Below are positions 1-64,000 of a stretch of DNA of 64,000 bases, piece by piece (position 1 is the first letter of the stretch; every line of letters begins with the position of its first letter). A model generated the notes under the pieces. It was not told the origin of the DNA. It saw nothing but the letters and a program-made list of their open reading frames with translations, and made no database searches. This DNA is from an uncultured Bacteroidales bacterium (GTDB taxonomy: Bacteria > Bacteroidota > Bacteroidia > Bacteroidales > Paludibacteraceae): the NCBI GenBank assembly GCA_902780235.1, contig CACZEL010000008.1:1-64000 (forward strand). Reading direction: 5' to 3'. The translations under genes and the position numbers were made by a program.

Positions 1-36
1 ATTCGCAAGATCAATCCCGACGTTCAAGTAGGATAA
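1..36 (+). CDS. 3' end of an upstream gene (partial)
   Basis: The first 36 bases read as an open frame ending in TAA, giving the tail IRKINPDVQVG. The stop lies only three bases before the next ATG at 40, so the gene probably belongs to the same transcript as the DUF456 gene. Eleven residues are too few to identify a family. Confidence 0.5.
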   Translation: MRKINPDVQVG

Positions 37-39
37 AGT

Positions 40-510
40 ATGGATATTTTTCTGTTAGTACTGGCGTTCCTGTTTATGCTGATAGGTATTATCGGTTGTA
101 TCGTGCCCGGTCTTCCGGGCACTCCGATTGCCTATGCAGGTCTATGGATCGCGCAAGCCACCGATCGTATCGATTTCAGTTGGAAATTCCTCCTTATCTG
201 GGGAATCGTCGTGATCGTTATCTCCGTGCTGGACTATATCGTTCCGGCGTGGGGTACGAAACAGTTCGGCGGCACCAAATGGGGTGTTTGGGGTTCGACG
301 ATCGGCGTATTTGTCGGTCTTTTCTTTGGCGCAGTAGGCGTCATCCTCGGTCCGCTGGTGGGCGCTATTATAGGTGAACTGTTTAGCGGAAAAGAGATGG
401 CGCAAGCCGTCAAAGCAGGTTGGGGTAGTTTCATCGGTATCCTTTGCGGCACGGTTCTCAAACTGATCGCTTGCGGTCTGATGATTTCTGCACTCATTCA
501 AGCTATCTGA
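40..510 (+). CDS. DUF456 family membrane protein
   Basis: A 156-residue, very hydrophobic protein with about four membrane segments separated by glycine-rich turns. An early GCIVPGLPGTP loop and a later GAIIGELFSGK segment fit the DUF456 family, small inner-membrane proteins of unknown function that are widespread in bacteria. The start ATG at 40 follows the preceding stop closely. The next gene begins three bases after its stop, so it is the first complete gene of a tight plus-strand run to about 4449. Family assignment is from composition and motif pattern; no function can be inferred. Confidence 0.8.
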   Translation: MDIFLLVLAFLFMLIGIIGCIVPGLPGTPIAYAGLWIAQATDRIDFSWKFLLIWGIVVIVISVLDYIVPAWGTKQFGGTKWGVWGSTIGVFVGLFFGAVGVILGPLVGAIIGELFSGKEMAQAVKAGWGSFIGILCGTVLKLIACGLMISALIQAI

Positions 511-513
511 TCA

Positions 514-1422
514 ATGCGGAAACCCCATCTCATAGTTCCTTTTTTGTTGGCTTGTACGTGCGTACAGGCCAATATCCTGCCTGACATCAGTTGGGAGGAA
601 GCCAAACAGGTTCAGCACGACACAACGGTTAACCAGATTTGGTTAACGGCTGACCGACCTGGCGCAGGAACGGGTTCGGAAGTGCTGCCGTACGAAGTGA
701 TGATGTGGGAGACGGGATTTGAAGGGCAGTTTGCTTCTTGGCAGCACACGTTTACTTTGCCAACTACCTTATTCCGCTTTGGTTTACCCGGTCCGGCAGA
801 GTTACGACTCGAGTATACGGGTTCGTTGGACGTATTACCCTATAAACCTAATATAAAATACATCTATGATCCTTCTCCTCTGACTATCGGAACGAAGATT
901 AATATCTTCGAGAATCACGGTCATAACAACAACTTACGCTGGGTACCTCGTACCTCGGTTTTGGTCAATCTCAATCTGCCGATCACACCACAAATGGCCA
1001 AAGACATGCCGATTGGTGGAGGGGTGGATCTGCTCTTTGAGAACGAGTTAACCGATTGGTTGTCTTTGGGATACGACATAGGCGCACGATGGGAAGAGTG
1101 GGCACCGGCTCCCGATATCTTTGCCGCTTTGGGTTTTAATATCGAGTTGGCGAACAAAGTAGGTATGTACGTCGAGGCGTTCGGAACGTTTGATCCTGAC
1201 GCCGTGAATGAAAAAACCGGTAAGACCTACACCCACAGCGATGTGAACTTCAATTTCGGTTTTACATACGCCGTTCATCCGCGGGTACAATTGGATATAT
1301 ATGCCGGTTTCAACTGCTATAACTCCAATCCCGAACTCTCCAAACCGCAGAATAAATCATTCGTCGGTTTAGGTGTGGCATGGATGATTTGGCACTCGAA
1401 GGAACAGATCGTAATGGAATAA
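514..1422 (+). CDS. outer-membrane beta-barrel protein (putative transporter/MetA-like)
   Basis: A 302-residue exported protein. The N-terminus (MRKPHLIVPFLLACTCVQA) is a signal peptide. The rest shows alternating amphipathic strands typical of a beta barrel and ends in a hydrophobic/aromatic strand. Overall character resembles the MetA-pathway-of-phenol-degradation barrel family, but no residue proves a substrate. It lies between the DUF456 gene and a secreted nuclease with gaps of one to three bases, so co-transcription is likely. The name is a fold-level call, not a pathway claim. Confidence 0.65.
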   Translation: MRKPHLIVPFLLACTCVQANILPDISWEEAKQVQHDTTVNQIWLTADRPGAGTGSEVLPYEVMMWETGFEGQFASWQHTFTLPTTLFRFGLPGPAELRLEYTGSLDVLPYKPNIKYIYDPSPLTIGTKINIFENHGHNNNLRWVPRTSVLVNLNLPITPQMAKDMPIGGGVDLLFENELTDWLSLGYDIGARWEEWAPAPDIFAALGFNIELANKVGMYVEAFGTFDPDAVNEKTGKTYTHSDVNFNFGFTYAVHPRVQLDIYAGFNCYNSNPELSKPQNKSFVGLGVAWMIWHSKEQIVME

Positions 1423-1423
1423 A

Positions 1424-2257
1424 ATGAGCAAACGCAAAAATCCATATATCTTTATCCTTCTTCTGGCGGCAGTACTGTGTATCGCCTCTGTGGTAGTTGT
1501 TAATAATCAATCGGTTGAAGAACAGGTTGCAGAACAGCCATCCACTACGGAAGTGGATAGTTTGGTGGCCTACGAGCTTGTCCGTTTGAATAATAACCAA
1601 CCGGAACAGGTGATCGAGCATATCGGTTATACCGTCAGTTATAACCCCACTTGGTTGGTGCCGAACTGGGTGGCTTATGAGTTAACAGCCGCTGAGACCG
1701 GCGGAGAGCAAGAGCGTTCGAACCATTTCAAACCCGACCCGTTGGTGGAAGGCGATCCGGTGGTGACGAGTGACTATTCGAAGTCAGGCTATGACCGTGG
1801 GCACATGGCACCGGCTGCCGATATGAAATGGTCGGAACAGGCTATGCGGGAGAGTTTCTATATGACCAATATGTGCCCGCAGTTGCACAACCTCAATGCA
1901 GGCGATTGGAAAGATCTGGAAGAGTTGGCTCGTTCCTGGGCACAACAATACGGGAGTATCTATATCGCTTGCGGACCGATTGTAGAAGCCGATTATCCTA
2001 CCATCGGCAAAAACCACACGATCGCTGTTCCTGCGGCTTTCTACAAGGTTTTCTTACGCCAGACGAACAAAGGCTGGACCTCGATCGGCTTTATTATGCC
2101 GAATCAGGCAGGAAACCGACCTCTGATGACCTATATGTTGCCGGTGGATGAAGTGGAAGCACAGACCGGTCTGGACTTCTTCTACAACCTTCCGGATAGC
2201 ATTGAAGCGCAAGTAGAAAGTGATTATAATATATCTGATTGGACTCTTAGCCGTTGA
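1424..2257 (+). CDS. DNA/RNA non-specific endonuclease (NucA/EndoG type)
   Basis: A 277-residue protein with an N-terminal membrane/signal segment (IFILLLAAVLCIASVVVV, residues 9-26), so it acts outside the cytoplasm or anchored to the inner membrane. The DRGHMAPAAD motif near residue 125 carries the catalytic histidine of the beta-beta-alpha metal nuclease family. The downstream NLNAGDWKDLE supplies the metal-binding Asn. These enzymes cleave DNA and RNA with little sequence preference. It starts one base after the preceding stop. Likely roles are nutrient scavenging or turnover of foreign DNA; the operon also carries the UmuDC polymerase, which may be coincidence. Confidence 0.9.
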   Translation: MSKRKNPYIFILLLAAVLCIASVVVVNNQSVEEQVAEQPSTTEVDSLVAYELVRLNNNQPEQVIEHIGYTVSYNPTWLVPNWVAYELTAAETGGEQERSNHFKPDPLVEGDPVVTSDYSKSGYDRGHMAPAADMKWSEQAMRESFYMTNMCPQLHNLNAGDWKDLEELARSWAQQYGSIYIACGPIVEADYPTIGKNHTIAVPAAFYKVFLRQTNKGWTSIGFIMPNQAGNRPLMTYMLPVDEVEAQTGLDFFYNLPDSIEAQVESDYNISDWTLSR

Positions 2258-2263
2258 TAAACA

Positions 2264-2698
2264 ATGAGTAAACTGATAGACATAACGGATTCGGAACAAG
2301 CGGAGTTGGCGCTTGAGTTTGCCGAATCGATCCATGCCGGTTTTCCTTCGCCTGCAGCCGACCATGCCGGCGAACGGATCAATCTGGCGCGTGAGATGAC
2401 GCCGCACCCGGAGACCACTTTTTATGCGCATGTAGAAGGCGATTCCATGCGTGACGCCGGGATTCTGGATGGCGATATCGTGGTCGTTGATCGCAGCCTT
2501 GAACCCAAGAACGGCGATTTTATTGTCGCCTATATCGACGGCGAATACACGCTCAAGGAGTTCAAGATTGACGAGAGTGGACAATGCGCTTGGCTCATTC
2601 CTCATAACCCTGATTTTCAACCGATTCGGGTGGATAAGAACAACGATTTTACGGTCTGGGGTGTGGTGACCTACGCCATCCATAGGACTCGCATATAA
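2264..2698 (+). CDS. umuD: UmuD-like translesion polymerase V subunit (S24 peptidase)
   Basis: At 144 residues this matches the usual length of UmuD. The self-cleavage site is visible as [11 protein letters not shown] near residue 27. The catalytic serine lies in [10 protein letters not shown] and the lysine in EYTLKEF, the Ser-Lys dyad of LexA/UmuD peptidases. Cleaved UmuD' binds UmuC to form polymerase V, which copies damaged DNA. umuC follows at once, separated only by a short period-7 repeat. No SOS operator could be recognised upstream, so regulation may be internal to the operon or use an unfamiliar operator. Confidence 0.93.
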
Positions 2699-2723
2699 AT
2701 TGTACATTGTAAATTGTACATTT
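2699..2723 (+). repeat. short tandem repeat, period 7 (TTGTACA/TTGTAAA)
   Basis: Three imperfect heptamers, TTGTACA TTGTAAA TTGTACA, fill the gap between umuD and umuC. They create an apparent TTG-initiated extension of umuC; the true start is probably the ATG just after the repeat at 2724. The same heptamer family recurs near 55380-55405. Confidence 0.75.
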
Positions 2724-3986
2724 ATGTACGCCTTAGCCGATTGCAATAATTTCTTCGTTTCGTGCGAACGGGTTTTCCGTCCTGATTTGGAGGGGAAGCC
2801 CGTTGTGGTTCTGTCCGGCAACGACGGTTGTGTCGTCTCGCGTTCCAACGAAGCCAAAGCACTCGGCATCAAGATGGGTGTTCCGCTTTATCAGATCAAG
2901 AGTCTGGTCGATAAAGAAGGGGTGGTCTGTTTCTCATCGAACTTTTCCTTATATGGCGACCTCTCTGATCGTGTTATGTCCATCATTCGTCGGCACACTT
3001 CGCGCTTTGAGCAGTATTCGATTGACGAGTGCTTTTTCAATATCGATCATATCCCTGCTGACCAACAGAAAGCGTACTGCGAGCAACTGGTCAAAGATAT
3101 CCGACGGGGAATAGGGATACCCGTTTCTATCGGTATCGCCTCGTCCAAGACGCTCGCCAAAGTGGCGTCCAAATATGCCAAGAAATACCCCGGTTATCAC
3201 GGCGTGTGCGAGATCCGTACGGAGGAACAACGCCTCAAAGCGCTCTCGACTTTCGAGATCGGCGATGTATGGGGTATCGGTCGGCGTGCCAAAGCCAAAC
3301 TGCAGAATGCAGGCATCTCAACGGCTCTTGATTTTGCCGAAAAACCTTCTTCTTTTGCCAAAGGTCTGTTGAATAAACCGGGTTTGCTGACATGGCAGGA
3401 GCTGCGTGGACAAGACGTGATCGATATTACGGAACTGCCTATGAAACAGTCGATTACAACTTCGCGCACCTTCGCTAATGCCATCTCGGAACAGCAGTTA
3501 CTTGAAGAACAGATCGCTAATTTCTGTGCACATTGTGCGCGGCAGTTACGTACGCAACAATCGGTAGCCCAGCAACTCTACGTCTATGCCCACACTTCGG
3601 CTTTCCGTTCCGATATCGAGCAGCATTATCTGTCGGAACTCGTTACCTTGCCGGTCGCTACCTCCAACACCCAAGAACTGATCTCCTATGCCTTGGGTGC
3701 TTTCCGTCGCGCGTACCGACCGGGCGTACTGTATAAGAAGGCAGGGGTGGTGTTACTCAAGATCATCCCGGAGACGGCCGTTGTTCCCGATCTTTTTGAC
3801 ACCAAAGATCGCGCCAAAGACAAGCGTCTGCAGCGTGTGCTCGATCATATCGATGACCGGCACGGCAAACATGCCATCCTTCTGGGGTCTCAACTCACCT
3901 CGCAGCAAGCCGTCTATAAAACCGACCATAAATCGCCGCTTTATACCACCGACCTGCGCGATATCATCACCATTATAGCAAAATAA
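2724..3986 (+). CDS. umuC: UmuC, Y-family DNA polymerase V catalytic subunit
   Basis: From ATG 2724 the product is 420 residues, the standard UmuC length. The start [18 protein letters not shown] carries the first catalytic Asp, and [11 protein letters not shown] carries the second Asp-Glu pair of Y-family polymerases. The little-finger and DUF4113-like C-terminal regions follow. It performs error-prone lesion bypass with processed UmuD. A longer reading from TTG 2700 would encode the repeat as LYIVNCTF and is rejected because family members begin MYAL/MFAL. dtd follows 13 bases downstream. Confidence 0.95.
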
Positions 3987-3999
3987 AAATGATTTCATT

Positions 4000-4449
4000 A
4001 TGCGAATAGTAGTTCAACGTTGCAGTCGCGCAGAAGTGCGCATAGACGGAGATATAGTCGGCCAGATCGAGAAAGGCTTTATGCTTTTGGTCGGTGTCAC
4101 GGACACAGATACCCGTGAACAGGCGGATCTGTTAGCGAAGAAAATAGCCCAATTGCGTGTCTTTGAGGATGCCGAAGGCAAGATGAACCTTGCCATCAAT
4201 GAGGTAGGGGGCGCGGTACTCAGTATCTCGCAGTTCACCCTTTATGCCGATTGCCGCAAAGGCAACAGACCATCCTTCATCCGTGCTGCTCGACCGGAAA
4301 CGGCTGAACCCTTATATGACTATTTCAACGACATCCTGCGGACACGCTATAACCTCCAGGTCGAAACCGGCCGTTTCGGCGCAGACATGAAGGTCGATTT
4401 CATCAACGATGGCCCTGTGACCATTCTATTGGATACCGACGAACTATAA
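4000..4449 (+). CDS. dtd: D-aminoacyl-tRNA deacylase
   Basis: A 149-residue protein beginning [13 protein letters not shown], the typical Dtd N-terminus. The [17 protein letters not shown] motif near residue 80 and the [15 protein letters not shown]-terminus (Gly-Pro motif) form the substrate cleft that rejects L-residues by chirality. The enzyme hydrolyses D-aminoacyl-tRNAs, recycling tRNA charged with D-amino acids or glycine on the wrong tRNA. It is the last gene of the plus-strand run. Confidence 0.96.
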
Positions 4450-4466
4450 TTCTTTTTGGCACGGTA

Positions 4467-4498
4467 TTTGCATATTCGATGTGGAATGTGTAACAATT
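4467..4498 (+). promoter_or_regulatory. candidate weak promoter
   Basis: TTTGCATATTC at 4467 matches the extended -33 element used elsewhere in the window. Exactly 20 bp later stands TAACAATT, a degenerate form of TAnnTTTG. It lies 15 bp before the ATG of the 4513 gene. The poor -7 half lowers confidence. Confidence 0.4.
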
Positions 4499-4512
4499 TA
4501 AAATAGAATGGT

Positions 4513-5097
4513 ATGAGAAAGATTGTAATTCTGGCAATTAGCGCCATCTTTGTGGCTAACATCAGCGCACAAGAAGTAAAGAAATGTGAAGGTAAGCAAT
4601 TCAGCAAAGAGGAAAGGGTAGAGCTTGACATCAAACGTTTTACCAACGAATTGATGCTCAGCGACAAGCAGGCAGAGAAATTCGCCGTTACCTATCGCGA
4701 GTACACAGCCAAACTGGATGAACTGTTTGAAGCCAATAAACCTGCTAAGTTTGAACCGGGCAAAGAACTGACCGACGCGGATCTGGATAAACTGGCGAAA
4801 CAGCGTTTCGCAGGATTCAAGGCATTGGCAGAGCTGCAATCCAAGTACTACGATAAGTTCCGTAAGGATCTGAGTGCTCGTCAAGTGGAGAAAGTCCTGC
4901 GTTTGGAAGCACCCTTTGGTCCCAAACCCTGTTGCGGCAAGCACGAAGGTTCCAAGTTCGACGGCAAGGCATGTGGTCCTCAATTCGATGCCCAACAGTT
5001 CGAAGGTCCTCAGTTTAATGGCCCGCGTCCCGAGTGCGGCAAGAAGCACGGTCATCATCATCCCGAAGCTCCCAAACCCGCCCCTCAAGCAGAATAA
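4513..5097 (+). CDS. exported hypothetical protein with Cys/His-rich tail
   Basis: A 194-residue protein with a clear signal peptide (MRKIVILAISAIFVANISAQ). A charged helical central part (KRFTNELMLSDKQAEKFAV, residues 33-52) recalls the periplasmic Spy/CpxP-type fold. The last 55 residues are low-complexity, rich in Gly, Pro, Phe, Cys and His, with CGKHEG, GKACGPQFD and CGKKHGHHHPE. The tail could bind metal; that is inference from composition. It is a single-gene unit: a weak promoter precedes it and a terminator follows. No named family is recognised. Confidence 0.7.
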   Translation: MRKIVILAISAIFVANISAQEVKKCEGKQFSKEERVELDIKRFTNELMLSDKQAEKFAVTYREYTAKLDELFEANKPAKFEPGKELTDADLDKLAKQRFAGFKALAELQSKYYDKFRKDLSARQVEKVLRLEAPFGPKPCCGKHEGSKFDGKACGPQFDAQQFEGPQFNGPRPECGKKHGHHHPEAPKPAPQAE

Positions 5098-5115
5098 TTA
5101 TCAAAAAACTGCATC

Positions 5116-5153
5116 AAAATCCCACAAATATTTGCACATGTGGGATTTTTTTT
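5116..5153 (+). terminator. intrinsic terminator fused to a promoter
   Basis: AAAATCCCACA (5116-5126) pairs with TGTGGGATTTT (5139-5149) and is followed by a run of T. It would end transcription of the 4513 gene. Its loop holds the TTTGC box of the promoter for the RhuM gene, so the two signals occupy the same bases. Confidence 0.8.
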
Positions 5154-5162
5154 GTACCTTTG
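5131..5162 (+). promoter_or_regulatory. promoter of the RhuM-Fic genes
   Basis: TTTG at 5131-5134, then 20 bp, then TACCTTTG at 5155-5162, an exact Bacteroidota pattern. Transcription should start near 5169, about 24 nt before the ATG at 5193. Confidence 0.85.
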
Positions 5163-5192
5163 CACTCGCAAAGGTATTTATTATATAGAGAT

Positions 5193-6224
5193 ATGTCCAA
5201 ACAACTGCAAATACGTAACTCGACGGCAGAGTTTTTGATCTTCCAAGCCGAAGATAAGGCAGAAGGCGTACAAGTCTTCTACCAAGACGAGTCGATCTGG
5301 GCAACGCAAGAAGCGATCGCCACACTTTTTGACAAAGGTCGGTCTACTATTACGGAACATCTGAGAAATATTTTTACTAGCGGTGAACTTGACCAGAATT
5401 CAGTTTGTCGGAAATTCCGACACACTGCCGCAGATGGTAAAAATTATGATACGCTATTCTACAATCTCGATGCTATCATCTCTGTCGGATATCGCGTTAA
5501 TTCCCGTCGTGCGACTCAGTTCCGACAATGGTGTACTGCTGTGTTGCGCCAGTTTGCTATACGTGGCTATGTTATTGACAAGAAAAGGATGGAGAATGGA
5601 GCGTTTATCAGCGAAGATTATTTTGAGCACCTGTTGGCTGAGATTCGCGAGATTCGACTCTCCGAACGACGATTCTACCAGAAACTCACCGATATATATG
5701 CTACTGCGATCGACTATAACCGCGATGCACCTACTACGCGTGAGTTCTTTGCAAAGGTACAGAACAAGATGCACTATGCAGTTCATGGGCAAACAGCAGC
5801 TGAACTGATTGTCTCGCGTGCTAATGCAGAGAAAGAACACATGGGGCTGACCACATGGGAGAATGCTCCGCACGGAAAGATTGTCAAACCCGACGTCAGT
5901 ATAGCGAAGAACTACCTCAATGAAGCTGAGTTAGAGGATATGGGGCGTCTGGTCAACTCGGTTTTAGATGCCGCGGAACGTATGGCAAAACGGCATATCC
6001 CGATGACGATGGAAGATTGGGCAAAGCGTATTGACATCATACTTGAAGCAAGCGATGACCGTATATTAACGGACGCAGGTTCTATCTCTCACGAGTTCGC
6101 ACAAGCTTTTGCCGAAACGGAGTTTGAGAAATACCGGATCATTCAAGATCGTATCTTTGAATCCGACTTCGACCGTTTCGAGTTACCGTCCTTGCCATTT
6201 GACGGAAATAAAGAGGAAGAATAA
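5193..6224 (+). CDS. RhuM family protein
   Basis: From ATG 5193 the product is 343 residues. A winged-helix-like N-terminal half (SIWATQEAIATLFDKGRSTI, then EHLRNIFTSGEL) and the conserved FYNLDAIISVGYRVNSRRAT block near residue 100 define the RhuM (Virulence_RhuM) family. The start was chosen because the promoter's transcription start lies near 5169, downstream of the earlier in-frame codons. RhuM genes often stand beside Fic genes, as here (10-bp gap), which suggests a toxin-regulator or toxin-antitoxin-like pair. The biochemical role of RhuM is not established. Confidence 0.88.
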   Translation: MSKQLQIRNSTAEFLIFQAEDKAEGVQVFYQDESIWATQEAIATLFDKGRSTITEHLRNIFTSGELDQNSVCRKFRHTAADGKNYDTLFYNLDAIISVGYRVNSRRATQFRQWCTAVLRQFAIRGYVIDKKRMENGAFISEDYFEHLLAEIREIRLSERRFYQKLTDIYATAIDYNRDAPTTREFFAKVQNKMHYAVHGQTAAELIVSRANAEKEHMGLTTWENAPHGKIVKPDVSIAKNYLNEAELEDMGRLVNSVLDAAERMAKRHIPMTMEDWAKRIDIILEASDDRILTDAGSISHEFAQAFAETEFEKYRIIQDRIFESDFDRFELPSLPFDGNKEEE

Positions 6225-6234
6225 TTTGATATTT

Positions 6235-7351
6235 ATGAAAGAATTACCGACATATACACCTGATTTCGAGGAGTATATCCGTCAAGGAGAACCCGAAAAG
6301 AAAGAGCGTGCGCAGATCTGGCGCACCGCTATCGGCTTGCAGCAAGTGGATGGTTTGGAGACCTCAGAATATTTGCGTGAGGTGGCTCGGCAACATATCG
6401 AAGGTGATATTACGCTGAAAGATGTCAAATCGCTTATTGATAGTTATTATAAAACCGAAGATGCACGCAATACGGAAGACGCTGAGGATAAACAAGAAGC
6501 TGATAAAGTATCTGAGCGTATTGCAGAACTTCTCTCGCAAAAGACATTCACGTTTAGCCCCGCACAATTGGTCGCTATTCATCGTCATCTCTTCCAAGGT
6601 ATTTATAAGTTTGCCGGTAAGATCCGCGATTATAATATCACTAAGAAAGAGTGGGTTCTTCGATGGGAAACAGTCCTTGGATTATTTAAAACATGACTTT
6701 GATAATGAAAAAGCGTTTGACTATTCTACACTTTCCTTATCAGAAGCTGTTAGTCATCTAACAATCTTTTGCAGAGATATTTGGCAGATACACCCCTTTG
6801 GAGAAGGGAACACACGTACTACGGCTGTTTTTATGATCAAGTATCTGCGCATGTTGGGCTTCAATGCTGATAATGATTTATTTGCAGAGAACTCGTGGTA
6901 TTTCCGTAACGCACTCGTACGCGCGAATTATAAGAATGTTCCGCAAGGTATTGACTATAGCCCGATATTCCTTGAGCGGTTCTTCCGCAATTTGCTGTTG
7001 GGCGAGAATCATCCTCTTTTAAACCGCGAAATGCACTTGGATTGGAAAGAACCATCAAGCACCCCCGCAAGTACCCCATCAAGTTCCCCAGCAAGTAGCC
7101 AAAATCAATTCGAGACGGACAATGAGAACGTAATAAGGTTAATGAAAGCATTAGGATACGAAAAATTATCCGTAAAAGAATTGATGGCGAGAGTAGGGTT
7201 AAAAGATAGAATGAATTTCATGGAATATTCTCTTAACCCTGCAATTAATACAGGATTTGTGAGAATGCTTTATCCAGAAAGTCCCAAGCACCCACGCCAA
7301 AAATACCTATTGACAGTAAAAGGTATCGGCTGGTACAATAGTCAAACATAA
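6235..7351 (+). pseudogene. Fic/DOC AMP-transferase gene, frameshifted with an internal deletion
   Basis: The first frame (6235-6696) encodes the Fic N-terminal part up to NITKKEWVL. The second frame resumes near 6663 with SLDYLKHDFDNEKAFDY, then the intact catalytic loop HPFGEGNTRT, and a C-terminal winged-helix segment to 7351. Between WVL and SLDY other Fic proteins have a stretch of roughly 15-20 residues (the GxTV...E flap region) that is missing here. The break is therefore a deletion plus a change of frame rather than a single-base slip. A Ser/Thr/Pro tandem-repeat linker (STPASTPSSSPASS) follows the Fic core. Fic enzymes transfer AMP to protein hydroxyls. Probably inactive, unless the reading is an assembly error. 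Confidence 0.8.
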
Positions 7352-7357
7352 AGAGTA

Positions 7358-7431
7358 GGGGTATTAGCTCATCTGGCTAGAGCGCGACACTGGCAGTGTC
7401 GAGGTGAGCGATTCGAGTCCGCTATACTCCA
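7358..7431 (+). tRNA. tRNA-Ala (anticodon GGC)
   Basis: A cloverleaf folds cleanly. The acceptor GGGGTAT pairs with ATACTCC and contains the G3:U70 wobble that marks alanine tRNAs. The D stem is GCTC/GAGC. The anticodon stem CGACA/TGTCG encloses the loop CTGGCAG, giving anticodon GGC. The T loop TTCGAGT is standard but its closing pair is A53:C61 instead of G:C. CCA is not encoded; discriminator is A. It starts 7 bp after the Fic stop and is probably read from the same transcript. Confidence 0.88.
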
Positions 7432-7441
7432 CAAAATCAAT

Positions 7442-7470
7442 AAATCTGCATCAAAAGTGCAGATTTTTTT
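7442..7470 (+). terminator. intrinsic terminator after tRNA-Ala
   Basis: AAATCTGCA and TGCAGATTT form a stem around the loop TCAAAAG, followed by seven T. The end of the T run is also the TTTG box of the next promoter. Confidence 0.82.
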
Positions 7471-7499
7471 GCATATATCAGAAAAAAGCAGTACCTTTG
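7468..7499 (+). promoter_or_regulatory. promoter of structured RNA A
   Basis: TTTGCATATATC at 7468, 20-bp spacing, TACCTTTG at 7492-7499. Start expected near 7506. Confidence 0.87.
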
Positions 7500-7505
7500 C
7501 ACCCG

Positions 7506-7801
7506 CAAACTCACGCTGGGGTGTCTGCGTGACATAACAGGGTGAGGGAGCAGACATATTTAATGGCGTTTACTAACGCTTGTTTTTGACTCATTGAAAC
7601 CTAGGAAACTTCAAAAAGTCATATATCTAGAAAACAAGTCGAAGTAGATGCTCATGGGTGTATTATACACTCACGTGTACTTCATTAGTGCATGTGTGTC
7701 CGCGTATATACACAGCGTGGGTTTCTGCATTGCTTATTCGGATATATGGGTTTTCCTAGGACCTCAATGAGCGGATAAGCAAAAAGGGAATCCGCGTTTT
7801 T
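7506..7801 (+). ncRNA. structured RNA, family member A (about 296 nt)
   Basis: No reading frame of note fills this stretch, yet it has its own promoter and a terminator. Visible helices: TGTCTGC/GCAGACA near 7522-7557; GCGTT/AACGC (7565-7579); CCTAGGAAAC (7600-7609) with GTTTTCCTAGG (7750-7760); CATATATC (7620-7627) with GATATATG (7741-7748); GTGTATTATAC (7658-7668) with GTATATACAC (7704-7713). The same order of helices with different bases, and shared loops TAGATGCnnATGGGT and GGTTTCnTG, occurs in RNA B at 47606-47892 on the other strand. It could be an independent small RNA or, if read through, a leader of the sugar genes at 7895. Possible match to the Rfam motif Bacteroidales-1, which also has a Bacteroidota promoter and terminator; not verified. 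Confidence 0.72.
7771..7801 (+). terminator. terminator of RNA A
   Basis: GCGGAT (7771-7776) pairs with ATCCGC (7790-7795), followed by GTTTTT. The remaining 93 bases to the next ATG hold no clear second promoter, so some read-through into the sugar operon is plausible. Confidence 0.6.
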
Positions 7802-7894
7802 AATTTATCCCATTCTCTTGTAGCCTAATCCTTTCAAAGACAATCGCCTTCGCCTTTGTCTATGTCTTTGTTATGAATTTTAAAACATCTAAGG

Positions 7895-8308
7895 ATGAAA
7901 CATACAACCATTGATGATTGCAGAATTATCGACATCCGCAAATACACAGATAACCGCGGGTATCTTTCAGTAATCGAAGAGGGTCTTGATATTCCCTTCG
8001 AAATCAAAAGAGTGTACTATCTCTATCTCGTTCCGGAAGCAGCGCGTGGAGCACATGCGCATAAGAAACTACAGCAATTACTGATTGCAACTAGCGGTTC
8101 TGTGGATGCCATTATGGATGACGGACAAAACAAAAAGACTTTCCATCTTGATAAGCCTTGGAAAGGGTTGCTTATTCCTTCTGGTCTTTGGCGTGATTTA
8201 GAAAACTTCTCCGGTGGAGCAGTGCTCATGTGCCTCGCTTCCGAAAAGTATAATGCAGATGATTATATTCGTGATTATAAAGTATTTTTGAAATTCAAAG
8301 GACAATGA
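7895..8308 (+). CDS. fdtA: dTDP-4-dehydro-6-deoxyglucose 3,4-ketoisomerase (FdtA/QdtA cupin)
   Basis: A 137-residue cupin protein. The N-terminal [12 protein letters not shown] and the [11 protein letters not shown] motif near residue 50, which holds the catalytic histidines, are typical of FdtA/QdtA/WxcM-like isomerases. They move the keto group of dTDP-4-dehydro-6-deoxyglucose from C4 to C3. The stop overlaps the next start (ATGA at 8305), so translation is coupled. Together with the acetyltransferase and aminotransferase downstream it makes dTDP-Fuc3NAc or dTDP-Qui3NAc; which epimer is not decidable from sequence by eye. Confidence 0.85.
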
Positions 8309-8757
8309 TACACCCCTTAGCAGATTGTCAAGCGCCCATCCCTGAATCCACACGAGTGTGGCAGTTCTGTGTCGTTCTTCCAAAGGCACAAATCGGTGAG
8401 AATTGCAACATTTGCAGTCATTGTATGATTGAAAATGATGTTCGTATCGGCAATAATGTCACAATAAAGAATGGTGTGCAAATATGGGACGGAATGACGA
8501 TTGAAGATAATGCTTTTATTGGCTCAAACGTCACGTTTACAAACGATAAATACCCTCGTTCTAAACAGTCCTTCGATTTGTTACCGATAACTATTAAGAA
8601 GGGTGCAACTATTGGCGGAGGTTCTTCTATCATTGGTGGTATAACAATAGGAGAGAATGCTATGATCGGAATCGGAAGTGTTGTTACGCACGATGTTCCG
8701 GCAGGAGAATTATGGTATGGTAATCCGGCAAGATTTATTCGGAAAATTGAGATATGA
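8305..8757 (+). CDS. hexapeptide-repeat sugar N-acetyltransferase (FdtC-like)
   Basis: A 150-residue left-handed beta-helix protein with repeats such as [20 protein letters not shown] and [20 protein letters not shown]. The insertion [10 protein letters not shown] and the C-terminal GNPARFIRK are typical of FdtC/QdtC-type acyl-CoA-dependent sugar acetyltransferases. It would N-acetylate the 3-amino group made by the aminotransferase at 9716. It overlaps both neighbours by four bases (ATGA). Confidence 0.82.
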
Positions 8758-9719
8758 GCAATAAAAAAGAAATAATGGTAACGGTTTGCATCGTTACTTA
8801 CAACCAAGAGAAATGGATTCGTCAAACGCTTGATTCTATTTTATCGCAACAAACGGACTATCCTTTTGAAATTATCATTGGAGAGGATCATGGTACAGAT
8901 GGCACTCGTGCTATTTGTCAAGAGTACGCGGATAAGTACGAGAATGTGACGTTGCTCCCATCGCCTACAAATCTCGGCGTAACAGCCAATTGGATTCAGT
9001 GTATTCAAGCCGGTTCTGGAAAGTATATAATGACTTGCGCCGGAGACGATTGGTGGCACAACCCCAAGAAAATTCAACTGCAAGTGGACTTTATGGAGGT
9101 TCATCCGGAGTGTTGTATTTGTCATACCGATGAAGATGAGTACTATGAGAATACAGGCGTGCTCAAAAAAGCAGTCAAACAATTAAATGGTATTGTGCCG
9201 CCGGAAGGCAGAATCCAGAATATGATTTTAAGCGGAAGAGAATATATGTCTGCTGTAACGATGTGTATTCGTCGTTCTACATTTGAAGAACATGTTCCGG
9301 CAGATGAGTTTGCACGTCGTCGCTTCCCCCGAGAAGATTGGCCAACCATATTAGTCCTTGCCGCTTATGGAGATATTCGATATATTCCCGTCTCTACGGC
9401 TACGTATCGTGTCGGACAAGAGTCCATTACTCGCACTTCCAATTATGAAAAAGTCATCCTCCGTGCTCAGCAAGATATGGAGATGACCAAGTATCTATAT
9501 ACATTGTTCCCTGAATGGGGACCGTTCTGTGACGAGCCATATTATAATTACATCGGTTACCACAATGCTTTACATGCCGCATATCGGAACAATGATTACA
9601 AAGCGGCACATGAGTTCGCCAAGCAAGACAAAACCAATTCATGGGCAACTCGTTTTGCTCGTACTAAACTGACATTCAAACTATTCCGATGGATTCAAAC
9701 AAAACGAAGAAGACTATGA
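8754..9719 (+). CDS. family 2 glycosyltransferase
   Basis: A 321-residue GT-A protein without membrane segments. [21 protein letters not shown] starts the nucleotide-binding fold; [12 protein letters not shown] and the [13 protein letters not shown] motif around residue 100 hold the DXD-type metal site. It probably transfers the amino-sugar made by the flanking genes to a surface glycan. It overlaps the genes on both sides by four bases, so all four are one coupled unit. Confidence 0.86.
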
Positions 9720-10837
9720 CAGTTCCATTTCTATCTCTTAAAGACATCACAGCCCAGTACGCTGATGAAATCCACGAAGCCGCGCTCCGCGTTATTGATT
9801 GTGGTTGGTATCTGCAAGGCAAGGAAAACGAAGCTTTTGAAAGGCACTATGCCGACTATATAGGTAGTAAGTACTGCATCGGCTGTGCTAACGGCTTGGA
9901 TGCACTGATATGGATATATCGTGCATATATCGAATTAGGAGTAATGCAGCCTGGCGATGAAGTAATCGTTCCGGCTAATACGTACATTGCTTCTATTCTT
10001 GCTATCACCGAGAATGGTCTGAAACCGGTATTAATAGAGCCAAATCCGGAAACATTGGAGATTGATGACACCAAGATAGAAGCAGCCATCACTCCACGCA
10101 CGAAATCTATTCTTATTGTGCATCTCTATGGTCGTTGCGCAATGACGGAGAAGATAGCTGAGATTTGTAAGAAGCATAACTTACGGCTGGTAGAAGATAA
10201 TGCTCAAGCGCACGGCTGTCTCTGGAATGGTAAACATACCGGTTCTATTGGTGAAGCCGCTGGTCATTCCTTCTATCCGGGTAAGAACCTCGGCGCTTTA
10301 GGTGACGCTGGAGCTGTAACTACCGACAATAAGGAGTTGGCTGATGCTATCCGTGCACTTGCCAACTATGGCTCACAACGCAAATATGTCTTTAAATATA
10401 CAGGCCGTAATAGCCGTTTAGACGAGATCCAAGCCGCTATCCTCGACGTCAAGTTGTGCCACTTGGACGATGACATTGCTTTGCGTCAGCAAGTTGCGGA
10501 TTATTACTACGACCACATTTCCAATCCACTCATTTCTCTGCCGACACGCTTGCTACACCAACAAAACGTGTATCACTTGTTCCCGATATTGGTATCAGAC
10601 GGCAAGCGTGACGCTCTGCACGATTATTTGGAGCAAAGAGGCATAGGCACCGTTATTCATTATCCTATTGCTCCGCACAAACAAGAGTGCTATGCGTGTG
10701 AGGCATGGAACATCCCACAATTATCCCTTCCGATAACCGAACGTCTCGCTGATGAAGAACTCTCCTTACCGATGAGTCCGTGCATAACTTTAGAGCAATT
10801 AGAGTATGTGGTAAAAACTATTAACGAATTTGCATAA
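9716..10837 (+). CDS. fdtB: DegT/DnrJ/EryC1/StrS sugar aminotransferase (FdtB-like)
   Basis: From ATG 9716 the product is 373 residues ([11 protein letters not shown]). A longer reading from 9689 is possible but the ATGA overlap with the previous stop matches the rest of the operon. PLP-binding lysine lies in [18 protein letters not shown] near residue 185, and EDNAQAHG precedes it. The enzyme transfers an amino group to the 3-keto sugar made by the FdtA-like isomerase. The C-terminal [13 protein letters not shown] motif is typical of the family. Confidence 0.9.
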
Positions 10838-10848
10838 ATATTTCAGCT

Positions 10849-11058
10849 ATGTTCAAACATACTAAACGACTTTTGTCTGACATCCGTTTCTGGTGTCAAG
10901 AATGCAAGCTCCGCCGCCGCGAAAACGCCGAATGGGAGCGTATCGAAGACGAAGAATGGCGTCATCCCATGGCTGGCTTCGGTTACTACCAAACCATCAA
11001 ACGCAATCGTGCAGAAAGGAAGCGTCTGCACGAGGAAGAAAAAGCCAGGATTCAATAA
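10849..11058 (+). CDS. small basic hypothetical protein
   Basis: A 69-residue, highly charged protein (many Arg, Lys and Glu) with CQECKLRRRE near residue 17 and an all-helical C-terminal half. It begins 11 bp after the aminotransferase and is followed by a strong terminator, so it is probably the last gene of the sugar operon. No family is recognised. Confidence 0.6.
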   Translation: MFKHTKRLLSDIRFWCQECKLRRRENAEWERIEDEEWRHPMAGFGYYQTIKRNRAERKRLHEEEKARIQ

Positions 11059-11064
11059 TTATTG

Positions 11065-11095
11065 AAGGGTGGGAGGTAACTCTCGCCCTTTTTTT
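11065..11095 (+). terminator. intrinsic terminator
   Basis: AAGGGTGGGAG (11065-11075) pairs with CTCTCGCCCTT (11080-11090) across a GTAA loop and runs into seven T. Confidence 0.88.
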
Positions 11096-11135
11096 GATCC
11101 ATTTTGGGTTATTTTGGACAAAAAGCAAAGAATAA

Positions 11136-11167
11136 TTTGCATATATCAAAAAAAAGCAGTACCTTTG
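11136..11167 (+). promoter_or_regulatory. promoter of the small membrane-protein gene
   Basis: TTTGCATATATCAA at 11136, 20-bp spacing, TACCTTTG at 11160-11167. The sequence from -33 to +7 is almost the same as that of the 7468 promoter. Confidence 0.87.
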
Positions 11168-11192
11168 CAGTCGCAAAGGTGATTGATAGCAA

Positions 11193-11503
11193 ATGGAAAA
11201 TGTGATTAACTCGTTAAATGACTTGATTATAAGTCTGTTTGGAGCACTCGTGGCAGCGGGTGGGGTAGTAGTTTATCTGTTTATTGCGCTGTGTTTGGAG
11301 CACTCGTGGCAGCGGGTGGGGTAGTAGTTTATCTGTTTATTGCGCTGTTTGGACTGCTGTGGGCGTTCTTTATCCGGTTCTATATCGCTTATCGCATGGC
11401 CAAGAATCGGAATAGGGATGTGCTGGCTTGGTCGCTTCTTTCGATCTTCGTTTCTCCGCTTCTGACGTGGATTTTATTGCTCATTTTGGGCGATAAAGAG
11501 TAA
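11193..11503 (+). pseudogene. small membrane protein gene broken by a 56-bp tandem duplication
   Basis: The ATG at 11193 opens a frame MENVINSLNDLIISLFGALV that runs into a stop inside the second copy of a perfect 56-bp duplication. The second copy continues in another frame to TAA at 11503 (LLWAFFIRFYIAYRMAKNRN, then two-helix tail). Removing one copy restores a single frame of about 84 residues with two or three membrane helices. A perfect duplication implies a very recent event or an assembly artefact. Function unknown. Confidence 0.7.
11237..11348 (+). repeat. perfect 2 x 56-bp tandem duplication
   Basis: Copy 1 is 11237-11292 and copy 2 is 11293-11348, identical by inspection. Because 56 is not a multiple of three it shifts the reading frame of the small membrane-protein gene. 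Confidence 0.93.
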
Positions 11504-11569
11504 GTTTTCGGGCTTTACAAAGTAATGACCGAGTATAATGGTGTTAGGATGGTACGCGGAAGAACAAAA

Positions 11570-11632
11570 GATGAACTAAAGAAGTACTAAAAATGTACTA
11601 AATAAGTACTAAAAAAGAACTAAAGAATTATG
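11570..11632 (+). repeat. AAGTACTAA-type short repeats in an intergenic gap
   Basis: The 223-bp gap between 11503 and 11727 holds five or so loosely repeated AAnTACTAAA units with 12-bp spacing. Just before the next gene is AAGGAGGAAAAG (11713-11724), an unusually strong Shine-Dalgarno site for this phylum. No promoter box was found. Confidence 0.6.
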
Positions 11633-11726
11633 TAAAATAGATCTTGCGTTTTTGTGTAAGGTGTATAGTGTAGGGTGTAAAAATATATTAATAATAAATA
11701 AGGAAATAAATTAAGGAGGAAAAGAT

Positions 11727-12143
11727 ATGGCAAGAGCAGAATTGAGTCCGGGAATTGAAAGTCTGAGCGGGAAATTGGCCGGGTGGTCACAGTTTCAGGC
11801 ACGGTTTAAGAAGTGGAAAGATGATAGCGGACATGTGATCAAAGTGGGTCCGCAGGAGATTTTTAAGCGGAGAACACGGAATTATGAAGAGAGTCCGAGA
11901 ACTGAAGCTGAGCTGGCACAGGCTCGGATCTGGGGCGAGGTTTGTCGTGAGGCGAGCTTGATCGTGAAGGACAAGAACCATCCGAGATACGCGGAATTGA
12001 GAGCAAGATGGAATGCGCAGTTTCAGGGAGGGGCAGATGCGTTTTTGAATGAGGGAGAAAGTAAGAAGAAGATATACGGGATGTTTCCGGTATTTGTACG
12101 AATGGTGTTGCTGAAGGAGCGGAAAATGGGCTCACCGGAATAG
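11727..12143 (+). CDS. hypothetical protein (Bacteroidales GIxSxSGKxxG-type)
   Basis: A 138-residue basic protein starting MARAELSPGIESLSGKLAGW. Its N-terminus recalls a group of small Bacteroidales proteins that begin with a GIxSISGKxG motif; that link is from memory and weak. The middle is helical and rich in Arg and Glu. The start is fixed by the strong AAGGAGG site ending 3 bp before the ATG. No function is proposed. It lies between two repeat-rich gaps and may have been acquired. Confidence 0.6.
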   Translation: MARAELSPGIESLSGKLAGWSQFQARFKKWKDDSGHVIKVGPQEIFKRRTRNYEESPRTEAELAQARIWGEVCREASLIVKDKNHPRYAELRARWNAQFQGGADAFLNEGESKKKIYGMFPVFVRMVLLKERKMGSPE

Positions 12144-12188
12144 CACAAACATCTCGCGTCTGACACCGCGAGCACACAACAAAGAAAA

Positions 12189-12333
12189 ATGATCGCCCAA
12201 GATTGGTCGATGGATATGGAGATGATGCAAGCGGATTAAAGATGATCGCCCAAGATAGGTCGATGGATATGGAGATGATGCAAGCGGATTAAAGATGATC
12301 GCCCAAGATAGGTCGATGGATATGGAGATGATG
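12189..12333 (+). repeat. 53-bp tandem array (2.7 copies) of micro-ORFs
   Basis: Units start at 12189, 12242 and 12295. Each begins ATG and reads MIAQD(W/R)SMDMEMMQAD then TAA, a 16-codon frame; the third unit diverges after MEMM. Each unit contains the palindrome ATCGCCCAAGATTGGTCGAT or a one-base variant. Preceding it, at 12150-12170, is a CTCGCG/CGCGAG hairpin. Whether the peptides are made is unknown. Confidence 0.85.
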
Positions 12334-12337
12334 AAAT

Positions 12338-12407
12338 TCTGCCATTTTGGCAGATAAAAATCTTTGGCATAATACTTGTATAATTATATATGGAAGAATT
12401 ATGCCAA
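12338..12407 (+). promoter_or_regulatory. nested inverted repeats upstream of lon
   Basis: TCTGCCA (12338-12344) pairs with TGGCAGA (12348-12354). TTGGCATAAT (12364-12373) is repeated inverted as ATTATGCCAA (12398-12407). The left arm, TTGGCATAATACTTGTA, also resembles a sigma-54 -24/-12 element (TTGGCA, then TTG at the right distance) except that GC is GT. A repressor site or a stress promoter for lon is plausible. No TAnnTTTG promoter is seen in this gap. Between 12410 and 12523 there is a period-7 repeat (GAAGATT/GAAAATT). Confidence 0.45.
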
Positions 12408-12522
12408 TACAAACATAATCGTGATTATGTAAAATAGCATATTTAGAGAATTCGGGAAGAACCCTATTTGATTGATTATTGATGATAGAAAATTGAAGAT
12501 TGAAAATTGAAGATTTGAATAT

Positions 12523-14910
12523 ATGGAAGATAATAATTATATTGAAGACGTACAGTACACGAACGTAGATGAACAGCTTTATGACGTGTTGCCTATTAAG
12601 AACACGGTGTTGTTCCCGGGCGTGTTGTTGCCGATCGCCGTTTCCAAGAAAAGCAGCCTTAAGTTGATCAAGGCTGCCAACAAGGACAACCGGCGTTTGA
12701 TTCTGCTGACACAGCGGAATGGCAAAGTGGCAGATCCGAAAGAGAACGATCTGTATACGACCGGTGTCATGGCACGCGTGTTGCAGATCATTCCTGTTCC
12801 GGAAATGGGCAAAGACACGATGATGACCATCTTCGAGTGTTTTCATCGTATTCAAGCCCACTCTTTTGTGGACGTGGATGGTCAGTTGAAGGCGCAAGCC
12901 ATCGAGATGGAAGAGCACATGCCGCTTAAAAATGACAAGCATTTTAAGGCGACGGTTGAGAGTATTCGTGAGACAATTATGAAGATTCTGAACGAACGCG
13001 ATGACTCTAATTCGGGTTTGCAGATGTCGATTAAGAGTTTCCGAAACGAACCTTCTATGGTCAATTATGTGTGCTCGATCTATCAGATTTCGACCGAAGA
13101 GAAGCAAGGCCTTTTGGAGATCCACTCCTTGGCTGAACGTGCTGAAGCCTTGTTGACACTCCTTCAGAAAGACTTGGAAGAACTGACAATCAAGGCTGAT
13201 ATTCGTCGTAGAACGGCAGAGAAAATAGACAAGCAGCAGCGTGAGTATTTTCTGCAGCAAGAGATGGAGACCATCAAGAAAGACCTTGGTAACAACGACG
13301 AGCAGACGATCAAGGAGTTGCGTGAGCGTGCTGCGGAGAAATCATGGTCTAAAGCGGTGGCAGAGCAGTTTGAGAAAGAGCTCAAACGGTTGGAGCACAT
13401 GCATGCTTTCTCGCCTGACTACTCCACTCAACTGGACTATCTGAACACGCTGTTAGATCTGCCGTGGGCTGTTTATACGGAGGATAACTACGACATGCAG
13501 CACGCGCAAGAGGTGCTGAACCGCGACCATTACGGATTGGACAAAGTGAAGGAACGTATTGTCGAATACTTGGCTGTACAACGTCAATTGGAACTTCGCA
13601 GCAAGAAAGAGAAAGAATCGAATCCTGTGAAGTCCCCTATCCTCTGCTTGTTTGGCCCTCCGGGAGTTGGTAAAACGAGTCTCGGAAAGAGTGTGGCAGA
13701 GGCACTTGGCAGGAAGTACGCACGCGTGTCGTTGGGCGGTTTGCACGACGAGGCAGAGATTCGCGGACATCGGAGAACCTATATCGGTGCCCTACCGGGT
13801 CGAATCATCGACAGCATCAAAAAATGCGGTACAAGTAACCCTGTTTTTGTGTTGGACGAGATCGATAAGATAGGAGCCGACTATAAGGGCGATCCGACGT
13901 CGGCTTTGCTCGAAGTGCTGGATCCAGAACAGAATAGCACCTTCCATGACAACTACCTCGATGTCGATTACGACTTGAGTAAGGTGCTCTTTATTGCAAC
14001 GGCTAACAGTCTGGAGACCATTCCTCGGCCGCTTCTCGACCGAATGGAGTTGATCGAGATGACGGGTTATCTGCAAGAGGAGAAGGAAGAGATCGCTACG
14101 CGGCACTTGATTCCGAAGGAGCTGAAGAACCACGGTCTGAAGGCAAGTCAGCTGAAATTCAAGAAGGATATCTTGGGCCATATCATCGACGACTATACCC
14201 GTGAGTCGGGTGTACGTAGCCTCGAGAGACAGATCGCAACGATCTGCCGGAAGGTAGATACGAAGATTGCACTTGGCGAGGAGTATAACGTGACGGTGAC
14301 GCTGGAGGACTTGCGCAGTTATCTGGGTCAGGCACGTTTTAGTCGCGACAGTTGGGAGACCAACAAATATGTGGGTGTAGTGACCGGTCTCGCTTGGACG
14401 CAAGTAGGCGGCGAGATCTTGTTTATCGAGACGAGTCTGTCTGCTTCCAAGAATCCGACGCTTACTCTGACGGGTAACTTAGGCGATGTGATGAAGGAAT
14501 CGGCTACCTTGGCCTTGGGCTACGTGAAAGCGCACGCGCAAGAATTAGGTATCGATCCGGAAGTGTTTGAGACCACGGCCGTTCATATCCATGTGCCGGA
14601 AGGTGCTATCCCGAAGGATGGTCCGAGTGCCGGTATCACGATGACCACGGCTTTGGTGAGCGCCTTTACCAAACGACTTGTGAAGCCGAGAATTGCGATG
14701 ACCGGTGAGATGACGCTGCGCGGCAAGGTACTGCCTATCGGTGGAGTCAAAGAAAAACTGCTCGCGGCTAAACGAGCAGGTATCACGGATATTGTGCTTT
14801 GCGAGGATAACCGCAAAGATGTGATGGATATTCAGGATATCTACCTCAAAGGGCTGACGCTACACTACGTGCACGATATCAGCGAGGTATTAGAAAAAGC
14901 ACTCCAGTAA
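12523..14910 (+). CDS. lon: ATP-dependent protease Lon
   Basis: A 795-residue protein of normal Lon length. The N-terminal substrate-binding domain covers about residues 20-230 (LPIKNTVLFPGVLLPI). The AAA+ module has Walker A GPPGVGKTSLGKS near residue 380 and Walker B FVLDEIDKIG. The protease domain has the catalytic serine in PKDGPSAGITM and lysine in GGVKEKLLAAKRAGI. It degrades damaged and regulatory proteins in the cytoplasm. Inverted repeats upstream suggest its own regulation; a terminator overlaps the stop codon. Confidence 0.97.
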   Translation: MEDNNYIEDVQYTNVDEQLYDVLPIKNTVLFPGVLLPIAVSKKSSLKLIKAANKDNRRLILLTQRNGKVADPKENDLYTTGVMARVLQIIPVPEMGKDTMMTIFECFHRIQAHSFVDVDGQLKAQAIEMEEHMPLKNDKHFKATVESIRETIMKILNERDDSNSGLQMSIKSFRNEPSMVNYVCSIYQISTEEKQGLLEIHSLAERAEALLTLLQKDLEELTIKADIRRRTAEKIDKQQREYFLQQEMETIKKDLGNNDEQTIKELRERAAEKSWSKAVAEQFEKELKRLEHMHAFSPDYSTQLDYLNTLLDLPWAVYTEDNYDMQHAQEVLNRDHYGLDKVKERIVEYLAVQRQLELRSKKEKESNPVKSPILCLFGPPGVGKTSLGKSVAEALGRKYARVSLGGLHDEAEIRGHRRTYIGALPGRIIDSIKKCGTSNPVFVLDEIDKIGADYKGDPTSALLEVLDPEQNSTFHDNYLDVDYDLSKVLFIATANSLETIPRPLLDRMELIEMTGYLQEEKEEIATRHLIPKELKNHGLKASQLKFKKDILGHIIDDYTRESGVRSLERQIATICRKVDTKIALGEEYNVTVTLEDLRSYLGQARFSRDSWETNKYVGVVTGLAWTQVGGEILFIETSLSASKNPTLTLTGNLGDVMKESATLALGYVKAHAQELGIDPEVFETTAVHIHVPEGAIPKDGPSAGITMTTALVSAFTKRLVKPRIAMTGEMTLRGKVLPIGGVKEKLLAAKRAGITDIVLCEDNRKDVMDIQDIYLKGLTLHYVHDISEVLEKALQ

Positions 14911-14922
14911 GAGTGCTTTTTT
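14895..14922 (+). terminator. lon terminator
   Basis: AAAAGCACTC and GAGTGCTTTTTT form a stem whose loop (CAGTAA) contains the lon stop codon. A period-7 ATTAAAA repeat follows directly (14922-14957). Confidence 0.85.
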
Positions 14923-14945
14923 AATTAAAAATTAAAAATTAAGAA

Positions 14946-15332
14946 TTAAGGATTAAACTCCTGGTACGTACCATCTGTGTAGTAAACCACGATATTCTTG
15001 ATCTGTTTAGAAGGAGCTGCAGGGATCTGCGGCTCTTCTTTTTGTGAGGTGCGGATTGGTTTCTCTTGGGCATCTGGGGGAAGGGCATCAAATAAGCCTG
15101 CTTGTTCTCCCGGAACCGTACGCCACATCTCGCCTCGACCGGCAATGAGCCATTCGGGGTTGAGGGTCGGATAACGCTCCATTATTCGTTTCATCACTTC
15201 AAGGCTGGGATTATTACGTCCTGCCATCATATTACTGATCGTTCCGGGTTGTACACGAATCTCCGCAGCAAACTGCCTTGCTGTTAAACCTAATGTCTCT
15301 TGTACTAATTTGATACGTTCACGCTCGTTCAT
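14946..15332 (-). CDS. XRE-family helix-turn-helix regulator
   Basis: A 128-residue protein whose N-terminal half is a Cro/CI-type HTH (LTARQFAAEIRVQPGTISNM then GRNNPSLEVMKRIMERYP). The C-terminal part is low complexity and ends NIVVYYTDGTYQEFNP. The start at 15332 is preferred over an in-frame codon at 15392: the promoter's predicted start (about 15383) lies downstream of 15392, and the extra residues (NYANYVNYENY) are just a translated period-9 repeat. Target operator and ligand are unknown. Confidence 0.83.
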   Translation of the reverse strand: MNERERIKLVQETLGLTARQFAAEIRVQPGTISNMMAGRNNPSLEVMKRIMERYPTLNPEWLIAGRGEMWRTVPGEQAGLFDALPPDAQEKPIRTSQKEEPQIPAAPSKQIKNIVVYYTDGTYQEFNP

Positions 15333-15338
15333 AAAATA

Positions 15339-15384
15339 TTTGTAGTTTTCGTAGTTTACGTAATTTGCGTAGTTTTTGTAAATC
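15339..15384 (-). repeat. short tandem repeat, period 9, in the XRE 5' leader
   Basis: On the plus strand GTAGTTTTC GTAGTTTAC GTAATTTGC GTAGTTTTT. It fills almost the whole untranslated leader of the XRE gene. Confidence 0.8.
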
Positions 15385-15389
15385 GGGTG

Positions 15390-15421
15390 CAAAGGTACAA
15401 AAAATAATCGAAATACACAAA
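15390..15421 (-). promoter_or_regulatory. promoter of the XRE gene
   Basis: On the minus strand TTTG (15421-15418), 20-bp spacing and TACCTTTG (15397-15390). Confidence 0.82.
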
Positions 15422-15960
15422 TATATACACACTTTTTTGTGAATAAATTTTGTTATTTGTGAATATATAGTATTTTGAATTGTGAATTGCTAATTGTGTA
15501 CATGTACCGTGGAACATTTTTACATAGCACGACAGGACTTCCGGTGCTAATACGACTATTAGATCCAAATAAGTATTGTTATATTACTACAACTAAAAGC
15601 CACAAATAGCACATTATAAGCAATTTATATGTTTTGTTAACAATAAACACAAGCCGATATATACTAATACTGCTTATCTTTAATATAATATATTAGTAAT
15701 ACTTTAATTAAAATCTATAATTGTTGATATTAAATAAGTTAATGCTTTAAAATTTACATATATTATGGCATAAATCAGATATATGTCAAATCTTAAGATT
15801 CGTATATTTGCTAAAATTGGTACTACTCTACTCTGTTGCGGGTAAAAGCAGGATGATTCAGCAAATGAGGCAGATTGTTGTGGTATGTGAACAGCAGAAT
15901 TGTGTGCAAATGGATCGGAAAACATGTTCACACTTATTGTGCTAAAAATTCTGATTTTTT
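15422..15960. other. AT-rich gene-free stretch
   Basis: About 540 bp with no convincing reading frame. It is markedly AT-rich from 15580 to 15830. No tRNA, no repeat of the local families and no good promoter was found on either strand. It may hold decayed sequence; nothing specific can be supported. Confidence 0.5.
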
Positions 15961-15961
15961 T

Positions 15962-15993
15962 CTTGCATAATTCACAAAAATGTTGTAATTTTG
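15962..15993 (+). promoter_or_regulatory. promoter of a small RNA or small ORF
   Basis: CTTGCATAATTC at 15962, 20-bp spacing, TAATTTTG at 15986-15993. Predicted start near 16000. Confidence 0.78.
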
Positions 15994-15999
15994 CACTCG

Positions 16000-16114
16000 A
16001 TTTAAGACAAAGACAAGAACCAGCGACTTATCGCCATTAAACCAAAAAACCAATTATGAAAACAAATTTTTACACAATGAAACAACAAACGCAGGATTTT
16101 CTCCTGCGTTTGTT
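16000..16114 (+). ncRNA. candidate small RNA ending in a 13-bp hairpin
   Basis: A good promoter at 15962-15993 drives a region whose next downstream gene is on the opposite strand. A perfect stem AACAAACGCAGGA (16084-16096) / TCCTGCGTTTGTT (16102-16114) follows about 85 nt after the predicted start. The stem lacks a long T run in plus orientation. It may also act as terminator for the LuxR gene coming from the minus side (GAAAA loop). Alternative: mRNA of the 47-residue ORF at 16056. Confidence 0.42.
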
Positions 16115-16199
16115 CGTTGAGTCTGTGAGTTCTACTCCAGCCTCGTATGATTATTGTACATGCGCGCATGTAGGTACGCACGCGCGTTTGTATCAATAA
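16056..16199 (+). CDS. possible 47-residue small protein
   Basis: ATG 16056 to TAA 16199, beginning MKTNFYTMKQQTQDFLLRLF and ending in a Cys-containing tail (YDYCTCAHVGTHARLYQ). It sits 56 nt after a strong promoter and ends 6 bp before the convergent LuxR stop. No Shine-Dalgarno site. The 13-bp hairpin lies inside the frame, which argues as much for an RNA as for a protein. Confidence 0.3.
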   Translation: MKTNFYTMKQQTQDFLLRLFVESVSSTPASYDYCTCAHVGTHARLYQ

Positions 16200-16205
16200 G
16201 GAGTG

Positions 16206-17108
16206 TCATTCCAGCGTATTCAGATCGACGAGCTTATTGACGATCGCGTAGATAGTCAAACCGGCCGTAGAATGGATATTGAGTTTCCGGGTAATGTTTT
16301 TTCGATGAGAGATAACAGTGTGTTGCGAGATACAGAGCACATCTGCTATCTCTTTATTACTTAATCCCCGTACGACTTGAATGAGCACGTCTTTTTCTCG
16401 TTCGGAGAGTTCTTCTGTCTCTTGTTTTGGGTCGCCTTTAGGCTGTACTTTTCTTGCCTTAGCCTTAATCATAGCCGGTCGAAGAATATCATCCTCGATG
16501 GCACAATGATCTGCGAAATCGTGTTCTGTGTGCCAGAGGTCGCTCATTACGCTGATAAGTAGATAAGTAATACTGCCCTCCTCGGCGGAAGCCACTCCTC
16601 CCGTTTGTCGGGAGGACGTTCCGGGATAGTACTTGATGATGAGGTTCTTGATCTCGGTCAGTTTGCCGGTGATCCGTTCATCATCGTGCTCGTGCTCCTC
16701 GTACAAGCCTGCGTTCTCGTGCTCGATATGCGTGCGAATCTCATCGACGAACTCGTCATAGCAGCGCAGGATGAGTCCCGGGATCTTGGTAGTAGGATCG
16801 GCAGGGATGATAGCCTCAATGAGGGCTCTACGCAGACGCGGTAAACGGAAATTGAGAAAATAGTTATGCGCGTTCTGCAGATAGCGTTGGAGCGTCGGGA
16901 GGTCGATATCGTCCGGTAAGGCTTTTTGGTTAAAAACCTTATAGTTGACGATAGCCAGGAAGGTAGGCGTGTGCACATCGTGCAGTTCACAGACTTGTGC
17001 AATCGTCTGCTCTCCTACTCCCATCTCGAGTCCAAAACGGCTGATGATCTGGATGGCATCTTCTTCGTGCGCCATCAGGTCGCAAATCTTATCGGTACTC
17101 TTATACAT
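16206..17108 (-). CDS. LuxR-type regulator with an N-terminal hemerythrin-like domain
   Basis: A 300-residue fusion. Residues 1-90 resemble the ScdA/RIC N-terminal region. The middle is a hemerythrin-like four-helix bundle with HIEHENAGLYEEHEHDDERI near residue 130 and HTEHDFADHCAIEDDIL near 205, giving His and Glu ligands for a di-iron site. The C-terminus is a LuxR HTH (LSEREKDVLIQVVRGLSNKE, then SQHTVISHRKNI). It probably senses oxygen, nitric oxide or iron and controls the neighbouring ABC and TonB genes. Last gene of the 19690-16206 operon, 13 bp after the DUF4857 gene. Confidence 0.82.
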   Translation of the reverse strand: MYKSTDKICDLMAHEEDAIQIISRFGLEMGVGEQTIAQVCELHDVHTPTFLAIVNYKVFNQKALPDDIDLPTLQRYLQNAHNYFLNFRLPRLRRALIEAIIPADPTTKIPGLILRCYDEFVDEIRTHIEHENAGLYEEHEHDDERITGKLTEIKNLIIKYYPGTSSRQTGGVASAEEGSITYLLISVMSDLWHTEHDFADHCAIEDDILRPAMIKAKARKVQPKGDPKQETEELSEREKDVLIQVVRGLSNKEIADVLCISQHTVISHRKNITRKLNIHSTAGLTIYAIVNKLVDLNTLE

Positions 17109-17121
17109 AGATCTTACTTAT

Positions 17122-18261
17122 TTAGTCATCATTGATATTGGGTGCTATCAGTTGGGTGCGCCAAGAGGTGAAACGCAAGCGAATCGGCAGGATGATCCGT
17201 TCGATTCGTTGGCTGAGCGGCCTCTCGGGATCCGGTATGATCGCACAGGCTACTTGTTCAAAGGTCTTGGCATCGACGGCGTAGTAACGCGAGTCGGTGG
17301 CCGTATATTCGGTGATCGTCCAATGGAAAAGGTCACCGGTGATCGTGATCTGCATGGATTGCGGATCATAGATCAATTGGCAGTTAGCTGTTAGCTGTTG
17401 GCTATTAGCTCCTATTTGGGTGATTGTTCCATCGGAACGCACAGCGAATAGGCGATAGTCGTCAGAAACGACTAAGCCGATCAACTGTCTATTGGCGGGT
17501 TCAAGGGTGAAGAGTTGAATAAAAGACGAGATGTCGAGATGTCGAGATGACGACATGTCGAGGGGATCATATATCTTTCTTACGAAAGGCGTGCCTTTGA
17601 CCATTTTGAGTTGGAAGAGGCGGTTTTGGCTGTCGGTGAGCAGAAAACCGTTGTCGTAGTCCTTGCGGGTTGTTCCGTTGCCCCAGATGAGTTGTACGGG
17701 GAAGGTAAATCCGTGTTTGGTTAGTTCGCGCAAGAAGGAAAGTGACTTGGCTTTGTTGATCGTATTCGTCTCGCAATCAATAAATTCGAGTCCATCGTCA
17801 GTAAGCCGGAAGACATCAGACGGAAGGGTTAGATCTACCCTGCCCGACGCCGATTCCAGCATGGTATAAAGGCCTACAGCAGGTTTATTAAGTTGCTTGG
17901 GTGAGGTCTTGAAATGAAAACTATTCTGCTGAATGAGTTTGGGCGTAAGGGCTACTCCATAGAGCGAATCAGGAAGTCGTCCTTCCGCTACCAATTGGCG
18001 GAAAGCAAAGAGCGGCAGGAGGCTGTCGGCTTCGGATTTGGTGAACTCTTGTCCGCGGAAGTCGATATAATGGACTTGCTTGTCTTGTACTTCCATCTTG
18101 ATGAAGGTGCTATCCAAACAGGAATAAACGACAAAGGGCGTTTTGTCCGTACGCGGCGAGACTAATTCGTATAAAGCAGGCAAAAGCCATGCCGACATAA
18201 TTAATCCTAAGAGGATAATTATGTATTTGAGATTGGATATTGGAGATTTGATATTTCTCAT
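17122..18261 (-). CDS. DUF4857 family membrane-anchored protein
   Basis: A 379-residue protein with one N-terminal membrane helix (YIIILLGLIMSAWLLPALYE) and a large extracytoplasmic part without a recognised catalytic motif. DUF4857 proteins accompany ABC-2 exporters in Bacteroidota. Two short tandem repeats lie inside the gene in frame: TTAGCTG heptamers near 17384-17413 (peptide NSQQLTANCQ) and GATGTCGA octamers near 17528-17563. It overlaps the permease gene by four bases. Role unknown; likely an accessory part of the transporter. Confidence 0.75.
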   Translation of the reverse strand: MRNIKSPISNLKYIIILLGLIMSAWLLPALYELVSPRTDKTPFVVYSCLDSTFIKMEVQDKQVHYIDFRGQEFTKSEADSLLPLFAFRQLVAEGRLPDSLYGVALTPKLIQQNSFHFKTSPKQLNKPAVGLYTMLESASGRVDLTLPSDVFRLTDDGLEFIDCETNTINKAKSLSFLRELTKHGFTFPVQLIWGNGTTRKDYDNGFLLTDSQNRLFQLKMVKGTPFVRKIYDPLDMSSSRHLDISSFIQLFTLEPANRQLIGLVVSDDYRLFAVRSDGTITQIGANSQQLTANCQLIYDPQSMQITITGDLFHWTITEYTATDSRYYAVDAKTFEQVACAIIPDPERPLSQRIERIILPIRLRFTSWRTQLIAPNINDD

Positions 18262-18938
18262 TGTTTTCCGAGTTTAAAGCGATAGATCGAATAGAAAGGC
18301 AGGCACATAGTAGCCAAGATCGCCAGTACCAACCACGGCCACATGGATATGTAGCAAGCGGGTTGAGCGGTTAGGAAACAGAGGGCTACAATAGGTGCGC
18401 CGATCAGGAAATCGACACAACGGATCTTCCATTGTGGTTCAAGCAGACACCAAGAGGTGACGCTATATCCGAGTAGTCCGCCTATGAACCAAGGCAGGCA
18501 GGTTAAGAACGTGCGCCAAACGAGTTCGCGCGGAAGCCAAATCTGTTCAACGATCGCGAGTACCGCGGCATCCAAAGCGAAGAGTCCGCATAGGCAGATA
18601 AGGCTGCAGAAAAGCATAGCGCCGATACTCATCGTATAATCGATAGGCAAATGGAGCGTCAGACGGATTCGTTTGACTTGCATCTCCGGTAGCCATTGAC
18701 AGAGGGCGATACAAACGCCGGTGATAAGCGGCAGGTACATCAGCGCGTTCACCATCAGGACATCCCTACCGATCATGGTAGCCCAGGTCTCGACGATGCC
18801 TGAAGCCAAGAGTGTTGAGCGAAGAGCCAAGAGCAGATAGGCGATGAGGCCTATATGCACGACTAAAGCGAGGCACCAAAAGAGGCGGAGCTTTAACCAT
18901 TCTTTATAGAAAATTGCGCGTAGCATCTTTAAATTCAA
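18258..18938 (-). CDS. ABC-2 type exporter permease
   Basis: A 226-residue protein with six hydrophobic segments, starting FYKEWLKLRLFWCLALVVHI after a short lead, as is common for ABC-2 permeases. It sits between the ATPase and the DUF4857 gene (four-base overlap with the latter), which fits a two-component exporter. Substrate unknown. The 24-bp gap to the ATPase is filled by a period-7 ATTAAAA repeat. Confidence 0.75.
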   Translation of the reverse strand: MNLKMLRAIFYKEWLKLRLFWCLALVVHIGLIAYLLLALRSTLLASGIVETWATMIGRDVLMVNALMYLPLITGVCIALCQWLPEMQVKRIRLTLHLPIDYTMSIGAMLFCSLICLCGLFALDAAVLAIVEQIWLPRELVWRTFLTCLPWFIGGLLGYSVTSWCLLEPQWKIRCVDFLIGAPIVALCFLTAQPACYISMWPWLVLAILATMCLPFYSIYRFKLGKQ

Positions 18939-18961
18939 AATTAAAAATTAAAAATTAAGAA

Positions 18962-19690
18962 TTAATACTTACCCGTGAGGTCGATGAAGGTATCTTCAAG
19001 GGTTTTGTCCGGGGTGATGAGTTCGGAAACGGGACATTGTTTGAGGATTCGACCATAGTCCATGATGATGCAATCATCGACGAGTCGTTCAAGATCCTGG
19101 ATGATATGCGAGGTGAGGAAGACGGTTTTCTCCCCTTTCTTGCAGAAGTCCCGCAGGTACTCCACGAACAAACGTCTGTAGCCGGGATCGAGACCCAGCG
19201 AGAAATCATCCAAGATCAATAATTCCGGGTCTTGCGCCATCAGTAGGCCAAGCGCAACTTGGCTTCGCTGACCGTTTGACATCTGGCTAAGGAGTTGATA
19301 ATCTTTAACCTTCAAGAGTCGCATTAACTCATAGTAGGCGTCTTTGTTCCATTTCGGGAAAAATGGCGCATAGAACCGCTCGATCTGTGCGATCGTCATG
19401 AACGGATATTGAACATGCCCTTCGAGAAGAAGACCGATACGAGCCCGCTCTTTGGCCGGCATGGTACGTGTGTCATAGCCCAGCAGACGACAAGAGCCTG
19501 CGTAAGGTTGAATAAAACCCGAAAGAATATTGATGGTAGTGGTCTTACCGGTTCCATTCTTACCGAGAAGCCCTAAAATTCGACCACGCGGTACGGAGAA
19601 GGACAGGTCTTCGTAGATAAGCCGCTTCCCGTAATAATGGGTAACGTGATCGTATTCTATCATTTGGTCATTCGACATTTCAAATTTCAA
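18962..19690 (-). CDS. ABC transporter ATP-binding protein
   Basis: A 242-residue ABC ATPase. Walker A is LLGKNGTGKTTTINIL near residue 45, the signature is SNGQRSQVALGLLMAQDPE near 140, and Walker B LLILDDFSLGLDPG follows. It powers the permease at 18258. The first residues (MKFEMSND) are partly encoded by a period-7 TTTCAAA repeat, and the true start may be the ATG giving MIEYDHVTHYYGK. First gene of a four-gene operon that ends in the hemerythrin-LuxR regulator. Confidence 0.9.
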   Translation of the reverse strand: MKFEMSNDQMIEYDHVTHYYGKRLIYEDLSFSVPRGRILGLLGKNGTGKTTTINILSGFIQPYAGSCRLLGYDTRTMPAKERARIGLLLEGHVQYPFMTIAQIERFYAPFFPKWNKDAYYELMRLLKVKDYQLLSQMSNGQRSQVALGLLMAQDPELLILDDFSLGLDPGYRRLFVEYLRDFCKKGEKTVFLTSHIIQDLERLVDDCIIMDYGRILKQCPVSELITPDKTLEDTFIDLTGKY

Positions 19691-19719
19691 ATTTATGATT
19701 TATGATTTCAAAAACGCTG

Positions 19720-19751
19720 CAAAATTACAAAAAAATTCGCATATATGCAAG
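19720..19751 (-). promoter_or_regulatory. promoter of the ABC/DUF4857/LuxR operon
   Basis: Minus strand CTTGCATATATGC (from 19751), 20-bp spacing, TAATTTTG (19727-19720). It faces away from the TonB receptor promoter 45 bp to the right. Confidence 0.83.
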
Positions 19752-19795
19752 TGCGGGAGAGAAAATCCCTAAAAATAGGGATTTAGCGGTGAATG

Positions 19796-19827
19796 CTTGC
19801 GTATGTCAAAAAAAAGCAGTAATTTTG
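19796..19827 (+). promoter_or_regulatory. promoter of the TonB-dependent receptor
   Basis: CTTGCGTATGTC at 19796, 20-bp spacing, TAATTTTG at 19820-19827. Start expected at about 19832-19835, right at the GTG start codon. Between this and the divergent promoter lies an AAAATCCCTAAAAATAGGGATTT hairpin (about 19762-19784), a possible operator. Confidence 0.85.
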
Positions 19828-19831
19828 CAGC

Positions 19832-22351
19832 GTGAAAAGAATGGGAAGCATATTTTGCGGTTTGATGATACCGGTAGTGTTATTGGCAGCACGGCCGGAT
19901 TCGTTGCGTTTGGATAGTGCCCAACAGGCTTTGTTGGACAGTTTGGAGCGGATGTTTACCATTCAGGAGGTTGTTGTCACGGCGGAAGAGAAGATCGAAC
20001 GCAGTAGTGCTTCTGTCATCAACAAAGAGGCGATGCAGCATATTCAGCCGTCTTCGTTCACGGATATCTTACAGACCCTACCCGGCGGAACGACCAAGGA
20101 TCCGAACTTAACAAGCACGAATACAATTCGTTTGCGTGAAGCGACGAATGGTTCGACCAGCGGTGAGTACGATGCCTCTTCGCTTGGTACATCGTTCGTG
20201 ATCGATGGTGCGCCTGTGAGTACGGACGCGAACATGCAGTATGTGCAGTCTGATGCAAGCGGTGCCGATTCCAAGCGTAGTAGCGTGGGTGCGGGTGTCG
20301 ATATGCGTACGATCTCGACGGACGATATAGAGAAAGTGGAGATCATTCGTGGCATTGCAGGTGCGGAGTATGGCGATGTCACTTCGGGTGTCGTAAAGAT
20401 CGAGCGTACAAGTAAACCTACCCCTTGGCGGGCACGCTTTAAGGCAGATGGATTCAGTAAGTTGCTTTTCTTCGGTAAGGGTCTGGGATGGAAGGATGAG
20501 CAAACCGTACTTAATTTCGGTTTGGACTATCTGAACGCCAAAGCCGATCCGACCAACACCTTGGAGAACTACCAGCGTATCACGGCTTCTGTGCGATTGC
20601 AACAGAGATTTCAAATTTCAAATTTCAAATTGCTATTTCAGAGTCATTTGGACTATACGGGCAGCATTGACAATGATAAGATTGATCCGGATATTCACCG
20701 GAACAGAGAGGATAGTTATAAAAGCGAATATCACAAGCTGAGTTGGAACAATACTCTTCGCGTGCATCAGGCAGATGTTCCTTGGTGGTGTTTCTGCGTG
20801 CAGGCGAATGTATCGGGTGAGTTGGATCGTATCTGTCAAACGCGTTTTGTACAGTTGACGACCCCAAAGAATCCTGCGATCGACAATATGCAGGAAGGCG
20901 AGGCAACGGTGAGTCTGCTGCCCTACAAATATGTAGCGAAACACGAGGTGGAGGGTATTCCGCTCAATGTGTTTGTGCGCCCGAAAGCAGAGTTTTTCTT
21001 TGATACTTGGAAACTGGAGCACAAGGCAAGTGCAGGTATCGAATGGCGGTACGCCAAGAATTTCGGTAGGGGTCAGATCTATGATCTGAGTAGGCCGTTG
21101 AATTACTCGTCGTCATTGCGTCCCCGTGCGTACTATGACATACCGGCTTCGAACCAATTGGCATGGTATATACAGGATGATATCAGTTGGCCGATTCATG
21201 AACATTTCGGCTTGGACCTGAATATCGGTTTGCGCGGTACATCGCTCTTAGGGCTTGGTTCGCAGTATGCCATTAACGGTAAGTGCTATCTGGATCCACG
21301 TGCTAATATCGGCTTTAATTTCCCGTTCTCGAAGGGTAAGTTTTATGTGGCAGCCGCGATCGGTCAGCACACGAAGATGCCTACTCTGCTCCAGTTGTCA
21401 CCGAACCTGCTGTACATGGACCTGCAAGCGACCGATATCCCTATCGCACCAACAGACACGACCATGCGTATTTATACGCATATCATCAACCCGACCAATT
21501 ATGATCTGCAACCGTCGCGCAACTTAAAATGGGAAGTACGAGTCGGTTTTGATATCAACAAGCATAAGTTGAGTGTCACCTATTTTGAGGAAGACATGCG
21601 TAATGCGTTCCGCGGATTGATGCAAGTGGAGGCGTTCGACTATACGATCTCTGAGAATGCGTACGATCGGTTACTCACCTACTCGACTACTTCCAATGGA
21701 AGTAGGATTTACAAGCAAGGCGTCGAGTGGCAATATCAGAGTCCGCGTATCAAGGCTATCTGCACGCGCTTCACGCTGAATGGCGCATGGTTGAGGACGG
21801 TTTATAGCAACAGCGAACGGATGTACTCGACGGAGAAGAGTCCCGGTGTGGTGAACGGGGTCAATGTGCAAGACCATTATATCGGTTTGTACAACTGGAC
21901 GGAAGGTTATATCCGGGAGAGTCTGAACAGTAACTTGGTGGCAGATGTCTATATCCAGCGAATCGGTTTGACGGTCAGCGCGACCTTGGAGACGACGATC
22001 TATACCGCTTCGAAGACTTTGGAGAAGAACGGAGTGCCGGAAGCGTATATCTCTTCCAAGGATGGTCAACTCCACCATTACGATGCCGTTGCTGCTCAAG
22101 ATCCGATCTTGAAGACCTTGATCTTCGATTACAACTCGGGATTGTTTGTAAGGCGTACCGTGCCGTTTGAGGGATACCTGAACTTGCGCGTACAAAAGAG
22201 TATCACGAAGTTCGCCAATATCGCGTTGTATGTGAACCGATTGTTAGATATCTTACCTGACTATCAGGTGAGCGGTGCCAACGGAAGTATGGTGACGATT
22301 CACCGTACCGCAAGTCCGTATTTTGGAATGGAAATCAATTTGAACATATAA
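19832..22351 (+). CDS. TonB-dependent outer-membrane receptor
   Basis: An 839-residue receptor with a signal peptide and a plug domain (FTIQEVVVTAEEKIERSSAS, then FTDILQTLPGG and DIEKVEIIRGIAGAEYGDVT) followed by a 22-strand-type barrel ending FGMEINLNI. It lacks the CarboxypepD_reg extension of SusC proteins. The GTG at 19832 gives VKRMGSIFCGL with the basic residues a signal peptide needs, and it coincides with the predicted transcription start, implying a leaderless mRNA. A period-7 TTTCAAA repeat sits in frame at 20609-20632 (peptide QISNFKL). Substrate unknown; the DUF4876/DUF6850 partners and the iron-type regulator nearby suggest a metal or haem compound. Confidence 0.9.
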   Translation: MKRMGSIFCGLMIPVVLLAARPDSLRLDSAQQALLDSLERMFTIQEVVVTAEEKIERSSASVINKEAMQHIQPSSFTDILQTLPGGTTKDPNLTSTNTIRLREATNGSTSGEYDASSLGTSFVIDGAPVSTDANMQYVQSDASGADSKRSSVGAGVDMRTISTDDIEKVEIIRGIAGAEYGDVTSGVVKIERTSKPTPWRARFKADGFSKLLFFGKGLGWKDEQTVLNFGLDYLNAKADPTNTLENYQRITASVRLQQRFQISNFKLLFQSHLDYTGSIDNDKIDPDIHRNREDSYKSEYHKLSWNNTLRVHQADVPWWCFCVQANVSGELDRICQTRFVQLTTPKNPAIDNMQEGEATVSLLPYKYVAKHEVEGIPLNVFVRPKAEFFFDTWKLEHKASAGIEWRYAKNFGRGQIYDLSRPLNYSSSLRPRAYYDIPASNQLAWYIQDDISWPIHEHFGLDLNIGLRGTSLLGLGSQYAINGKCYLDPRANIGFNFPFSKGKFYVAAAIGQHTKMPTLLQLSPNLLYMDLQATDIPIAPTDTTMRIYTHIINPTNYDLQPSRNLKWEVRVGFDINKHKLSVTYFEEDMRNAFRGLMQVEAFDYTISENAYDRLLTYSTTSNGSRIYKQGVEWQYQSPRIKAICTRFTLNGAWLRTVYSNSERMYSTEKSPGVVNGVNVQDHYIGLYNWTEGYIRESLNSNLVADVYIQRIGLTVSATLETTIYTASKTLEKNGVPEAYISSKDGQLHHYDAVAAQDPILKTLIFDYNSGLFVRRTVPFEGYLNLRVQKSITKFANIALYVNRLLDILPDYQVSGANGSMVTIHRTASPYFGMEINLNI

Positions 22352-22385
22352 TTGAAAGTTGAAAGATGAAAGTTGAAAGTTTAAA
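22352..22385 (+). repeat. short tandem repeat, period 7 (GTTGAAA/GATGAAA)
   Basis: TTGAAAGTTGAAAGATGAAAG and following units fill the gap after the TonB receptor and supply the start codon and first residues (MKVESLK) of the DUF4876 gene. Confidence 0.8.
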
Positions 22386-23561
22386 GATAATTGCTTTGTT
22401 TTTATGCTTGCTGTTTGTGGCGTGTGATCAAAAGGATATCAACACGACGGCCAAAGTGACCGTAGTGCTGCATGCAGAGGGAATTGATGAAGTGAGTGAG
22501 ATAGAGCTGAAGGCGCACGATATCAATATGAATAAAGACTATACGGAAAGTGCGTTGGTTATCACGGTGCCGGTAGGTTATTTTGACTTGTCCGTACATG
22601 CGTTAGGTGACGGTAAAGCCATTCGTGCGTACAAACGCGGCGTAAAGGTAGAACGGGACTGCACGATTGAGATGGAAGCATCTTTCGTGCCACAAGGAGA
22701 TGATAATTTTGTGTTAGCCGAGATCTTCTTTGCAGGAACAGAGACCCCTGAGGGGAAACGCTATATCGGCGATAAGTTTTTCGTGGTATTCAATAACACG
22801 ACGGACACGTTGGCTGCGGACGGATTGATCTTAGTGGAGGCGGATCTGAACTCTGTTCAGAAATACGATCTGGGCGATCAAGATTTCCGGGATCAATATT
22901 TTGCGGTAGATGCCATGTATCGTATTCCGGGAGACGGTCAGACGTACCGTGTAGCGCCGGGACAAGTGATACTGATTGCAGATAACGCAATGAATCATAC
23001 GGAGGCCAATGCCAATTCGTTTGACTTGAGTGTGGCGGACTTTGAATGGTACGATGTGTCATCCAGTGCCGGTTCAACGGACGTAGATAACCCTGACGTG
23101 ACCAATTTGGATAAGATCTACTGCTACACGCAGACGATCTGGGTGCCCCATAATCAAGGGCATAAGTCGTTTGGTTTGGCGCACGTTTTCCGGAAGGAAT
23201 GACAGCTGAAGATTATTTTGCGAACGATGAATATCTGCTGCAATATAACTACGAACTGGTGACAGCCGCAGGTACGTTCTCTCAATCGAAGAAATCATAC
23301 GTGCTGCCCAACGAGTGGATGGTGGATGTGGTCAACATGGCTCCTTCGGAGACCTTCCAATGGTTAACCAGCAGCGATAAGCTCGATGCCGGCTACGCGT
23401 ATGTGGCACCGACAGGTAGCGATGTAACTCGATTCGGCAAGGCTGTACGGCGTAAGACACTCGGCATCATCAATGAGCGTCGGGTACTGCAAGATACCAA
23501 TAACTCGAGTGATGATTTTGAAATGGGAGTTCCCGCTGATCCGTTCTACTTCAAGAATTAA
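22366..23561 (+). pseudogene. DUF4876 lipoprotein gene, frameshifted
   Basis: The first frame (22366-23202) encodes a lipoprotein signal (IIALFLCLLFVACDQ) and most of a DUF4876 protein up to NQGHKSFGLA. A shift near 23183 then moves the frame; deleting two bases (or adding one) restores GLARFPEGMTAEDYF and the rest to 23561. The second frame (23199-23561) carries the natural C-terminus. DUF4876 proteins are surface partners of TonB receptors in Bacteroidota. The break may be real decay or a sequencing error; the adjacent DUF6850 gene is broken too. Confidence 0.75.
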
Positions 23562-23587
23562 TAATTAACAATTAATAATTAATAATA

Positions 23588-24668
23588 TTGCATTTATTCA
23601 CTATTCTCATAGTATTGACGTCGCTTGTGACGGACACGGCACGCACGGACTTGTTCCTTTCGGGACAGTTCGGGCAAGGTACGCAGGTGATTGAAGGTCG
23701 ACAAACGGCAGGTTTTGCAGTAGAGGCTCGTTCGGTATATGACATCAATGCCGTGAGTCGTGTGTTCGGAGAGGCATCTTATACTTGGCAGGACAGCAAG
23801 CAGACGAGATATGTCGATAATGCCGACTATCGAATGATAGCACCCTACTGGACGGTAGATACGATCGGCGGCGACATGCGGCGGGAGATTTATGCGTTCC
23901 GAGGCGGTTATCGAATGCTTAAGAACCATGTATTATGGCATGCAGCATTACAGTTCCGTGCAGAACAGAGTTATCGAATGCGTGACCCGCGCGCGAAGAA
24001 TAAGGTGTCGGATCTGCGTGTAGCAGAATAATGAGATACGCTTCTACTCGGAATTAGGCGAGACGACCATCTATCACATGGCCAATGACACGGAGCCCTA
24101 TGCACGTTTCTCGAGCAATAACAAGGTGAGTTACTATAGCGGCTATCGTGCAGGTGTAGGACTGCAATTACTGCCCACGACGGGTTTTATGGCAGGGGTG
24201 CAGTACGATTGGTTTAAGTTCACAAAGGAGTTGACGATTAATACGCAGGTACCTATTGTGCGGTTACAAACCCATACTGTTTCTGCGCAGTTTGGCTATG
24301 TAGCGGAACGTTGGCGTGTACATGGGACAGCAGGAATGGAGATGAAACGCGGTGAACAGTACTTGTATGGCGACAATGCGAACAACTACTATGAGTTATT
24401 GCTAATAGCCCCCAATTATAGTGCGAACTATATCTTCGCGAATGTATATGGCGATTATCTGTTGGATCTGCCGATAGGTGATATGCTGTTTGCAGGAGCG
24501 GTAGATTTCGATCAGTTCTTGCAACATTGGAGCGAGCAAGTGCAAGTACGATACACCTTCCCTATCAAGAACCGGTACTCGTGGTTCGTGGCACCGAAGG
24601 CTTGCATTCATCAATATGATCAGGCACAAGCTTGGCAGATTTTTTTAGAGACAGGAGTCTCTTTTTAA
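23588..24668 (+). pseudogene. DUF6850-like outer-membrane barrel gene, frameshifted
   Basis: The first frame (TTG start at 23588, to 24031) encodes a signal peptide and early barrel strands up to SDLRVAE. Removing one T at 24029 continues directly as NEIRFYSELGETTIYHMAND, which joins the second part ending at 24668 in a terminal aromatic strand (FLETGVSF). Together they make a barrel of about 360 residues that accompanies TonB receptors with DUF4876. One inserted base is enough to explain the break. Confidence 0.72.
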
Positions 24669-24716
24669 TTAAGAATTAAAAATTAAAAATTATAAATTCA
24701 AAATTAATTAACTATT

Positions 24717-25151
24717 ATGAAAAAGATTTTATTTGTATTGGTAGCAGGGCTGTTTGCTCTGACTGCTTGCCAGAAGGCAGAAGAAGCGCCGACCGTTTAC
24801 TCGGTGGACGAAGTGTATGTACAAGGTGATTCGCTGGTAGGCGACACGATCTATGTAGAAGGTAACTGCTTGCACCTCTGCAAACACGGTGGTAAGAAAG
24901 CTTTCCTTCAGAGTAGCGAAGAAGGTGAGTTCATTCGCGCTAATGCGGTTGAGTTCGAGTCTTTCGCAGGTGAGTGCATCAACAACAAAGTTCGCGTGTA
25001 TGGTGTTCTCCGTGCAATCGAGATTCCGGTAGAGCCGGCTGCTGTAGAAGAGGAACATCACCATGAGGAAGGAGAAGAGGCTTGCGGCGTTTGCTCGTCT
25101 GTTAAGAAATTCTACCTCGACGCTGTTTCGTACGAGATCATTGCGGAATAA
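24717..25151 (+). CDS. small lipoprotein with Cys/His-rich C-terminus
   Basis: A 144-residue lipoprotein: lipobox LFALTAC with Cys at residue 18. The central part (GDTIYVEGNCLHLCKHGGKK) looks like an OB-fold-type domain with Cys and His residues, and the tail EEEHHHEEGEEACGVCSS could bind metal. It follows the broken barrel gene with a period-7 repeat between, and ends at a strong terminator. The metal-binding reading fits an iron or zinc uptake locus but is inference. Confidence 0.75.
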   Translation: MKKILFVLVAGLFALTACQKAEEAPTVYSVDEVYVQGDSLVGDTIYVEGNCLHLCKHGGKKAFLQSSEEGEFIRANAVEFESFAGECINNKVRVYGVLRAIEIPVEPAAVEEEHHHEEGEEACGVCSSVKKFYLDAVSYEIIAE

Positions 25152-25187
25152 GGAATGAAAGAGTTAAAGAATTAATGAATTAAAGAA

Positions 25188-25221
25188 AAAACGACCCGCC
25201 TCATTTGAGCGCGGGTCGTTT
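25188..25221. terminator. bidirectional terminator
   Basis: AAACGACCCGC pairs with GCGGGTCGTTT, with A-rich and T-rich flanks on both sides. It separates the plus-strand lipoprotein gene from the convergent gene ending at 25244. Confidence 0.88.
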
Positions 25222-25243
25222 CGTATAATAAGCAAAAGAGATT

Positions 25244-26047
25244 TTATTTCATTAACTCACCATGTACATTGTACTTCGTTCCGTTGTACATGATAACGAG
25301 TTGTCCGTTCTCAATGAATTTAACAACCTTATCTTCAGTATTCACGTTCTCAACATCAGTACCTTGTTTTTCAACGATCGTGGTGAAGTAATCACCGATC
25401 CAAGCGGTATTCTGATAAGCCTCCAATGCGCCATCAGGAACAATTACCACTGCATTTGGGTTGGTATTACATACGTGCGTCAAACTGATCTGCCAGGGAT
25501 TCTGAGTCCATGTAGCGGTTACTTTGGTAGCAATGCTCGGCGGTACCGCGCCCTTGAATTCCAGAACCTCCAACTGCGGCAAAGCAAATGCCATGACGCA
25601 TAACGAATCCGTCGAAGCCGGCAATACCAGTTTCTTCAGTTTCATCGGTGCAGAAGCAGAAGCATTGTGAACAGCCGTCGTAGGAATAATCCGGATTCCT
25701 TCCGGCAACTCGAGTTCTTGTACATCAACAGCCGCCTGGAATGCCTGCATGCCGATGGATGTTACCTGACTTCCTTCGGCAAAAGTGATGGAGCTTGCCG
25801 TGGTGTTACGAAGTGCTCCTTGACCGAGGGCTACTACGGGATAGGAGATTTCTTCCTTGGTAACAGCAACCGGGATGACGATGTGGTCGATCTCGTACTT
25901 AGAGGATGTGCTGTAACGGATCAATGTAGCCGTTTGATCATCACTAAGTTGATAATAGAGCCCATCGACCTGAATGGTGTCGATGATAGCAGCCTGCATG
26001 CTGATCGCCAGGACTACTGCACTCACAAAAGTAAAAATTTTTCTCAT
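25244..26047 (-). CDS. secreted BspA-like leucine-rich-repeat protein with C-terminal sorting domain
   Basis: A signal peptide (MRKIFTFVSAVVLAISMQA) is followed by BspA-type repeats such as ASSITFAEGSQVTSIGMQAF and VQELELPEGIRIIP. The last 40 residues end KVVKFIENGQLVIMYNGTKY, closely like the end of the next gene upstream. This resembles the type A C-terminal domain that directs proteins through the type IX secretion system. A start two codons earlier (MLM) is possible. Function probably adhesion or protein binding, as in other BspA-like proteins. Confidence 0.75.
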   Translation of the reverse strand: MRKIFTFVSAVVLAISMQAAIIDTIQVDGLYYQLSDDQTATLIRYSTSSKYEIDHIVIPVAVTKEEISYPVVALGQGALRNTTASSITFAEGSQVTSIGMQAFQAAVDVQELELPEGIRIIPTTAVHNASASAPMKLKKLVLPASTDSLCVMAFALPQLEVLEFKGAVPPSIATKVTATWTQNPWQISLTHVCNTNPNAVVIVPDGALEAYQNTAWIGDYFTTIVEKQGTDVENVNTEDKVVKFIENGQLVIMYNGTKYNVHGELMK

Positions 26048-26066
26048 AAGCATAAAATATTATAAA

Positions 26067-27632
26067 TTAATAACCTAATATATTGTATACTCTGCCATTG
26101 TAACGGATAAAGAGTTGTCCGTTCTCGATGAATTTAATGGTCTTGTTACTCTCGCTCTTAACCGTTTCTACGCCTTGTTCTCCACCCTCACCTAACACAG
26201 CAACAATACTATACCAATTGGTGAGGTCCACGTAGTTCATAGGCTCATCATTGAATAAATAATAATCAGATGTCGTACGAGCGCGAAGACCAATTGCTGT
26301 TTGCGAACCATCTGCACTACGACCTACAACTGAAATCGTAGAAGAACCTCCACCATATGCAATCGTATCTGTGCTAATGAGGTTCATTTGCTCATCATAG
26401 TTAAAAATCATCTGAATACCATTTAGCGTCTCATGGTTATAAGCCACATAGCCGGTTTCCGTCGGATAAGCAGCTACCGTGATATTCAGGACATCGTTCG
26501 CTGCCGAGTGCACATCAAAATCAAGCACTGCTCCATCTGCTTGGTTCATGATATAGACCAGACCATGGTTGAATGTACCATTGGTAGCGATCGTCTTCTC
26601 TCCAACAGTGATAGAGCCTTGACTCAAACCGCCGCAAACGAAGATCTTCCCATCCACAAACTTGGTTTGTTGGAACTGCAAACTGCCATTAATCGGATGA
26701 TATACAATATATTCACGCTCCAAATCCGTGTTGTAACATGCGGCATAGATACCTCTTTCTGTTTCATTTTTATAGGTACCGGCAATATAAAGTTTGCCGT
26801 TCTCATAATTTACTCCTAAAGGACGATCAGAGATGAGGTCATCATTATTGATGACTGCACCTATATAATCCAAATCCATGAAGACGTTGTATTGAGGTTT
26901 ATATTTAAGAATCACCGTGTTGCAGGCATCGCTCTTGCTGCCTTCGTAATTCCAAGCACGACGAGGAGCAACTGTATCCAATCGTGTAGGGAGAAGCGTA
27001 TCCGCTTGATAGCCAACCAGATATACAAAACCTGCTGTATCTTGCGTAGCAGCCGACCATGAAAAGGCATCATTACGCGCAATCTTCTTGCCTCCTACTA
27101 TGATAGAGTCTATCGTAAGAGCCATATTATTGCTGGCTACCAGCCGACCATCTTTGTCGTACAAATTGATAAAACTCATATAATTACCTGAACGTCCACG
27201 GAATTTATCGGCATAGATCACACCTCCGTCTTTTGTAACAGCTAAAGCAGTACCTGCCAAATCGTAATCTCCTGTTGTATCTGCTTTTGCCCATAACAGA
27301 TCGCCTTCTGCGTCCATTTTTGCAAGGAAAGAGTTTTTCATATTGACCAGTTTCAATTCACCCGGTTTACTCCCCCATTTGGCTGCCGTTGCCCCTTGGT
27401 AGGTATTTCCGGAAAAATGCAACCCTACCTCATCGGAACTAGCTGTTTGGTAACTACTTAACAGATACATACTCCCATCACTACCATACTCCAGACTATA
27501 CAACATCGTCTGACCACTCGACGGATTGGCTTGCTCATCAATGAGCGTTTTGTAGTAAGCCATGTCAACGGCTTGCGCCATATTCAAGGACAAAGCCACA
27601 AAGGCTATCGAACTAAGTAAAAATTTTTTCAT
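26067..27632 (-). CDS. secreted beta-propeller-like protein with C-terminal sorting domain
   Basis: From ATG 27632 the product is 521 residues, with a signal peptide MKKFLLSSIAFVALSLNMAQ. The body has repeated blocks of the type DKDGRLVASNNMALTIDS and GKLYIAGTYKNETE, typical of SBBP-like propeller repeats. The C-terminus TIKFIENGQLFIRYNGRVYN matches the neighbouring gene's end, a T9SS-type sorting domain. Earlier in-frame codons lie at or before the predicted transcription start (about 27661). Cell-surface or secreted; exact role unknown. Confidence 0.75.
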   Translation of the reverse strand: MKKFLLSSIAFVALSLNMAQAVDMAYYKTLIDEQANPSSGQTMLYSLEYGSDGSMYLLSSYQTASSDEVGLHFSGNTYQGATAAKWGSKPGELKLVNMKNSFLAKMDAEGDLLWAKADTTGDYDLAGTALAVTKDGGVIYADKFRGRSGNYMSFINLYDKDGRLVASNNMALTIDSIIVGGKKIARNDAFSWSAATQDTAGFVYLVGYQADTLLPTRLDTVAPRRAWNYEGSKSDACNTVILKYKPQYNVFMDLDYIGAVINNDDLISDRPLGVNYENGKLYIAGTYKNETERGIYAACYNTDLEREYIVYHPINGSLQFQQTKFVDGKIFVCGGLSQGSITVGEKTIATNGTFNHGLVYIMNQADGAVLDFDVHSAANDVLNITVAAYPTETGYVAYNHETLNGIQMIFNYDEQMNLISTDTIAYGGGSSTISVVGRSADGSQTAIGLRARTTSDYYLFNDEPMNYVDLTNWYSIVAVLGEGGEQGVETVKSESNKTIKFIENGQLFIRYNGRVYNILGY

Positions 27633-27667
27633 ACTCCTTTTTTCTTTCATTTTTTCAAAAAACGTTG

Positions 27668-27699
27668 CAAAATTACAAAAAAAATCCCACACGAGCAAG
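27668..27699 (-). promoter_or_regulatory. promoter of the propeller-protein gene
   Basis: Minus strand CTTGC box (27699-27696), 20-bp spacing, TAATTTTG (27675-27668). The -33 box lies inside the loop and stem of the ferritin terminator. Confidence 0.8.
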
Positions 27700-27705
27700 T
27701 GTGGG
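27676..27705 (-). terminator. ferritin terminator fused to the next promoter
   Basis: Minus strand CCCACACTTGCTCGTGTGGG followed by a run of T. It ends the ftn transcript 42 bp after the stop and shares bases with the promoter at 27668-27699. Confidence 0.83.
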
Positions 27706-27746
27706 AAGCAAAATCACAACAAATGGGGATGCCCCCAAAATGTCCG

Positions 27747-28268
27747 TTATGCCTTGGCTGCAAGAGGTGAAGGCGTAGCATAAACACGTGCTGCCAACTC
27801 TTGGTCGAGCATGTAGAGTCCGTAGCCATTACCATCGAGCATTTTGAGTTTGTTGATGATCTCAACGGCGTTCTCTTCCTCTTCGACTTGCTCGTCGATG
27901 AACCACTGGAGTCGGCTCTGCGCAGCAAAATCTTTCTCCTCTACGGCGATATGCATCAGGTTGTTGATGAGGGAAGTAACGTGTTGCTCGTGAGCATATG
28001 TAGCTTCAAAAGCAGCTAAGGGCGACGCCCATTCTGTCTCAACGGCATCGATAGCCTTGAGCAGAACGCGACCTCCACGACTGATGAGATAGTTATAGAA
28101 GATCTGCGCATGGTCTTGCTCCTCCTTGAATTGGATAGCGAACCAGTTTGCCATACCGGCGTAGCCTTTGTCATGGCAGTAAGCAGACATACTCAGATAC
28201 AGATAAGCCGACCACATTTCGGCATTGATTTGGGCGTTAATAGCGTCCTCTAAACGTTTTGAAATCAT
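27747..28268 (-). CDS. ftnA: bacterial non-haem ferritin
   Basis: A 173-residue four-helix ferritin of typical length. Ferroxidase ligands are visible as AEMWSAYLYLSM and KEEQDHAQIFYNYL, with EEKDFAAQSRLQWFIDEQVEEE later. It oxidises and stores iron in a 24-mer shell in the cytoplasm. It is transcribed alone from a promoter that shares its -33 palindrome with ispE. Confidence 0.95.
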   Translation of the reverse strand: MISKRLEDAINAQINAEMWSAYLYLSMSAYCHDKGYAGMANWFAIQFKEEQDHAQIFYNYLISRGGRVLLKAIDAVETEWASPLAAFEATYAHEQHVTSLINNLMHIAVEEKDFAAQSRLQWFIDEQVEEEENAVEIINKLKMLDGNGYGLYMLDQELAARVYATPSPLAAKA

Positions 28269-28304
28269 AATACAATATTATTTAGTCATTTACAAATTTT
28301 GCTG

Positions 28305-28352
28305 CAAAGATACACTTTTTTTTGCATATATGCAAATAATTTTGTAATTTTG
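28305..28352. promoter_or_regulatory. divergent promoters sharing one -33 palindrome (ftn / ispE)
   Basis: The perfect palindrome TTTGCATATATGCAAA (28321-28336) gives TTTG to both strands. Rightward: 20 bp to TAATTTTG (28345-28352). Leftward: 20 bp to TATCTTTG (28312-28305 on the minus strand). The two polymerases would need the same DNA. Confidence 0.87.
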
Positions 28353-28363
28353 CAGCAAAATTG

Positions 28364-29275
28364 ATGAAGACAATGATTCTATATCCGAATTGCAAGATTA
28401 ACTTAGGTCTACGCGTGGTACGTAAACGCGAAGACGGCTACCATGATCTGGAGACGATCTTTGTGCCTATTTACGGCTTACACGATGAGCTTGAGGTGAA
28501 TATAGTCGAAAGTCAAAAGTCGAAGGTCGAAAGCAATATTTCTTTTGTACAAGAAGGCATTATAGTAGACTGTAAGCCGGAAGATAATTTGATTATTAAA
28601 TGTTATCGTAAGTTTGCGAAGAAGTATGGTTTGAACGAACCTATATCTATTCGTTTTAAAAAAATCATTCCTTTTGGAGCCGGTTTAGGAGGAGGAAGCA
28701 GCGATGCCGCCCATATGGCGATCGCACTGAATGAGTTGTTTGAGTTGGAATTGAGTAAGGAGGAGTTGGCAGAAGAAGTGAAGGAATTAGGGGCTGATTG
28801 TCCGTTCTTTATCTATAATGTGCCCTGTTATGCAGAAGGGATCGGAGATAAGTTGACACCGATTGATCTGGATCTGAAGGGCACGCGAATTGTGATGATT
28901 AAGCCGGAAGAAGGAGTAAGTACGAAAGAAGCGTATTCGGGTATGAGACCGCATCCCGAGGCTGCTCAAAGAATAAAGACCGCTATCGCTCAAAGTAAAA
29001 AGGGGCTTTTGTCTTTTGACTTTCGACTTTCGACTATTTTTACGAATGATTTCGAGGCGACGGTTTTTCCAAAGCACCCTATTATAGCGGATATAAAAAA
29101 GCGTCTGCAGGACGCAGGCGCTTATTATGCGAGTATGAGCGGGAGTGGTTCAACTGTTTTCGGATTTTTCAAGAACGATCCGGAAGGTTGTACCGACGCC
29201 CGGTTGAGAGTGCTTAAGGAGGAGTTTTCCTCCATGGTATTGCTCGACGATACGTTTGGCGAGTGGAAGTCCTAA
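28364..29275 (+). CDS. ispE: 4-diphosphocytidyl-2-C-methyl-D-erythritol kinase
   Basis: A GHMP kinase of about 303 residues; ATP-binding loop PFGAGLGGGSSDAAHMAIAL near residue 105, N-terminal MILYPNCKINLGLRVV, C-terminal MSGSGSTVFGFF. It phosphorylates CDP-methylerythritol in the MEP isoprenoid pathway. Two period-7 repeats are read in frame: GTCGAAA units at 28507-28535 (VESQKSKVESN) and TTTCGAC units at 29008-29037 (SFDFRLSTI). The start is 28364 or 28373, within about 15 nt of the predicted transcription start. Its last 126 bases overlap the 3' end of the convergent histidine kinase gene. Confidence 0.94.
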   Translation: MKTMILYPNCKINLGLRVVRKREDGYHDLETIFVPIYGLHDELEVNIVESQKSKVESNISFVQEGIIVDCKPEDNLIIKCYRKFAKKYGLNEPISIRFKKIIPFGAGLGGGSSDAAHMAIALNELFELELSKEELAEEVKELGADCPFFIYNVPCYAEGIGDKLTPIDLDLKGTRIVMIKPEEGVSTKEAYSGMRPHPEAAQRIKTAIAQSKKGLLSFDFRLSTIFTNDFEATVFPKHPIIADIKKRLQDAGAYYASMSGSGSTVFGFFKNDPEGCTDARLRVLKEEFSSMVLLDDTFGEWKS

Positions 29276-30286
29276 TCCCCATCCTCTTTCCTTCGAAGTG
29301 AAACCCGGCTCAAATATATGACGCTGGGTTTTTATGTCGATGCCTTTGCCGTTATCAGCGATATCCAGCATCACATCGTGCTCATTCTCATGGATTTGGA
29401 GCGAGATCGTTCCTTCTCCAGAGATGGCATCTACTGCGTTCTTAAGCAGGTTCTCAATGACCCATTTCAAAAGCGGCGCATTGAGATACACGTTCCGAGA
29501 GACTCCTTGCAGGCTACTATCGTTAATTGTAATGCGGCTACTTATACGCGAACGCATATAGGTCACGGCATCTTCGACGACGGGAATGAGATTCATCTCC
29601 TTCAGTTCCGGTTCGGATCCTATCTTCTGGAAACGATCCGCTATCATCTGCAGACGATCAATATCGCGTTTCATCTGCGGCACATACTCATCGTTCGGAT
29701 ACGCTTCTGCAAGCAGTTGCTGCCAGGCATTGAGCGAAGAGATCGGTGTGCCGAGTTGGTGAGCTGTCTCTTTGGAGAGTCCTACCCAAAGGAGGTTCTC
29801 TTCACTGCGTTGTCCGGTGAGCATGGTGATGACAGCGATGGCGATGAAGATAAAGATCAACGCAAACTGAGCGTAAGGCACATAGCGAAGTTGGGTAAGC
29901 AGACGACTGTCATCCCAATAGATGTATTGGGTGGTATTTTCGTCTATTTTCAGTTCTATCGGACCATGATGCTTTGTAGTCGAAAGTCGAAAGTTGAAAG
30001 TCGAAAGACCTTTTTCTTCCACGTTACGGCTAGCCAGGATCTTGCCTTGCTCATCGCAGATATAAACAGGGATGGTCGTATTCTTCTCAATGATAGAGGT
30101 GACAAAATCGATATCCGCATCATTGTCTGCAAAGATGAGTTGGCGTGTAGCGTCCGCCCATATGGCCATGTTCTTCTGCTCTTCGTCTTGCAGTTGCCGC
30201 GCCAGGTTATTGGTAAACAATACGGAAATAGCCACGATAAACATGGCTATTACCAGTACTATTGTTCCTATTTGTCTATTAGACAT
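29150..30286 (-). CDS. membrane sensor histidine kinase
   Basis: A 378-residue kinase: membrane helix at residues 7-27, a small periplasmic sensor part, a second helix (YAQFALIFIFIAIAVITML), then H-box LSKETAHQLGTPISSLNAW, N-box ENLLKNAVDAI, G1 DNGKGI and G2 GWGLGLPLAKRIV. No response regulator lies next to it. A period-7 repeat is read in frame near 29975-30008 (LSTFNFRLSTTK). It starts 25 bp after the oadB stop, so it is the last gene of the decarboxylase operon, and its G2 box is encoded opposite the end of ispE. Confidence 0.9.
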   Translation of the reverse strand: MSNRQIGTIVLVIAMFIVAISVLFTNNLARQLQDEEQKNMAIWADATRQLIFADNDADIDFVTSIIEKNTTIPVYICDEQGKILASRNVEEKGLSTFNFRLSTTKHHGPIELKIDENTTQYIYWDDSRLLTQLRYVPYAQFALIFIFIAIAVITMLTGQRSEENLLWVGLSKETAHQLGTPISSLNAWQQLLAEAYPNDEYVPQMKRDIDRLQMIADRFQKIGSEPELKEMNLIPVVEDAVTYMRSRISSRITINDSSLQGVSRNVYLNAPLLKWVIENLLKNAVDAISGEGTISLQIHENEHDVMLDIADNGKGIDIKTQRHIFEPGFTSKERGWGLGLPLAKRIVEQYHGGKLLLKHSQPGVGTTFRIVLEKSENS

Positions 30287-30310
30287 ACTTTAGCTGTTAG
30301 CTATTGGCTG

Positions 30311-31486
30311 TTAGCCAAGCATTGTCAACAAAACACCTGCGGCTACAGCGGAGCCAATGACACCCGCTACGTTCGGACCCATGGCGTGCATGAGAAGGAA
30401 GTTAGAGGGGTTCTCCTCTTGTCCTACTGTCTGCGAAACGCGTGCGGCCATCGGCACAGCCGAAACACCTGCCGAACCGATCAGCGGGTTGATCTTCTCC
30501 TTGAGGAAGAGGTTCATGAACTTAGCCAGCAGTACACCGCCTGCGCTACCAAGACCGAAGGCCACGATACCCATCGCCAAGATCATCAGGGTCTGCCAGT
30601 TAAGGAAGCTACCCGCTGTTGCGGTTGCACCTACAGAGAGGCCGAGGAAAATTACCACGATGTTCATCAGTTCGTTCTGTGCAGTTTTTGAGAGACGATC
30701 CACTACTCCACACTCTTTCATCAAGTTACCGAGCATCAGACAGCCGATCAGCGGCGCTGCATCAGGCAGGATGAGGGCTACAATAGCCGTGATGATGATC
30801 GGGAAGACGATCTTCTCGGTTTTAGATACAGGACGCAATTGCCCCATCTTGATCGCACGCTCTTTCTTGGTCGTCAACGCACGCATGATAGGCGGTTGGA
30901 TAACCGGCACGAGCGCCATATAACTGTAAGCTGCAATAGCGATCGGGCCTAAGAGATGCGGTGCTAACTTGGAAGTCAAGAAGATGGATGTAGGACCATC
31001 TGCGCCACCGATGATACCGATAGAACCGGCTTCAGCAGGAGTAAAGCCCATGGCGTTCGCACAGAGGAAGGTCACGAAGATACCGATCTGTGCGGCTGCG
31101 CCGAGGATGAGGGACTTTGGATTCGCGATAAGGGGACCGAAGTCAGTCATAGCGCCTACGCCTATGAAGATAAGGCAAGGATATACACCCGCTTTGACAC
31201 CGATATAAAGCACGTCGAGCAAACCTCCCTCTTTGAGGATCGCGCCATAGGAATGGTAGGCAGGGCTCTCTGGATCGAGGAACGCCGACCATAACTCACT
31301 ATGGAACATCCCTGCGCCAGGTAGGTTCGTAAGGAGCATACCGAAGGCAATAGGAAGCAGCAAGAGCGGCTCGTATTTCTTGTGAATGGCAAGGTACAGC
31401 AGGAAGAATGACACCAAAAGCATTATGCCTTGCTGCCAAGTCATCTGCATGAAACCCATACCACTAAAAAATTCAATTATATTCAT
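30311..31486 (-). CDS. sodium-pumping decarboxylase beta subunit
   Basis: A 391-residue protein with about eleven membrane segments. The conserved [16 protein letters not shown] stretch near residue 170 is the sodium-translocating core of OadB/MmdB/GcdB. It decarboxylates carboxybiotin and exports Na+. With the carboxyltransferase, biotin carrier and gamma subunit upstream and methylmalonyl-CoA epimerase at the head of the operon, the complex is most likely methylmalonyl-CoA decarboxylase of the succinate-propionate pathway. Confidence 0.93.
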
Positions 31487-31489
31487 AAT

Positions 31490-31556
31490 TGGAATTTTTA
31501 ATTTACCATTTAATCATTTACCATTTGGTCATTTATTTGACCATTTGGTTATTTAG
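31490..31556 (-). repeat. short tandem repeat, period 7-8 (ATTTACC/ATTTGGTC)
   Basis: ATTTACC ATTTAATC ATTTACC ATTTGGTC and degenerate units fill the gap between the biotin carrier and beta-subunit genes. Similar units at 33990-34022 lie between the carboxyltransferase and epimerase genes. Confidence 0.75.
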
Positions 31557-32005
31557 CCAAGAACGATCAAGAGGTCGTCTTGCATGACGTTCTGACCCGG
31601 GGTAACAGCGATTTGTTTTACCGTACCATCCGCCTCTGCCATGATAGCGTTCTCCATCTTCATGGACTCGAGAGTCAGGAGGGTGTCACCTTTCTTAACG
31701 GCTTGTCCTTCGCTTACCAACACTTTGATAACTGATCCAGGCAGCGGACTCTTGACTTGCTGGCCGTTAGCTGTTGGCTCTTGGCTGTTAGCTTTAGCTT
31801 CTGCTTTGGGTGCTGCAGCGGGAGCAGAAGCAGCTTTCGGAGCAACAGGAGCCGGTTTAGCTGCAGGTTTAGCGGCAGGAGCAGCTGCTTCTGTTTCTAC
31901 CTCATATACTTTGCCGTTGACAGTTACTTTGGTCTTACCGGCTTCGATTTCTTCTACAGCGCACTTGTACTCTGCGCCATTGAGTTTGAATGCAAATTCT
32001 TTCAT
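31553..32005 (-). CDS. biotin carboxyl carrier subunit of the decarboxylase
   Basis: From ATG 32005 (one base after the gamma-subunit stop) the product is 150 residues: an N-terminal beta region, an Ala/Pro/Lys-rich linker and a biotinyl domain with LESMKMENAIM, where Lys carries biotin. It shuttles CO2 from the carboxyltransferase to the beta subunit. A period-7 TTAGCTG repeat at 31762-31797 is read in frame inside the linker (AKANSQEPTANGQQ). An in-frame codon four residues earlier overlaps the previous gene and is less likely. Confidence 0.92.
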   Translation of the reverse strand: MKEFAFKLNGAEYKCAVEEIEAGKTKVTVNGKVYEVETEAAAPAAKPAAKPAPVAPKAASAPAAAPKAEAKANSQEPTANGQQVKSPLPGSVIKVLVSEGQAVKKGDTLLTLESMKMENAIMAEADGTVKQIAVTPGQNVMQDDLLIVLG

Positions 32006-32006
32006 A

Positions 32007-32387
32007 TTAGAATCCAATGTTATTTAATCCGATTGATTTGGTATTCCACGCGGTCTCACGAGCTTGCACAGCTATCATACCGGTGGGTGCGTCATGTTTG
32101 CCATCACGCGAAGCAAGATACAAGGCCATCGCTATAGCGGCCGTATCGTCGGCAGGGGAAGCTACAATTGGAGATTGAAGATTGGAGATTGGAGATTCAC
32201 TCACCTCTACCTTCTCCTCCTTCACCTCTTTTTTTCCCTCTTTCGGCACCTTGGGTGCTGTTGCTTTCTGCATGATAAAGCCGAATCCTTGCAGGATAAA
32301 GACCAAGCAGAAAAGGAGCGCCAGGACGATACCGAAACCGAGGCCGGTTACAATCCATGTATCTGCTGTAACTGCTAATAAAGTCAT
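32007..32387 (-). CDS. decarboxylase gamma subunit (OadG family)
   Basis: A 126-residue protein with one N-terminal membrane helix (TWIVTGLGFGIVLALLFCLV), a Lys/Glu-rich linker and a C-terminal part with RDGKHDAPTGMIAVQ. OadG-type subunits hold the membrane pump and the soluble carboxyltransferase together. A period-7 GGAGATT repeat in the linker at 32167-32200 gives SPISNLQSPI. Confidence 0.85.
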   Translation of the reverse strand: MTLLAVTADTWIVTGLGFGIVLALLFCLVFILQGFGFIMQKATAPKVPKEGKKEVKEEKVEVSESPISNLQSPIVASPADDTAAIAMALYLASRDGKHDAPTGMIAVQARETAWNTKSIGLNNIGF

Positions 32388-32423
32388 ACTAATTAATAAT
32401 GAATAATGAATAATTAATATCTT

Positions 32424-33980
32424 TTATAGCGGAATATTCGAGTGCTTTTTAAGCGGGTTGGTCAGACGCTTGGTCTGTAGCATCTCGAAGGCACGGATGA
32501 TACGGCTACGTGTGTAGCGCGGTTCAATCACGTCATCGATGTATCCGCGGTTAGCAGCCTGGTACGGAGAAGCAAAGAGGTCTTTGTACTCTGCCTCTTT
32601 CTCTGCGATGAAGGCTTTCTTCTCTGCGGGATCTTCGATAGCCTTGATGGCTTTTGCTTGGAGCACGCCTACTGCTCCACTCGCTCCCATGACAGCAATC
32701 TCTGCGTTCGGCCATGCATAGCACATATCACCGCGGAGTTGCTTACAACTCATCACGATGTGCGATCCGCCGTACGACTTACGAACGGTGATGGTAACTT
32801 TCGGAACAGTTGCTTCGCCATACGCGAACATCAGTTTTGCTCCGTGATCGATGATACCTGCGTACTCTTGTCCGGTTCCACAAAGGAAGCCCGGAACGTC
32901 CACAAGGGTCAGGATCTGGATGTTGAACGCGTCGCAGAAACGAACGAAACGTGCTGCTTTGCGGGAAGCGTCGCAGTCCAAAACGCCGGCAAGCCAAGAA
33001 GGCTGGTTTGCGATGATACCTGTCGAACGACCGTTGAAACGAGCGAAACCGCAGATGACATTCTTGGCGTAGTCTTTGTGGACTTCCATGAAGTCTCCGT
33101 TATCCACGATGGTATTGATGATCTCGTGCATGTCATAGGGTTTGTTCGGATCGTCCGGTACGATGTCGTTGAGGTTATCGTCTACACGCGTTATATCGTC
33201 TGTGCATGCATAGACAGGCGCCTCTTCCATATTATTCTGCGGGATGAAGGAAACGAGGCGACGTACTTCCGCAAGCGCCTCTTCTTCGGTGGCAGCCACA
33301 AAATGGGTAACACCGGACTTGGTAGCATGGATATGTGCGCCACCGAGTTGCTCAACGGTCACGTCTTCACCGGTAACGGACTTCACTACCTTCGGACCTG
33401 TGATGAACATGTAGGAGTTTTGCTCGGTCATCATGATGAAGTCGGTGAGCGCAGGGCTGTACACAGCTCCACCTGCACACGGACCAAAGATGACAGAAAT
33501 CTGAGGAACAACACCTGAAGCAAGGATATTACGCTCGAAGATCTCCGCATAGCCGGCAAGGGCACATGCACCTTCCTGGATACGTGCTCCACCCGAGTCG
33601 TTGAGACCGATGATCGGCGCACCGAGTTTCATAGCCTGGTCCATGACATTGCAGATCTTCTGCGCCATGGTCTCAGAGAGCGAACCGCCGATGACTGTTG
33701 CGTCCTGTGCAAAAACGAATACCAGACGACCGTCAATAGTACCCGATCCTACTGCTACACCATCACCCAGGAACACTTTCTTCTCCATACCGAAGTCATG
33801 GCAACGATGGGTCAAGAACATGTTCACTTCTTCGAACGAACCTTCGTCCAAAAGCATATTGATACGCTCGCGGCAGGTATAACTGCCCTTTGCGTGATGC
33901 TTTTCTACGGCTGCTTCACCGCCTCCGGCAATTGCCTTCTCGCGGTTTTCAACCAATTTGTTTAATTTAGCCTGGTCCAT
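32424..33980 (-). CDS. acyl-CoA carboxyltransferase (methylmalonyl-CoA decarboxylase alpha / PccB)
   Basis: From ATG 33980 the product is 518 residues, the usual length of the family. It has two crotonase-like halves; LNDSGGARIQEGACALAGYAE near residue 125 and GFLCGTGQEYAGIIDHGAKL in the second half form the acyl-CoA and biotin sites. It removes the carboxyl group of methylmalonyl-CoA and passes it to biotin. A longer reading from 34037 only translates a period-7 repeat (NDQIVNDKIVN) and is rejected. Operon order epimerase, alpha, gamma, carrier, beta supports methylmalonyl-CoA as substrate. Confidence 0.93.
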   Translation of the reverse strand: MDQAKLNKLVENREKAIAGGGEAAVEKHHAKGSYTCRERINMLLDEGSFEEVNMFLTHRCHDFGMEKKVFLGDGVAVGSGTIDGRLVFVFAQDATVIGGSLSETMAQKICNVMDQAMKLGAPIIGLNDSGGARIQEGACALAGYAEIFERNILASGVVPQISVIFGPCAGGAVYSPALTDFIMMTEQNSYMFITGPKVVKSVTGEDVTVEQLGGAHIHATKSGVTHFVAATEEEALAEVRRLVSFIPQNNMEEAPVYACTDDITRVDDNLNDIVPDDPNKPYDMHEIINTIVDNGDFMEVHKDYAKNVICGFARFNGRSTGIIANQPSWLAGVLDCDASRKAARFVRFCDAFNIQILTLVDVPGFLCGTGQEYAGIIDHGAKLMFAYGEATVPKVTITVRKSYGGSHIVMSCKQLRGDMCYAWPNAEIAVMGASGAVGVLQAKAIKAIEDPAEKKAFIAEKEAEYKDLFASPYQAANRGYIDDVIEPRYTRSRIIRAFEMLQTKRLTNPLKKHSNIPL

Positions 33981-34018
33981 AAAGACATTTACTATTTTGT
34001 CATTTACAATTTGGTCAT

Positions 34019-34432
34019 TTATTTCGGCTGTTGGCAAAGCTCAGTCAGAACACCCTTCGTGCTCTTCGGGTGGAGGAATGCGATCATCAGGTTCTCAGCA
34101 CCTTTGCGCGGAGCTTTGTCGATGAGTTGGATACCTGCTGCCTCGCATTCTGCAAGTGCTTCTGCGACGTTCTCTACATTGAAAGCAACGTGGTGAACAC
34201 CACCGCGACCACCGTTCTTCTCGATGAACTTGGCGATCGTAGATTCAGGGCTCGTCGGTTCGAGGAGCTCGATCTTCACTTCACCTACCTTAAAGAAAGC
34301 GGTACGAACTTTCTGATCCTCAACTACTTCAATCGAATAACATTTGTTTCCGGAAAGGAACTCAAAGAAGGGAGCAGCCTCTTCAATCGAGGTAACTGCA
34401 ATTCCCAAATGCTCAATGTGTGTGGGTTTCAT
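34019..34432 (-). CDS. mce: methylmalonyl-CoA epimerase
   Basis: A 137-residue glyoxalase/VOC protein. HIEHLGIAVTSIEEA and GRGGVHHVAFNVENVAEAL hold the metal-binding His residues, with the final Glu in GVLTELCQQ. It interconverts (R)- and (S)-methylmalonyl-CoA, linking mutase and decarboxylase in propionate formation. First gene of a six-gene operon. Confidence 0.93.
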   Translation of the reverse strand: MKPTHIEHLGIAVTSIEEAAPFFEFLSGNKCYSIEVVEDQKVRTAFFKVGEVKIELLEPTSPESTIAKFIEKNGGRGGVHHVAFNVENVAEALAECEAAGIQLIDKAPRKGAENLMIAFLHPKSTKGVLTELCQQPK

Positions 34433-34481
34433 TTTATTTATGATTTAAAATTTATAATTTCAAATTTAACCAAATCGGCTG

Positions 34482-34513
34482 CAAAGTTACTACTTTTTTT
34501 CGACATACGCAAG
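34482..34513 (-). promoter_or_regulatory. promoter of the methylmalonyl-CoA operon
   Basis: Minus strand CTTGCGTATGTC (from 34513), 20-bp spacing, TAACTTTG (34489-34482). Confidence 0.84.
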
Positions 34514-34522
34514 CGAAAAAGA

Positions 34523-34557
34523 AAAAAACGCCAATTATTCTTTGGATTGGCGTTTTT
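34523..34557 (-). terminator. terminator overlapping the K+ channel stop codon
   Basis: Minus strand AAAAAACGCCAA and TTGGCGTTTTTT flank a short loop. The channel stop codon (34535-34537) lies inside, and the next promoter begins 10 bp later. Confidence 0.85.
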
Positions 34558-35263
34558 TACGTAGTTCGTCGAGGTAGCTGGCGGTGATGACACCGGAAGG
34601 TAATGCGATGATGGCAACTCCAAAAATGGAGGAGAACATACTGATCACTCTTCCTATATCCGTAGAGGGATAGATATCTCCATATCCGACTGTTGTTAAG
34701 GTAGTTGTAGCCCAATAGAGCGCGTCAAAGAAATTTACGAACAAAGCAGATTCCTCCATGTTGAACATGATAAGGGCAGTAACGATGATATATGCGACAG
34801 CTATCAAAAAGACCGTGAACAAGATCTGTCTTTCTTTACGCAACACGCGCAGAAGAGTTTGTATGTTCGAAGAATAGCGCACGAATTTGAAGACACGCAT
34901 GATCTTCAGTAAACGTGAGATACGCAAGAGTTTGAATGCGCGATTGAAGAAAATAAAGGACGGTAAGATGGACAGCAAATCGATGAGCGCAAAAGGAGTA
35001 AAGGGATAGAACAGGAAAGTCTTCCATTTACTACTCTTATGGTATTTAAAGTCGGCTGTCAACCAGCGCAAAAGATAATCGAAGATGAAAACGGATACGG
35101 ATATTTTATCCATCCATTCGAGAGTTTCTGTCTGTTGACGAAAAGCCAAAGGAACGATACTGACAACTATCATACACAGCATCAACCAATCGTACACTTT
35201 GCTGCCGATTCGTTCGTTTCCGGTCTCAACGATTTCAAATATTTCTTCTCTCCAGTTTTTCAT
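34535..35263 (-). CDS. voltage-gated-type potassium channel
   Basis: A 242-residue ion channel with six membrane segments. S4-like FKLLRISRLLKIMRVFKFVR has regular Arg/Lys spacing, and the pore motif TTLTTVGYGDIYPS is the K+ selectivity filter. It forms a tetrameric inner-membrane channel. Its start overlaps the GNAT stop (ATGA), so it is the last gene of the RSH-recR operon. Confidence 0.92.
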   Translation of the reverse strand: MKNWREEIFEIVETGNERIGSKVYDWLMLCMIVVSIVPLAFRQQTETLEWMDKISVSVFIFDYLLRWLTADFKYHKSSKWKTFLFYPFTPFALIDLLSILPSFIFFNRAFKLLRISRLLKIMRVFKFVRYSSNIQTLLRVLRKERQILFTVFLIAVAYIIVTALIMFNMEESALFVNFFDALYWATTTLTTVGYGDIYPSTDIGRVISMFSSIFGVAIIALPSGVITASYLDELRKKRQSKE

Positions 35264-35775
35264 TGTTTATTCTCTTTTATCCAAATAATTGCGTCTGATT
35301 CGAGTGTCCAAGACGGAAGGGGTGATGAAGGTTGGTAGCCGGCATGCTCATAGAGGGCAGAACATGGGGCATTGTTGGTCGCTATGACCGCATAGAGGAG
35401 ACGGAGATGCAGGAAACCGAAGGCATAGGCTTCGAGTTGTTTGACCACTTCGCGCCCTACTCCTTTGCCTCTATATTCGGGAGCGATGTACATGCCGATT
35501 GCAGCGCGGCGATTTCGAGGATCGAAGTCGAAGAGGTCGATGCAACCATAAGTAACTTTAGCTGTTGCAGGTCCGACCTGGCTATTAGCTTCTTCTATAA
35601 TTAACCGCAATTGACCGTCACGGAAGATGTCGCCGGTGGTGGAGGCGATATAATCGCGTAAGTCCTGCTGGGACAGAGGGTTATGGTTTGAGCCATCTGC
35701 CCAAGCGGAAGCATCATTCTCCCACCGGTAGAGATAGGGCAAATCCGTGGGTTCTATTTTGCGTAGATTAATCAT
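35260..35775 (-). CDS. GNAT family N-acetyltransferase
   Basis: A 171-residue acetyltransferase like RimJ/RimL. The acetyl-CoA pyrophosphate loop is visible as YRGKGVGREVVKQLEAYAF. Substrate unknown. Residues EANSQVGPATAK near position 65 are encoded by a 35-bp element (35558-35592) that also occurs in the DUF2723 gene at 58897-58931; the insertion lies in a loop before the beta strand GCIDLFDFDP. Overlaps the HAD gene by 8 bp and the channel gene by 4 bp. Confidence 0.87.
   Translation of the reverse strand: MINLRKIEPTDLPYLYRWENDASAWADGSNHNPLSQQDLRDYIASTTGDIFRDGQLRLIIEEANSQVGPATAKVTYGCIDLFDFDPRNRRAAIGMYIAPEYRGKGVGREVVKQLEAYAFGFLHLRLLYAVIATNNAPCSALYEHAGYQPSSPLPSWTLESDAIIWIKENKQ
35558..35592 (-). 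repeat. 35-bp intragenic element, copy 1
   Basis: Inside the GNAT gene; 33 of 35 bases match 58897-58931. Both copies are read in the same frame and give EANSQVGPATAK. Confidence 0.9.
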
Positions 35776-36196
35776 TGAACAAACGCGCGAAGAAGCCTTT
35801 TTTCTTCTTTGGGCTAAGGTCTTCCATGTTTCCTTGCGGAGCGGGTTCGAAGGGATGTCCGGTATGGATCATATTATAGATGACTCCCCAATCTGGCAGT
35901 CCACCGAGGTTACGGTCATCAATCCAAAGGTCAGCTACGAGTTTGCGCGCCGTACCATGTTCTGGTTCTTCTTCCGGATAGTTGGAATTGACAGCATAGA
36001 ACTCGAGGCCTTTGGACTTGCAGTAGTCGATGGCTTCTTGGAGAAGTTCTCCTTCACGAACAGTCCAAAGGATGACCTGATGGTGGTCCTCGTCCTGCAG
36101 TTTTTTCAATGTCTGAATGGCAAACGGAATGGGTTTACCTATTTTCGGGTACTCGTGGGTCACGATGGTACCATCAAAATCACAAGCTATAATCAT
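35768..36196 (-). CDS. HAD-like hydrolase
   Basis: A 142-residue HAD protein. The first motif is IIACDFDGTIVTHEYP with the nucleophile Asp, then ILWTVREGELLQEAI and LVADLWIDDRNLGG for motifs II and IV. It lacks a cap domain, like small Bacteroides phosphatases of this type. Substrate unknown. Confidence 0.85.
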   Translation of the reverse strand: MIIACDFDGTIVTHEYPKIGKPIPFAIQTLKKLQDEDHHQVILWTVREGELLQEAIDYCKSKGLEFYAVNSNYPEEEPEHGTARKLVADLWIDDRNLGGLPDWGVIYNMIHTGHPFEPAPQGNMEDLSPKKKKGFFARLFND

Positions 36197-36267
36197 GAGG
36201 TTTTACTGCGTAAAACGTTAAATGGTTAAACAGTTAAAATGGTTTTGTTTCACAAAACGTTAAATTG

Positions 36268-36708
36268 TTAATAGGTCTCCTCATTCGGATCATGGGGAGT
36301 CATTTCTTGCTCCATTTTGCCGAGGGTTGGTTTGGAAAAGTACCAAGCGATAGCGGAAATAGCAGCTATCCACATCATAGAGCGATATCCTCCGAAGAGA
36401 TAGAAGAAGGCGATATTCATGGACATGGGTAAACCGCAAAGAAGGATACGAGCGGTAGCCAATTCTTTGTACATGTCAAGTGTTTTGGGTTTACGCCATT
36501 TGATCAGATATAGTCCTAAGGGGATAGCGATGAGTGTGGTAAAGATGGCTGCATATTGCAGGATCATTCCCACTTGCGACATGGTGTCCATGGGTACAAA
36601 ATCCGGTTGGGAGGTGAAGTAATACATCCCACCGAGAACGATGAGGGTAAAGACCATGATACCATAGTACCATCCATTCAAAGCACGAATTACTTTCTGT
36701 TCTTCCAT
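36268..36708 (-). CDS. four-helix membrane protein of unknown function
   Basis: A 146-residue protein with four membrane segments (YYGIMVFTLIVLGGMYYF, then MILQYAAIFTTLIAIPLGLY and two more) and a charged C-terminal tail. It starts 7 bp after recR. No named family is recognised. A GTTAAA repeat of period about 7 fills the gap after it (36210-36262). Confidence 0.7.
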   Translation of the reverse strand: MEEQKVIRALNGWYYGIMVFTLIVLGGMYYFTSQPDFVPMDTMSQVGMILQYAAIFTTLIAIPLGLYLIKWRKPKTLDMYKELATARILLCGLPMSMNIAFFYLFGGYRSMMWIAAISAIAWYFSKPTLGKMEQEMTPHDPNEETY

Positions 36709-36715
36709 ATGTGTA

Positions 36716-37360
36716 TTATCCTTTAAATTCTATACGATTAACAATTGAACGGCCGAGGGTGATCTCGTCGGTATATTCGAGTTGGTTTCCTACGGCAACA
36801 CCTCGAGCGATTTGAGAGATCTTCAAATCGCATTTGTCATTTGTCATTTGTAATTTGTCATTTATCATATTCTGGAGGCGGCGATAGATGTAGAAATTCG
36901 TTGTGTCGCCTTCCATGGTGGTGGGCAAAGCAAGAATGATTTCGGAGATGTCTCCTTTGGATACTCGGTCTATAAGTGAGTCTATTTCTATATCCTTGGG
37001 TCCTACTCCTTCCATAGGCGATATGATGCCTCCGAGTACATGATATACGCCGTTATACTGACCTGTGTTCTCGATGGACATGACGTCTTGAACGTTCTCC
37101 ACGACACATATCGTAGAATGGTCACGGCGCGTAGAGGCACATATCGGGCATAGTTCCGAATCGGAAATATTATGGCACTCGCGACAATAAACGACTTCTT
37201 TCTTGAGTCGCAGGAAGGCGCCGGAGAAGGCTTCGACGTCTTGCTCTTTCTGCCGCAAGAGATGCAGCACAAGACGCAAGGCAGTTCTTCGCCCTACTCC
37301 AGGTAGCGATGCCATTTGGTTCACCGCCTGTTCTAATAATATACTTGGGTATTCTGACAT
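36716..37360 (-). CDS. recR: recombination mediator RecR
   Basis: A 214-residue protein: helix-hairpin-helix [20 protein letters not shown], zinc finger [16 protein letters not shown], Toprim segment [14 protein letters not shown] and [16 protein letters not shown] near the end. With RecO and RecF it loads RecA at gaps. A period-7 TTTGTCA repeat at 36834-36868 is read in frame ([13 protein letters not shown]) where other RecR proteins have the end of the Toprim region, so residues there differ from the family. Confidence 0.95.
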
Positions 37361-37380
37361 TAGCTGTTGGCTGTTAGCTA

Positions 37381-38817
37381 TTAGCCTTTTTTTGCCCAGC
37401 GGGCGGGAAGGACACGATAGGGGTAACGGGCACGTATATCGGCGGCGTTAGGACAGTCGCAACAGTGGATACGTATTCCTTTGAGTACGGAGACGAAGGC
37501 AAAGATCGGATCCCCGGGTTGAGGGTTACAACACTTGGAGAGGTTATAATCCACGTTCTTGACGTTCATGTCCACTTCGATGGCGAGTCCTTTGAGTTCG
37601 GAGCGATCCACATACTCCGTATGTTCACGCGGCGTAAGGGGTTGTTCTTCGGGTTCGAGCAGGACTTCACGGAGACGTTGTACATCTTCCTTACCTGTAG
37701 CTACCGATTGGTACATATCCGACACCGCTTTATAGCCCAGTTTGATGGCCATGCGGGTGATGTCGGCTTCGTTGTATTCGATCTTCCAGTTTTTGAACTT
37801 GCGCTCGATAATCTCCTTACCTTCTGCCGCTTGCTTGTACTCGATCTCTTTGAGCGCTTGGCGGATCTTGTTCTTGGCTTTGGTAGAAGCGACAAAGGTC
37901 AACCAATCGGGGTTCGGGTGCTGGTTCGGCGAGGTTAAAATGGATACCTGATCACCGTTTTGAAGTTTTTGCCGGATGGGTACATTTTGGTTGCGAATAG
38001 TACCACCAACACAGTGCGCACCGACTTCGCTATGTATAGAATAGGCAAAATCCAATACCGTTGCACCTTCCGGTAAGCGACGCAAATCGCCTGTAGGCGT
38101 GAAGACATAGACATCTCCTGAGCCTTGGAGGATGGAGCCTTTGACGCCTTTGTACGACCAGTGAGCGGCTATGCCCTGCTCTGCAATTTCATCCATACGA
38201 CGGGTACGGATCTGCACTTCTACCCAACGTTTATCGGGACCGAGGACGGTAGTATGAAGGGACTCATAGCCATTCTCTTTGGGTACAGAGAGCCAATCGC
38301 GCAGACGTTTGGGGTTGGGCGGGAAGATATCGGTGATGAGGGAATAGACCTGCCAACAATCCGATTTCTCTTTCTCCAAAGGTGAATCGAGGATGATACG
38401 GATCGCAAAGAGGTCATAGATACGATCAACATCGCAGTGTTGCGCCTGCATTTTGTGGTAGATGGAGTGAATGGACTTAGGCCGTCCTTTGATGGTGAAG
38501 GTAAATCCTTCTGCCTTCAGTTTTTCCTCCAGCGGCGCAATGAAGCGTGCGACATAGGCTTCTCGTTCGGCTTTCTTCGCGTTCAACGCGTGCGCGATAT
38601 ATTTATAGGTGTCGTAGTCGAGGAACTTGAGCGCAAGATCCTCCATCTCGGTTTTTATCTGATACAAGCCGAGTCTATGCGCCATAGGAGCATGCAGATT
38701 CTGGGTCTCGCGGGCGATATGTCTCCGCTTCTCAGAATCCCCTTCGGCATCAAGTTGTCGGAGCAACTCCAAACGCTCATTTAGTATTGAAAAAAGGACT
38801 TTATTGCTGTCTTCCAT
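37381..38817 (-). CDS. short RSH (p)ppGpp synthetase without HD and ACT domains
   Basis: A 478-residue RelA/SpoT homologue. The synthetase domain has [37 protein letters not shown] and [20 protein letters not shown], all key residues present. A TGS domain follows ([20 protein letters not shown]), then a helical part and a Cys-rich zinc-finger-like segment ([13 protein letters not shown] ... HCCDCPN). It starts just before [20 protein letters not shown], so the HD hydrolase domain is absent, and it stops before an ACT domain. Usual length is about 730. It has its own promoter, so this is the native start. It probably makes but does not degrade ppGpp. First gene of a six-gene operon with recR. 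Confidence 0.9.
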
Positions 38818-38840
38818 ACCTCATTTTCTAAAAAACGCTG

Positions 38841-38888
38841 CAAATTTACGATTTTTTTTGCACATATCAAAATTTTTTCGTAACTTTG
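38841..38888. promoter_or_regulatory. divergent promoters sharing one -33 palindrome (RSH / 38926 gene)
   Basis: TTTGCACATATCAAA (38857-38871) gives TTTG to both strands. Rightward: 20 bp to TAACTTTG (38881-38888). Leftward: 19 bp to TAAATTTG (38848-38841 on the minus strand). Confidence 0.85.
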
Positions 38889-38925
38889 CAGCGATTTTGT
38901 GAAAATATTAAAAATTTAACCTATA

Positions 38926-39684
38926 ATGAAAACAACAAGAAGCATTATCATTTGCATTTTAGGCATTGTCGCAGTAGTTATGTGTTATTTCTGCGTAACG
39001 AGCGTAACGACGCCTATTAAGTTTGAGAACACGCGTGCTGAGCGCGAAGTAGCCGTTATCAAGAATCTGGTAGATTTGCGTACGGCAGAGGTGGAGTATC
39101 ATCACCAGAATGGTGTTTTCACCGCTAATCTGGATTCTCTTCTCATCTTCTTGAAGACCGCTCCGAAGAAAGAAGTGTTGAAGGAAGGAAGTCTGACGGA
39201 CAAGCAGTTAGAGGCTGGTTTGACCGAGCACAAGGCTATTAAGATCTTGAACGAGGCAAAGAAGCAAGCGCTGAAAAAGAACGAATTTGAGTCGGCAGAT
39301 GCTCTGTATGCTTATATCTGGGAGAACGACAAAGACGTGGTTAGCAACGGTTTAGCCGGTTTCCGTCGTGATACGATCGAGTCGAACATGTTGCAATCTT
39401 TGTACAAAGGTGCGTACGACGAGAATAGTATTGACGCGATGATCGTCATTCCGTTCAGCGAGGGTAAACGCTTTGAGATAGAGGTTAATAACGACTATAA
39501 GACAAGCCAAGGTATCCGTGTTCCGCTGTTTGAGGCTCGCGCTCCGTTTGAGAGTTATCTGGGCGACTTGAACAAACAGGAGTTGGTCAACCTTATTGAC
39601 CGCGAGGAGAAATTAGACCACTACGCTGGTCTGAAGGTCGGCGACGTCTATGCTCCGAACAACAACGCAGGTAACTGGGAATAA
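38926..39684 (+). CDS. membrane-anchored hypothetical protein
   Basis: A 252-residue protein with one N-terminal helix (IIICILGIVAVVMCYFCVTS) and a long helical, charged extracytoplasmic part. The first 45 residues have a pilin-like arrangement (basic start, hydrophobic helix, then ERE), but no prepilin cleavage motif is seen. It is conserved-looking and well expressed judging by the promoter. Followed by a GATTAGx period-7 repeat (39687-39715) and rsmD. Function unknown. Confidence 0.7.
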   Translation: MKTTRSIIICILGIVAVVMCYFCVTSVTTPIKFENTRAEREVAVIKNLVDLRTAEVEYHHQNGVFTANLDSLLIFLKTAPKKEVLKEGSLTDKQLEAGLTEHKAIKILNEAKKQALKKNEFESADALYAYIWENDKDVVSNGLAGFRRDTIESNMLQSLYKGAYDENSIDAMIVIPFSEGKRFEIEVNNDYKTSQGIRVPLFEARAPFESYLGDLNKQELVNLIDREEKLDHYAGLKVGDVYAPNNNAGNWE

Positions 39685-39712
39685 TCGATTAGGGATTAGT
39701 GATTAGAGATTA

Positions 39713-40279
39713 ATGAGGATTATCTCCGGAATATATGGGGGGCGGCGATTGTCGCCCCCTAAAAATATCACCGCAAGGCCTACGACAGACTTTGCGAAAG
39801 AGAGTTTATTCAATCTGCTCAACAACCGTCTGGATTTTGAGGGGATAGATGTATTGGATCTTTTTGCCGGTACCGGTGGTATTGGGATTGAGTGCGTGAG
39901 CAGAGGAGCGCGAGAGGTGACGGCTGTAGAGATCGCGCATGTGCAGCAGAACTGGATCATCAGTTGCTGCAGGCAGTTAGGAATCAAGAATCTGAGTGTG
40001 ATCCGAGGCGATGTATTCAAGTTCTTGAGTTCATGTCGAACGAAGTACGACTTGATTTTTGCCGATCCGCCTTATGCCTTGGAAGAGTTACCTACTCTGC
40101 CGGATGTTATTTTAAAGAATTCAGATGTCAGAAGTCAGCATTCAGATTCTATTTTAAAAGAAGACGGATGGCTTGTAATCGAGCACGGTAAAGATACCGA
40201 TTTCACAAGCCACCCAAGACATGTAGAAACGAGGACGTACGGAAGTGTTCACTTCTCGTTCTTTCAAGGTTCAATATAA
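39713..40279 (+). CDS. rsmD: 16S rRNA (guanine(966)-N2)-methyltransferase
   Basis: A 188-residue methyltransferase. SAM motif VLDLFAGTGGIGIECVSRGA near residue 48 and the catalytic DLIFADPPYALEE near 115 identify RsmD. It methylates G966 of 16S rRNA in the small subunit. A period-7 repeat at 40118-40150 is read in frame (NSDVRSQHSDS). Its 3' end overlaps the convergent manA gene by 16 bp. Confidence 0.93.
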   Translation: MRIISGIYGGRRLSPPKNITARPTTDFAKESLFNLLNNRLDFEGIDVLDLFAGTGGIGIECVSRGAREVTAVEIAHVQQNWIISCCRQLGIKNLSVIRGDVFKFLSSCRTKYDLIFADPPYALEELPTLPDVILKNSDVRSQHSDSILKEDGWLVIEHGKDTDFTSHPRHVETRTYGSVHFSFFQGSI

Positions 40280-41262
40280 ACCTCCAACAGTTTGCAATGA
40301 CCTTGCGGCGTAATGACGATGTCATTCAGGACCGCAGGAATAAGTACCGCTTCTCCCAAACGCAGAGAGGCGGTTTTGTTTTCCGGGACTTCGCAGTCAA
40401 GGGCAGTAACATTACACTGTCCTTCGACGCACATGTACGCCACGAAGGAGTCTAACGGAGCGTAATCCCGCTGAATAGGCTTGGAGGGCGAGAGGAGGTT
40501 GGTGGTGAAGTACGGCGTCTGCTTGAGGTTGACAACGCCATCAATACGTGGTGTCGTAGGCAGGCAAGTAGCGTCATTATCGGGCGAGAAGTCCATGACT
40601 TTCAATGCCTTGTCCAGTTTGAGCGGGCGTTTCTTACCATCATTACCTACCCGATTATAGTCATAGAGACGATAGGTGAGGTCTGAGTTCTCTTGGATCT
40701 CAGCGACGATGGTGTCACGACGCATGGCATGAACTGTTCCGGCAGGGATGAAAGCTACATCTCCTTCATGCACCTTATACTCGCGCAAGTAGTCAGCAAG
40801 TGTACCATCCGCAATTGCAGCATGGATCAAGGAGGCGTTCATCTGCTGTTTCCAACCGAGATAGATAGCGGCTTTGCCTTTGGATGGCAAGACGTACCAC
40901 ATTTCCGTTTTGCCGAGTGAATCTTCGTTCTCGAGAGCGAATTCATCCCCCGGGTGTACCTGAATGGAGAGATCATCTTCGGAGTCGATGAATTTCATCA
41001 GTACGGGGAATTGATTTCCGAAGGTCTCATACACTTTGCCGCCTACGAGTTCGTCCATATAGACCTCGAGGAGATCTTGGAGCGAGTCGCCGGCATGAGG
41101 ACCGTTGGCTACTTCCGTCGGGAAGCGGTCGATATCGGAGATGACCCATGACTCGCCGACATTCTCGAAGTCAGCAGGCACATTGTCGTACCATTTCTCG
41201 ATCGTATGTCCGCCCCAGAGTTTATGAAAGAGTTGAGGCTTGAATTTTAAAGGATATAGCAT
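40264..41262 (-). CDS. manA: mannose-6-phosphate isomerase (class I)
   Basis: A 332-residue cupin enzyme with zinc-binding segments SIQVHPGDEFALENE, GKTEMWYVLPSKG and FIPAGTVHAM. It interconverts mannose 6-phosphate and fructose 6-phosphate, feeding GDP-mannose for surface sugars. It follows galE, so both sugar enzymes end the operon. TTAGCTG/TTGGCTG heptamers fill the gap to galE. Confidence 0.93.
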   Translation of the reverse strand: MLYPLKFKPQLFHKLWGGHTIEKWYDNVPADFENVGESWVISDIDRFPTEVANGPHAGDSLQDLLEVYMDELVGGKVYETFGNQFPVLMKFIDSEDDLSIQVHPGDEFALENEDSLGKTEMWYVLPSKGKAAIYLGWKQQMNASLIHAAIADGTLADYLREYKVHEGDVAFIPAGTVHAMRRDTIVAEIQENSDLTYRLYDYNRVGNDGKKRPLKLDKALKVMDFSPDNDATCLPTTPRIDGVVNLKQTPYFTTNLLSPSKPIQRDYAPLDSFVAYMCVEGQCNVTALDCEVPENKTASLRLGEAVLIPAVLNDIVITPQGHCKLLEVYIEP

Positions 41263-41289
41263 AAAACTTTGGCTGTTGGCTGTTAGCTA

Positions 41290-42321
41290 TTAGCTTATTT
41301 TTCGGATATGTTTTTCCCAATTCCAAGCGGAGGCGAGGACGTCGCGGATGGGAGTATCGGCACGCCAGCCGAGGATTTCGTTGGCTTTCTTGGGAGCTGC
41401 CCATACCTGCTCGATGTCTCCTTCGCGGCGACCAACGATGGTATAAGGCACTTTGACACCTGTAGCGGCCTCGAACTCATTGATGAGCGTGAGGACACTG
41501 AGACCTGTGCCGGTACCGAGGTTGAAGACCTCCACTTGATCACGATCGGTAGCGTTCAACATGCGATCGATGGCTTTGACGTGCGCCTTTGCGAGGTCCA
41601 CGACATAGATATAATCGCGGATACAAGAACCATCAGGTGTGTTATAGTCGGATCCGAACACTTTGAGTTCAGGACGGATACCTGCAGCTGTTTGGGTGAT
41701 ATAAGGCAACAAGTTCTGCGGTACGCCATTCGGCAATTCTCCGATAAGGGCAGAAGGATGCGCACCTATCGGATTGAAATAGCGCAAGATAGTAGCATGG
41801 AGGTACTTATCTGCGTGTGCCTCATCGCGAATGATCTCTTCGTTGATCTGTTTGGTGTTGCCGTAAGGCGAGAGGGCTGTTTGGATAGGTGCTGTCTCAT
41901 CGACAGGCAGATGCGCCTCGTCGGGCTGACCATAGACCGTACAGGAAGAAGAGAAGACGATATTATTGACGCGGTGAAGCTTCATCACTTCGAGCAAAGT
42001 AACCAAACTGCCAAGGTTATTGCGGTAATAGAGAAGCGGTTTCTCCACCGACTCGTTGACCGCTTTGCTGGCAGCGAAATGAATAACGCCTACTATATCC
42101 GGGTACTGGCGGAAGACATTATCCAAGTCCATGAAATTGCAGCAGTCCACATTAGCGAAGTCCGGTTTTTTGCCGGTAATGGCTTCGATGCCATCGAGAA
42201 CATCGATGGAAGAGTTGCTGAGGTTATCGACGATGGTAACGTCGTAGCCTTGTTGCATCAACTCTACTGTGGTGTGCGAGCCTATGTAACCGGTTCCACC
42301 GGTGACGAGAATTCTATTCAT
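41290..42321 (-). CDS. galE: UDP-glucose 4-epimerase
   Basis: A 343-residue short-chain dehydrogenase-type epimerase. NAD-binding GGTGYIGSHTTVEL at the N-terminus, SSSCTVYGQP and the catalytic Tyr/Lys in SPYGNTKQINEEI near 150 are present. It interconverts UDP-glucose and UDP-galactose. The stop codon region is repeat-derived. The repeat at 42331-42386 separates it from the YitT-like gene. Confidence 0.95.
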   Translation of the reverse strand: MNRILVTGGTGYIGSHTTVELMQQGYDVTIVDNLSNSSIDVLDGIEAITGKKPDFANVDCCNFMDLDNVFRQYPDIVGVIHFAASKAVNESVEKPLLYYRNNLGSLVTLLEVMKLHRVNNIVFSSSCTVYGQPDEAHLPVDETAPIQTALSPYGNTKQINEEIIRDEAHADKYLHATILRYFNPIGAHPSALIGELPNGVPQNLLPYITQTAAGIRPELKVFGSDYNTPDGSCIRDYIYVVDLAKAHVKAIDRMLNATDRDQVEVFNLGTGTGLSVLTLINEFEAATGVKVPYTIVGRREGDIEQVWAAPKKANEILGWRADTPIRDVLASAWNWEKHIRKIS

Positions 42322-42330
42322 TTTTTTATA

Positions 42331-42386
42331 CTTTAGCTTTTGGCTATTGGCTATTAGCTAACGGCTAACGGCAAATAGCTAATGTT
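42331..42386 (-). repeat. short tandem repeat, period 7 (TTAGCTA/TTGGCTA)
   Basis: TTAGCTT TTGGCTA TTGGCTA TTAGCTA ACGGCTA ACGGC units on the plus strand. Same family as 53596-53673, 41268-41294 and 52344-52405. Confidence 0.85.
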
Positions 42387-42388
42387 TA

Positions 42389-43495
42389 TTATTCGTTGAC
42401 GATGATGGTTTTGCCATGTATCTTTTTGTGGCGGAACCAGAGGCCATAGACCTCGGAGCAGTTGCCTGCTGTGATGAAGGCCTGGATATGGTTGTCGCGA
42501 ATGAAGGCCATGACAGAAGAGAACTCATCCTGGGTCAGGAGTGTCTGGATCTCGAGATGCTCTTCTCCGCTGTAACCGCCTTGAATCTTATATAAGGAAC
42601 ACCCGCGCACGAGCGTTTCCACGATATATTGGCGAATACGATCGGGTTCGTTGGAAACAATGCAGACCCGTTTGCGTTTATTGAGCGAGGCGGTGAAATA
42701 ATCGATGGCAAGGCCGTTGATCCAGGTACCGATGATACCAATAACAACCATGCGGAAGTCATTGATAAAGAACGAGGTACAGCAGATCATGATACCTCCG
42801 ATAGCGACCGAAGTGCCGATATCGAAATGGAGGAATTTATTGAAAATCTTACCGATGATATCGAGTCCTCCGGTAGAGGCATTGATCCGAAAAAGGAAAG
42901 CCTGACACGCCGAGAGGAGAAGAACAAAGCAAATAAGATCGAACCATACATCTCCCATGCCGAGTCCACCGCTCATGACACTATCGCGTACCCGCTCCAT
43001 TACTTCGCCTGTTCGGCTCAAGAGATAGGGGTTGCCGTTAGGATCAAGGACCGTTTGTCCTGCTTGCAGTTGCGCAAGGATGTCGGGTGCGTTAACGGCT
43101 TGGTGGGTAAAGAGATAGTTCGGATAGATACGGTCCAACATTTGGGTAAGCGGACCTAAGATGAGGGCTGTATAAACCGTCTTGGCGCCGAACTCATTGC
43201 CGATGAGGATGAACGCCATCAACAAGAGGAAGGCGTTGATGCCTGTTACCCAATAGACGAAGGTGTCGGTCGTGCCTCCAAAAAGCGTATTAAGCACGAT
43301 GGAGAGACCGGAGATAGAACCAACGATCAGATGGCTGGGCATCAGGAAATAATAGACGGCGATCGCACCAAAAGTCATACCGACCGTCATCATGACCAGT
43401 TCTTTCCAGAATTTCCATGTAAACAAGGCCTCCCAGAAGGACTTGAACAATTCGCTCCAATGAGCGAGGGTAAAATATTGTTTAAGATGTTCCAT
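42389..43495 (-). CDS. YitT family membrane protein
   Basis: A 368-residue protein with an N-terminal lead of 30 residues, about six membrane segments (DUF161 type, for example MTVGMTFGAIAVYYFLMP) and a C-terminal DUF2179 domain (SSVMAFIRDNHIQAFITAGN). YitT proteins are conserved inner-membrane proteins of unknown substrate. It starts 13 bp after lysC. Confidence 0.85.
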   Translation of the reverse strand: MEHLKQYFTLAHWSELFKSFWEALFTWKFWKELVMMTVGMTFGAIAVYYFLMPSHLIVGSISGLSIVLNTLFGGTTDTFVYWVTGINAFLLLMAFILIGNEFGAKTVYTALILGPLTQMLDRIYPNYLFTHQAVNAPDILAQLQAGQTVLDPNGNPYLLSRTGEVMERVRDSVMSGGLGMGDVWFDLICFVLLLSACQAFLFRINASTGGLDIIGKIFNKFLHFDIGTSVAIGGIMICCTSFFINDFRMVVIGIIGTWINGLAIDYFTASLNKRKRVCIVSNEPDRIRQYIVETLVRGCSLYKIQGGYSGEEHLEIQTLLTQDEFSSVMAFIRDNHIQAFITAGNCSEVYGLWFRHKKIHGKTIIVNE

Positions 43496-43508
43496 CTTTA
43501 AACGTGTG

Positions 43509-44747
43509 TTATTCAGATACTACGAGTCTCGCAGTGCGGCGGGTCGTCTGGCTTAACATGATGGTTTTGCCGGCTTTGGCCCGCTCGAGGATCTCAGGAG
43601 TCGTACCCCGGATCGTGAGCAGCGAGAGGTTTTCGTTATAGGTAACGTTGAAATGTTGTTGCAGTTCAGCAAGCGCCTCGGGCACAAAGCGGGTGTTATC
43701 CACACAGACAGAGATAGTCACGGCCGAGGATTGGATGAGCGACACTTTGAGACGATGACGATGGATGATATCGAAGATCTCACTTAGGCTCTCTTCGAGC
43801 ACAAAAGCAAAATCTTTGGCCCGCATGGTGATCAGGATCTGGTTCTTACGCCAGATATAAACCGGGATATCGATCGGCCCTACTCCATCCTCCGAGATGC
43901 ACGATCCTGCGGCGTTGGGTTCGCCGAAGGGTTTTACAAACAAGGGAATATGTTTATTCTCAAGCGGGCGGATCGTTTTCGGGTGAATGATCTGCGCGCC
44001 GGAATAACTGAGTTCGACCGCGTCTTTATAGCGCAGAGACGGGATAAGGACGGTGTCGGGTTCAAGGCGCGGGTCGGCATTGAGGATACCGGGTACATCT
44101 TTCCAGATGGTGACCGATTCAGCATCGAGGTAGTTGCCAAGCAGGGCTGCGGTATAGTCCGAGCCTTCACGACCGAGGGTCGTACGACGTCCGTCAGCCG
44201 TACCGCCAATGAAGCCTTGGGTGACCACGACAGCAGGGCGTTGCGGTCTATTCCAACCGGAACGAATGAGTTCAGCGCTGGAAGTGTCGTCCACTTTAGC
44301 TTCGCGCCATGTGTCATCGGTACGGAGCAGTTTGGGCATGTTCCACCACTCGACCGAGAAGCCTTGCTTGAGCAGATAGACTGCAACAATCTGAGTGGAC
44401 ATGATCTCGCCCAACGAGACGATCTGGTCGTAGTTCTCATCCAGCGATTTGGCCGGGTCGTAAGGGATCTCGCCTTGAAGACGAATGTCGGAGCCGGGTT
44501 GAAGTCCAAGCTCTTTCATGATCGCCACATGGAAATCGATGATGTCAATCCATTGTGTGAGGGCTTGCTCTTCCTTGCCGGCATCGAGGAACTCGACGAC
44601 ACGCTCCAAGGCATTGGTGGTCTTGCCCATGGCCGAGACAACGACCATGAGATCCTGTGCGCCAGCAAGACGCACGATCTTCTCTACGTTTCGAACGCCT
44701 TCTGCGTTCTTGACGGAGGCTCCACCGAATTTGTAAACCTTGGTCAT
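43509..44747 (-). CDS. lysC: aspartate kinase (monofunctional)
   Basis: A 412-residue kinase beginning TKVYKFGGASVKNAEGVRNV, the aspartokinase signature, with LGREGSDYTAALLGNYLDAE in the catalytic half and ACT-type residues at the C-terminus (VSLIQSSAVTISVCVDNTR). It makes aspartyl phosphate for lysine, threonine, methionine and diaminopimelate. Likely feedback-regulated through the ACT part. Confidence 0.93.
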   Translation of the reverse strand: MTKVYKFGGASVKNAEGVRNVEKIVRLAGAQDLMVVVSAMGKTTNALERVVEFLDAGKEEQALTQWIDIIDFHVAIMKELGLQPGSDIRLQGEIPYDPAKSLDENYDQIVSLGEIMSTQIVAVYLLKQGFSVEWWNMPKLLRTDDTWREAKVDDTSSAELIRSGWNRPQRPAVVVTQGFIGGTADGRRTTLGREGSDYTAALLGNYLDAESVTIWKDVPGILNADPRLEPDTVLIPSLRYKDAVELSYSGAQIIHPKTIRPLENKHIPLFVKPFGEPNAAGSCISEDGVGPIDIPVYIWRKNQILITMRAKDFAFVLEESLSEIFDIIHRHRLKVSLIQSSAVTISVCVDNTRFVPEALAELQQHFNVTYNENLSLLTIRGTTPEILERAKAGKTIMLSQTTRRTARLVVSE

Positions 44748-44826
44748 AAACCGTTTGAGGGTTTGAAGGTTTGATGGTTTGAGGTCGTTCTTCTTACAAT
44801 ATCAAACAATCTCAAACTTTTTCAAA
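44747..44826 (-). repeat. short tandem repeat, period 8 (GTTTGAGG/GTTTGAAG)
   Basis: GTTTGAGG GTTTGAAG GTTTGATG GTTTGAGG on the plus strand, followed by degenerate TCAAAC units. It fills the gap between ribH and lysC. Confidence 0.8.
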
Positions 44827-45303
44827 CTATAAATTAGCCATGCGGATGGCGGTGTAGGCACCTTCAATGCCTTTGTTGCCAAGTTTGCCGCCACAACGAT
44901 CGAGTGCTTGCTGCTTATTGAGGACAGTAAGGACCGAGAAGATGACGGGCACTTTGCCTTGGGCATTGAGGGCTGCAACGCCTTGAGTGACGGATTGGCA
45001 GACGTAGTCAAAATGCGGTGTATCTCCTTGGATGACACAGCCAATAACGATGACCGCGTCCACGCGCTCCTCTTTCATAATCCGCGCGGCGCCATAGGTC
45101 AGTTCGACCGCACCCGGGACATGGACGATGGCGATATTATCTTCCGCTACGCCATGTTTGATGAAAGTATCGAGCGCGCCCTGCGCCATCAAATAGGTGA
45201 TCTCGCTATTCCAGTCTGCAACCACAATTGCATAGCGCTGACGTCCGAGAACATCAGCGCTAGGCAGTTGATTTACATCATATTTCGACAAATCAGTAGT
45301 CAT
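44827..45303 (-). CDS. ribH: 6,7-dimethyl-8-ribityllumazine synthase
   Basis: A 158-residue lumazine synthase: IVVADWNSEITYLM near residue 30, HVPGAVELTYGAARI and GCVIQGDTPHFDYVCQSVTQ with the catalytic His. It makes the riboflavin precursor in a cytoplasmic pentamer or 60-mer. A TGTACGATTTACA repeat fills the gap to the TPR gene. Confidence 0.95.
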   Translation of the reverse strand: MTTDLSKYDVNQLPSADVLGRQRYAIVVADWNSEITYLMAQGALDTFIKHGVAEDNIAIVHVPGAVELTYGAARIMKEERVDAVIVIGCVIQGDTPHFDYVCQSVTQGVAALNAQGKVPVIFSVLTVLNKQQALDRCGGKLGNKGIEGAYTAIRMANL

Positions 45304-45337
45304 ACAATGTACGATTTACAGATGTACGATGTACGAT

Positions 45338-46021
45338 TTATTCTGCTATTGCGATGAATTTGTCGATGTCCTGAGCTTCAGCAGAAGCAGGATAGTTCTC
45401 CTTGATGGCCTTGAAAGCCTTGAGGGCTTTGGAGTTCTGACCTTCGTGGAGGTAAACGAGACCTGCTTTCTTGAGGCTCATCGGTGCGATCATGTCGTTG
45501 CCCGATTTAGCTGCAGCCTCGAAAGCCTTGGCAGCCTTACCATACTCGCCGAGCTCAACATAAGCGTCGCCGAGGAGCTGGTGAGCAGCCGGGTCGATAT
45601 TAAGGTCATCGGCATCGAACTTCTTGAGGTACTTAGCAGCCTCTTCGTACTCGCCCTTCTCGAAATAGCAGATACCTGCGTAGAGAGCAGCGAGTTTGCC
45701 TTGCTGATAGTGACCGTACTCGTCAGCGATCGCCTCGAAACCGATACACTCTGCGTCGTCACCGTTGAGGGCCTTGTCGAAGTCGCCCGCCATGAAATAA
45801 ACGACAGCTTTCGCGTTCTCGTTGCTTGCCTCGAGCGCGTGCGGCTTGATGACGTAGTTGTTGATCGCGATGATCGCGCACACTACTACAGCGATGCCAC
45901 AAACGATCCAACTGATGAGGTTCGCGTTGTCCTCAATCCATTTACCGGCGCCAGTCAGCGCCTCATTTACTTCTTGCAATTGTTCGTCCTGTTTAACGAA
46001 CTCTTCTTTCTTTTTTGCCAT
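45338..46021 (-). CDS. tetratricopeptide-repeat membrane protein (YfgM-like)
   Basis: A 227-residue protein: cytoplasmic charged start, one membrane helix (LISWIVCGIAVVVCAIIAIN), then TPR units such as LLGDAYVELGEYGKAAKAFE and GLVYLHEGQNSKALKAFKAI. The topology matches the YfgM/ancillary SecYEG-TPR type. Its product probably binds protein partners at the inner membrane. First gene of the TPR-ribH-lysC-yitT-galE-manA operon. Confidence 0.85.
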   Translation of the reverse strand: MAKKKEEFVKQDEQLQEVNEALTGAGKWIEDNANLISWIVCGIAVVVCAIIAINNYVIKPHALEASNENAKAVVYFMAGDFDKALNGDDAECIGFEAIADEYGHYQQGKLAALYAGICYFEKGEYEEAAKYLKKFDADDLNIDPAAHQLLGDAYVELGEYGKAAKAFEAAAKSGNDMIAPMSLKKAGLVYLHEGQNSKALKAFKAIKENYPASAEAQDIDKFIAIAE

Positions 46022-46086
46022 TGTATTTATTTGTTTTTATTGTTTTACAATAAGGGTGCTTTTAGGGTTATTAACGAAAAAGCGTG

Positions 46087-46118
46087 CAAAGGTACGAAAA
46101 AAATTGCATATATGCAAA
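46087..46118 (-). promoter_or_regulatory. promoter of the TPR-ribH-lysC-galE-manA operon
   Basis: Minus strand TTTGCATATATGCA (from 46118), 20-bp spacing, TACCTTTG (46094-46087). Confidence 0.86.
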
Positions 46119-46345
46119 TAAAAGTGCAGAAAATTATAATTTTCGTGATAATTCGTTAAAAAACATGAAAAAGAGAGCATTTCTACACGATTTTTGCAAC
46201 AAAAAGTATATATATACATAGTATATATATAGTATATGTGCGTTTTTTCAGAAATTGGGGCAGAATCTTATGGGAATCCTATGGAAATTGTATGGGAATC
46301 CTATGGGGCGGATAGTACCTGGATAGTAGAATGCATCGAAAATGA
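46119..46345. other. gene-free stretch with direct repeats
   Basis: No convincing gene. TATGGGAATCCTATGG occurs twice at about 46268-46305. A TATATA-rich run lies near 46205-46240. The rest shows nothing specific. Confidence 0.5.
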
Positions 46346-46544
46346 TCCAGAATAGAATTTCTGGAAACAGACGAAGGTGGGTGCCATGCGGAGAGGAACG
46401 CATAGTATAGCGCGGGGAGTTAGCCCCGCGAGCAGGACCGGCGGATGGGAACGAGCGCACATGAATGTGCGCGCATAGACGCTATATAAACATGACGGCG
46501 TTTTTCTATCCGCCAAGATTGGACGGATACGGGAGAAAAACGCC
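46346..46544. repeat. mosaic of extragenic palindromes
   Basis: Left block 46346-46397 (CCAGAATAGAATTTCTGG hairpin then GACGAAGGTGGGTG) recurs at 49383-49434. Centre: GCGGGG/CCCCGC hairpin near 46410-46430. Right block 46474-46544, ATAGACGCTATATAAACA followed by a 48-bp palindromic unit (46497-46544) with arms GGCGTTTTTCT/AGAAAAACGCC, recurs at 48264-48335. No coding capacity. Confidence 0.85.
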
Positions 46545-46679
46545 GAACGGAAGGGGATGGAATGAAAGGAAGATAGAAAATCGAGACCTCGAGATTTCGA
46601 GATGAGGAGATGTCGAAGGGAAAAATTGGCGGGCAATAATATTGCCTTGATTAAATGGAACAAGAATTGTCCATGATAG

Positions 46680-46715
46680 AAAAAATGACACACGCCGTTG
46701 CATGTGCCATTTTTT
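46680..46715 (-). terminator. terminator of the 46737 lipoprotein gene
   Basis: AAAAAATG-CACA and TGTG-CATTTTTT flank a GC-rich loop; A and T runs on both sides allow action in either direction. Confidence 0.78.
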
Positions 46716-46736
46716 GATGTTGATCAATAGCAGAGA

Positions 46737-47168
46737 TTATTTCAAAACGCCCTCAATATCCTCACGAATTTGGCGACCTAACACATCGCTATAACCATCT
46801 ACCCATTCATCACGAATTAATCTTTGCACCTCTGTTTTAACAGAAAGTTGTGTCCTGTCGTGATTAAATTTAATGGTAACACGAACGCGCGCTTTCTTGT
46901 CTTGAATTCCTTTGGCTTTACGATAGTAGTTCCAAGCTGTACGCGCATAACCACCATCTTTGTTAATCATTTCCATTTCGTACTTTTCCGTTAACAGATC
47001 AAGCGCAGTAGAAAAGGCTTGCTTGTAGTCAAAATTCTCGTGGATCTGTACGCGCATCCACTCTGCCTGACCTTTGTGCCATCCTTTCACTGAAGCACAA
47101 CCTAACGAAACCATCACAAATACTCCTGCAACCAAGCAAGAGCACAATGTTTTAATTGATTTTTTCAT
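46737..47168 (-). CDS. lipoprotein of unknown function
   Basis: A 143-residue lipoprotein (lipobox VSLGCAS, Cys near residue 25). The mature part has KARVRVTIKFNHDRTQLSVK and a DEWVDGYSDVLGRQIREDI ending; no known family is recognised. Its start overlaps the end of the VanZ-like gene by 17 bp, so the two are co-translated. Confidence 0.72.
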   Translation of the reverse strand: MKKSIKTLCSCLVAGVFVMVSLGCASVKGWHKGQAEWMRVQIHENFDYKQAFSTALDLLTEKYEMEMINKDGGYARTAWNYYRKAKGIQDKKARVRVTIKFNHDRTQLSVKTEVQRLIRDEWVDGYSDVLGRQIREDIEGVLK

Positions 47169-47598
47169 AAGAGATTTGTTTTAGTTTGTTAATTAATAAA
47201 AATAGCAAAATTGCTGTTATATAAGCCATAATATCCCAAGCATCTCCCGTCCCGAGAAAATATCCAATACATTGCATATATTCCACTACGAAAGCAAATA
47301 CGACAATCATTATGCAAAATACCCATTTCATACGTTTTTCGTTTCCCCAAATGCCCTCCATAAACAGTAGAAACGACAATAACCAAAGACCATCAGGCAA
47401 ATTATATTTAACCCAAGGAGCCATAACAACGGAATGGTCTCTAATACATTCAAAAAAGCCATTATAGTAGTCTATTCCCAACCATTCATACAATGCCATA
47501 TTTGCACTCCTGCTACTAACATAGATATACGCCGCAAAAACAAACAATACTGTAGCCCAAAGTATACTATGTAGTCTTCGTTTTAATGTCCTTTTCAT
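47152..47598 (-). CDS. VanZ-like membrane protein
   Basis: A 148-residue protein with four membrane segments. NLPDGLWLLSFLLFMEGIWG and FVVEYMQCIGYFLGTGDAWD resemble VanZ-family proteins (acidic Glu and DxxD-type positions). Role unknown; VanZ homologues are linked to cell-envelope or glycopeptide resistance but also occur in many strains without it. Confidence 0.65.
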   Translation of the reverse strand: MKRTLKRRLHSILWATVLFVFAAYIYVSSRSANMALYEWLGIDYYNGFFECIRDHSVVMAPWVKYNLPDGLWLLSFLLFMEGIWGNEKRMKWVFCIMIVVFAFVVEYMQCIGYFLGTGDAWDIMAYITAILLFLLINKLKQISYEKIN

Positions 47599-47605
47599 GA
47601 TGCAT

Positions 47606-47892
47606 AAAAAAAAGCGCAGACCTCGTGCTGTTTACTCATGCACTGAGGCCTTCGCATTGCCTAACGACTCAAATAAACAACAGGAAACCTACGCCGATAT
47701 GACAAACGCCCCGCATAGATACAGCGAGAGCGGGTAATGTCATACCCATAGGCATCTATTGCTACTTTGGTTCTGAGTCGTTTTAGAAAGTTGCGAAGTT
47801 TCAGTACATCAAACGCAAAGCGTCAATAAACGCTATCAATATGTCCGAAAATCCACCCTATATGAAGAGACATTTCCCTACTAAATGGATTT
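47606..47892 (-). ncRNA. structured RNA, family member B (about 287 nt)
   Basis: Transcribed from the promoter at 47899-47930 and ended by a GC hairpin (GGCCTC...GAGGTC) followed by eight T (47613-47606). Helices on the minus strand: GAAAATCCA/TGGATTTTC at the 5' end; GCGTTTATTGACGC; CTTCGCA (47798-47792) with TGCGAAG (47656-47650); ACGACTCA (47781-47774) with TGAGTCGT (47671-47664); TATGACA (47744-47738) with TGTCATA (47704-47698), enclosing CCCGC/GCGGG. Loop motifs TAGATGCCTATGGGT and GTAGGTTTCCTG match RNA A at 7506-7801. The helix bases differ from A but remain paired. No protein frame. Confidence 0.75.
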
Positions 47893-47898
47893 TCGGCG

Positions 47899-47930
47899 CA
47901 AAATTACTAATAATTTTTGACATATGCAAA
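47899..47930 (-). promoter_or_regulatory. promoter of structured RNA B
   Basis: Minus strand TTTGCATATGTC (from 47930), 20-bp spacing, TAATTTTG (47906-47899). Confidence 0.86.
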
Positions 47931-48091
47931 TAAAATTGCAAAAAAATGCACGCGCCGGATATTATCCGGCAAAACGGACGAAGCGGCGAGGCTGTATCTA
48001 TCGCGGGTCTGACGCCCCGCGCACATGACAAAGAGAGCATGGAGAGAGTGACCGAGATGCAAAATACTTACCGATGGCACAACCAGCGCGG

Positions 48092-48206
48092 GGCTTGCGG
48101 AGCGGGCAGGCCCTCGGCGTTTGTAATAGGGCGATGATAATGGGGCGGATTACAAAGACGAGGGACGCTCCGCAAGCCAGGAATGTCATATCGCGGAGAT
48201 ATGACA
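48092..48206. repeat. long imperfect inverted repeat plus a short hairpin
   Basis: GGCTTGCGGAGCG (48092-48104) and CGCTCCGCAAGCC (48166-48178) are perfect inverted arms. Inside them CCCTCGGCGTTTGTAAT pairs almost fully with ATTACAAAGACGAGGG, giving a stem of about 30 bp. Just outside is a perfect TGTCATATC/GATATGACA hairpin (48184-48206). The surrounding 47940-48435 stretch has no gene. It also carries CGCGGG/CCCGCG palindromes near 48001-48021. Confidence 0.8.
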
Positions 48207-48263
48207 GCGAGGGGCTAATCTGCCTATGCCCGAGCCCACCTCAAGCGGCTGGAAGAAGAACGC

Positions 48264-48335
48264 ACATAGACGCTATATAAACAGGGCGGCGTTTTTCTAT
48301 CCGCCAAGATTGGACGGATACAGGAGAAAAACGCC
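48264..48335. repeat. palindromic repeat unit, second copy
   Basis: ATAGACGCTATATAAACA then the 48-bp unit 48288-48335 (GGCGTTTTTCT, ATCCGCCAAGATTGGACGGAT, AGAAAAACGCC). It is nearly identical to 46474-46544, differing at about one or two bases in the palindromic core. Confidence 0.88.
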
Positions 48336-48380
48336 CGAACGCGAGGTGAAAAGCGGGGAATCGGATTGCCATGAAATGAG

Positions 48381-48415
48381 AAGAAAAAGAAACGCCCGAG
48401 GGTTAGCTCGGGCGT
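48381..48415 (-). terminator. terminator of the DUF805 gene
   Basis: Minus strand ACGCCCGAG and CTCGGGCGT with a short loop, followed by TTTCTTTTT. Confidence 0.8.
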
Positions 48416-48436
48416 AGAAGATAGAGGAAAGAAGGA

Positions 48437-49294
48437 CTATTGTTTTTTAGTCAGAAATATGCATGCTAAAACGCCAGACAAAATACTAAGCCACATCAAG
48501 GCAAAGCATGAAACCATCACCACTTGACTACCTCCAGGCCAGTGCAAATGTCGGCAGACAAACCCCACTATGGCCAGTGCAAGGAAGATAAAAGCAGTAC
48601 CCTCCACATTACGCAGATGCTTAGCAACAGAGAGTCCCTTTTCTACATAAGCATTTAAAGCTCCATGCATGAAGACGTATATCGCCAAACAGAGGCATAA
48701 TAAAGCAACGAGAATAGGCACTACTACGAAAAGAATGGAACAACCGCCAGGCCAATGCAATGTTCTAAATAAGATACCATTAATCAACACGGCTCCAATA
48801 AAACCGCTGTACAAGGATAATAATCCCTGAAAAGTTTGCTTTTTCATATATTCGGTACATTTTTCGTTTTCAAAGGGGATATACTCTTGCTCATGCGGAT
48901 TGTCCCCGTATTCATTAGCAGTTGGTTGAGACGGCATAAGAGCGAATACCAAAATAACCAAACGGGCTATTGGGGCACAACTGAGCAATATCCACCATCC
49001 AGAACGGCCTATATCATGCAACCGCCGCACACCAACACATACCGAAGGCACTATCAACAGTATAGACACTATCCCCATTATACCGAACATAATCACAAGG
49101 AATACAGCCAATAAGGGGGAGTTGTCACTTTCTTGTCTTACATAAGCAGCCATTACTAACATTAGTGCATATATGGCCACAAAAATAATGTACATGAATA
49201 ACGTAAACCACCAATACTCTGCACGCGTAGCACGACCGGATATAGTTGCATACTTTTGTTTTAAGCAAATGGTTATGGCTTCTCTAAAAGACAT
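48437..49294 (-). CDS. DUF805 membrane protein with GldL-like HWPG segments
   Basis: From ATG 49294 the product is 285 residues. The N-terminal half is DUF805 (ISGRATRAEYWWFTLFMYII, then VGVRRLHDIGRSGWWILLSC). The C-terminal half has four more helices with two copies of a pattern FRTLHWPGGCSILF / CRHLHWPGGSQVVM, like the HWPG motif of GldL-type gliding/secretion proteins. This fusion is unusual. Role unknown. Earlier in-frame codons lie near the predicted transcription start and are rejected. Confidence 0.78.
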   Translation of the reverse strand: MSFREAITICLKQKYATISGRATRAEYWWFTLFMYIIFVAIYALMLVMAAYVRQESDNSPLLAVFLVIMFGIMGIVSILLIVPSVCVGVRRLHDIGRSGWWILLSCAPIARLVILVFALMPSQPTANEYGDNPHEQEYIPFENEKCTEYMKKQTFQGLLSLYSGFIGAVLINGILFRTLHWPGGCSILFVVVPILVALLCLCLAIYVFMHGALNAYVEKGLSVAKHLRNVEGTAFIFLALAIVGFVCRHLHWPGGSQVVMVSCFALMWLSILSGVLACIFLTKKQ

Positions 49295-49320
49295 CATATT
49301 GACAAACTCTAAAATCTGTG

Positions 49321-49352
49321 CAAAGGTACGAAGAATTTTTGATATATGCAAA
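49321..49352 (-). promoter_or_regulatory. promoter of the DUF805 gene
   Basis: Minus strand TTTGCATATATC (from 49352), 20-bp spacing, TACCTTTG (49328-49321). Confidence 0.86.
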
Positions 49353-49382
49353 TAAATGAGAGAAAAAAGAAGATTTTATACG

Positions 49383-49434
49383 TCCAGAATAGAATTTCTG
49401 GAAACGGACGAAGGTGGGTGACCATGCGGATGGA
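49383..49434. repeat. extragenic palindrome, second copy of the 46346 block
   Basis: CCAGAATAGAATTTCTGG then GAAACGGACGAAGGTGGGTG, almost identical to 46346-46397. Confidence 0.85.
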
Positions 49435-49443
49435 AAGGGGCAC

Positions 49444-49684
49444 AAAAAAAGCGTCCGCATAACTTTTTTACTCGAGAAAACTTCTTAAGAATAGGATTTG
49501 AGGCCTGCTTTTTCCTCTGTAATCCGACCACCTCAATCCGCTCGCCGGAGGTTTATACGAATGTAAGGATAAACCTACTCGGGTCATGGCTGGCGAGTAT
49601 CGGCACGCCATTAGTGAAGCATTTGCACTCGGTTCGTTGTTTAATTGTTGAGTTTTCCGGTTCCTATTACGTTATGCGAGACGC
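49444..49684 (-). ncRNA. candidate structured RNA C with a 13-bp closing stem
   Basis: GCGTC-CGCATAAC (49451-49463, plus strand) pairs with GTTATGCGAGACGC (49671-49684), closing a 230-nt domain. Inside, minus strand AATAGGA pairs with TCCTATT, CTCGCC with GGCGAG, and GGTTTAT with ATAAACC. On the minus strand the closing stem is followed by seven T (49450-49444), as in a terminator. A possible minus -7 box TAATTTTG lies at 49723-49716 but no good -33 box. It could be one of the housekeeping RNAs (6S type) or a new RNA; it does not match RNAs A and B. Confidence 0.5.
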
Positions 49685-49766
49685 TGCGCGTTAATATAAT
49701 TAAAAATTAAAAATTCAAAATTAATATCCAGCTAAAAGCCAATAGCTAATAGCTAAAGTCAAATAT

Positions 49767-51092
49767 TTAGTTTCTATGCCAGCCTATTGTAAAGACAAGG
49801 CGGTGGGTGTCGGCGCAGAGGTCGTAGGGAGCGACGTACTCATGGGCATAGAGGTTGAATCGCTGCCAACGATATTGATATGCGGCCTGCGCTAATATAT
49901 GGGTTCCACGATAACCGATTGCAAAAGACGCATAGTGCGTTATGTTCGGTTTTTGGAAGTATGTATCTTGTCGGTCAAAAGTAGGATCCACGGAGACGAC
50001 CTTGTTGGAGTTTTTGAAGGTACTCTCGCAGGCATAGCCGGCATTGAGGTAGAGGCCCAAGACGGGAATGATCTCCAGGCCCGCACGGAGGGAATGGACA
50101 GGTGTCTCTTTGGGTTGATGATAGAGGTCATATTGCAGCGCAACCATTCCGTAGGCACCTAGCTGGAAGGCTACCGAAGAGGAGAAATGGAGGGGTTGCA
50201 CGGCGATGTTATTCTGATGAGCTGTGGCTTCCGGCGCATAAGAGAAACGCAAGGAGTCTGTCTGCGAGGAAAGCGTACCGGAGGAATAGATGTGGAAGGT
50301 TCCCAAACTATTCGATTGGATGCTTGCACCGAGACGCAGCCAGCCTGTCGGACGATAGATGAGTCCGAGGGAGAGACTACTGCTGACACCGGAATAGATC
50401 AAAGTAGTGACATTCTTGTTATAGGCACTTGAGTTGGCGAACGACTCTATGTAAGAGGCGTCTGCTGAGAGGGTGTAGGACTGTACTTGAAGCCCTGCGC
50501 CAATGAACCAACGATTGGAGAGATTGACCGACCAATCGAAGGCAAACTCGTTGATCGAGCCCGACTCTTTGAGCAGGAGATCATTGAGGGCAAAAGGCGT
50601 GTTGGTACAGAATTTGATATCCCAAGGTACGTCCAAAGTTGCAAGCAATGCGCCCAGCGAATAGCCGTTCTGTCCTACCCCATACATCGTTCGCCCATAG
50701 GAATGGAGGCGGCGATAGGATAAGAGGAAATTATTGAAGAGTACTCCTTCATCGTCTTTTTTGTAGGGGATGGAGAGCACGATAGCGACCTGCGGGACCA
50801 TAGGGGTATAACGCGTGGACTTGGTTTCTGCCATGAGTCCGCGTTGCCAAGTCTTGTCGATGGCTTCATCGAAAGAGAGGGTCACTTCTGCTCGACGATA
50901 GAGACCGAGGCCGGCAGGGTTATCGTGGACGGCGGAGGGGTCGCCGCCGATCGCTGTCATCGCGCCCGACATGCCGACATAGCGCGCCGTACCCATGATG
51001 GTTCGCTCACCGAGACGGGCGAAGTCCTGGGACCATGTACAAAGCGACAATGTACAAAGGACAAAGGTCAATATGTAGACAAGGCGTCTCAT
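49767..51092 (-). CDS. FadL/OmpP1-like outer-membrane protein
   Basis: A 441-residue barrel with a signal peptide (LVYILTFVLCTLSLCTWSQ). The conserved start of the mature part, GTARYVGMSGAMTAIGGDPS followed by AVHDNPAGLGLYRR, is typical of OmpP1/FadL/TodX-type transporters in Bacteroidota. It ends in a beta strand with a terminal aromatic/basic residue pair. Likely transports hydrophobic compounds; substrate unknown. The start overlaps the stop of the small lipoprotein gene (ATGA). Confidence 0.85.
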   Translation of the reverse strand: MRRLVYILTFVLCTLSLCTWSQDFARLGERTIMGTARYVGMSGAMTAIGGDPSAVHDNPAGLGLYRRAEVTLSFDEAIDKTWQRGLMAETKSTRYTPMVPQVAIVLSIPYKKDDEGVLFNNFLLSYRRLHSYGRTMYGVGQNGYSLGALLATLDVPWDIKFCTNTPFALNDLLLKESGSINEFAFDWSVNLSNRWFIGAGLQVQSYTLSADASYIESFANSSAYNKNVTTLIYSGVSSSLSLGLIYRPTGWLRLGASIQSNSLGTFHIYSSGTLSSQTDSLRFSYAPEATAHQNNIAVQPLHFSSSVAFQLGAYGMVALQYDLYHQPKETPVHSLRAGLEIIPVLGLYLNAGYACESTFKNSNKVVSVDPTFDRQDTYFQKPNITHYASFAIGYRGTHILAQAAYQYRWQRFNLYAHEYVAPYDLCADTHRLVFTIGWHRN

Positions 51093-51325
51093 CGTTTGAT
51101 GCGGATGGTGATGGTTGTATCTTGGCGGTTGATGATCTCCATAGGGGGAGTTGAGGGGCTAGTTGCACTAGACGCACTAGACGCACTAGAGGAACTAGAG
51201 GAACTAGAGGGGGCAGACGAAGCGGATTTGTCCGGCCAGTAGTAGGCATCGTCCAGCGGTGCTTGCGAAGCGCAAGCGGTAAGGGCGAGGACGCCAAAGA
51301 GTACTATGAGTTTTTTCGATATCAC
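51089..51325 (-). CDS. small poly-serine lipoprotein
   Basis: A 78-residue lipoprotein (lipobox VLALTACAS). The middle is a serine/alanine run encoded by a 9-bp repeat (CTAGACGCA / CTAGAGGAA on the plus strand, about 51171-51215). The end RQDTTITIRIKR may fold as a beta strand. It overlaps the FadL-like gene by four bases and may be its accessory protein. Confidence 0.72.
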   Translation of the reverse strand: MISKKLIVLFGVLALTACASQAPLDDAYYWPDKSASSAPSSSSSSSSASSASSATSPSTPPMEIINRQDTTITIRIKR

Positions 51326-51354
51326 GTGATTACGTAATTACGGGATTACGGGGA

Positions 51355-52344
51355 TTAGATCTTTCTAAAGCCAATGATCTCTCTTACTTCTTCGATGGTT
51401 TTTTCGGCACGGGCAGAGGCGGCTTCGGCTCCTTGACGCATGATACGATCCAGGAGGGCATCGTCGGAAGAGTAAGCGATGATACGCTCACGGATCGGCG
51501 TGAGGAGTTTGTTGGCGTCTGCTGCCATCTGTTTTTTCATATCGCCGTAACGGATCTGCATATTGTTGTAGAGGTCGTTGTAGTAGTCGGCAGCCTCTTT
51601 ACCGCAGAGGAGTTCGCAGAGGGTGAAGAGGTTCTGGATGACCTCGGGTTTCTCTTGGTTGAGTTGGGTCGGTCCCTGATCGGTAACAGCCCGCATGATC
51701 TTCTTGGTGACGGTTTTCTCGTCATCGCAGAGATAGAGGCAGTTGCCTTCGGACTTGCCCATCTTACCTGTACCATCGAGACCCGGCACTTTGACTGCTT
51801 TGTCGGCGAAATAGAAAGAGGCGGGTTCTTTGAAGTACTCGACGTTATAGATTCTATTGAATCTACGGGCAAAGAGACGCGCCATTTCCATGTTCTGCTC
51901 CTGGTCTTTTCCGACAGGCACTTTGTCGGCCTTGTGCATCAAGATATCGGCAGCCATGAGGCAGGGATAAGTGAGCAGACCGGCGTTGACGTTATCGGGT
52001 TGTTTGCGCACTTTCTCCTTGAAGGAGGTAACACGCTCGAGTTCGCCCAGATAGGCGTTCATATTGAGGTACAGATAGAGTTCGAGTACCTGTTTGACGT
52101 CTGATTGTACGTATATCGGTGCCTTCTCCGGATCGATGCCACAAGCGAGGTATTCAGACAGGATGGTCTTAACCGAATTGCGTATGTTTTCCGGCGTCGG
52201 GTGCGTGGTCAGCGAGTGCCAATCGGCGATGAAGAACATACAATCGTATTCGTCCTGCATTTTGACGAAGGACTTGACCGCACCAAAATAGTTACCTAAA
52301 TGTAAGTTGCCCGTAGGGCGGATTCCACTAATAACTCTCTCCAT
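51355..52344 (-). CDS. trpS: tryptophanyl-tRNA synthetase
   Basis: A 329-residue class I synthetase. HIGH-type motif ISGIRPTGNLHLGNYFGAVK at the start and KMSKS-type motif GKMGKSEGNCLYL near 198. It charges tRNA-Trp. The preceding gap to lrp holds TTAGCTA repeats. Confidence 0.96.
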   Translation of the reverse strand: MERVISGIRPTGNLHLGNYFGAVKSFVKMQDEYDCMFFIADWHSLTTHPTPENIRNSVKTILSEYLACGIDPEKAPIYVQSDVKQVLELYLYLNMNAYLGELERVTSFKEKVRKQPDNVNAGLLTYPCLMAADILMHKADKVPVGKDQEQNMEMARLFARRFNRIYNVEYFKEPASFYFADKAVKVPGLDGTGKMGKSEGNCLYLCDDEKTVTKKIMRAVTDQGPTQLNQEKPEVIQNLFTLCELLCGKEAADYYNDLYNNMQIRYGDMKKQMAADANKLLTPIRERIIAYSSDDALLDRIMRQGAEAASARAEKTIEEVREIIGFRKI

Positions 52345-52406
52345 GTTATAAACTTTAGCTTTTGGCTATTGGCTATTAGCTAACGGCTAACAGCTAACGG
52401 CTAATG

Positions 52407-52865
52407 TTAGATTTCAATAGGCAATTGACGATAGATCGGCTGCGCGAGAGCCGTGAGGGTGGTTGTATTGGCGACACCCGGGATCTCTTGGATCTTGGTA
52501 TTGAGCAACTGAAGCAAGTGCTCATTATCACGCGCGTACACTTTAATAAGGAGTCCGAACGCACCGAGCGTATATTGCGCCTCAACCACTTCGGGAATCT
52601 GCTGCAATTCGGCGATCACTTTGTTGTACATCGACGCTTTTTCCATGGAGATACCGATATAGACGCAGAGCTGGTAGCCCAGCGATTTGGGCTGCACATG
52701 ATAACTGGATCCGGTAATGACTCCGTTGTCAAACATTTTCTGTACGCGTTGATGAACAGCAGCACGGCTGACTCCACATTGCTCTGCTACGTCCTTGAAA
52801 GGAATACGTGCGCTGGTCGTGATAATCTTCAGAATTTTACGGTCTAATTCGTCAATTTTTTCCAT
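52407..52865 (-). CDS. Lrp/AsnC family transcriptional regulator
   Basis: From ATG 52865 the product is 152 residues: HTH MEKIDELDRKILKIITTSAR with CGVSRAAVHQRVQKM, and a RAM ligand-binding domain (EAQYTLGAFGLLIKVYARDN). The earlier in-frame codons lie upstream of the predicted transcription start (about 52888) and are rejected. It probably senses an amino acid; the neighbouring trpS might be a target, but that is inference. Confidence 0.92.
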   Translation of the reverse strand: MEKIDELDRKILKIITTSARIPFKDVAEQCGVSRAAVHQRVQKMFDNGVITGSSYHVQPKSLGYQLCVYIGISMEKASMYNKVIAELQQIPEVVEAQYTLGAFGLLIKVYARDNEHLLQLLNTKIQEIPGVANTTTLTALAQPIYRQLPIEI

Positions 52866-52894
52866 TATTGCAATAAAATGCTTAAATTTTGCTG

Positions 52895-52942
52895 CAAAAT
52901 TACAGTTTTTTTTTGACATGTGCAAATTTTTTTGTACTTTTG
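52895..52942. promoter_or_regulatory. divergent promoters sharing one -33 palindrome (lrp / O-methyltransferase)
   Basis: TTTGACATGTGCAAA (52912-52926). Rightward: 19 bp to TACTTTTG (52935-52942). Leftward: 20 bp to TAATTTTG (52902-52895 on the minus strand). Confidence 0.86.
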
Positions 52943-52961
52943 TCGCAAATTTTGTAACAAT

Positions 52962-53597
52962 ATGACACTTGAGGAGTATATTTCGAGTCATTCGACACCT
53001 GAAAATGAGGTTTTGAACGCCATCACGCGCGACACGCACGTTCATATATTAAACCCGCATATGTTAAGCGGGCACGTGCAGGGACGCGTGCTGAGTATGA
53101 TGAGTTGGATGATTCGTCCGAAACGGATTTTGGAGTTGGGGACGTTCACGGGTTATAGTGCATTGTGTCTGGCGGAAGGGCTGGCAGAAGGCGGTAAGCT
53201 GGTGACGATCGAGCATAACGATGAGTTGGAAGAGACGATACGGCGGAATCTGGCGAGAAGTCCGCTGGGCGAGAAGATAGAGCTCATCATCGGGGATGCG
53301 AAAGAGGTGCTTAATCGCCCAAGATTGGTCGATACATATGATCTGGTGTTTATGGATGCGGATAAGAGGGAGTATTGTGCGTATCTGGAGGCGGTGTATC
53401 CGTTAGTGCCTGTAGGCGGGTTCATACTGGCGGACAACACGCTTTGGGACGGGCATGTGGTTGATCCAGCGTACGATAAAGACAAACAGACGCTTGGTTT
53501 GAGGGCATTCAATGACAAAGTAAAAGAGGACGACCGCTTTGAGCAAGTCATCCTCCCATTACGAGACGGTCTTACGATTATTCGTAAGATACTTTAG
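52962..53597 (+). CDS. class I SAM-dependent O-methyltransferase
   Basis: A 211-residue enzyme of the catechol/caffeoyl-CoA O-methyltransferase group: ILELGTFTGYSALCLAEGLA holds the SAM site and DLVFMDADKREYCAYLEAVY plus ILADNTLWDGHV the metal and catalytic residues. A 20-bp palindrome ATCGCCCAAGATTGGTCGAT at 53314-53333, identical to one in the 12189 array, is translated here as part of NRPRLVD. Substrate unknown. Confidence 0.88.
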   Translation: MTLEEYISSHSTPENEVLNAITRDTHVHILNPHMLSGHVQGRVLSMMSWMIRPKRILELGTFTGYSALCLAEGLAEGGKLVTIEHNDELEETIRRNLARSPLGEKIELIIGDAKEVLNRPRLVDTYDLVFMDADKREYCAYLEAVYPLVPVGGFILADNTLWDGHVVDPAYDKDKQTLGLRAFNDKVKEDDRFEQVILPLRDGLTIIRKIL

Positions 53598-53673
53598 CTG
53601 TTGGCTGTTGGCTGTTAGCTATTGGCTGTTAGCTATTGGCTGTTAGCTATTGGCTGTTAGCTATTGGCTATTA
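53596..53673. repeat. short tandem repeat, period 7 (TTAGCTG/TTGGCTG/TTAGCTA)
   Basis: About eleven heptamers alternating TTGGCTG and TTAGCTA, the longest run in the window. It fills the gap between the O-methyltransferase and MalY genes and supplies the last codons (ANS-stop) of the latter. Confidence 0.92.
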
Positions 53674-54841
53674 TATAATTTTTGAGTCTATTCAGGGCTT
53701 CGGCGAGGACCTCATGAGAGGTCGCGAGGTTGATACGCACATAGTTCTCAGCGCCATACATTTCGGATGGGTTGAAGAGCACGTGCGCTTTTTTTGCCAA
53801 GTCATGACAGAATTGCTCCGCGGACATGTTGAGTGCGCTGATGTTGACCCATGCAAGGTAGGTGCCTTCGGTTTCGTGGAGTTGAAGCATAGGCAGTTCG
53901 GCATGGAGGAAATCGCGCAGGTAGCAGAAGTTCTTGTATACCTGTTCGTTGAGTTCATCGAGCCAAGTTTCCGATTCGTTGTACGCAGCCACTTGAGCGA
54001 CCAGGCCGAAGGGGTTGAGTCCGTTGACCTCATGCACCTCGAGCGCATGGTTGATCTGCGCAAAGAGTTCTTCGTTGGGCACGAAAATGTTCGCGCAGAG
54101 CAGACCGGCGATATTAAAGGCTTTGCTGGCAGAGGTGCAGACACAGAAATCGGTATCATCGATGACGATGGATGCGAAAGGTGTGTAGGCATGTCCGGGG
54201 AAAGCGAACTCGCAATGAATCTCGTCGGAGAGCACGAACAAGTGCTCGCGGCGCATGATGTCAGCCAGACGCTCGAGTTCTTCCCTACTCCACACACGAC
54301 CGGTCGGGTTGTGCGGATTGCAGAGCAAGAAGACGTCGGCCTCTTTGGCTTTGGTTTCGACATCAGCCCAATTGATCTCAAAGCGGTTATTGACCAGCAC
54401 GAGGGGCGAAGGGACAAGTTCGCAGCCCATGTTCTCGATGCAGGAGAAGAAGCAATTATAAGCCGGCGTAAAGGTAAGCACACGTAAACGTGTGCATTGG
54501 CTATTAGCTGTTAGCTCTTGGCTCTTAGCTTTTCTTTCTTCCAGCGCCGCAAAGATGGCAGAGATGGCGGGTACGACAGCCGTTGTGTAAAGGAGGTTGT
54601 CGCGGTTGATTCCATTCCAACCATGACGGCGGGAGAACCAAGAGGCTACTGCGTCGTAGTTGGCCTGCGGCACGATAGAATAACCAAACACGCCATGATC
54701 GAGCCTACGTTGCATGGCTTCACGAATTGGTTTTGCAGCTGCAAAATCCATGTCTGCAATCCATAAGGGCAGACATTCTGCTGCACATTCCGAATCCCAC
54801 TTATAGCAGTCGGAATTCTTACGATTTACATATTCAAGCAC
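53657..54841 (-). CDS. MalY/PatB-type cystathionine beta-lyase / aminotransferase
   Basis: A 394-residue fold-type I PLP enzyme. LPLWIADMDFAAAKPIREAM at the start, LLCNPHNPTGRVWSREEL, VLSDEIHCEF and the PLP lysine in CTSASKAFNIAGLLCAN. It cleaves C-S beta bonds of cystathionine-like substrates. A period-7 repeat at 54497-54535 is read in frame (KSQELTANSQCT) in a loop. The C-terminus ends in repeat-encoded ANS. Confidence 0.9.
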   Translation of the reverse strand: MLEYVNRKNSDCYKWDSECAAECLPLWIADMDFAAAKPIREAMQRRLDHGVFGYSIVPQANYDAVASWFSRRHGWNGINRDNLLYTTAVVPAISAIFAALEERKAKSQELTANSQCTRLRVLTFTPAYNCFFSCIENMGCELVPSPLVLVNNRFEINWADVETKAKEADVFLLCNPHNPTGRVWSREELERLADIMRREHLFVLSDEIHCEFAFPGHAYTPFASIVIDDTDFCVCTSASKAFNIAGLLCANIFVPNEELFAQINHALEVHEVNGLNPFGLVAQVAAYNESETWLDELNEQVYKNFCYLRDFLHAELPMLQLHETEGTYLAWVNISALNMSAEQFCHDLAKKAHVLFNPSEMYGAENYVRINLATSHEVLAEALNRLKNYIIANS

Positions 54842-54872
54842 GATAGTAGAATTAAGAATTAAAAATTAAAAA

Positions 54873-55376
54873 TTAAAAATTGACCGCCTCTTCCCATGTG
54901 TAATCGCGGTCTTCTGTTTCGGAAGGGACGTAGCCCATTTCCGATTTGGCTTTGTCTTGCGGGAAGGTGAAATAGGTACAGGTACACTCGCACAGGAGTT
55001 CCCCTTCGGCGGAATAAAGTTCGCCGGCGACGATGGCTACATTACGCCTCATCTCCTTGAGGTAACCCCGCAGTTTGATGTAGGATTGGAGGGTTGAGAC
55101 GGGTTTGTGGTAGCGCATTTCCATCTTGGCTGTGACACCGGCCGTCTTGAGTTTATGGAAGACAACCCAGCCACACACTTCGTCAAGCAGGACGGCTTGG
55201 ATGCCACCATGAAGGGTATTGATCCACGATTGGTGATTCTGCGTCGGGCGCCAGATAGAGATGATGTCGTCGCCGTCTTCAAAGAAGCGCATTTGCGTAC
55301 CGATCGGGTTGTCCGGACTACAGCCGAAACAGTTGTAGCCCGGATAACTCGTCCAAGGATTGATAATTCGTCGCAT
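54873..55376 (-). CDS. PaaI-type hotdog thioesterase
   Basis: A 167-residue hotdog-fold protein: NTLHGGIQAVLLDEVCGWVV holds the catalytic Asp/His-Gly-Gly region. It hydrolyses an acyl-CoA, substrate unknown. CFGCSPDNPIGTQM at the start is common in this subfamily. An ATTAAAA repeat separates it from the MalY gene, and a TTGTACA repeat from the COG0523 gene. Confidence 0.87.
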   Translation of the reverse strand: MRRIINPWTSYPGYNCFGCSPDNPIGTQMRFFEDGDDIISIWRPTQNHQSWINTLHGGIQAVLLDEVCGWVVFHKLKTAGVTAKMEMRYHKPVSTLQSYIKLRGYLKEMRRNVAIVAGELYSAEGELLCECTCTYFTFPQDKAKSEMGYVPSETEDRDYTWEEAVNF

Positions 55377-55410
55377 AATTTACAATTTACAATGTACAAT
55401 GTACAAGGGA

Positions 55411-56682
55411 TTACTGCAGGCAGTTATCCAACGCAGTTTTAATCGCCTCTTTATCCAAATGCTGGCCGATAAAGACGAGTTTCTGCATTCTGTCACCATA
55501 TTGCTCATGCCAATCTTTGCGCAGTTGGGGATCGTCTGCCATGAGCTGCATGAGTTCCTCTTTGGGCATGGTAGCAAACCATTCTCCGGCCTTGCGGATA
55601 TTGAACTGACGACCTGCCTGCTCGAAGAGGTAACACATGTCGTACTCTTCGGCAAAATAGCACATACCTTTGCAACGGATCACGTTCTTCGGCCAATGCT
55701 GGGCAACGAACTCATCAAACATGCCGAGATCGAAGGGTTTGCGCTCATAATAGACGTATGTCTCGATACCGAATTCAGCGAGGTGATCGTGATCTTCGTG
55801 GGAATGATGATGATGGTCGTTAGTCGTTGGTCGTTGGTCGTTGGACTCTTCTTCTTCATGATCGTGATCGTCATGATCGTCGTCATCATCGTCCTCATCG
55901 TGGTCGTGATGATGATGTGCGTCTTCGATTTCCTGGATCCATTTGGCGGAAGTAGCGACCTTGTCGAAGTCAAAGAGATGGGTGTTGAGGATCTTGTCGA
56001 GGTCCACATCACAGTAATTCGTCTCGATGATTTCGGCGGTAGGTTGTATAGCGCGAACAATAGATTTAATTCGAGCAAGTTCATCTTCGCTTACTTCGGA
56101 GGCCTTATTCAAAAGAATGATGTTGCAGAACTCGATTTGTTCGATCACGAGTGCAGCAAGGTCTTCTTCTTTAGCTATTAGCTGTTGGCTATTAGCTGTT
56201 AGCTGTTCTTCGAACTCATCGCGGATACGGAGAGCGTCCACTACGGCACAGATACAATCGAGCGTAGGCAGACCGTCGGTAGCGAATTGAGGTACCATCT
56301 GCGCATAAGAACAGAGTGTCTGCGCGATAGGTGCAGGTTCGCAGATACCGGACGCCTCGATGACGATGTAGTCATACATCGGTCGTTTGTCGTTTGTCGT
56401 TTGTCGTTGGCTGACCAAGTCATGGAGCTGTTGGATGAGATCCATCTTGAGCGAGCAACAGATACAGCCGTTCTGAAGGGCGATGAGTGAATCATCTTGT
56501 TGCGACACTACCCCGCCCTGTTGAATGAGCGAGGCATCGATATTGACTTCACCGATATCGTTAACGATAACCGCAAAACGAATACCTTTTTGGTTCGTCA
56601 GGATTCGGTTGAGAAGGGTTGTCTTGCCGCTTCCGAGATAACCCGTAAGCAGCAAGACTGGAATTTTTGTTATATTGGTCAT
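55411..56682 (-). CDS. COG0523 GTPase (CobW/ZNG1-like metal chaperone)
   Basis: A 423-residue G3E GTPase. Walker A LLTGYLGSGKTTLLNRILTN, the metal motif QNGCICCSLKMDL (CxCC) and IILLNKASEV for guanine recognition. A long His/Asp-rich loop (HHHHDHDEDDDDDDHDDHDH and following) suggests zinc or another metal as cargo. Three period-7 repeats are read in frame (SNDQRPTTNDHHHH, EEQLTANSQQLIAKE and SQRQTTNDKRPMYD). It likely delivers metal to an enzyme under limitation; the target is unknown. Confidence 0.9.
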   Translation of the reverse strand: MTNITKIPVLLLTGYLGSGKTTLLNRILTNQKGIRFAVIVNDIGEVNIDASLIQQGGVVSQQDDSLIALQNGCICCSLKMDLIQQLHDLVSQRQTTNDKRPMYDYIVIEASGICEPAPIAQTLCSYAQMVPQFATDGLPTLDCICAVVDALRIRDEFEEQLTANSQQLIAKEEDLAALVIEQIEFCNIILLNKASEVSEDELARIKSIVRAIQPTAEIIETNYCDVDLDKILNTHLFDFDKVATSAKWIQEIEDAHHHHDHDEDDDDDDHDDHDHEEEESNDQRPTTNDHHHHSHEDHDHLAEFGIETYVYYERKPFDLGMFDEFVAQHWPKNVIRCKGMCYFAEEYDMCYLFEQAGRQFNIRKAGEWFATMPKEELMQLMADDPQLRKDWHEQYGDRMQKLVFIGQHLDKEAIKTALDNCLQ

Positions 56683-56699
56683 TTGTAATTTGTCATTTG

Positions 56700-59600
56700 T
56701 TATTGTACGTACGCCGCATAGTCAGCGTAATACTTGTCCACAAATTCAGATTGTCCGTTTCGCTCGCAGGTCTGGAGGACATACGAGAGGATAGCGGCTT
56801 CTCGATCCACGGTAGAGCGGATAGCATCCCGTTGGCGACGATCCAACGAAGCCGAGAAACGCATATATTCCACACTGTTCGTAGCGACCTTATCCATGAT
56901 GGCAAGTGCTTTCTCATCCTCATGGAGAATGAAATACATCTGCGCCATCGAAGCGGAGGTATAGTCGTACGGGATGTTATAACCCGGCAGTTGCTCTTCA
57001 GCGAAATCGAGTACCTCGAGTGCTTTTTCACGTTGGTTCTCACGGAGCAGTTGTTCCGCCAGTTGGGCGAACATCATTCGGTGGGTGCGGCACATACGCA
57101 TGAGGTTTTCGTCGATATAGATACCCGGGATATTCATGTTGCCGTACTTGAATTGATGCATCATGTTCTCGTACATCTTCTCCGTGTTGACACGCGGTTG
57201 ACCATCCCGGCTACGAGTCGGGGTGATTTGGTACGCGAGGCCGGTAAGCTCCATGTAGGGTTCGAGGCCAAGGTAATAGTCATTACCTACGGTAGCACAG
57301 AAATACATGGGTCGTTGCCATTTATTGGTCGAGAGCATCTCCATGATCATCATCTCCGAGCGGGTGTACATGCGTTTCTTCTTGAATAGGATCTGTTCGC
57401 CTTCCGGTGTCTCGACATAGAGTTGATCGGATGGGATGTAGTTATCGCCCTCGCGGGTCTTGGTTCGCGGATCATCGGAACGCAGGAAATTGAACGCTTT
57501 CTCGACCGAGATGGGTTGACCGAGACGGTTATCGACACGTGCTATCTCGTTGGTACCCGGCATGAAATCCTTGTATTCCCACGAGATAGGCAGTGCTTGC
57601 GACTCATAGTACGGACGCTTCATCTGCGAGATGTACCAATCGGTCTGGAGGTACGAGAGGTTGCAGACGCGGAGGTCGGTTCCCACTTCTTCCACCTCTT
57701 GGTTGTACCAGAGGGGGAAGGTGTCGTTGTCACCGTTGGAGAAGAGGATCGCTTGCGTCTCGCAGGACTTGAGGTAGTTTGCACCGAAGTCACGGCAGGA
57801 ATAGCGTTGCGAACGATCGTGGTCATCCCAGTTCTGCAATGCCATTTGCGCCGGAACGAGCAAGCAAACCAACGAAGCCAAAACCGCTACGCAGGTCTTG
57901 CCTGAATCGGATTTGAGAGCGCTATTCAAACAGTCGATAAGAGCGAGTACGCCCAGACCAATCCAGATACAGAAGGCATAGAACGAACCGGCGTAAGCAT
58001 AGTCACGTTCACGCGGTTGGTACGGCGTCTGGTTGAGGTAAATGACGATCGCAAGACCGGTGAGGAAGAAGAGGAGGAAGGTCAACGTGAAGTTCTTCCA
58101 ACCCTCTGCTTTTCCGTCTTTATCGCGTTTGCCGCATTGCCAAATGATACCGATGATACCGAGAAGGAGCGGCAGGAAATAATAGACATTATGTCCTTTA
58201 TTCTCCTTGAGTTCGGTAGGCAGCAAGGACTGATCGCCCAGCATGGCGTTATCAATGAACGGGATACCGGAGATCCAGTTACCTTTGGTAATGTCGCCGT
58301 AGGACTGCAGGTCATTCTGACGACCGGCGAAGTTCCACATGAAATAGCGCCAGTACATGAAGTTAACCTGATAACGGAAGAAGAAACGGAGGTTCTCGCC
58401 GAAGGTCGGACAATAGTCCGTTTTCTGCTGTCCGCAGTACTCGTAGCGAACGCGTTTTCCTTTGACATTCGCCCACTCTTTGTAAGCGCCTACATGGCTT
58501 CCTTGCGAAGAATACATACGCGGGAAGATCATGCAGAACTGCTTCATGTATTGGTAGGAAGTCTTATGTCCGGTAACAACATAATGGTCTTTCTCGCCTT
58601 CCACTTTGGGTGCGGGCGCGTACTGTGCATGTCCGACTTTCTCGACCGGAATACACATGTTTCCTTCCACACGCAATTCTACCGGCGCGTTGTAGGTCTG
58701 ACCGTAGAACAAAGGACGGTCGCCGTACTGCTCACGGTTGAGGTAGTACTTGAGCGAGAAAACGTTATCCGGCGAGTTCTGATCCATCGGGGTATCCGCA
58801 TTGGAACGGATCACGAGGGCTGCGTACGAACTATAACCGATCAGGATGACCGTTACCATCAGGACACCGGTATTGAGCCAGCGCCACAATTGGCTCTTAG
58901 CTGTTGCAGGTCCGACCTGGCTGTTGGCTTCGTACTCGAGGTCTGCACGTTGTTTCGTGTACATAATTGCCCAAGTGAGCAGGGCAACAGTCAGCACGAT
59001 AGCGACCGCCAGACCCGTATTGAACGGACAGCCTAAACCGTTGACAAACAACAGTTCAAACCAACCGAGGACGGTAGGATAACCCGGGATGATACCATAG
59101 AGGATCACCAGCAGTACCGCACACGAAGCGAGGAACGCATAGAAGAGACCTTTCCAGGAGAACTCGTATTTACGGAAGTAATAAACGAGTCCGATCGCAG
59201 GTATCGTCAGCAAGTTCAGCAGGTGGACACCGATCGAGAGACCCATGAGGTACGCGATTGCAATAAGCCAACGGTCACTACCCTCTTCGTCAGCCTGTTC
59301 ATCCCACTTGAGGATGAGCCAGAAGACGACCGCAGTGAAGAGCGATGAGGAAGCATAGACCTCTCCTTCAACCGCCGAGAACCAGAAGGTGTCGGAGAAG
59401 GTGTACGCGAGTGCGCCTACGGCTCCTGCGCCGAGCAAAGCGATGCCTTTCCATGTTGTGTCAGGTTGCACAAGCTTCTTCGCAAGCGCCGTGATCGTCC
59501 AGAAAAGGAAGAGGATGGTGAAGGCACTGGCGAGGGCTGACAAGGCGTTGACACACATGGCCACATGGGCGGTATCCGACGCAAACAGACTAAAGAAATG

Positions 59601-59783
59601 CCCCATGAGCATAAAGAAAGGTGCTCCAGGCGGGTGTCCAACGTCCAGTTTCCAGGCGCTGGAGATGAACTCACCGCAATCCCAGAAGGAAGCGGTAGGC
59701 TCCATCGTAAGGAGGTACGTTGCAGCTGCGACAGCAAAAACGAGCCAGCCACAAAGCACATTCCAGAATTTAAAATTTTTCAT
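56700..59783 (-). CDS. DUF2723 family membrane protein
   Basis: A 1027-residue protein. The N-terminal 600 residues have a dozen membrane segments starting VLCGWLVFAVAAATYLLTME then EPTASFWDCGEFI, typical of DUF2723 (a PMT-like GT-C fold, probable glycosyltransferase). The C-terminal part is soluble with TPR-like helices. Residues EANSQVGPATAK near 290 come from the 35-bp element at 58897-58931 also found in the GNAT gene at 35558. First gene of the DUF2723-COG0523-thioesterase-MalY operon. Substrate unknown. Confidence 0.9.
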   Translation of the reverse strand: MKNFKFWNVLCGWLVFAVAAATYLLTMEPTASFWDCGEFISSAWKLDVGHPPGAPFFMLMGHFFSLFASDTAHVAMCVNALSALASAFTILFLFWTITALAKKLVQPDTTWKGIALLGAGAVGALAYTFSDTFWFSAVEGEVYASSSLFTAVVFWLILKWDEQADEEGSDRWLIAIAYLMGLSIGVHLLNLLTIPAIGLVYYFRKYEFSWKGLFYAFLASCAVLLVILYGIIPGYPTVLGWFELLFVNGLGCPFNTGLAVAIVLTVALLTWAIMYTKQRADLEYEANSQVGPATAKSQLWRWLNTGVLMVTVILIGYSSYAALVIRSNADTPMDQNSPDNVFSLKYYLNREQYGDRPLFYGQTYNAPVELRVEGNMCIPVEKVGHAQYAPAPKVEGEKDHYVVTGHKTSYQYMKQFCMIFPRMYSSQGSHVGAYKEWANVKGKRVRYEYCGQQKTDYCPTFGENLRFFFRYQVNFMYWRYFMWNFAGRQNDLQSYGDITKGNWISGIPFIDNAMLGDQSLLPTELKENKGHNVYYFLPLLLGIIGIIWQCGKRDKDGKAEGWKNFTLTFLLFFLTGLAIVIYLNQTPYQPRERDYAYAGSFYAFCIWIGLGVLALIDCLNSALKSDSGKTCVAVLASLVCLLVPAQMALQNWDDHDRSQRYSCRDFGANYLKSCETQAILFSNGDNDTFPLWYNQEVEEVGTDLRVCNLSYLQTDWYISQMKRPYYESQALPISWEYKDFMPGTNEIARVDNRLGQPISVEKAFNFLRSDDPRTKTREGDNYIPSDQLYVETPEGEQILFKKKRMYTRSEMMIMEMLSTNKWQRPMYFCATVGNDYYLGLEPYMELTGLAYQITPTRSRDGQPRVNTEKMYENMMHQFKYGNMNIPGIYIDENLMRMCRTHRMMFAQLAEQLLRENQREKALEVLDFAEEQLPGYNIPYDYTSASMAQMYFILHEDEKALAIMDKVATNSVEYMRFSASLDRRQRDAIRSTVDREAAILSYVLQTCERNGQSEFVDKYYADYAAYVQ
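58897..58931 (-). repeat. 35-bp intragenic element, copy 2
   Basis: Plus strand TTAGCTGTTGCAGGTCCGAC and 15 further bases. It differs at two positions from 35558-35592. Core palindrome CAGGTCCGACCTG flanked by TTAGCTG-type heptamers. Confidence 0.9.
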
Positions 59784-59871
59784 TGTTTTTATTGTTGTTT
59801 TAATAGTTGTTCTAGTTGGACTAGTCGAACTGGTTTTCTAGGAATTGGCGCATAATTCGCCAAATTCGGTG

Positions 59872-60002
59872 CAAAGGTACGAAAAAAAGTTGAAAGGTGA
59901 AAGTTGAAAGATGAAAGAAAGCCCCTTTGGGGCAGAAAATGCATTTTTTTTAAAATAATGTACGCGCGCACTTGCGTATATAAAAAAAATGTTGTATCTT
60001 TG
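59872..60002. promoter_or_regulatory. divergent promoters (DUF2723 operon / exopolysaccharide cluster)
   Basis: Rightward: CTTGCGTATATA at 59971, 20 bp, TATCTTTG at 59995-60002. Leftward: TACCTTTG (59879-59872 on the minus strand) with no clear -33 box, where a GTTGAAA period-7 repeat (59889-59917) stands instead. A second heptamer run (GTGAAAA) lies at 60015-60050 in the leader of the 60071 gene. Confidence 0.78.
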
Positions 60003-60070
60003 CCCGCTTTTTTGCAAGTTGAAAAGTGAAAAGTGAAAAGTGAAAGGAATAAATCAAACAAATAAAAATT

Positions 60071-60826
60071 ATGATTAAAGTTGGAATTATCGGGTGTGGA
60101 TTCGTAGGAGGAGCCCTGAAAAACTGGTTGGAGAACAACAACCCTGAGTGCAAACTGTTCATCAGCGACCCGTACAAGGGTTACAATGATGACTTGAGTG
60201 ACATTGACATCGCTTTCTTGCAAATTCACGTGCCGACAGAAGAAGATGGTACGCAGGATTTGCGTCTGATGAAGGAGTTGATCAAGAACCTGCCGGACGT
60301 ACCGGTCTTCGTTCGTACGACCATTCTGCCGGGCACGAGTGCGATGCTGACCAAAGAGACCGGACACAACGTGTACTACATGCCGGAGTTCTTGACCGAG
60401 CGTACGTTCATCGAGGACTTCAACAAGCAGACCATGGTTTTCACCGGCGCACAGGACTTGCTGACGAAGATCTTCGTAGGTAAGAAATTCACCGTCATGA
60501 GTCCGTTAGAGGCAGAGTTGACGAAGTACATGCACAACGTCTTCGGTGCGTACAAGGTAACGTATTTCAATGCGTGCCGCGAGTACTGCGAGCAAATGGG
60601 CGCAGACTGGAGAAAGGTTCATACCGGTATTCTTTTGTCGGGTTACATCAATGACACGCACACCTATGTTCCGGGACCGGACGGCAAGTTCGGTTACGGC
60701 GGTAAGTGTTTCCCGAAGGATGTCAACGCCTTCGCTGAAATGACCAAGGGGACGTCGCTAGGTACTCTGTTGGAGCATCTGCATGAGTTGAACGTTCATT
60801 TCCGCGGCGTCGAGGAGCACATCTAA
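60071..60826 (+). CDS. short UDP-glucose/GDP-mannose dehydrogenase-like protein
   Basis: A 251-residue protein: NAD-binding KVGIIGCGFVGGALKNWLEN, central domain with GAYKVTYFNACREYCEQMGA, and the catalytic cysteine in FGYGGKCFPKDVNAFAEM. It stops before the C-terminal UDP-binding domain that full-length enzymes (about 400 residues) have. It may be an inactive partner, a two-domain variant or act on a different substrate. First gene of the exopolysaccharide cluster. Confidence 0.8.
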   Translation: MIKVGIIGCGFVGGALKNWLENNNPECKLFISDPYKGYNDDLSDIDIAFLQIHVPTEEDGTQDLRLMKELIKNLPDVPVFVRTTILPGTSAMLTKETGHNVYYMPEFLTERTFIEDFNKQTMVFTGAQDLLTKIFVGKKFTVMSPLEAELTKYMHNVFGAYKVTYFNACREYCEQMGADWRKVHTGILLSGYINDTHTYVPGPDGKFGYGGKCFPKDVNAFAEMTKGTSLGTLLEHLHELNVHFRGVEEHI

Positions 60827-60861
60827 GAATTAAAAATTAAAAATTAAGAATTAAAAATTCG

Positions 60862-62100
60862 ATGAAAATTGCAGTAGCAGGAACGGGGTATGTGGGGTTA
60901 AGTATAGCCACCCTACTCGCTCAGCATAACGAAGTGATGGCGGTGGACATCGTGCCGGAGAAGGTAGCGATGCTCAACCGCCGTCAGTCGCCGATTCAGG
61001 ATGAGTATATCGAGAAATACCTCGCAGAAAAAGAGTTGAACCTGACAGCAACCTTGGACGCAGAGGCGGCTTATAAGGAGGCGGAGTACGTGGTTATTGC
61101 CGCGCCGACGAATTATGACAGTCATCGCAATTATTTTGACACCTCGGCGGTAGAGAATGTGATCGAGACGGTGTTACGTGTTAATCCGAAGGCGATCATG
61201 GTGATCAAATCCACCATTCCTGTAGGCTACACGATGTCTGTTCGCGCGAAATATCATTGCGATAACATCATTTTCTCGCCGGAGTTTTTGCGTGAGAGCA
61301 AGGCGCTGTATGACAACCTCTATCCAAGCCGCATCATTGTAGGTACGATCTTGGACGACGAGCGTCTGGTGAAAGCCGCCGAGCGTTTTGCCGCTTTGCT
61401 GCACGAGGGTGCGATCAAGGAGAATATCGAGACACGTATCATGGGTCTGACGGAAGCAGAGGCGGTGAAGTTATTTGCCAACACGTATCTGGCTTTGCGT
61501 GTCAGCTATTTCAACGAGTTGGACACCTATGCAGAGATGAAAGGTCTGAACACACAGGCTATCATTGACGGCGTATGTCTGGATCCGCGCATCGGTACGC
61601 AGTACAATAACCCGTCGTTCGGATATGGCGGTTATTGTTTGCCAAAAGATACCAAGCAATTGTTGGCTAATTACCAAGATGTGCCTGAGAATCTGATTGA
61701 AGCGATCGTGGAGTCTAACCGTACACGTAAGGATTTTATTGCCGACCGCGTATTGTCGATGGCAGGCTACTATGACTACTATCAGCATGGTAGTTTTGAC
61801 GCGGCTAACGAGCATGCTTGCGTGATCGGCGTCTATCGTCTGACAATGAAAGCCAACAGCGATAATTTCCGTCAGTCGAGTATCCAAGGCATCATGAAAC
61901 GCGTAAAGGCCAAGGGTGCAACGGTTATTATCTATGAGCCGACGTTGGAGAACGGAACGACGTTCTTTGGTAGCGAAGTGGTAAATGATTTGGAGCAATT
62001 CAAGCTTCGCAGTCAAGCCATCATCGCCAATAGGTATGATACTTGTTTGGATGATGTGAAGGAGAAGGTTTATACGAGGGATATTTTTAGACGCGATTAG
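60862..62100 (+). CDS. ugd: UDP-glucose 6-dehydrogenase
   Basis: A 412-residue full-length nucleotide-sugar dehydrogenase. [20 protein letters not shown] binds [23 protein letters not shown] is conserved, and [15 protein letters not shown] carries the catalytic Cys. It oxidises UDP-glucose to UDP-glucuronate for polysaccharide synthesis. The flippase start codon follows the stop directly. Confidence 0.93.
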
Positions 62101-63465
62101 TTGATCGTTTTGGCAGAGAAAGTCGAACATATTGGTAAGCGGGAGATTATTTGGAGTTATGCCGGGACAGCGTTTATGATAGGCGCCGGTGTTATTCTGC
62201 TTCCTTTTATCCTGCATAAGATGCCGCAAGAGACCGTGGGAATCTGGAATATTTTCCAGACGATCACGGCACTTGTGTTGTTGTTGGACTTCGGTTTTCG
62301 GCCTACTTTTGCCAGAAATATCAGTTATATCTTCTCCGGTGTCAAGACGCTGCAACGCGATGGGGTCGCCCATACGACGAGTGAGGCGGCTGTCGATTAC
62401 AGTTTGTTGAAAGGCACTTTGCTGGCGATGAAGCGATTCTACCGCTGGATGGCGTTGGCTGTGTTTGCGCTCTTGGCAACAGCCGGAACGGCGTATTTCT
62501 ACTATATCTTGCAGAAATACTCGGGTGACCGACAGGATGCATTGATTGCATGGATCTTGCTGATCGCCATTAACTGCTACAACTTATACACTTTCTACTA
62601 TGAAGCTTTGCTAACCGGCAAAGGCTATGTCACGCGCGCACAGCAGATTAACATGTTAGGTCAAGCCGTTTATCTGGCTTTGGCTATCGGGTTGATCTAT
62701 GCCGGTTTCGGTCTGACAGCTATCGTAGCCTCCCAGTTGATCTCAACGGTGATCCGCCGAATACTGACCTACCGTGTGTTCTTTACACCGGAACTGAAAG
62801 CGAATATCGAATCGGTGGAACCGCAAGAGCCTAAAGCGATTTTATCTGCCATCTCGCCGAATGCGGTGAAGATCGGTTTGACGCAGTTAGGCGGTTTTAT
62901 GGTGAATAAATCGGCTATATTGATCGGTTCGGCTTTTCTGACCCTGGAGCAAGTGGCTTGTTATGGTATCACCATACAGGTAATGGATATTTTAGCCCGT
63001 TGCGCGACCGTGTTCTATCAGTCGTACCTGCCTAAGTTGGCACAATGCCGTGCAGAGAACGACCTGAATGGACTCAAGCGGTACTATATCCTATGTACGG
63101 GAAGTCTGCTTGCGGTGTATGCAGTAGGCGGTGTGGCATGGATTTTTCTGGGCAACTGGGCATTGGATCTCATTCAGAGTCAAACCCATTTTGTGCCGGC
63201 AGCGATGCTGATGGTGATGTTACTCATTAGTACGCTGGAACACAACCATGCCGTTTCAGCAGGCTTTATCATGGCGGATAACAAGATACCGTTCTTCATT
63301 CCGTCGCTCGTCAGCGGAGCTGCCACAGTAGCATTACTTTGGCTGTTTTTAAGCCCGCTGCATATGGGAATCTGGGGATTGATCCTCGCGCCGGGTATAG
63401 CACAACTGGCGTACCAGAACTGGAAATGGCCAAGTGTAGTGATTAAAGAACTATGGGGAAAATAA
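62101..63465 (+). CDS. polysaccharide flippase (Wzx/MATE-like)
   Basis: A 454-residue protein with about 12-14 membrane segments (for example TAFMIGAGVILLPFILHKMP). It belongs to the polysaccharide-transporter branch of the MOP superfamily, moving lipid-linked sugar units across the inner membrane. The best start is TTG 62101, adjacent to the ugd stop; no ATG lies near enough to keep the first helix. Confidence 0.87.
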   Translation: MIVLAEKVEHIGKREIIWSYAGTAFMIGAGVILLPFILHKMPQETVGIWNIFQTITALVLLLDFGFRPTFARNISYIFSGVKTLQRDGVAHTTSEAAVDYSLLKGTLLAMKRFYRWMALAVFALLATAGTAYFYYILQKYSGDRQDALIAWILLIAINCYNLYTFYYEALLTGKGYVTRAQQINMLGQAVYLALAIGLIYAGFGLTAIVASQLISTVIRRILTYRVFFTPELKANIESVEPQEPKAILSAISPNAVKIGLTQLGGFMVNKSAILIGSAFLTLEQVACYGITIQVMDILARCATVFYQSYLPKLAQCRAENDLNGLKRYYILCTGSLLAVYAVGGVAWIFLGNWALDLIQSQTHFVPAAMLMVMLLISTLEHNHAVSAGFIMADNKIPFFIPSLVSGAATVALLWLFLSPLHMGIWGLILAPGIAQLAYQNWKWPSVVIKELWGK

Positions 63466-63466
63466 A

Positions 63467-64000
63467 ATGCTGCCATATATTCTTTACATATTGATGACAT
63501 TGATCCTGTCTATCTGGTATGACGGAAAAGCAGAAACACGCGGTAAAAAAGTGTGGTATATCATTACATGCCTTTTCCTTATCATGCTTGCAGGCCTACG
63601 AAACGGTGTTGGAGGAGACACACAAGCATATATGGATTATTTCGAATATGTACCCTATATGCAACAGGAATATAGATCATATATCCTTGATAATTTCCAA
63701 ATACGCAGTTATATGCCTTCATGGTCTATATTGAACATACTTTGCAAACGTTGGTTTGACTCGTTTTATGCCGTCCAACTTATTGAAGCATTACTCGTTA
63801 ACACTTGTATATTCTACTTATTCAAACAATACACCTCGCGTATTTTCATGTGCGCACTCCTTTTCGGCATTAGCGGATATTTCTTTATTTTCAATACCGA
63901 AGTTATGCGCGAAGCATTTGCAGTCGCATTAACAGGTATCGGTATGTATCAATATATGCGAGGCAACAAGACCGTTTTTTATGTGCTGATCCTGATTGGG
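63467..64000 (+). CDS. EpsG-like polysaccharide polymerase (partial)
   Basis: The first 178 codons of a hydrophobic protein that runs off the window. MLPYILYILMTLILSIWYDG, then LAGLRNGVGGDTQAYMDYFE and FGISGYFFIFNTEVMREAFA, match EpsG-family polymerases. It probably links repeat units of the exopolysaccharide. The start is one base after the flippase TAA. Confidence 0.85.
   Translation, partial: MLPYILYILMTLILSIWYDGKAETRGKKVWYIITCLFLIMLAGLRNGVGGDTQAYMDYFEYVPYMQQEYRSYILDNFQIRSYMPSWSILNILCKRWFDSFYAVQLIEALLVNTCIFYLFKQYTSRIFMCALLFGISGYFFIFNTEVMREAFAVALTGIGMYQYMRGNKTVFYVLILIG

Follow-up and report, generated by a model that had tools for sequence, protein, structure and literature searches.

A multicopy structured RNA of Bacteroidales that appears to be a regulatory leader with a strand-sharing terminator

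Introduction

The gene-free stretch displayed above lies in a 64,000-nucleotide piece of an uncultured Bacteroidales genome (the window, meaning the whole stretch of DNA analysed). It raises the question of what RNA it encodes and whether that RNA acts by itself or on the genes behind it. An earlier note, made from the sequence alone, had proposed a self-contained structured RNA with one distant sister copy. The underlying observation is confirmed here and is larger than first described: there are many further copies, and they occupy a fixed site 5' of same-strand genes, both of which the earlier note had missed.

Results

Two homologous copies in the window

By sequence comparison within the window, copy 1 (7500-7803, forward strand) is homologous to copy 2 (47606-47899, reverse strand), and a check of the sequences bore out the common order of elements claimed for them. 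Each copy folds better than its own shuffles (copy 1: z -7.5, 0 of 100 shuffles as good; copy 2: z -5.8, 0 of 200). Two separate covariance models were used for the family, one of the left half (R1) and one of the right half (R2); copy 2 matches the former at 47737-47845 (E 7.7e-16) and the latter at 47611-47702 (E 5.0e-10). The promoter element that the earlier note had placed before copy 1 is present, and copy 2 has its own:

7492-7499, forward strand: -7 promoter element TACCTTTG of copy 1 (from the sequence)
47899-47906, reverse strand: -7 promoter element TAATTTTG of copy 2 (from the sequence)
47606-47893, reverse strand: copy 2 of the putative leader, with hairpin P1, conserved strand GACATATT, hairpin P2, core, and U-tract at 47606-47613 (from the half-model matches)

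A tRNA-Ala gene (GGC, 7358-7432) stops some 60 bases short of the copy 1 promoter. Immediately ahead of this tRNA and of copy 1, at 6422-7351, a Fic-family protein is encoded.

Comparison with Rfam and the literature

The Bacteroidales-1 motif has a promoter and a terminator at its ends, and the earlier note had named it as a possible identity for this RNA. Rfam gave 0 matches in the 64-kb window at the gathering threshold. When both window copies were scanned against all 4227 Rfam families up to an E-value of 10, only unrelated weak hits were returned; the Bacteroidales-1 model (RF01693), which the RNA resembles in belonging to Bacteroidales (as far as described in PMC2864571), matched neither copy. 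The Rfam scan that the earlier note had called for thus found neither copy covered by a known model, and the suggested Bacteroidales-1 identity falls away. Its alternative suggestion, a new RNA family, is supported as far as Rfam 15 goes. Membership of any Rfam 15 family, Bacteroidales-1 included, was rejected as no score exceeded the gathering threshold. A further scan of 20 loci, 19 with a copy and one without (L016), detected only tRNA and SAM-II, both away from the RNA. Membership of EAR/epsC (RF01735) was likewise rejected, this family not being among the Rfam matches of the window, the copies or the 20 loci. No description of this RNA was found among the best-ranked matches in open-access PMC. 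The fold appears to be new, and in kind the RNA appears to be a regulatory leader; bacterial leader RNAs of such size with several crossing helices are uncommon. In a different genus, a SAM-II riboswitch (L104, 1881-1940) lies close to one copy of the RNA.

Fold of the RNA

In a 30-sequence alignment, 87.5% of the cells of the named structure, crossing helices included, are paired. Shuffles give 74.5%, with 0 of 500 equalling the real value, and slid versions of the structure give 39-51%. Changes on both sides occur in 37 of 60 pairs. For a blind scan, the two halves were aligned to their separate models and 19701 column pairs were ranked over 87 non-redundant copies. Its leaders are pairs of helices b, a and c, which are in neither half model; helices d and P3, both already in the models, rank next, and lower ranks hold contacts not previously drawn. 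The features of copy 1, all on the forward strand, are given below with their basis. Percentages are paired cells in the 30-sequence alignment, except for e, k, m, n and the terminator stem, which were counted in alignments of 104 or 96 rows; the former includes the antisense match L162 and the partial copy L032, the latter the antisense match L030, all three outside the 95 paired copies.

7505-7551, forward strand: 5' hairpin P1, variable in sequence (fold against shuffles: the 60 nt upstream of GACATATT have a mean z of -2.27, with z < -1 in 84/104)
7553-7560, forward strand: conserved strand GACATATT (comparison of copies, partial ones left out)
7566-7579, forward strand: hairpin P2, GCGTTTACTAACGC (95.2% paired)
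7571-7646, forward strand: contact k, P2 loop 7571-7574 with 7643-7646 in the strand before the core (blind scan; 88.5% paired, 20 cells changed on both sides, 0/500 shuffles as high)
7580-7637, forward strand: helix P3, 7580-7586 with 7631-7637, crossing a, b and c (blind scan and alignment; 81.9% paired, both-side changes in 4/7 pairs)
7590-7771, forward strand: helix a, 7590-7596 with 7765-7771 (among the top blind-scan pairs; 82.7% paired, both-side changes in 7/7 pairs)
7595-7613, forward strand: hairpin e, 7595-7598 with 7610-7613, its loop holding the 5' strand of b (pairing counts; 85.3% paired, 19-69% when slid, 48 cells changed on both sides, 0/500 shuffles as high)
7600-7760, forward strand: helix b, 7600-7605 with 7755-7760 (top three of the 19701 pairs in the blind scan; 96.7% paired, both-side changes in 5/6 pairs)
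7620-7748, forward strand: helix c, 7620-7627 with 7741-7748 (blind scan and alignment; 77.9% paired, outer pairs mostly gapped)
7644-7728, forward strand: core stem of helices f, g and h with a variable central hairpin (alignment; 87.4% paired, both-side changes in 9/16 pairs, g well kept in its first 3 pairs only)
7715-7797, forward strand: helix m, 7715-7720 with 7792-7797, ending at the U-tract (pairing and energy; 97.3% paired, 21-65% when slid, 32 cells changed on both sides)
7730-7782, forward strand: helix d, 7730-7740 with 7772-7782, crossing c, b and a (alignment and energy; 89.2% paired, both-side changes in 7/11 pairs)
7749-7763, forward strand: hairpin n, 7749-7751 with 7761-7763, its loop holding the 3' strand of b (pairing counts; 92.7% paired, 25-66% when slid, 21 cells changed on both sides)

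In helix m, the conserved core strand GCGTGG pairs with the last six bases ahead of the U-tract; the energy of m averages -15.6 kcal/mol against -6.5 for shuffled partners and is better than the shuffled mean in 95/95 copies. For helix d, the corresponding means over the 95 copies are -13.2 and -5.4 kcal/mol. Since 7595-7596 belong to both, hairpin e and helix a cannot both be complete. The two strands of helix b lie in the loops of e and n, so that, judged from the pairing pattern, b looks like a loop-loop (kissing) contact if these two hairpins form.

Of the four covarying helices in the earlier note, three proved to be general in the family, both in the 30-sequence alignment and in the blind scan: CCTAGG with CCTAGG is helix b, CATATATC/GATATATG is helix c and GTGTA/TACAC is helix h. 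The fourth, TGTCTGC/GCAGACA, is doubtful in copy 1, because it takes bases of the conserved GACATATT and clashes with the 5' hairpin of other copies (judged by eye). Helices a, e and n and the crossing helices P3, d, k and m had gone unnoticed. In copy 1 (at 7522-7556) and in several relatives, the outer P1 hairpin and TGTCTGC/GCAGACA compete for bases (by eye), and a second switch in the 5' domain is possible. We also considered whether the 3' strand of P2 pairs with the tail that precedes the U-tract, and rejected this because such a pairing fails in copy 2 (by eye).

Distribution of the family

The covariance-model search of the own genome and other Bacteroidales that the earlier note had recommended yielded further homologues. 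The own genome holds at least 8 copies (left-half model, E < 1e-6). Five weaker left-half matches there lie between E 0.006 and 0.5: one is the antisense of a listed copy, one (contig C21) is accompanied by a match to the right-half model, and three are not. BLAST located further own-genome copies on contigs C7 and C2. Copy 1 DNA is matched at E 0.001 in 42 of the 61 genomes of a genus sample, the own genome included. In an order sample, 38 of 295 Bacteroidales genomes and 26 of 183 genera have a left-half match, with up to at least 13 copies per genome; searches of more than 40 genomes applied stricter filters and capped the candidates scored in each genome (at 13 in the order sample). The left-half model found no match in the other 257 of the 295 genomes, which suggests that the device is dispensable. 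Among 395 genomes drawn from the phylum, none outside Bacteroidales matched at E 1e-5, the two that did being the own genome and one of the same order. The family is thus spread over many Bacteroidales genera, yet has no match in Rfam 15.

The two halves generally occur together. A right-half match lies beside the left-half match in 33/37 loci and in 87/92 copies (taken from 90 chosen sources, 5 copies being without a separate right-half match), and beside a P2/P3 sequence pattern in 73/80 loci. Four of the seven pattern loci without a right half (L209, L226, L245, L268) are at stretch ends, and the remaining three (L196, L207, L267) are probably chance hits. Among the matches listed, pattern hits fall in records titled Paludibacteraceae, Muribaculaceae, Prevotella and others. 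They include records of the named strains Prevotellamassilia timonensis Marseille-P2831T and Prevotella sp. AGR2160, which makes the RNA testable in culture. Three hits lie in records titled Competibacteraceae and Clostridium: L267, where the right half is missing, and L240 and L241, where it is present and which may be mislabelled Bacteroidales contigs. Partial or rearranged copies, as if decaying, were seen at L032 (2409-2513), L083 (3011-3049) and L059 (3153-3287).

So many dispersed copies per genome could also be read as a DNA repeat or mobile element that does not work as RNA, and copy 2 with its genes is indeed flanked by 75-nt direct repeats. The compensatory changes in many helices, together with a strand-specific U-tract and promoter, speak against this reading, which we hold to be extremely improbable. 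An origin from phages or plasmids was rejected: no match was found for the pattern in viral contigs, for copy 1 in phage records or for copy 2 in plasmid records. The direct repeats (46470-46544 and 48261-48335) are 95% identical, stand 1791 bases apart from start to start and have partial matches at five further places in the genome; they are a possible recombination site for the cassette.

Promoter and position relative to genes

In 77/95 copies the motif TAnnTTTG lies no more than 160 nt upstream of GACATATT, most often at a distance of 51-70 nt. The motif is present in 8.2% of shuffles and in 7.9% of 3922 genomic tiles. From 215 distinct copies, those with enough flank were scored for their neighbours. 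The downstream gene is on the same strand in 186/197 copies, the upstream gene in 127/203, and ordinary neighbouring genes in 488/688 pairs. The downstream bias has a binomial p of 9e-17 against ordinary pairs and a Fisher p of 2e-15, values that are optimistic because related copies are not independent. In the pattern-derived subset alone, the downstream gene is on the same strand in 60/63. The next ORF, taken mechanically as the first ATG with at least 40 open codons, begins no further than 25 nt from the U run in 15/85 copies and no further than 60 nt in 41/85, so there is often no room for a second promoter.

This same-strand position and spacing indicate that the RNA is the 5' leader of the following operon, and not mainly the self-contained 290-nt RNA gene of the earlier note. 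A stand-alone RNA, acting in trans or bound by a protein and lying before genes by chance, would explain why it has a promoter and a terminator of its own, and 11/197 copies do have an opposite-strand gene next. It would leave unexplained a same-strand bias that exists downstream and not upstream, as well as start codons that in some copies lie at the U-tract, and we judge it improbable.

An amino-acid attenuator with a leader peptide was rejected on the one frame tested: the core ATG is present in 78/95 copies with ORFs of 2 to 81 codons, no conserved reading frame starts from it, and its spacing modulo 3 is spread as 34/31/30 over the 95 copies.

A terminator whose strands have two partners

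7771-7801, forward strand: terminator hairpin, 7771-7776 with 7790-7795, followed by the U-tract 7797-7801 (hairpin and U-run counts)

The terminator claimed by the earlier note for copy 1 is present, with the qualification that its strands are also strands of other helices: 7772-7776 are shared with d, and 7792-7795 with m. Across the family, with the local terminator sought from the d strand onward only, a hairpin of at least 4 pairs ending no more than 3 nt from the U run was found in 83/95 copies, and in 82 of these 83 it has at least 3 bases in common with helix d. A U run of at least 4 is present in 89/95 copies. The RNA therefore has two traits of an attenuator leader, namely a site directly 5' of a same-strand gene and a terminator hairpin with U-tract that excludes the conserved helix d.

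A second exchange involves the core. In copy 1, 7716-7720 are common to helix m and core helix g, and over the 95 copies the core bases 7719 and 7720 covary with both their g and their m partners. The g-core-m triples at 7719 are C-G-C in 60 copies and T-A-T in 5, the rest mainly G-U variants; at 7720 they are C-G-C in 50 and T-A-T in 9. Strands that covary with both partners are as expected of a two-state RNA.

Which state stops transcription is less clear-cut. The terminator stem is the least kept of the helices counted (69.7%), 12/95 copies have no local terminator hairpin by the criterion used, and that of copy 2, although counted among the 83, is weak (-2.5 kcal/mol, with shuffles at -4.7). 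Helix m is better kept and ends directly at the U-tract, and for these reasons it may itself be a terminator stem, in some or all copies, rather than an antiterminator. The two-state switch is accordingly held more firmly than the on and off labels of its states.

Downstream genes

7895-10837, forward strand: operon after copy 1, encoding an FdtA-type sugar isomerase, a hexapeptide acyltransferase, a glycosyltransferase 2 and a DegT/DnrJ aminotransferase (Pfam)
46737-47598, reverse strand: two ORFs after copy 2, of 148 and 143 aa (no Pfam match)

The first ORF after copy 2 has its start codon 7 nt past the U-tract and, by eye only, resembles what we take to be VanZ-like membrane proteins. The first genes after 92 copies, less 5 on the opposite strand and 1 missing, gave 86 proteins that match 81 Pfam families; among the best 25 of these families, BspA-type repeats are commonest (7), with glycosyltransferase 2 (3) and cytosine methylase (2) also present. 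The second and third genes (118 proteins, after 10/128 were left out, one of 2569 aa for its size and nine trimmed) include BspA repeats (11), radical SAM (5) and caspase domains (3) among the best 25 of 124 families. In a defence library, DNA methylases were matched by first genes (best 25 of 174 families), and PDC-S01 (3 members), methylases and PglX by later genes (best 25 of 108 families).

Many of the copies nearest to copy 1 stand 5' of surface-sugar genes. In 30 first and second genes from 21 chosen loci, a set without certain second genes and without the first genes of L023, L028 and L030, which are on the opposite strand, the best 25 of 45 families include DegT, TupA-like ATP-grasp, FdtA, glycosyltransferases, Glf, GtrA and MBOAT, along with some that are not of the surface-sugar kind. 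None of the surface-sugar families named here is among the 25 families found in 32 upstream ORFs of such loci (5/37 left out). The cargo is accessory, does not belong to one pathway and was probably acquired horizontally. The Pfam families of the first to third genes point to no obvious common metabolite, which may argue against an ordinary riboswitch, although one sequence group is rich in polysaccharide genes.

In three places the leader is followed by small proteins with the same SRREFFKKAAK stretch: L240 (right half at 2041-2140, minus strand), L068 (3210-3524) and L076 (2470-2760). At L240 the next ORF shows, by eye, a CxxxCxxC motif like that of radical SAM enzymes, and from their sequences these loci look like a modified-peptide cassette.

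Proposed mechanism

We hypothesize, and consider it likely, that the RNA is a cis-acting 5' leader of about 290 nt with a conditional terminator, i.e. an attenuator, in which a knotted fold keeps the terminator strands apart. Transcription would start at the Bacteroidales-type promoter just before P1, and the RNA would fold during its synthesis. The 3' strands c', b' and a' would fold back to pair with the 5' half, with b probably a kissing contact of hairpins e and n, and would thereby close a compact core with several crossing helices. Helices d and m of this closed fold would occupy both strands of the terminator hairpin at the U-tract, so that RNA polymerase reads into the operon. If the fold is not reached, either as g holds the m strand or as a signal favours the open form, transcription would stop at the U-tract and release a free RNA of about 290 nt, the attenuated transcript to be expected. 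The leader would in this way probably help to decide whether the downstream genes are read. We infer that the RNA is expressed, that the closed fold is the on-state, and that the choice is driven by a signal, which could be a small molecule, a protein or the elongation complex. If the RNA works as proposed, a single fold helps to determine when gut bacteria express traits with which they confront hosts, phages and rivals: surface polysaccharides, adhesin-like proteins and restriction systems.

The attenuator has most of its anatomy in common with its main rival, RNA-only processive antitermination of the EAR or HK022 put type, in which the leader would bind the polymerase and make it resistant to terminators along the operon, so that accessory operons could escape early termination. 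The knotted architecture and the lack of an obvious shared metabolite downstream would suit such a device, and the cargo (surface polysaccharide, adhesin-like, probably horizontally acquired) resembles the targets of RfaH as outlined in PMC7819879. NusG-family genes were counted at E 1e-5 in 30 of the 38 RNA-carrying genomes and in 18 genomes without a match. One such gene only was found in 17 of the 30 RNA-carrying genomes, so that a specialised NusG paralogue seems not to be needed, as an RNA-only mechanism would have it. Many downstream same-strand runs, however, are short, copy 2 is followed by two small ORFs, and the element ends in its own terminator; we know of no such end terminator in put or EAR. 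Processive antitermination is therefore regarded as unlikely. The same guarded standing is given to its extension, in which Bacteroidales would possess a portable, protein-independent RNA antitermination module as a counterpart to RfaH, carried as promoter-plus-leader cassettes that would allow accessory surface, peptide and defence operons to be transcribed in full, with its end terminator serving as a checkpoint.

The NusG counts bear equally on the possibility that a specialised, UpxY-type paralogue of NusG acts on the leader. Copy 1 lies 5' of polysaccharide genes, and UpxY proteins act in the 5' leaders of Bacteroides fragilis capsule operons, according to PMC7819879. The 17 genomes with a single NusG-family gene at E 1e-5 include the own genome, which is 79% complete, and several that are 98-100% complete, although weaker paralogues could escape at this threshold. 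On these counts a UpxY-type leader, which requires a specialised paralogue, was rejected as very improbable.

Related leader RNAs

Compared with these and other known systems, the attenuator proposed here shares single traits with each. The EAR element is about 125 nt long, and the present RNA is more than twice as long. EAR (epsC motif) of Bacillales is likewise a structured pseudoknot leader before exopolysaccharide genes that is linked to antitermination, as summarized in PMC2864571; it occurs in other bacteria and gave no cmscan match, and the present RNA differs in its several crossing helices, its own end terminator and a wider cargo. The UpxY-dependent capsule leaders of B. fragilis belong to the same order, and in them too transcription of surface polysaccharide operons can end prematurely within the 5' leader, as described in PMC7819879. 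They are activated by a NusG paralogue encoded beside the operon, which the gene content here does not require. Pseudoknotted riboswitches with a transcription terminator provide a parallel for core closure that competes with the terminator, but no Rfam class of this kind matched here and the cargo has no obvious common metabolite. The JUMPstart element is reportedly 39 bp long, going by the title of a cited reference. JUMPstart/ops of Gammaproteobacteria (RF01707) is comparable as a leader element before polysaccharide and other surface operons, in the account of PMC2864571, but is short and depends on RfaH, and the present RNA has no Rfam match.

A last comparison, made by description only, concerns the candidate HMP2_1881 of Fremin and Bhatt (2021), which according to PMC8040213 is a 108-bp Bacteroidetes RNA near radical SAM genes, expressed in 13/13 instances. 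Some copies of the present RNA also lie 5' of radical SAM genes, and HMP2_1881 might be a fragment of it.
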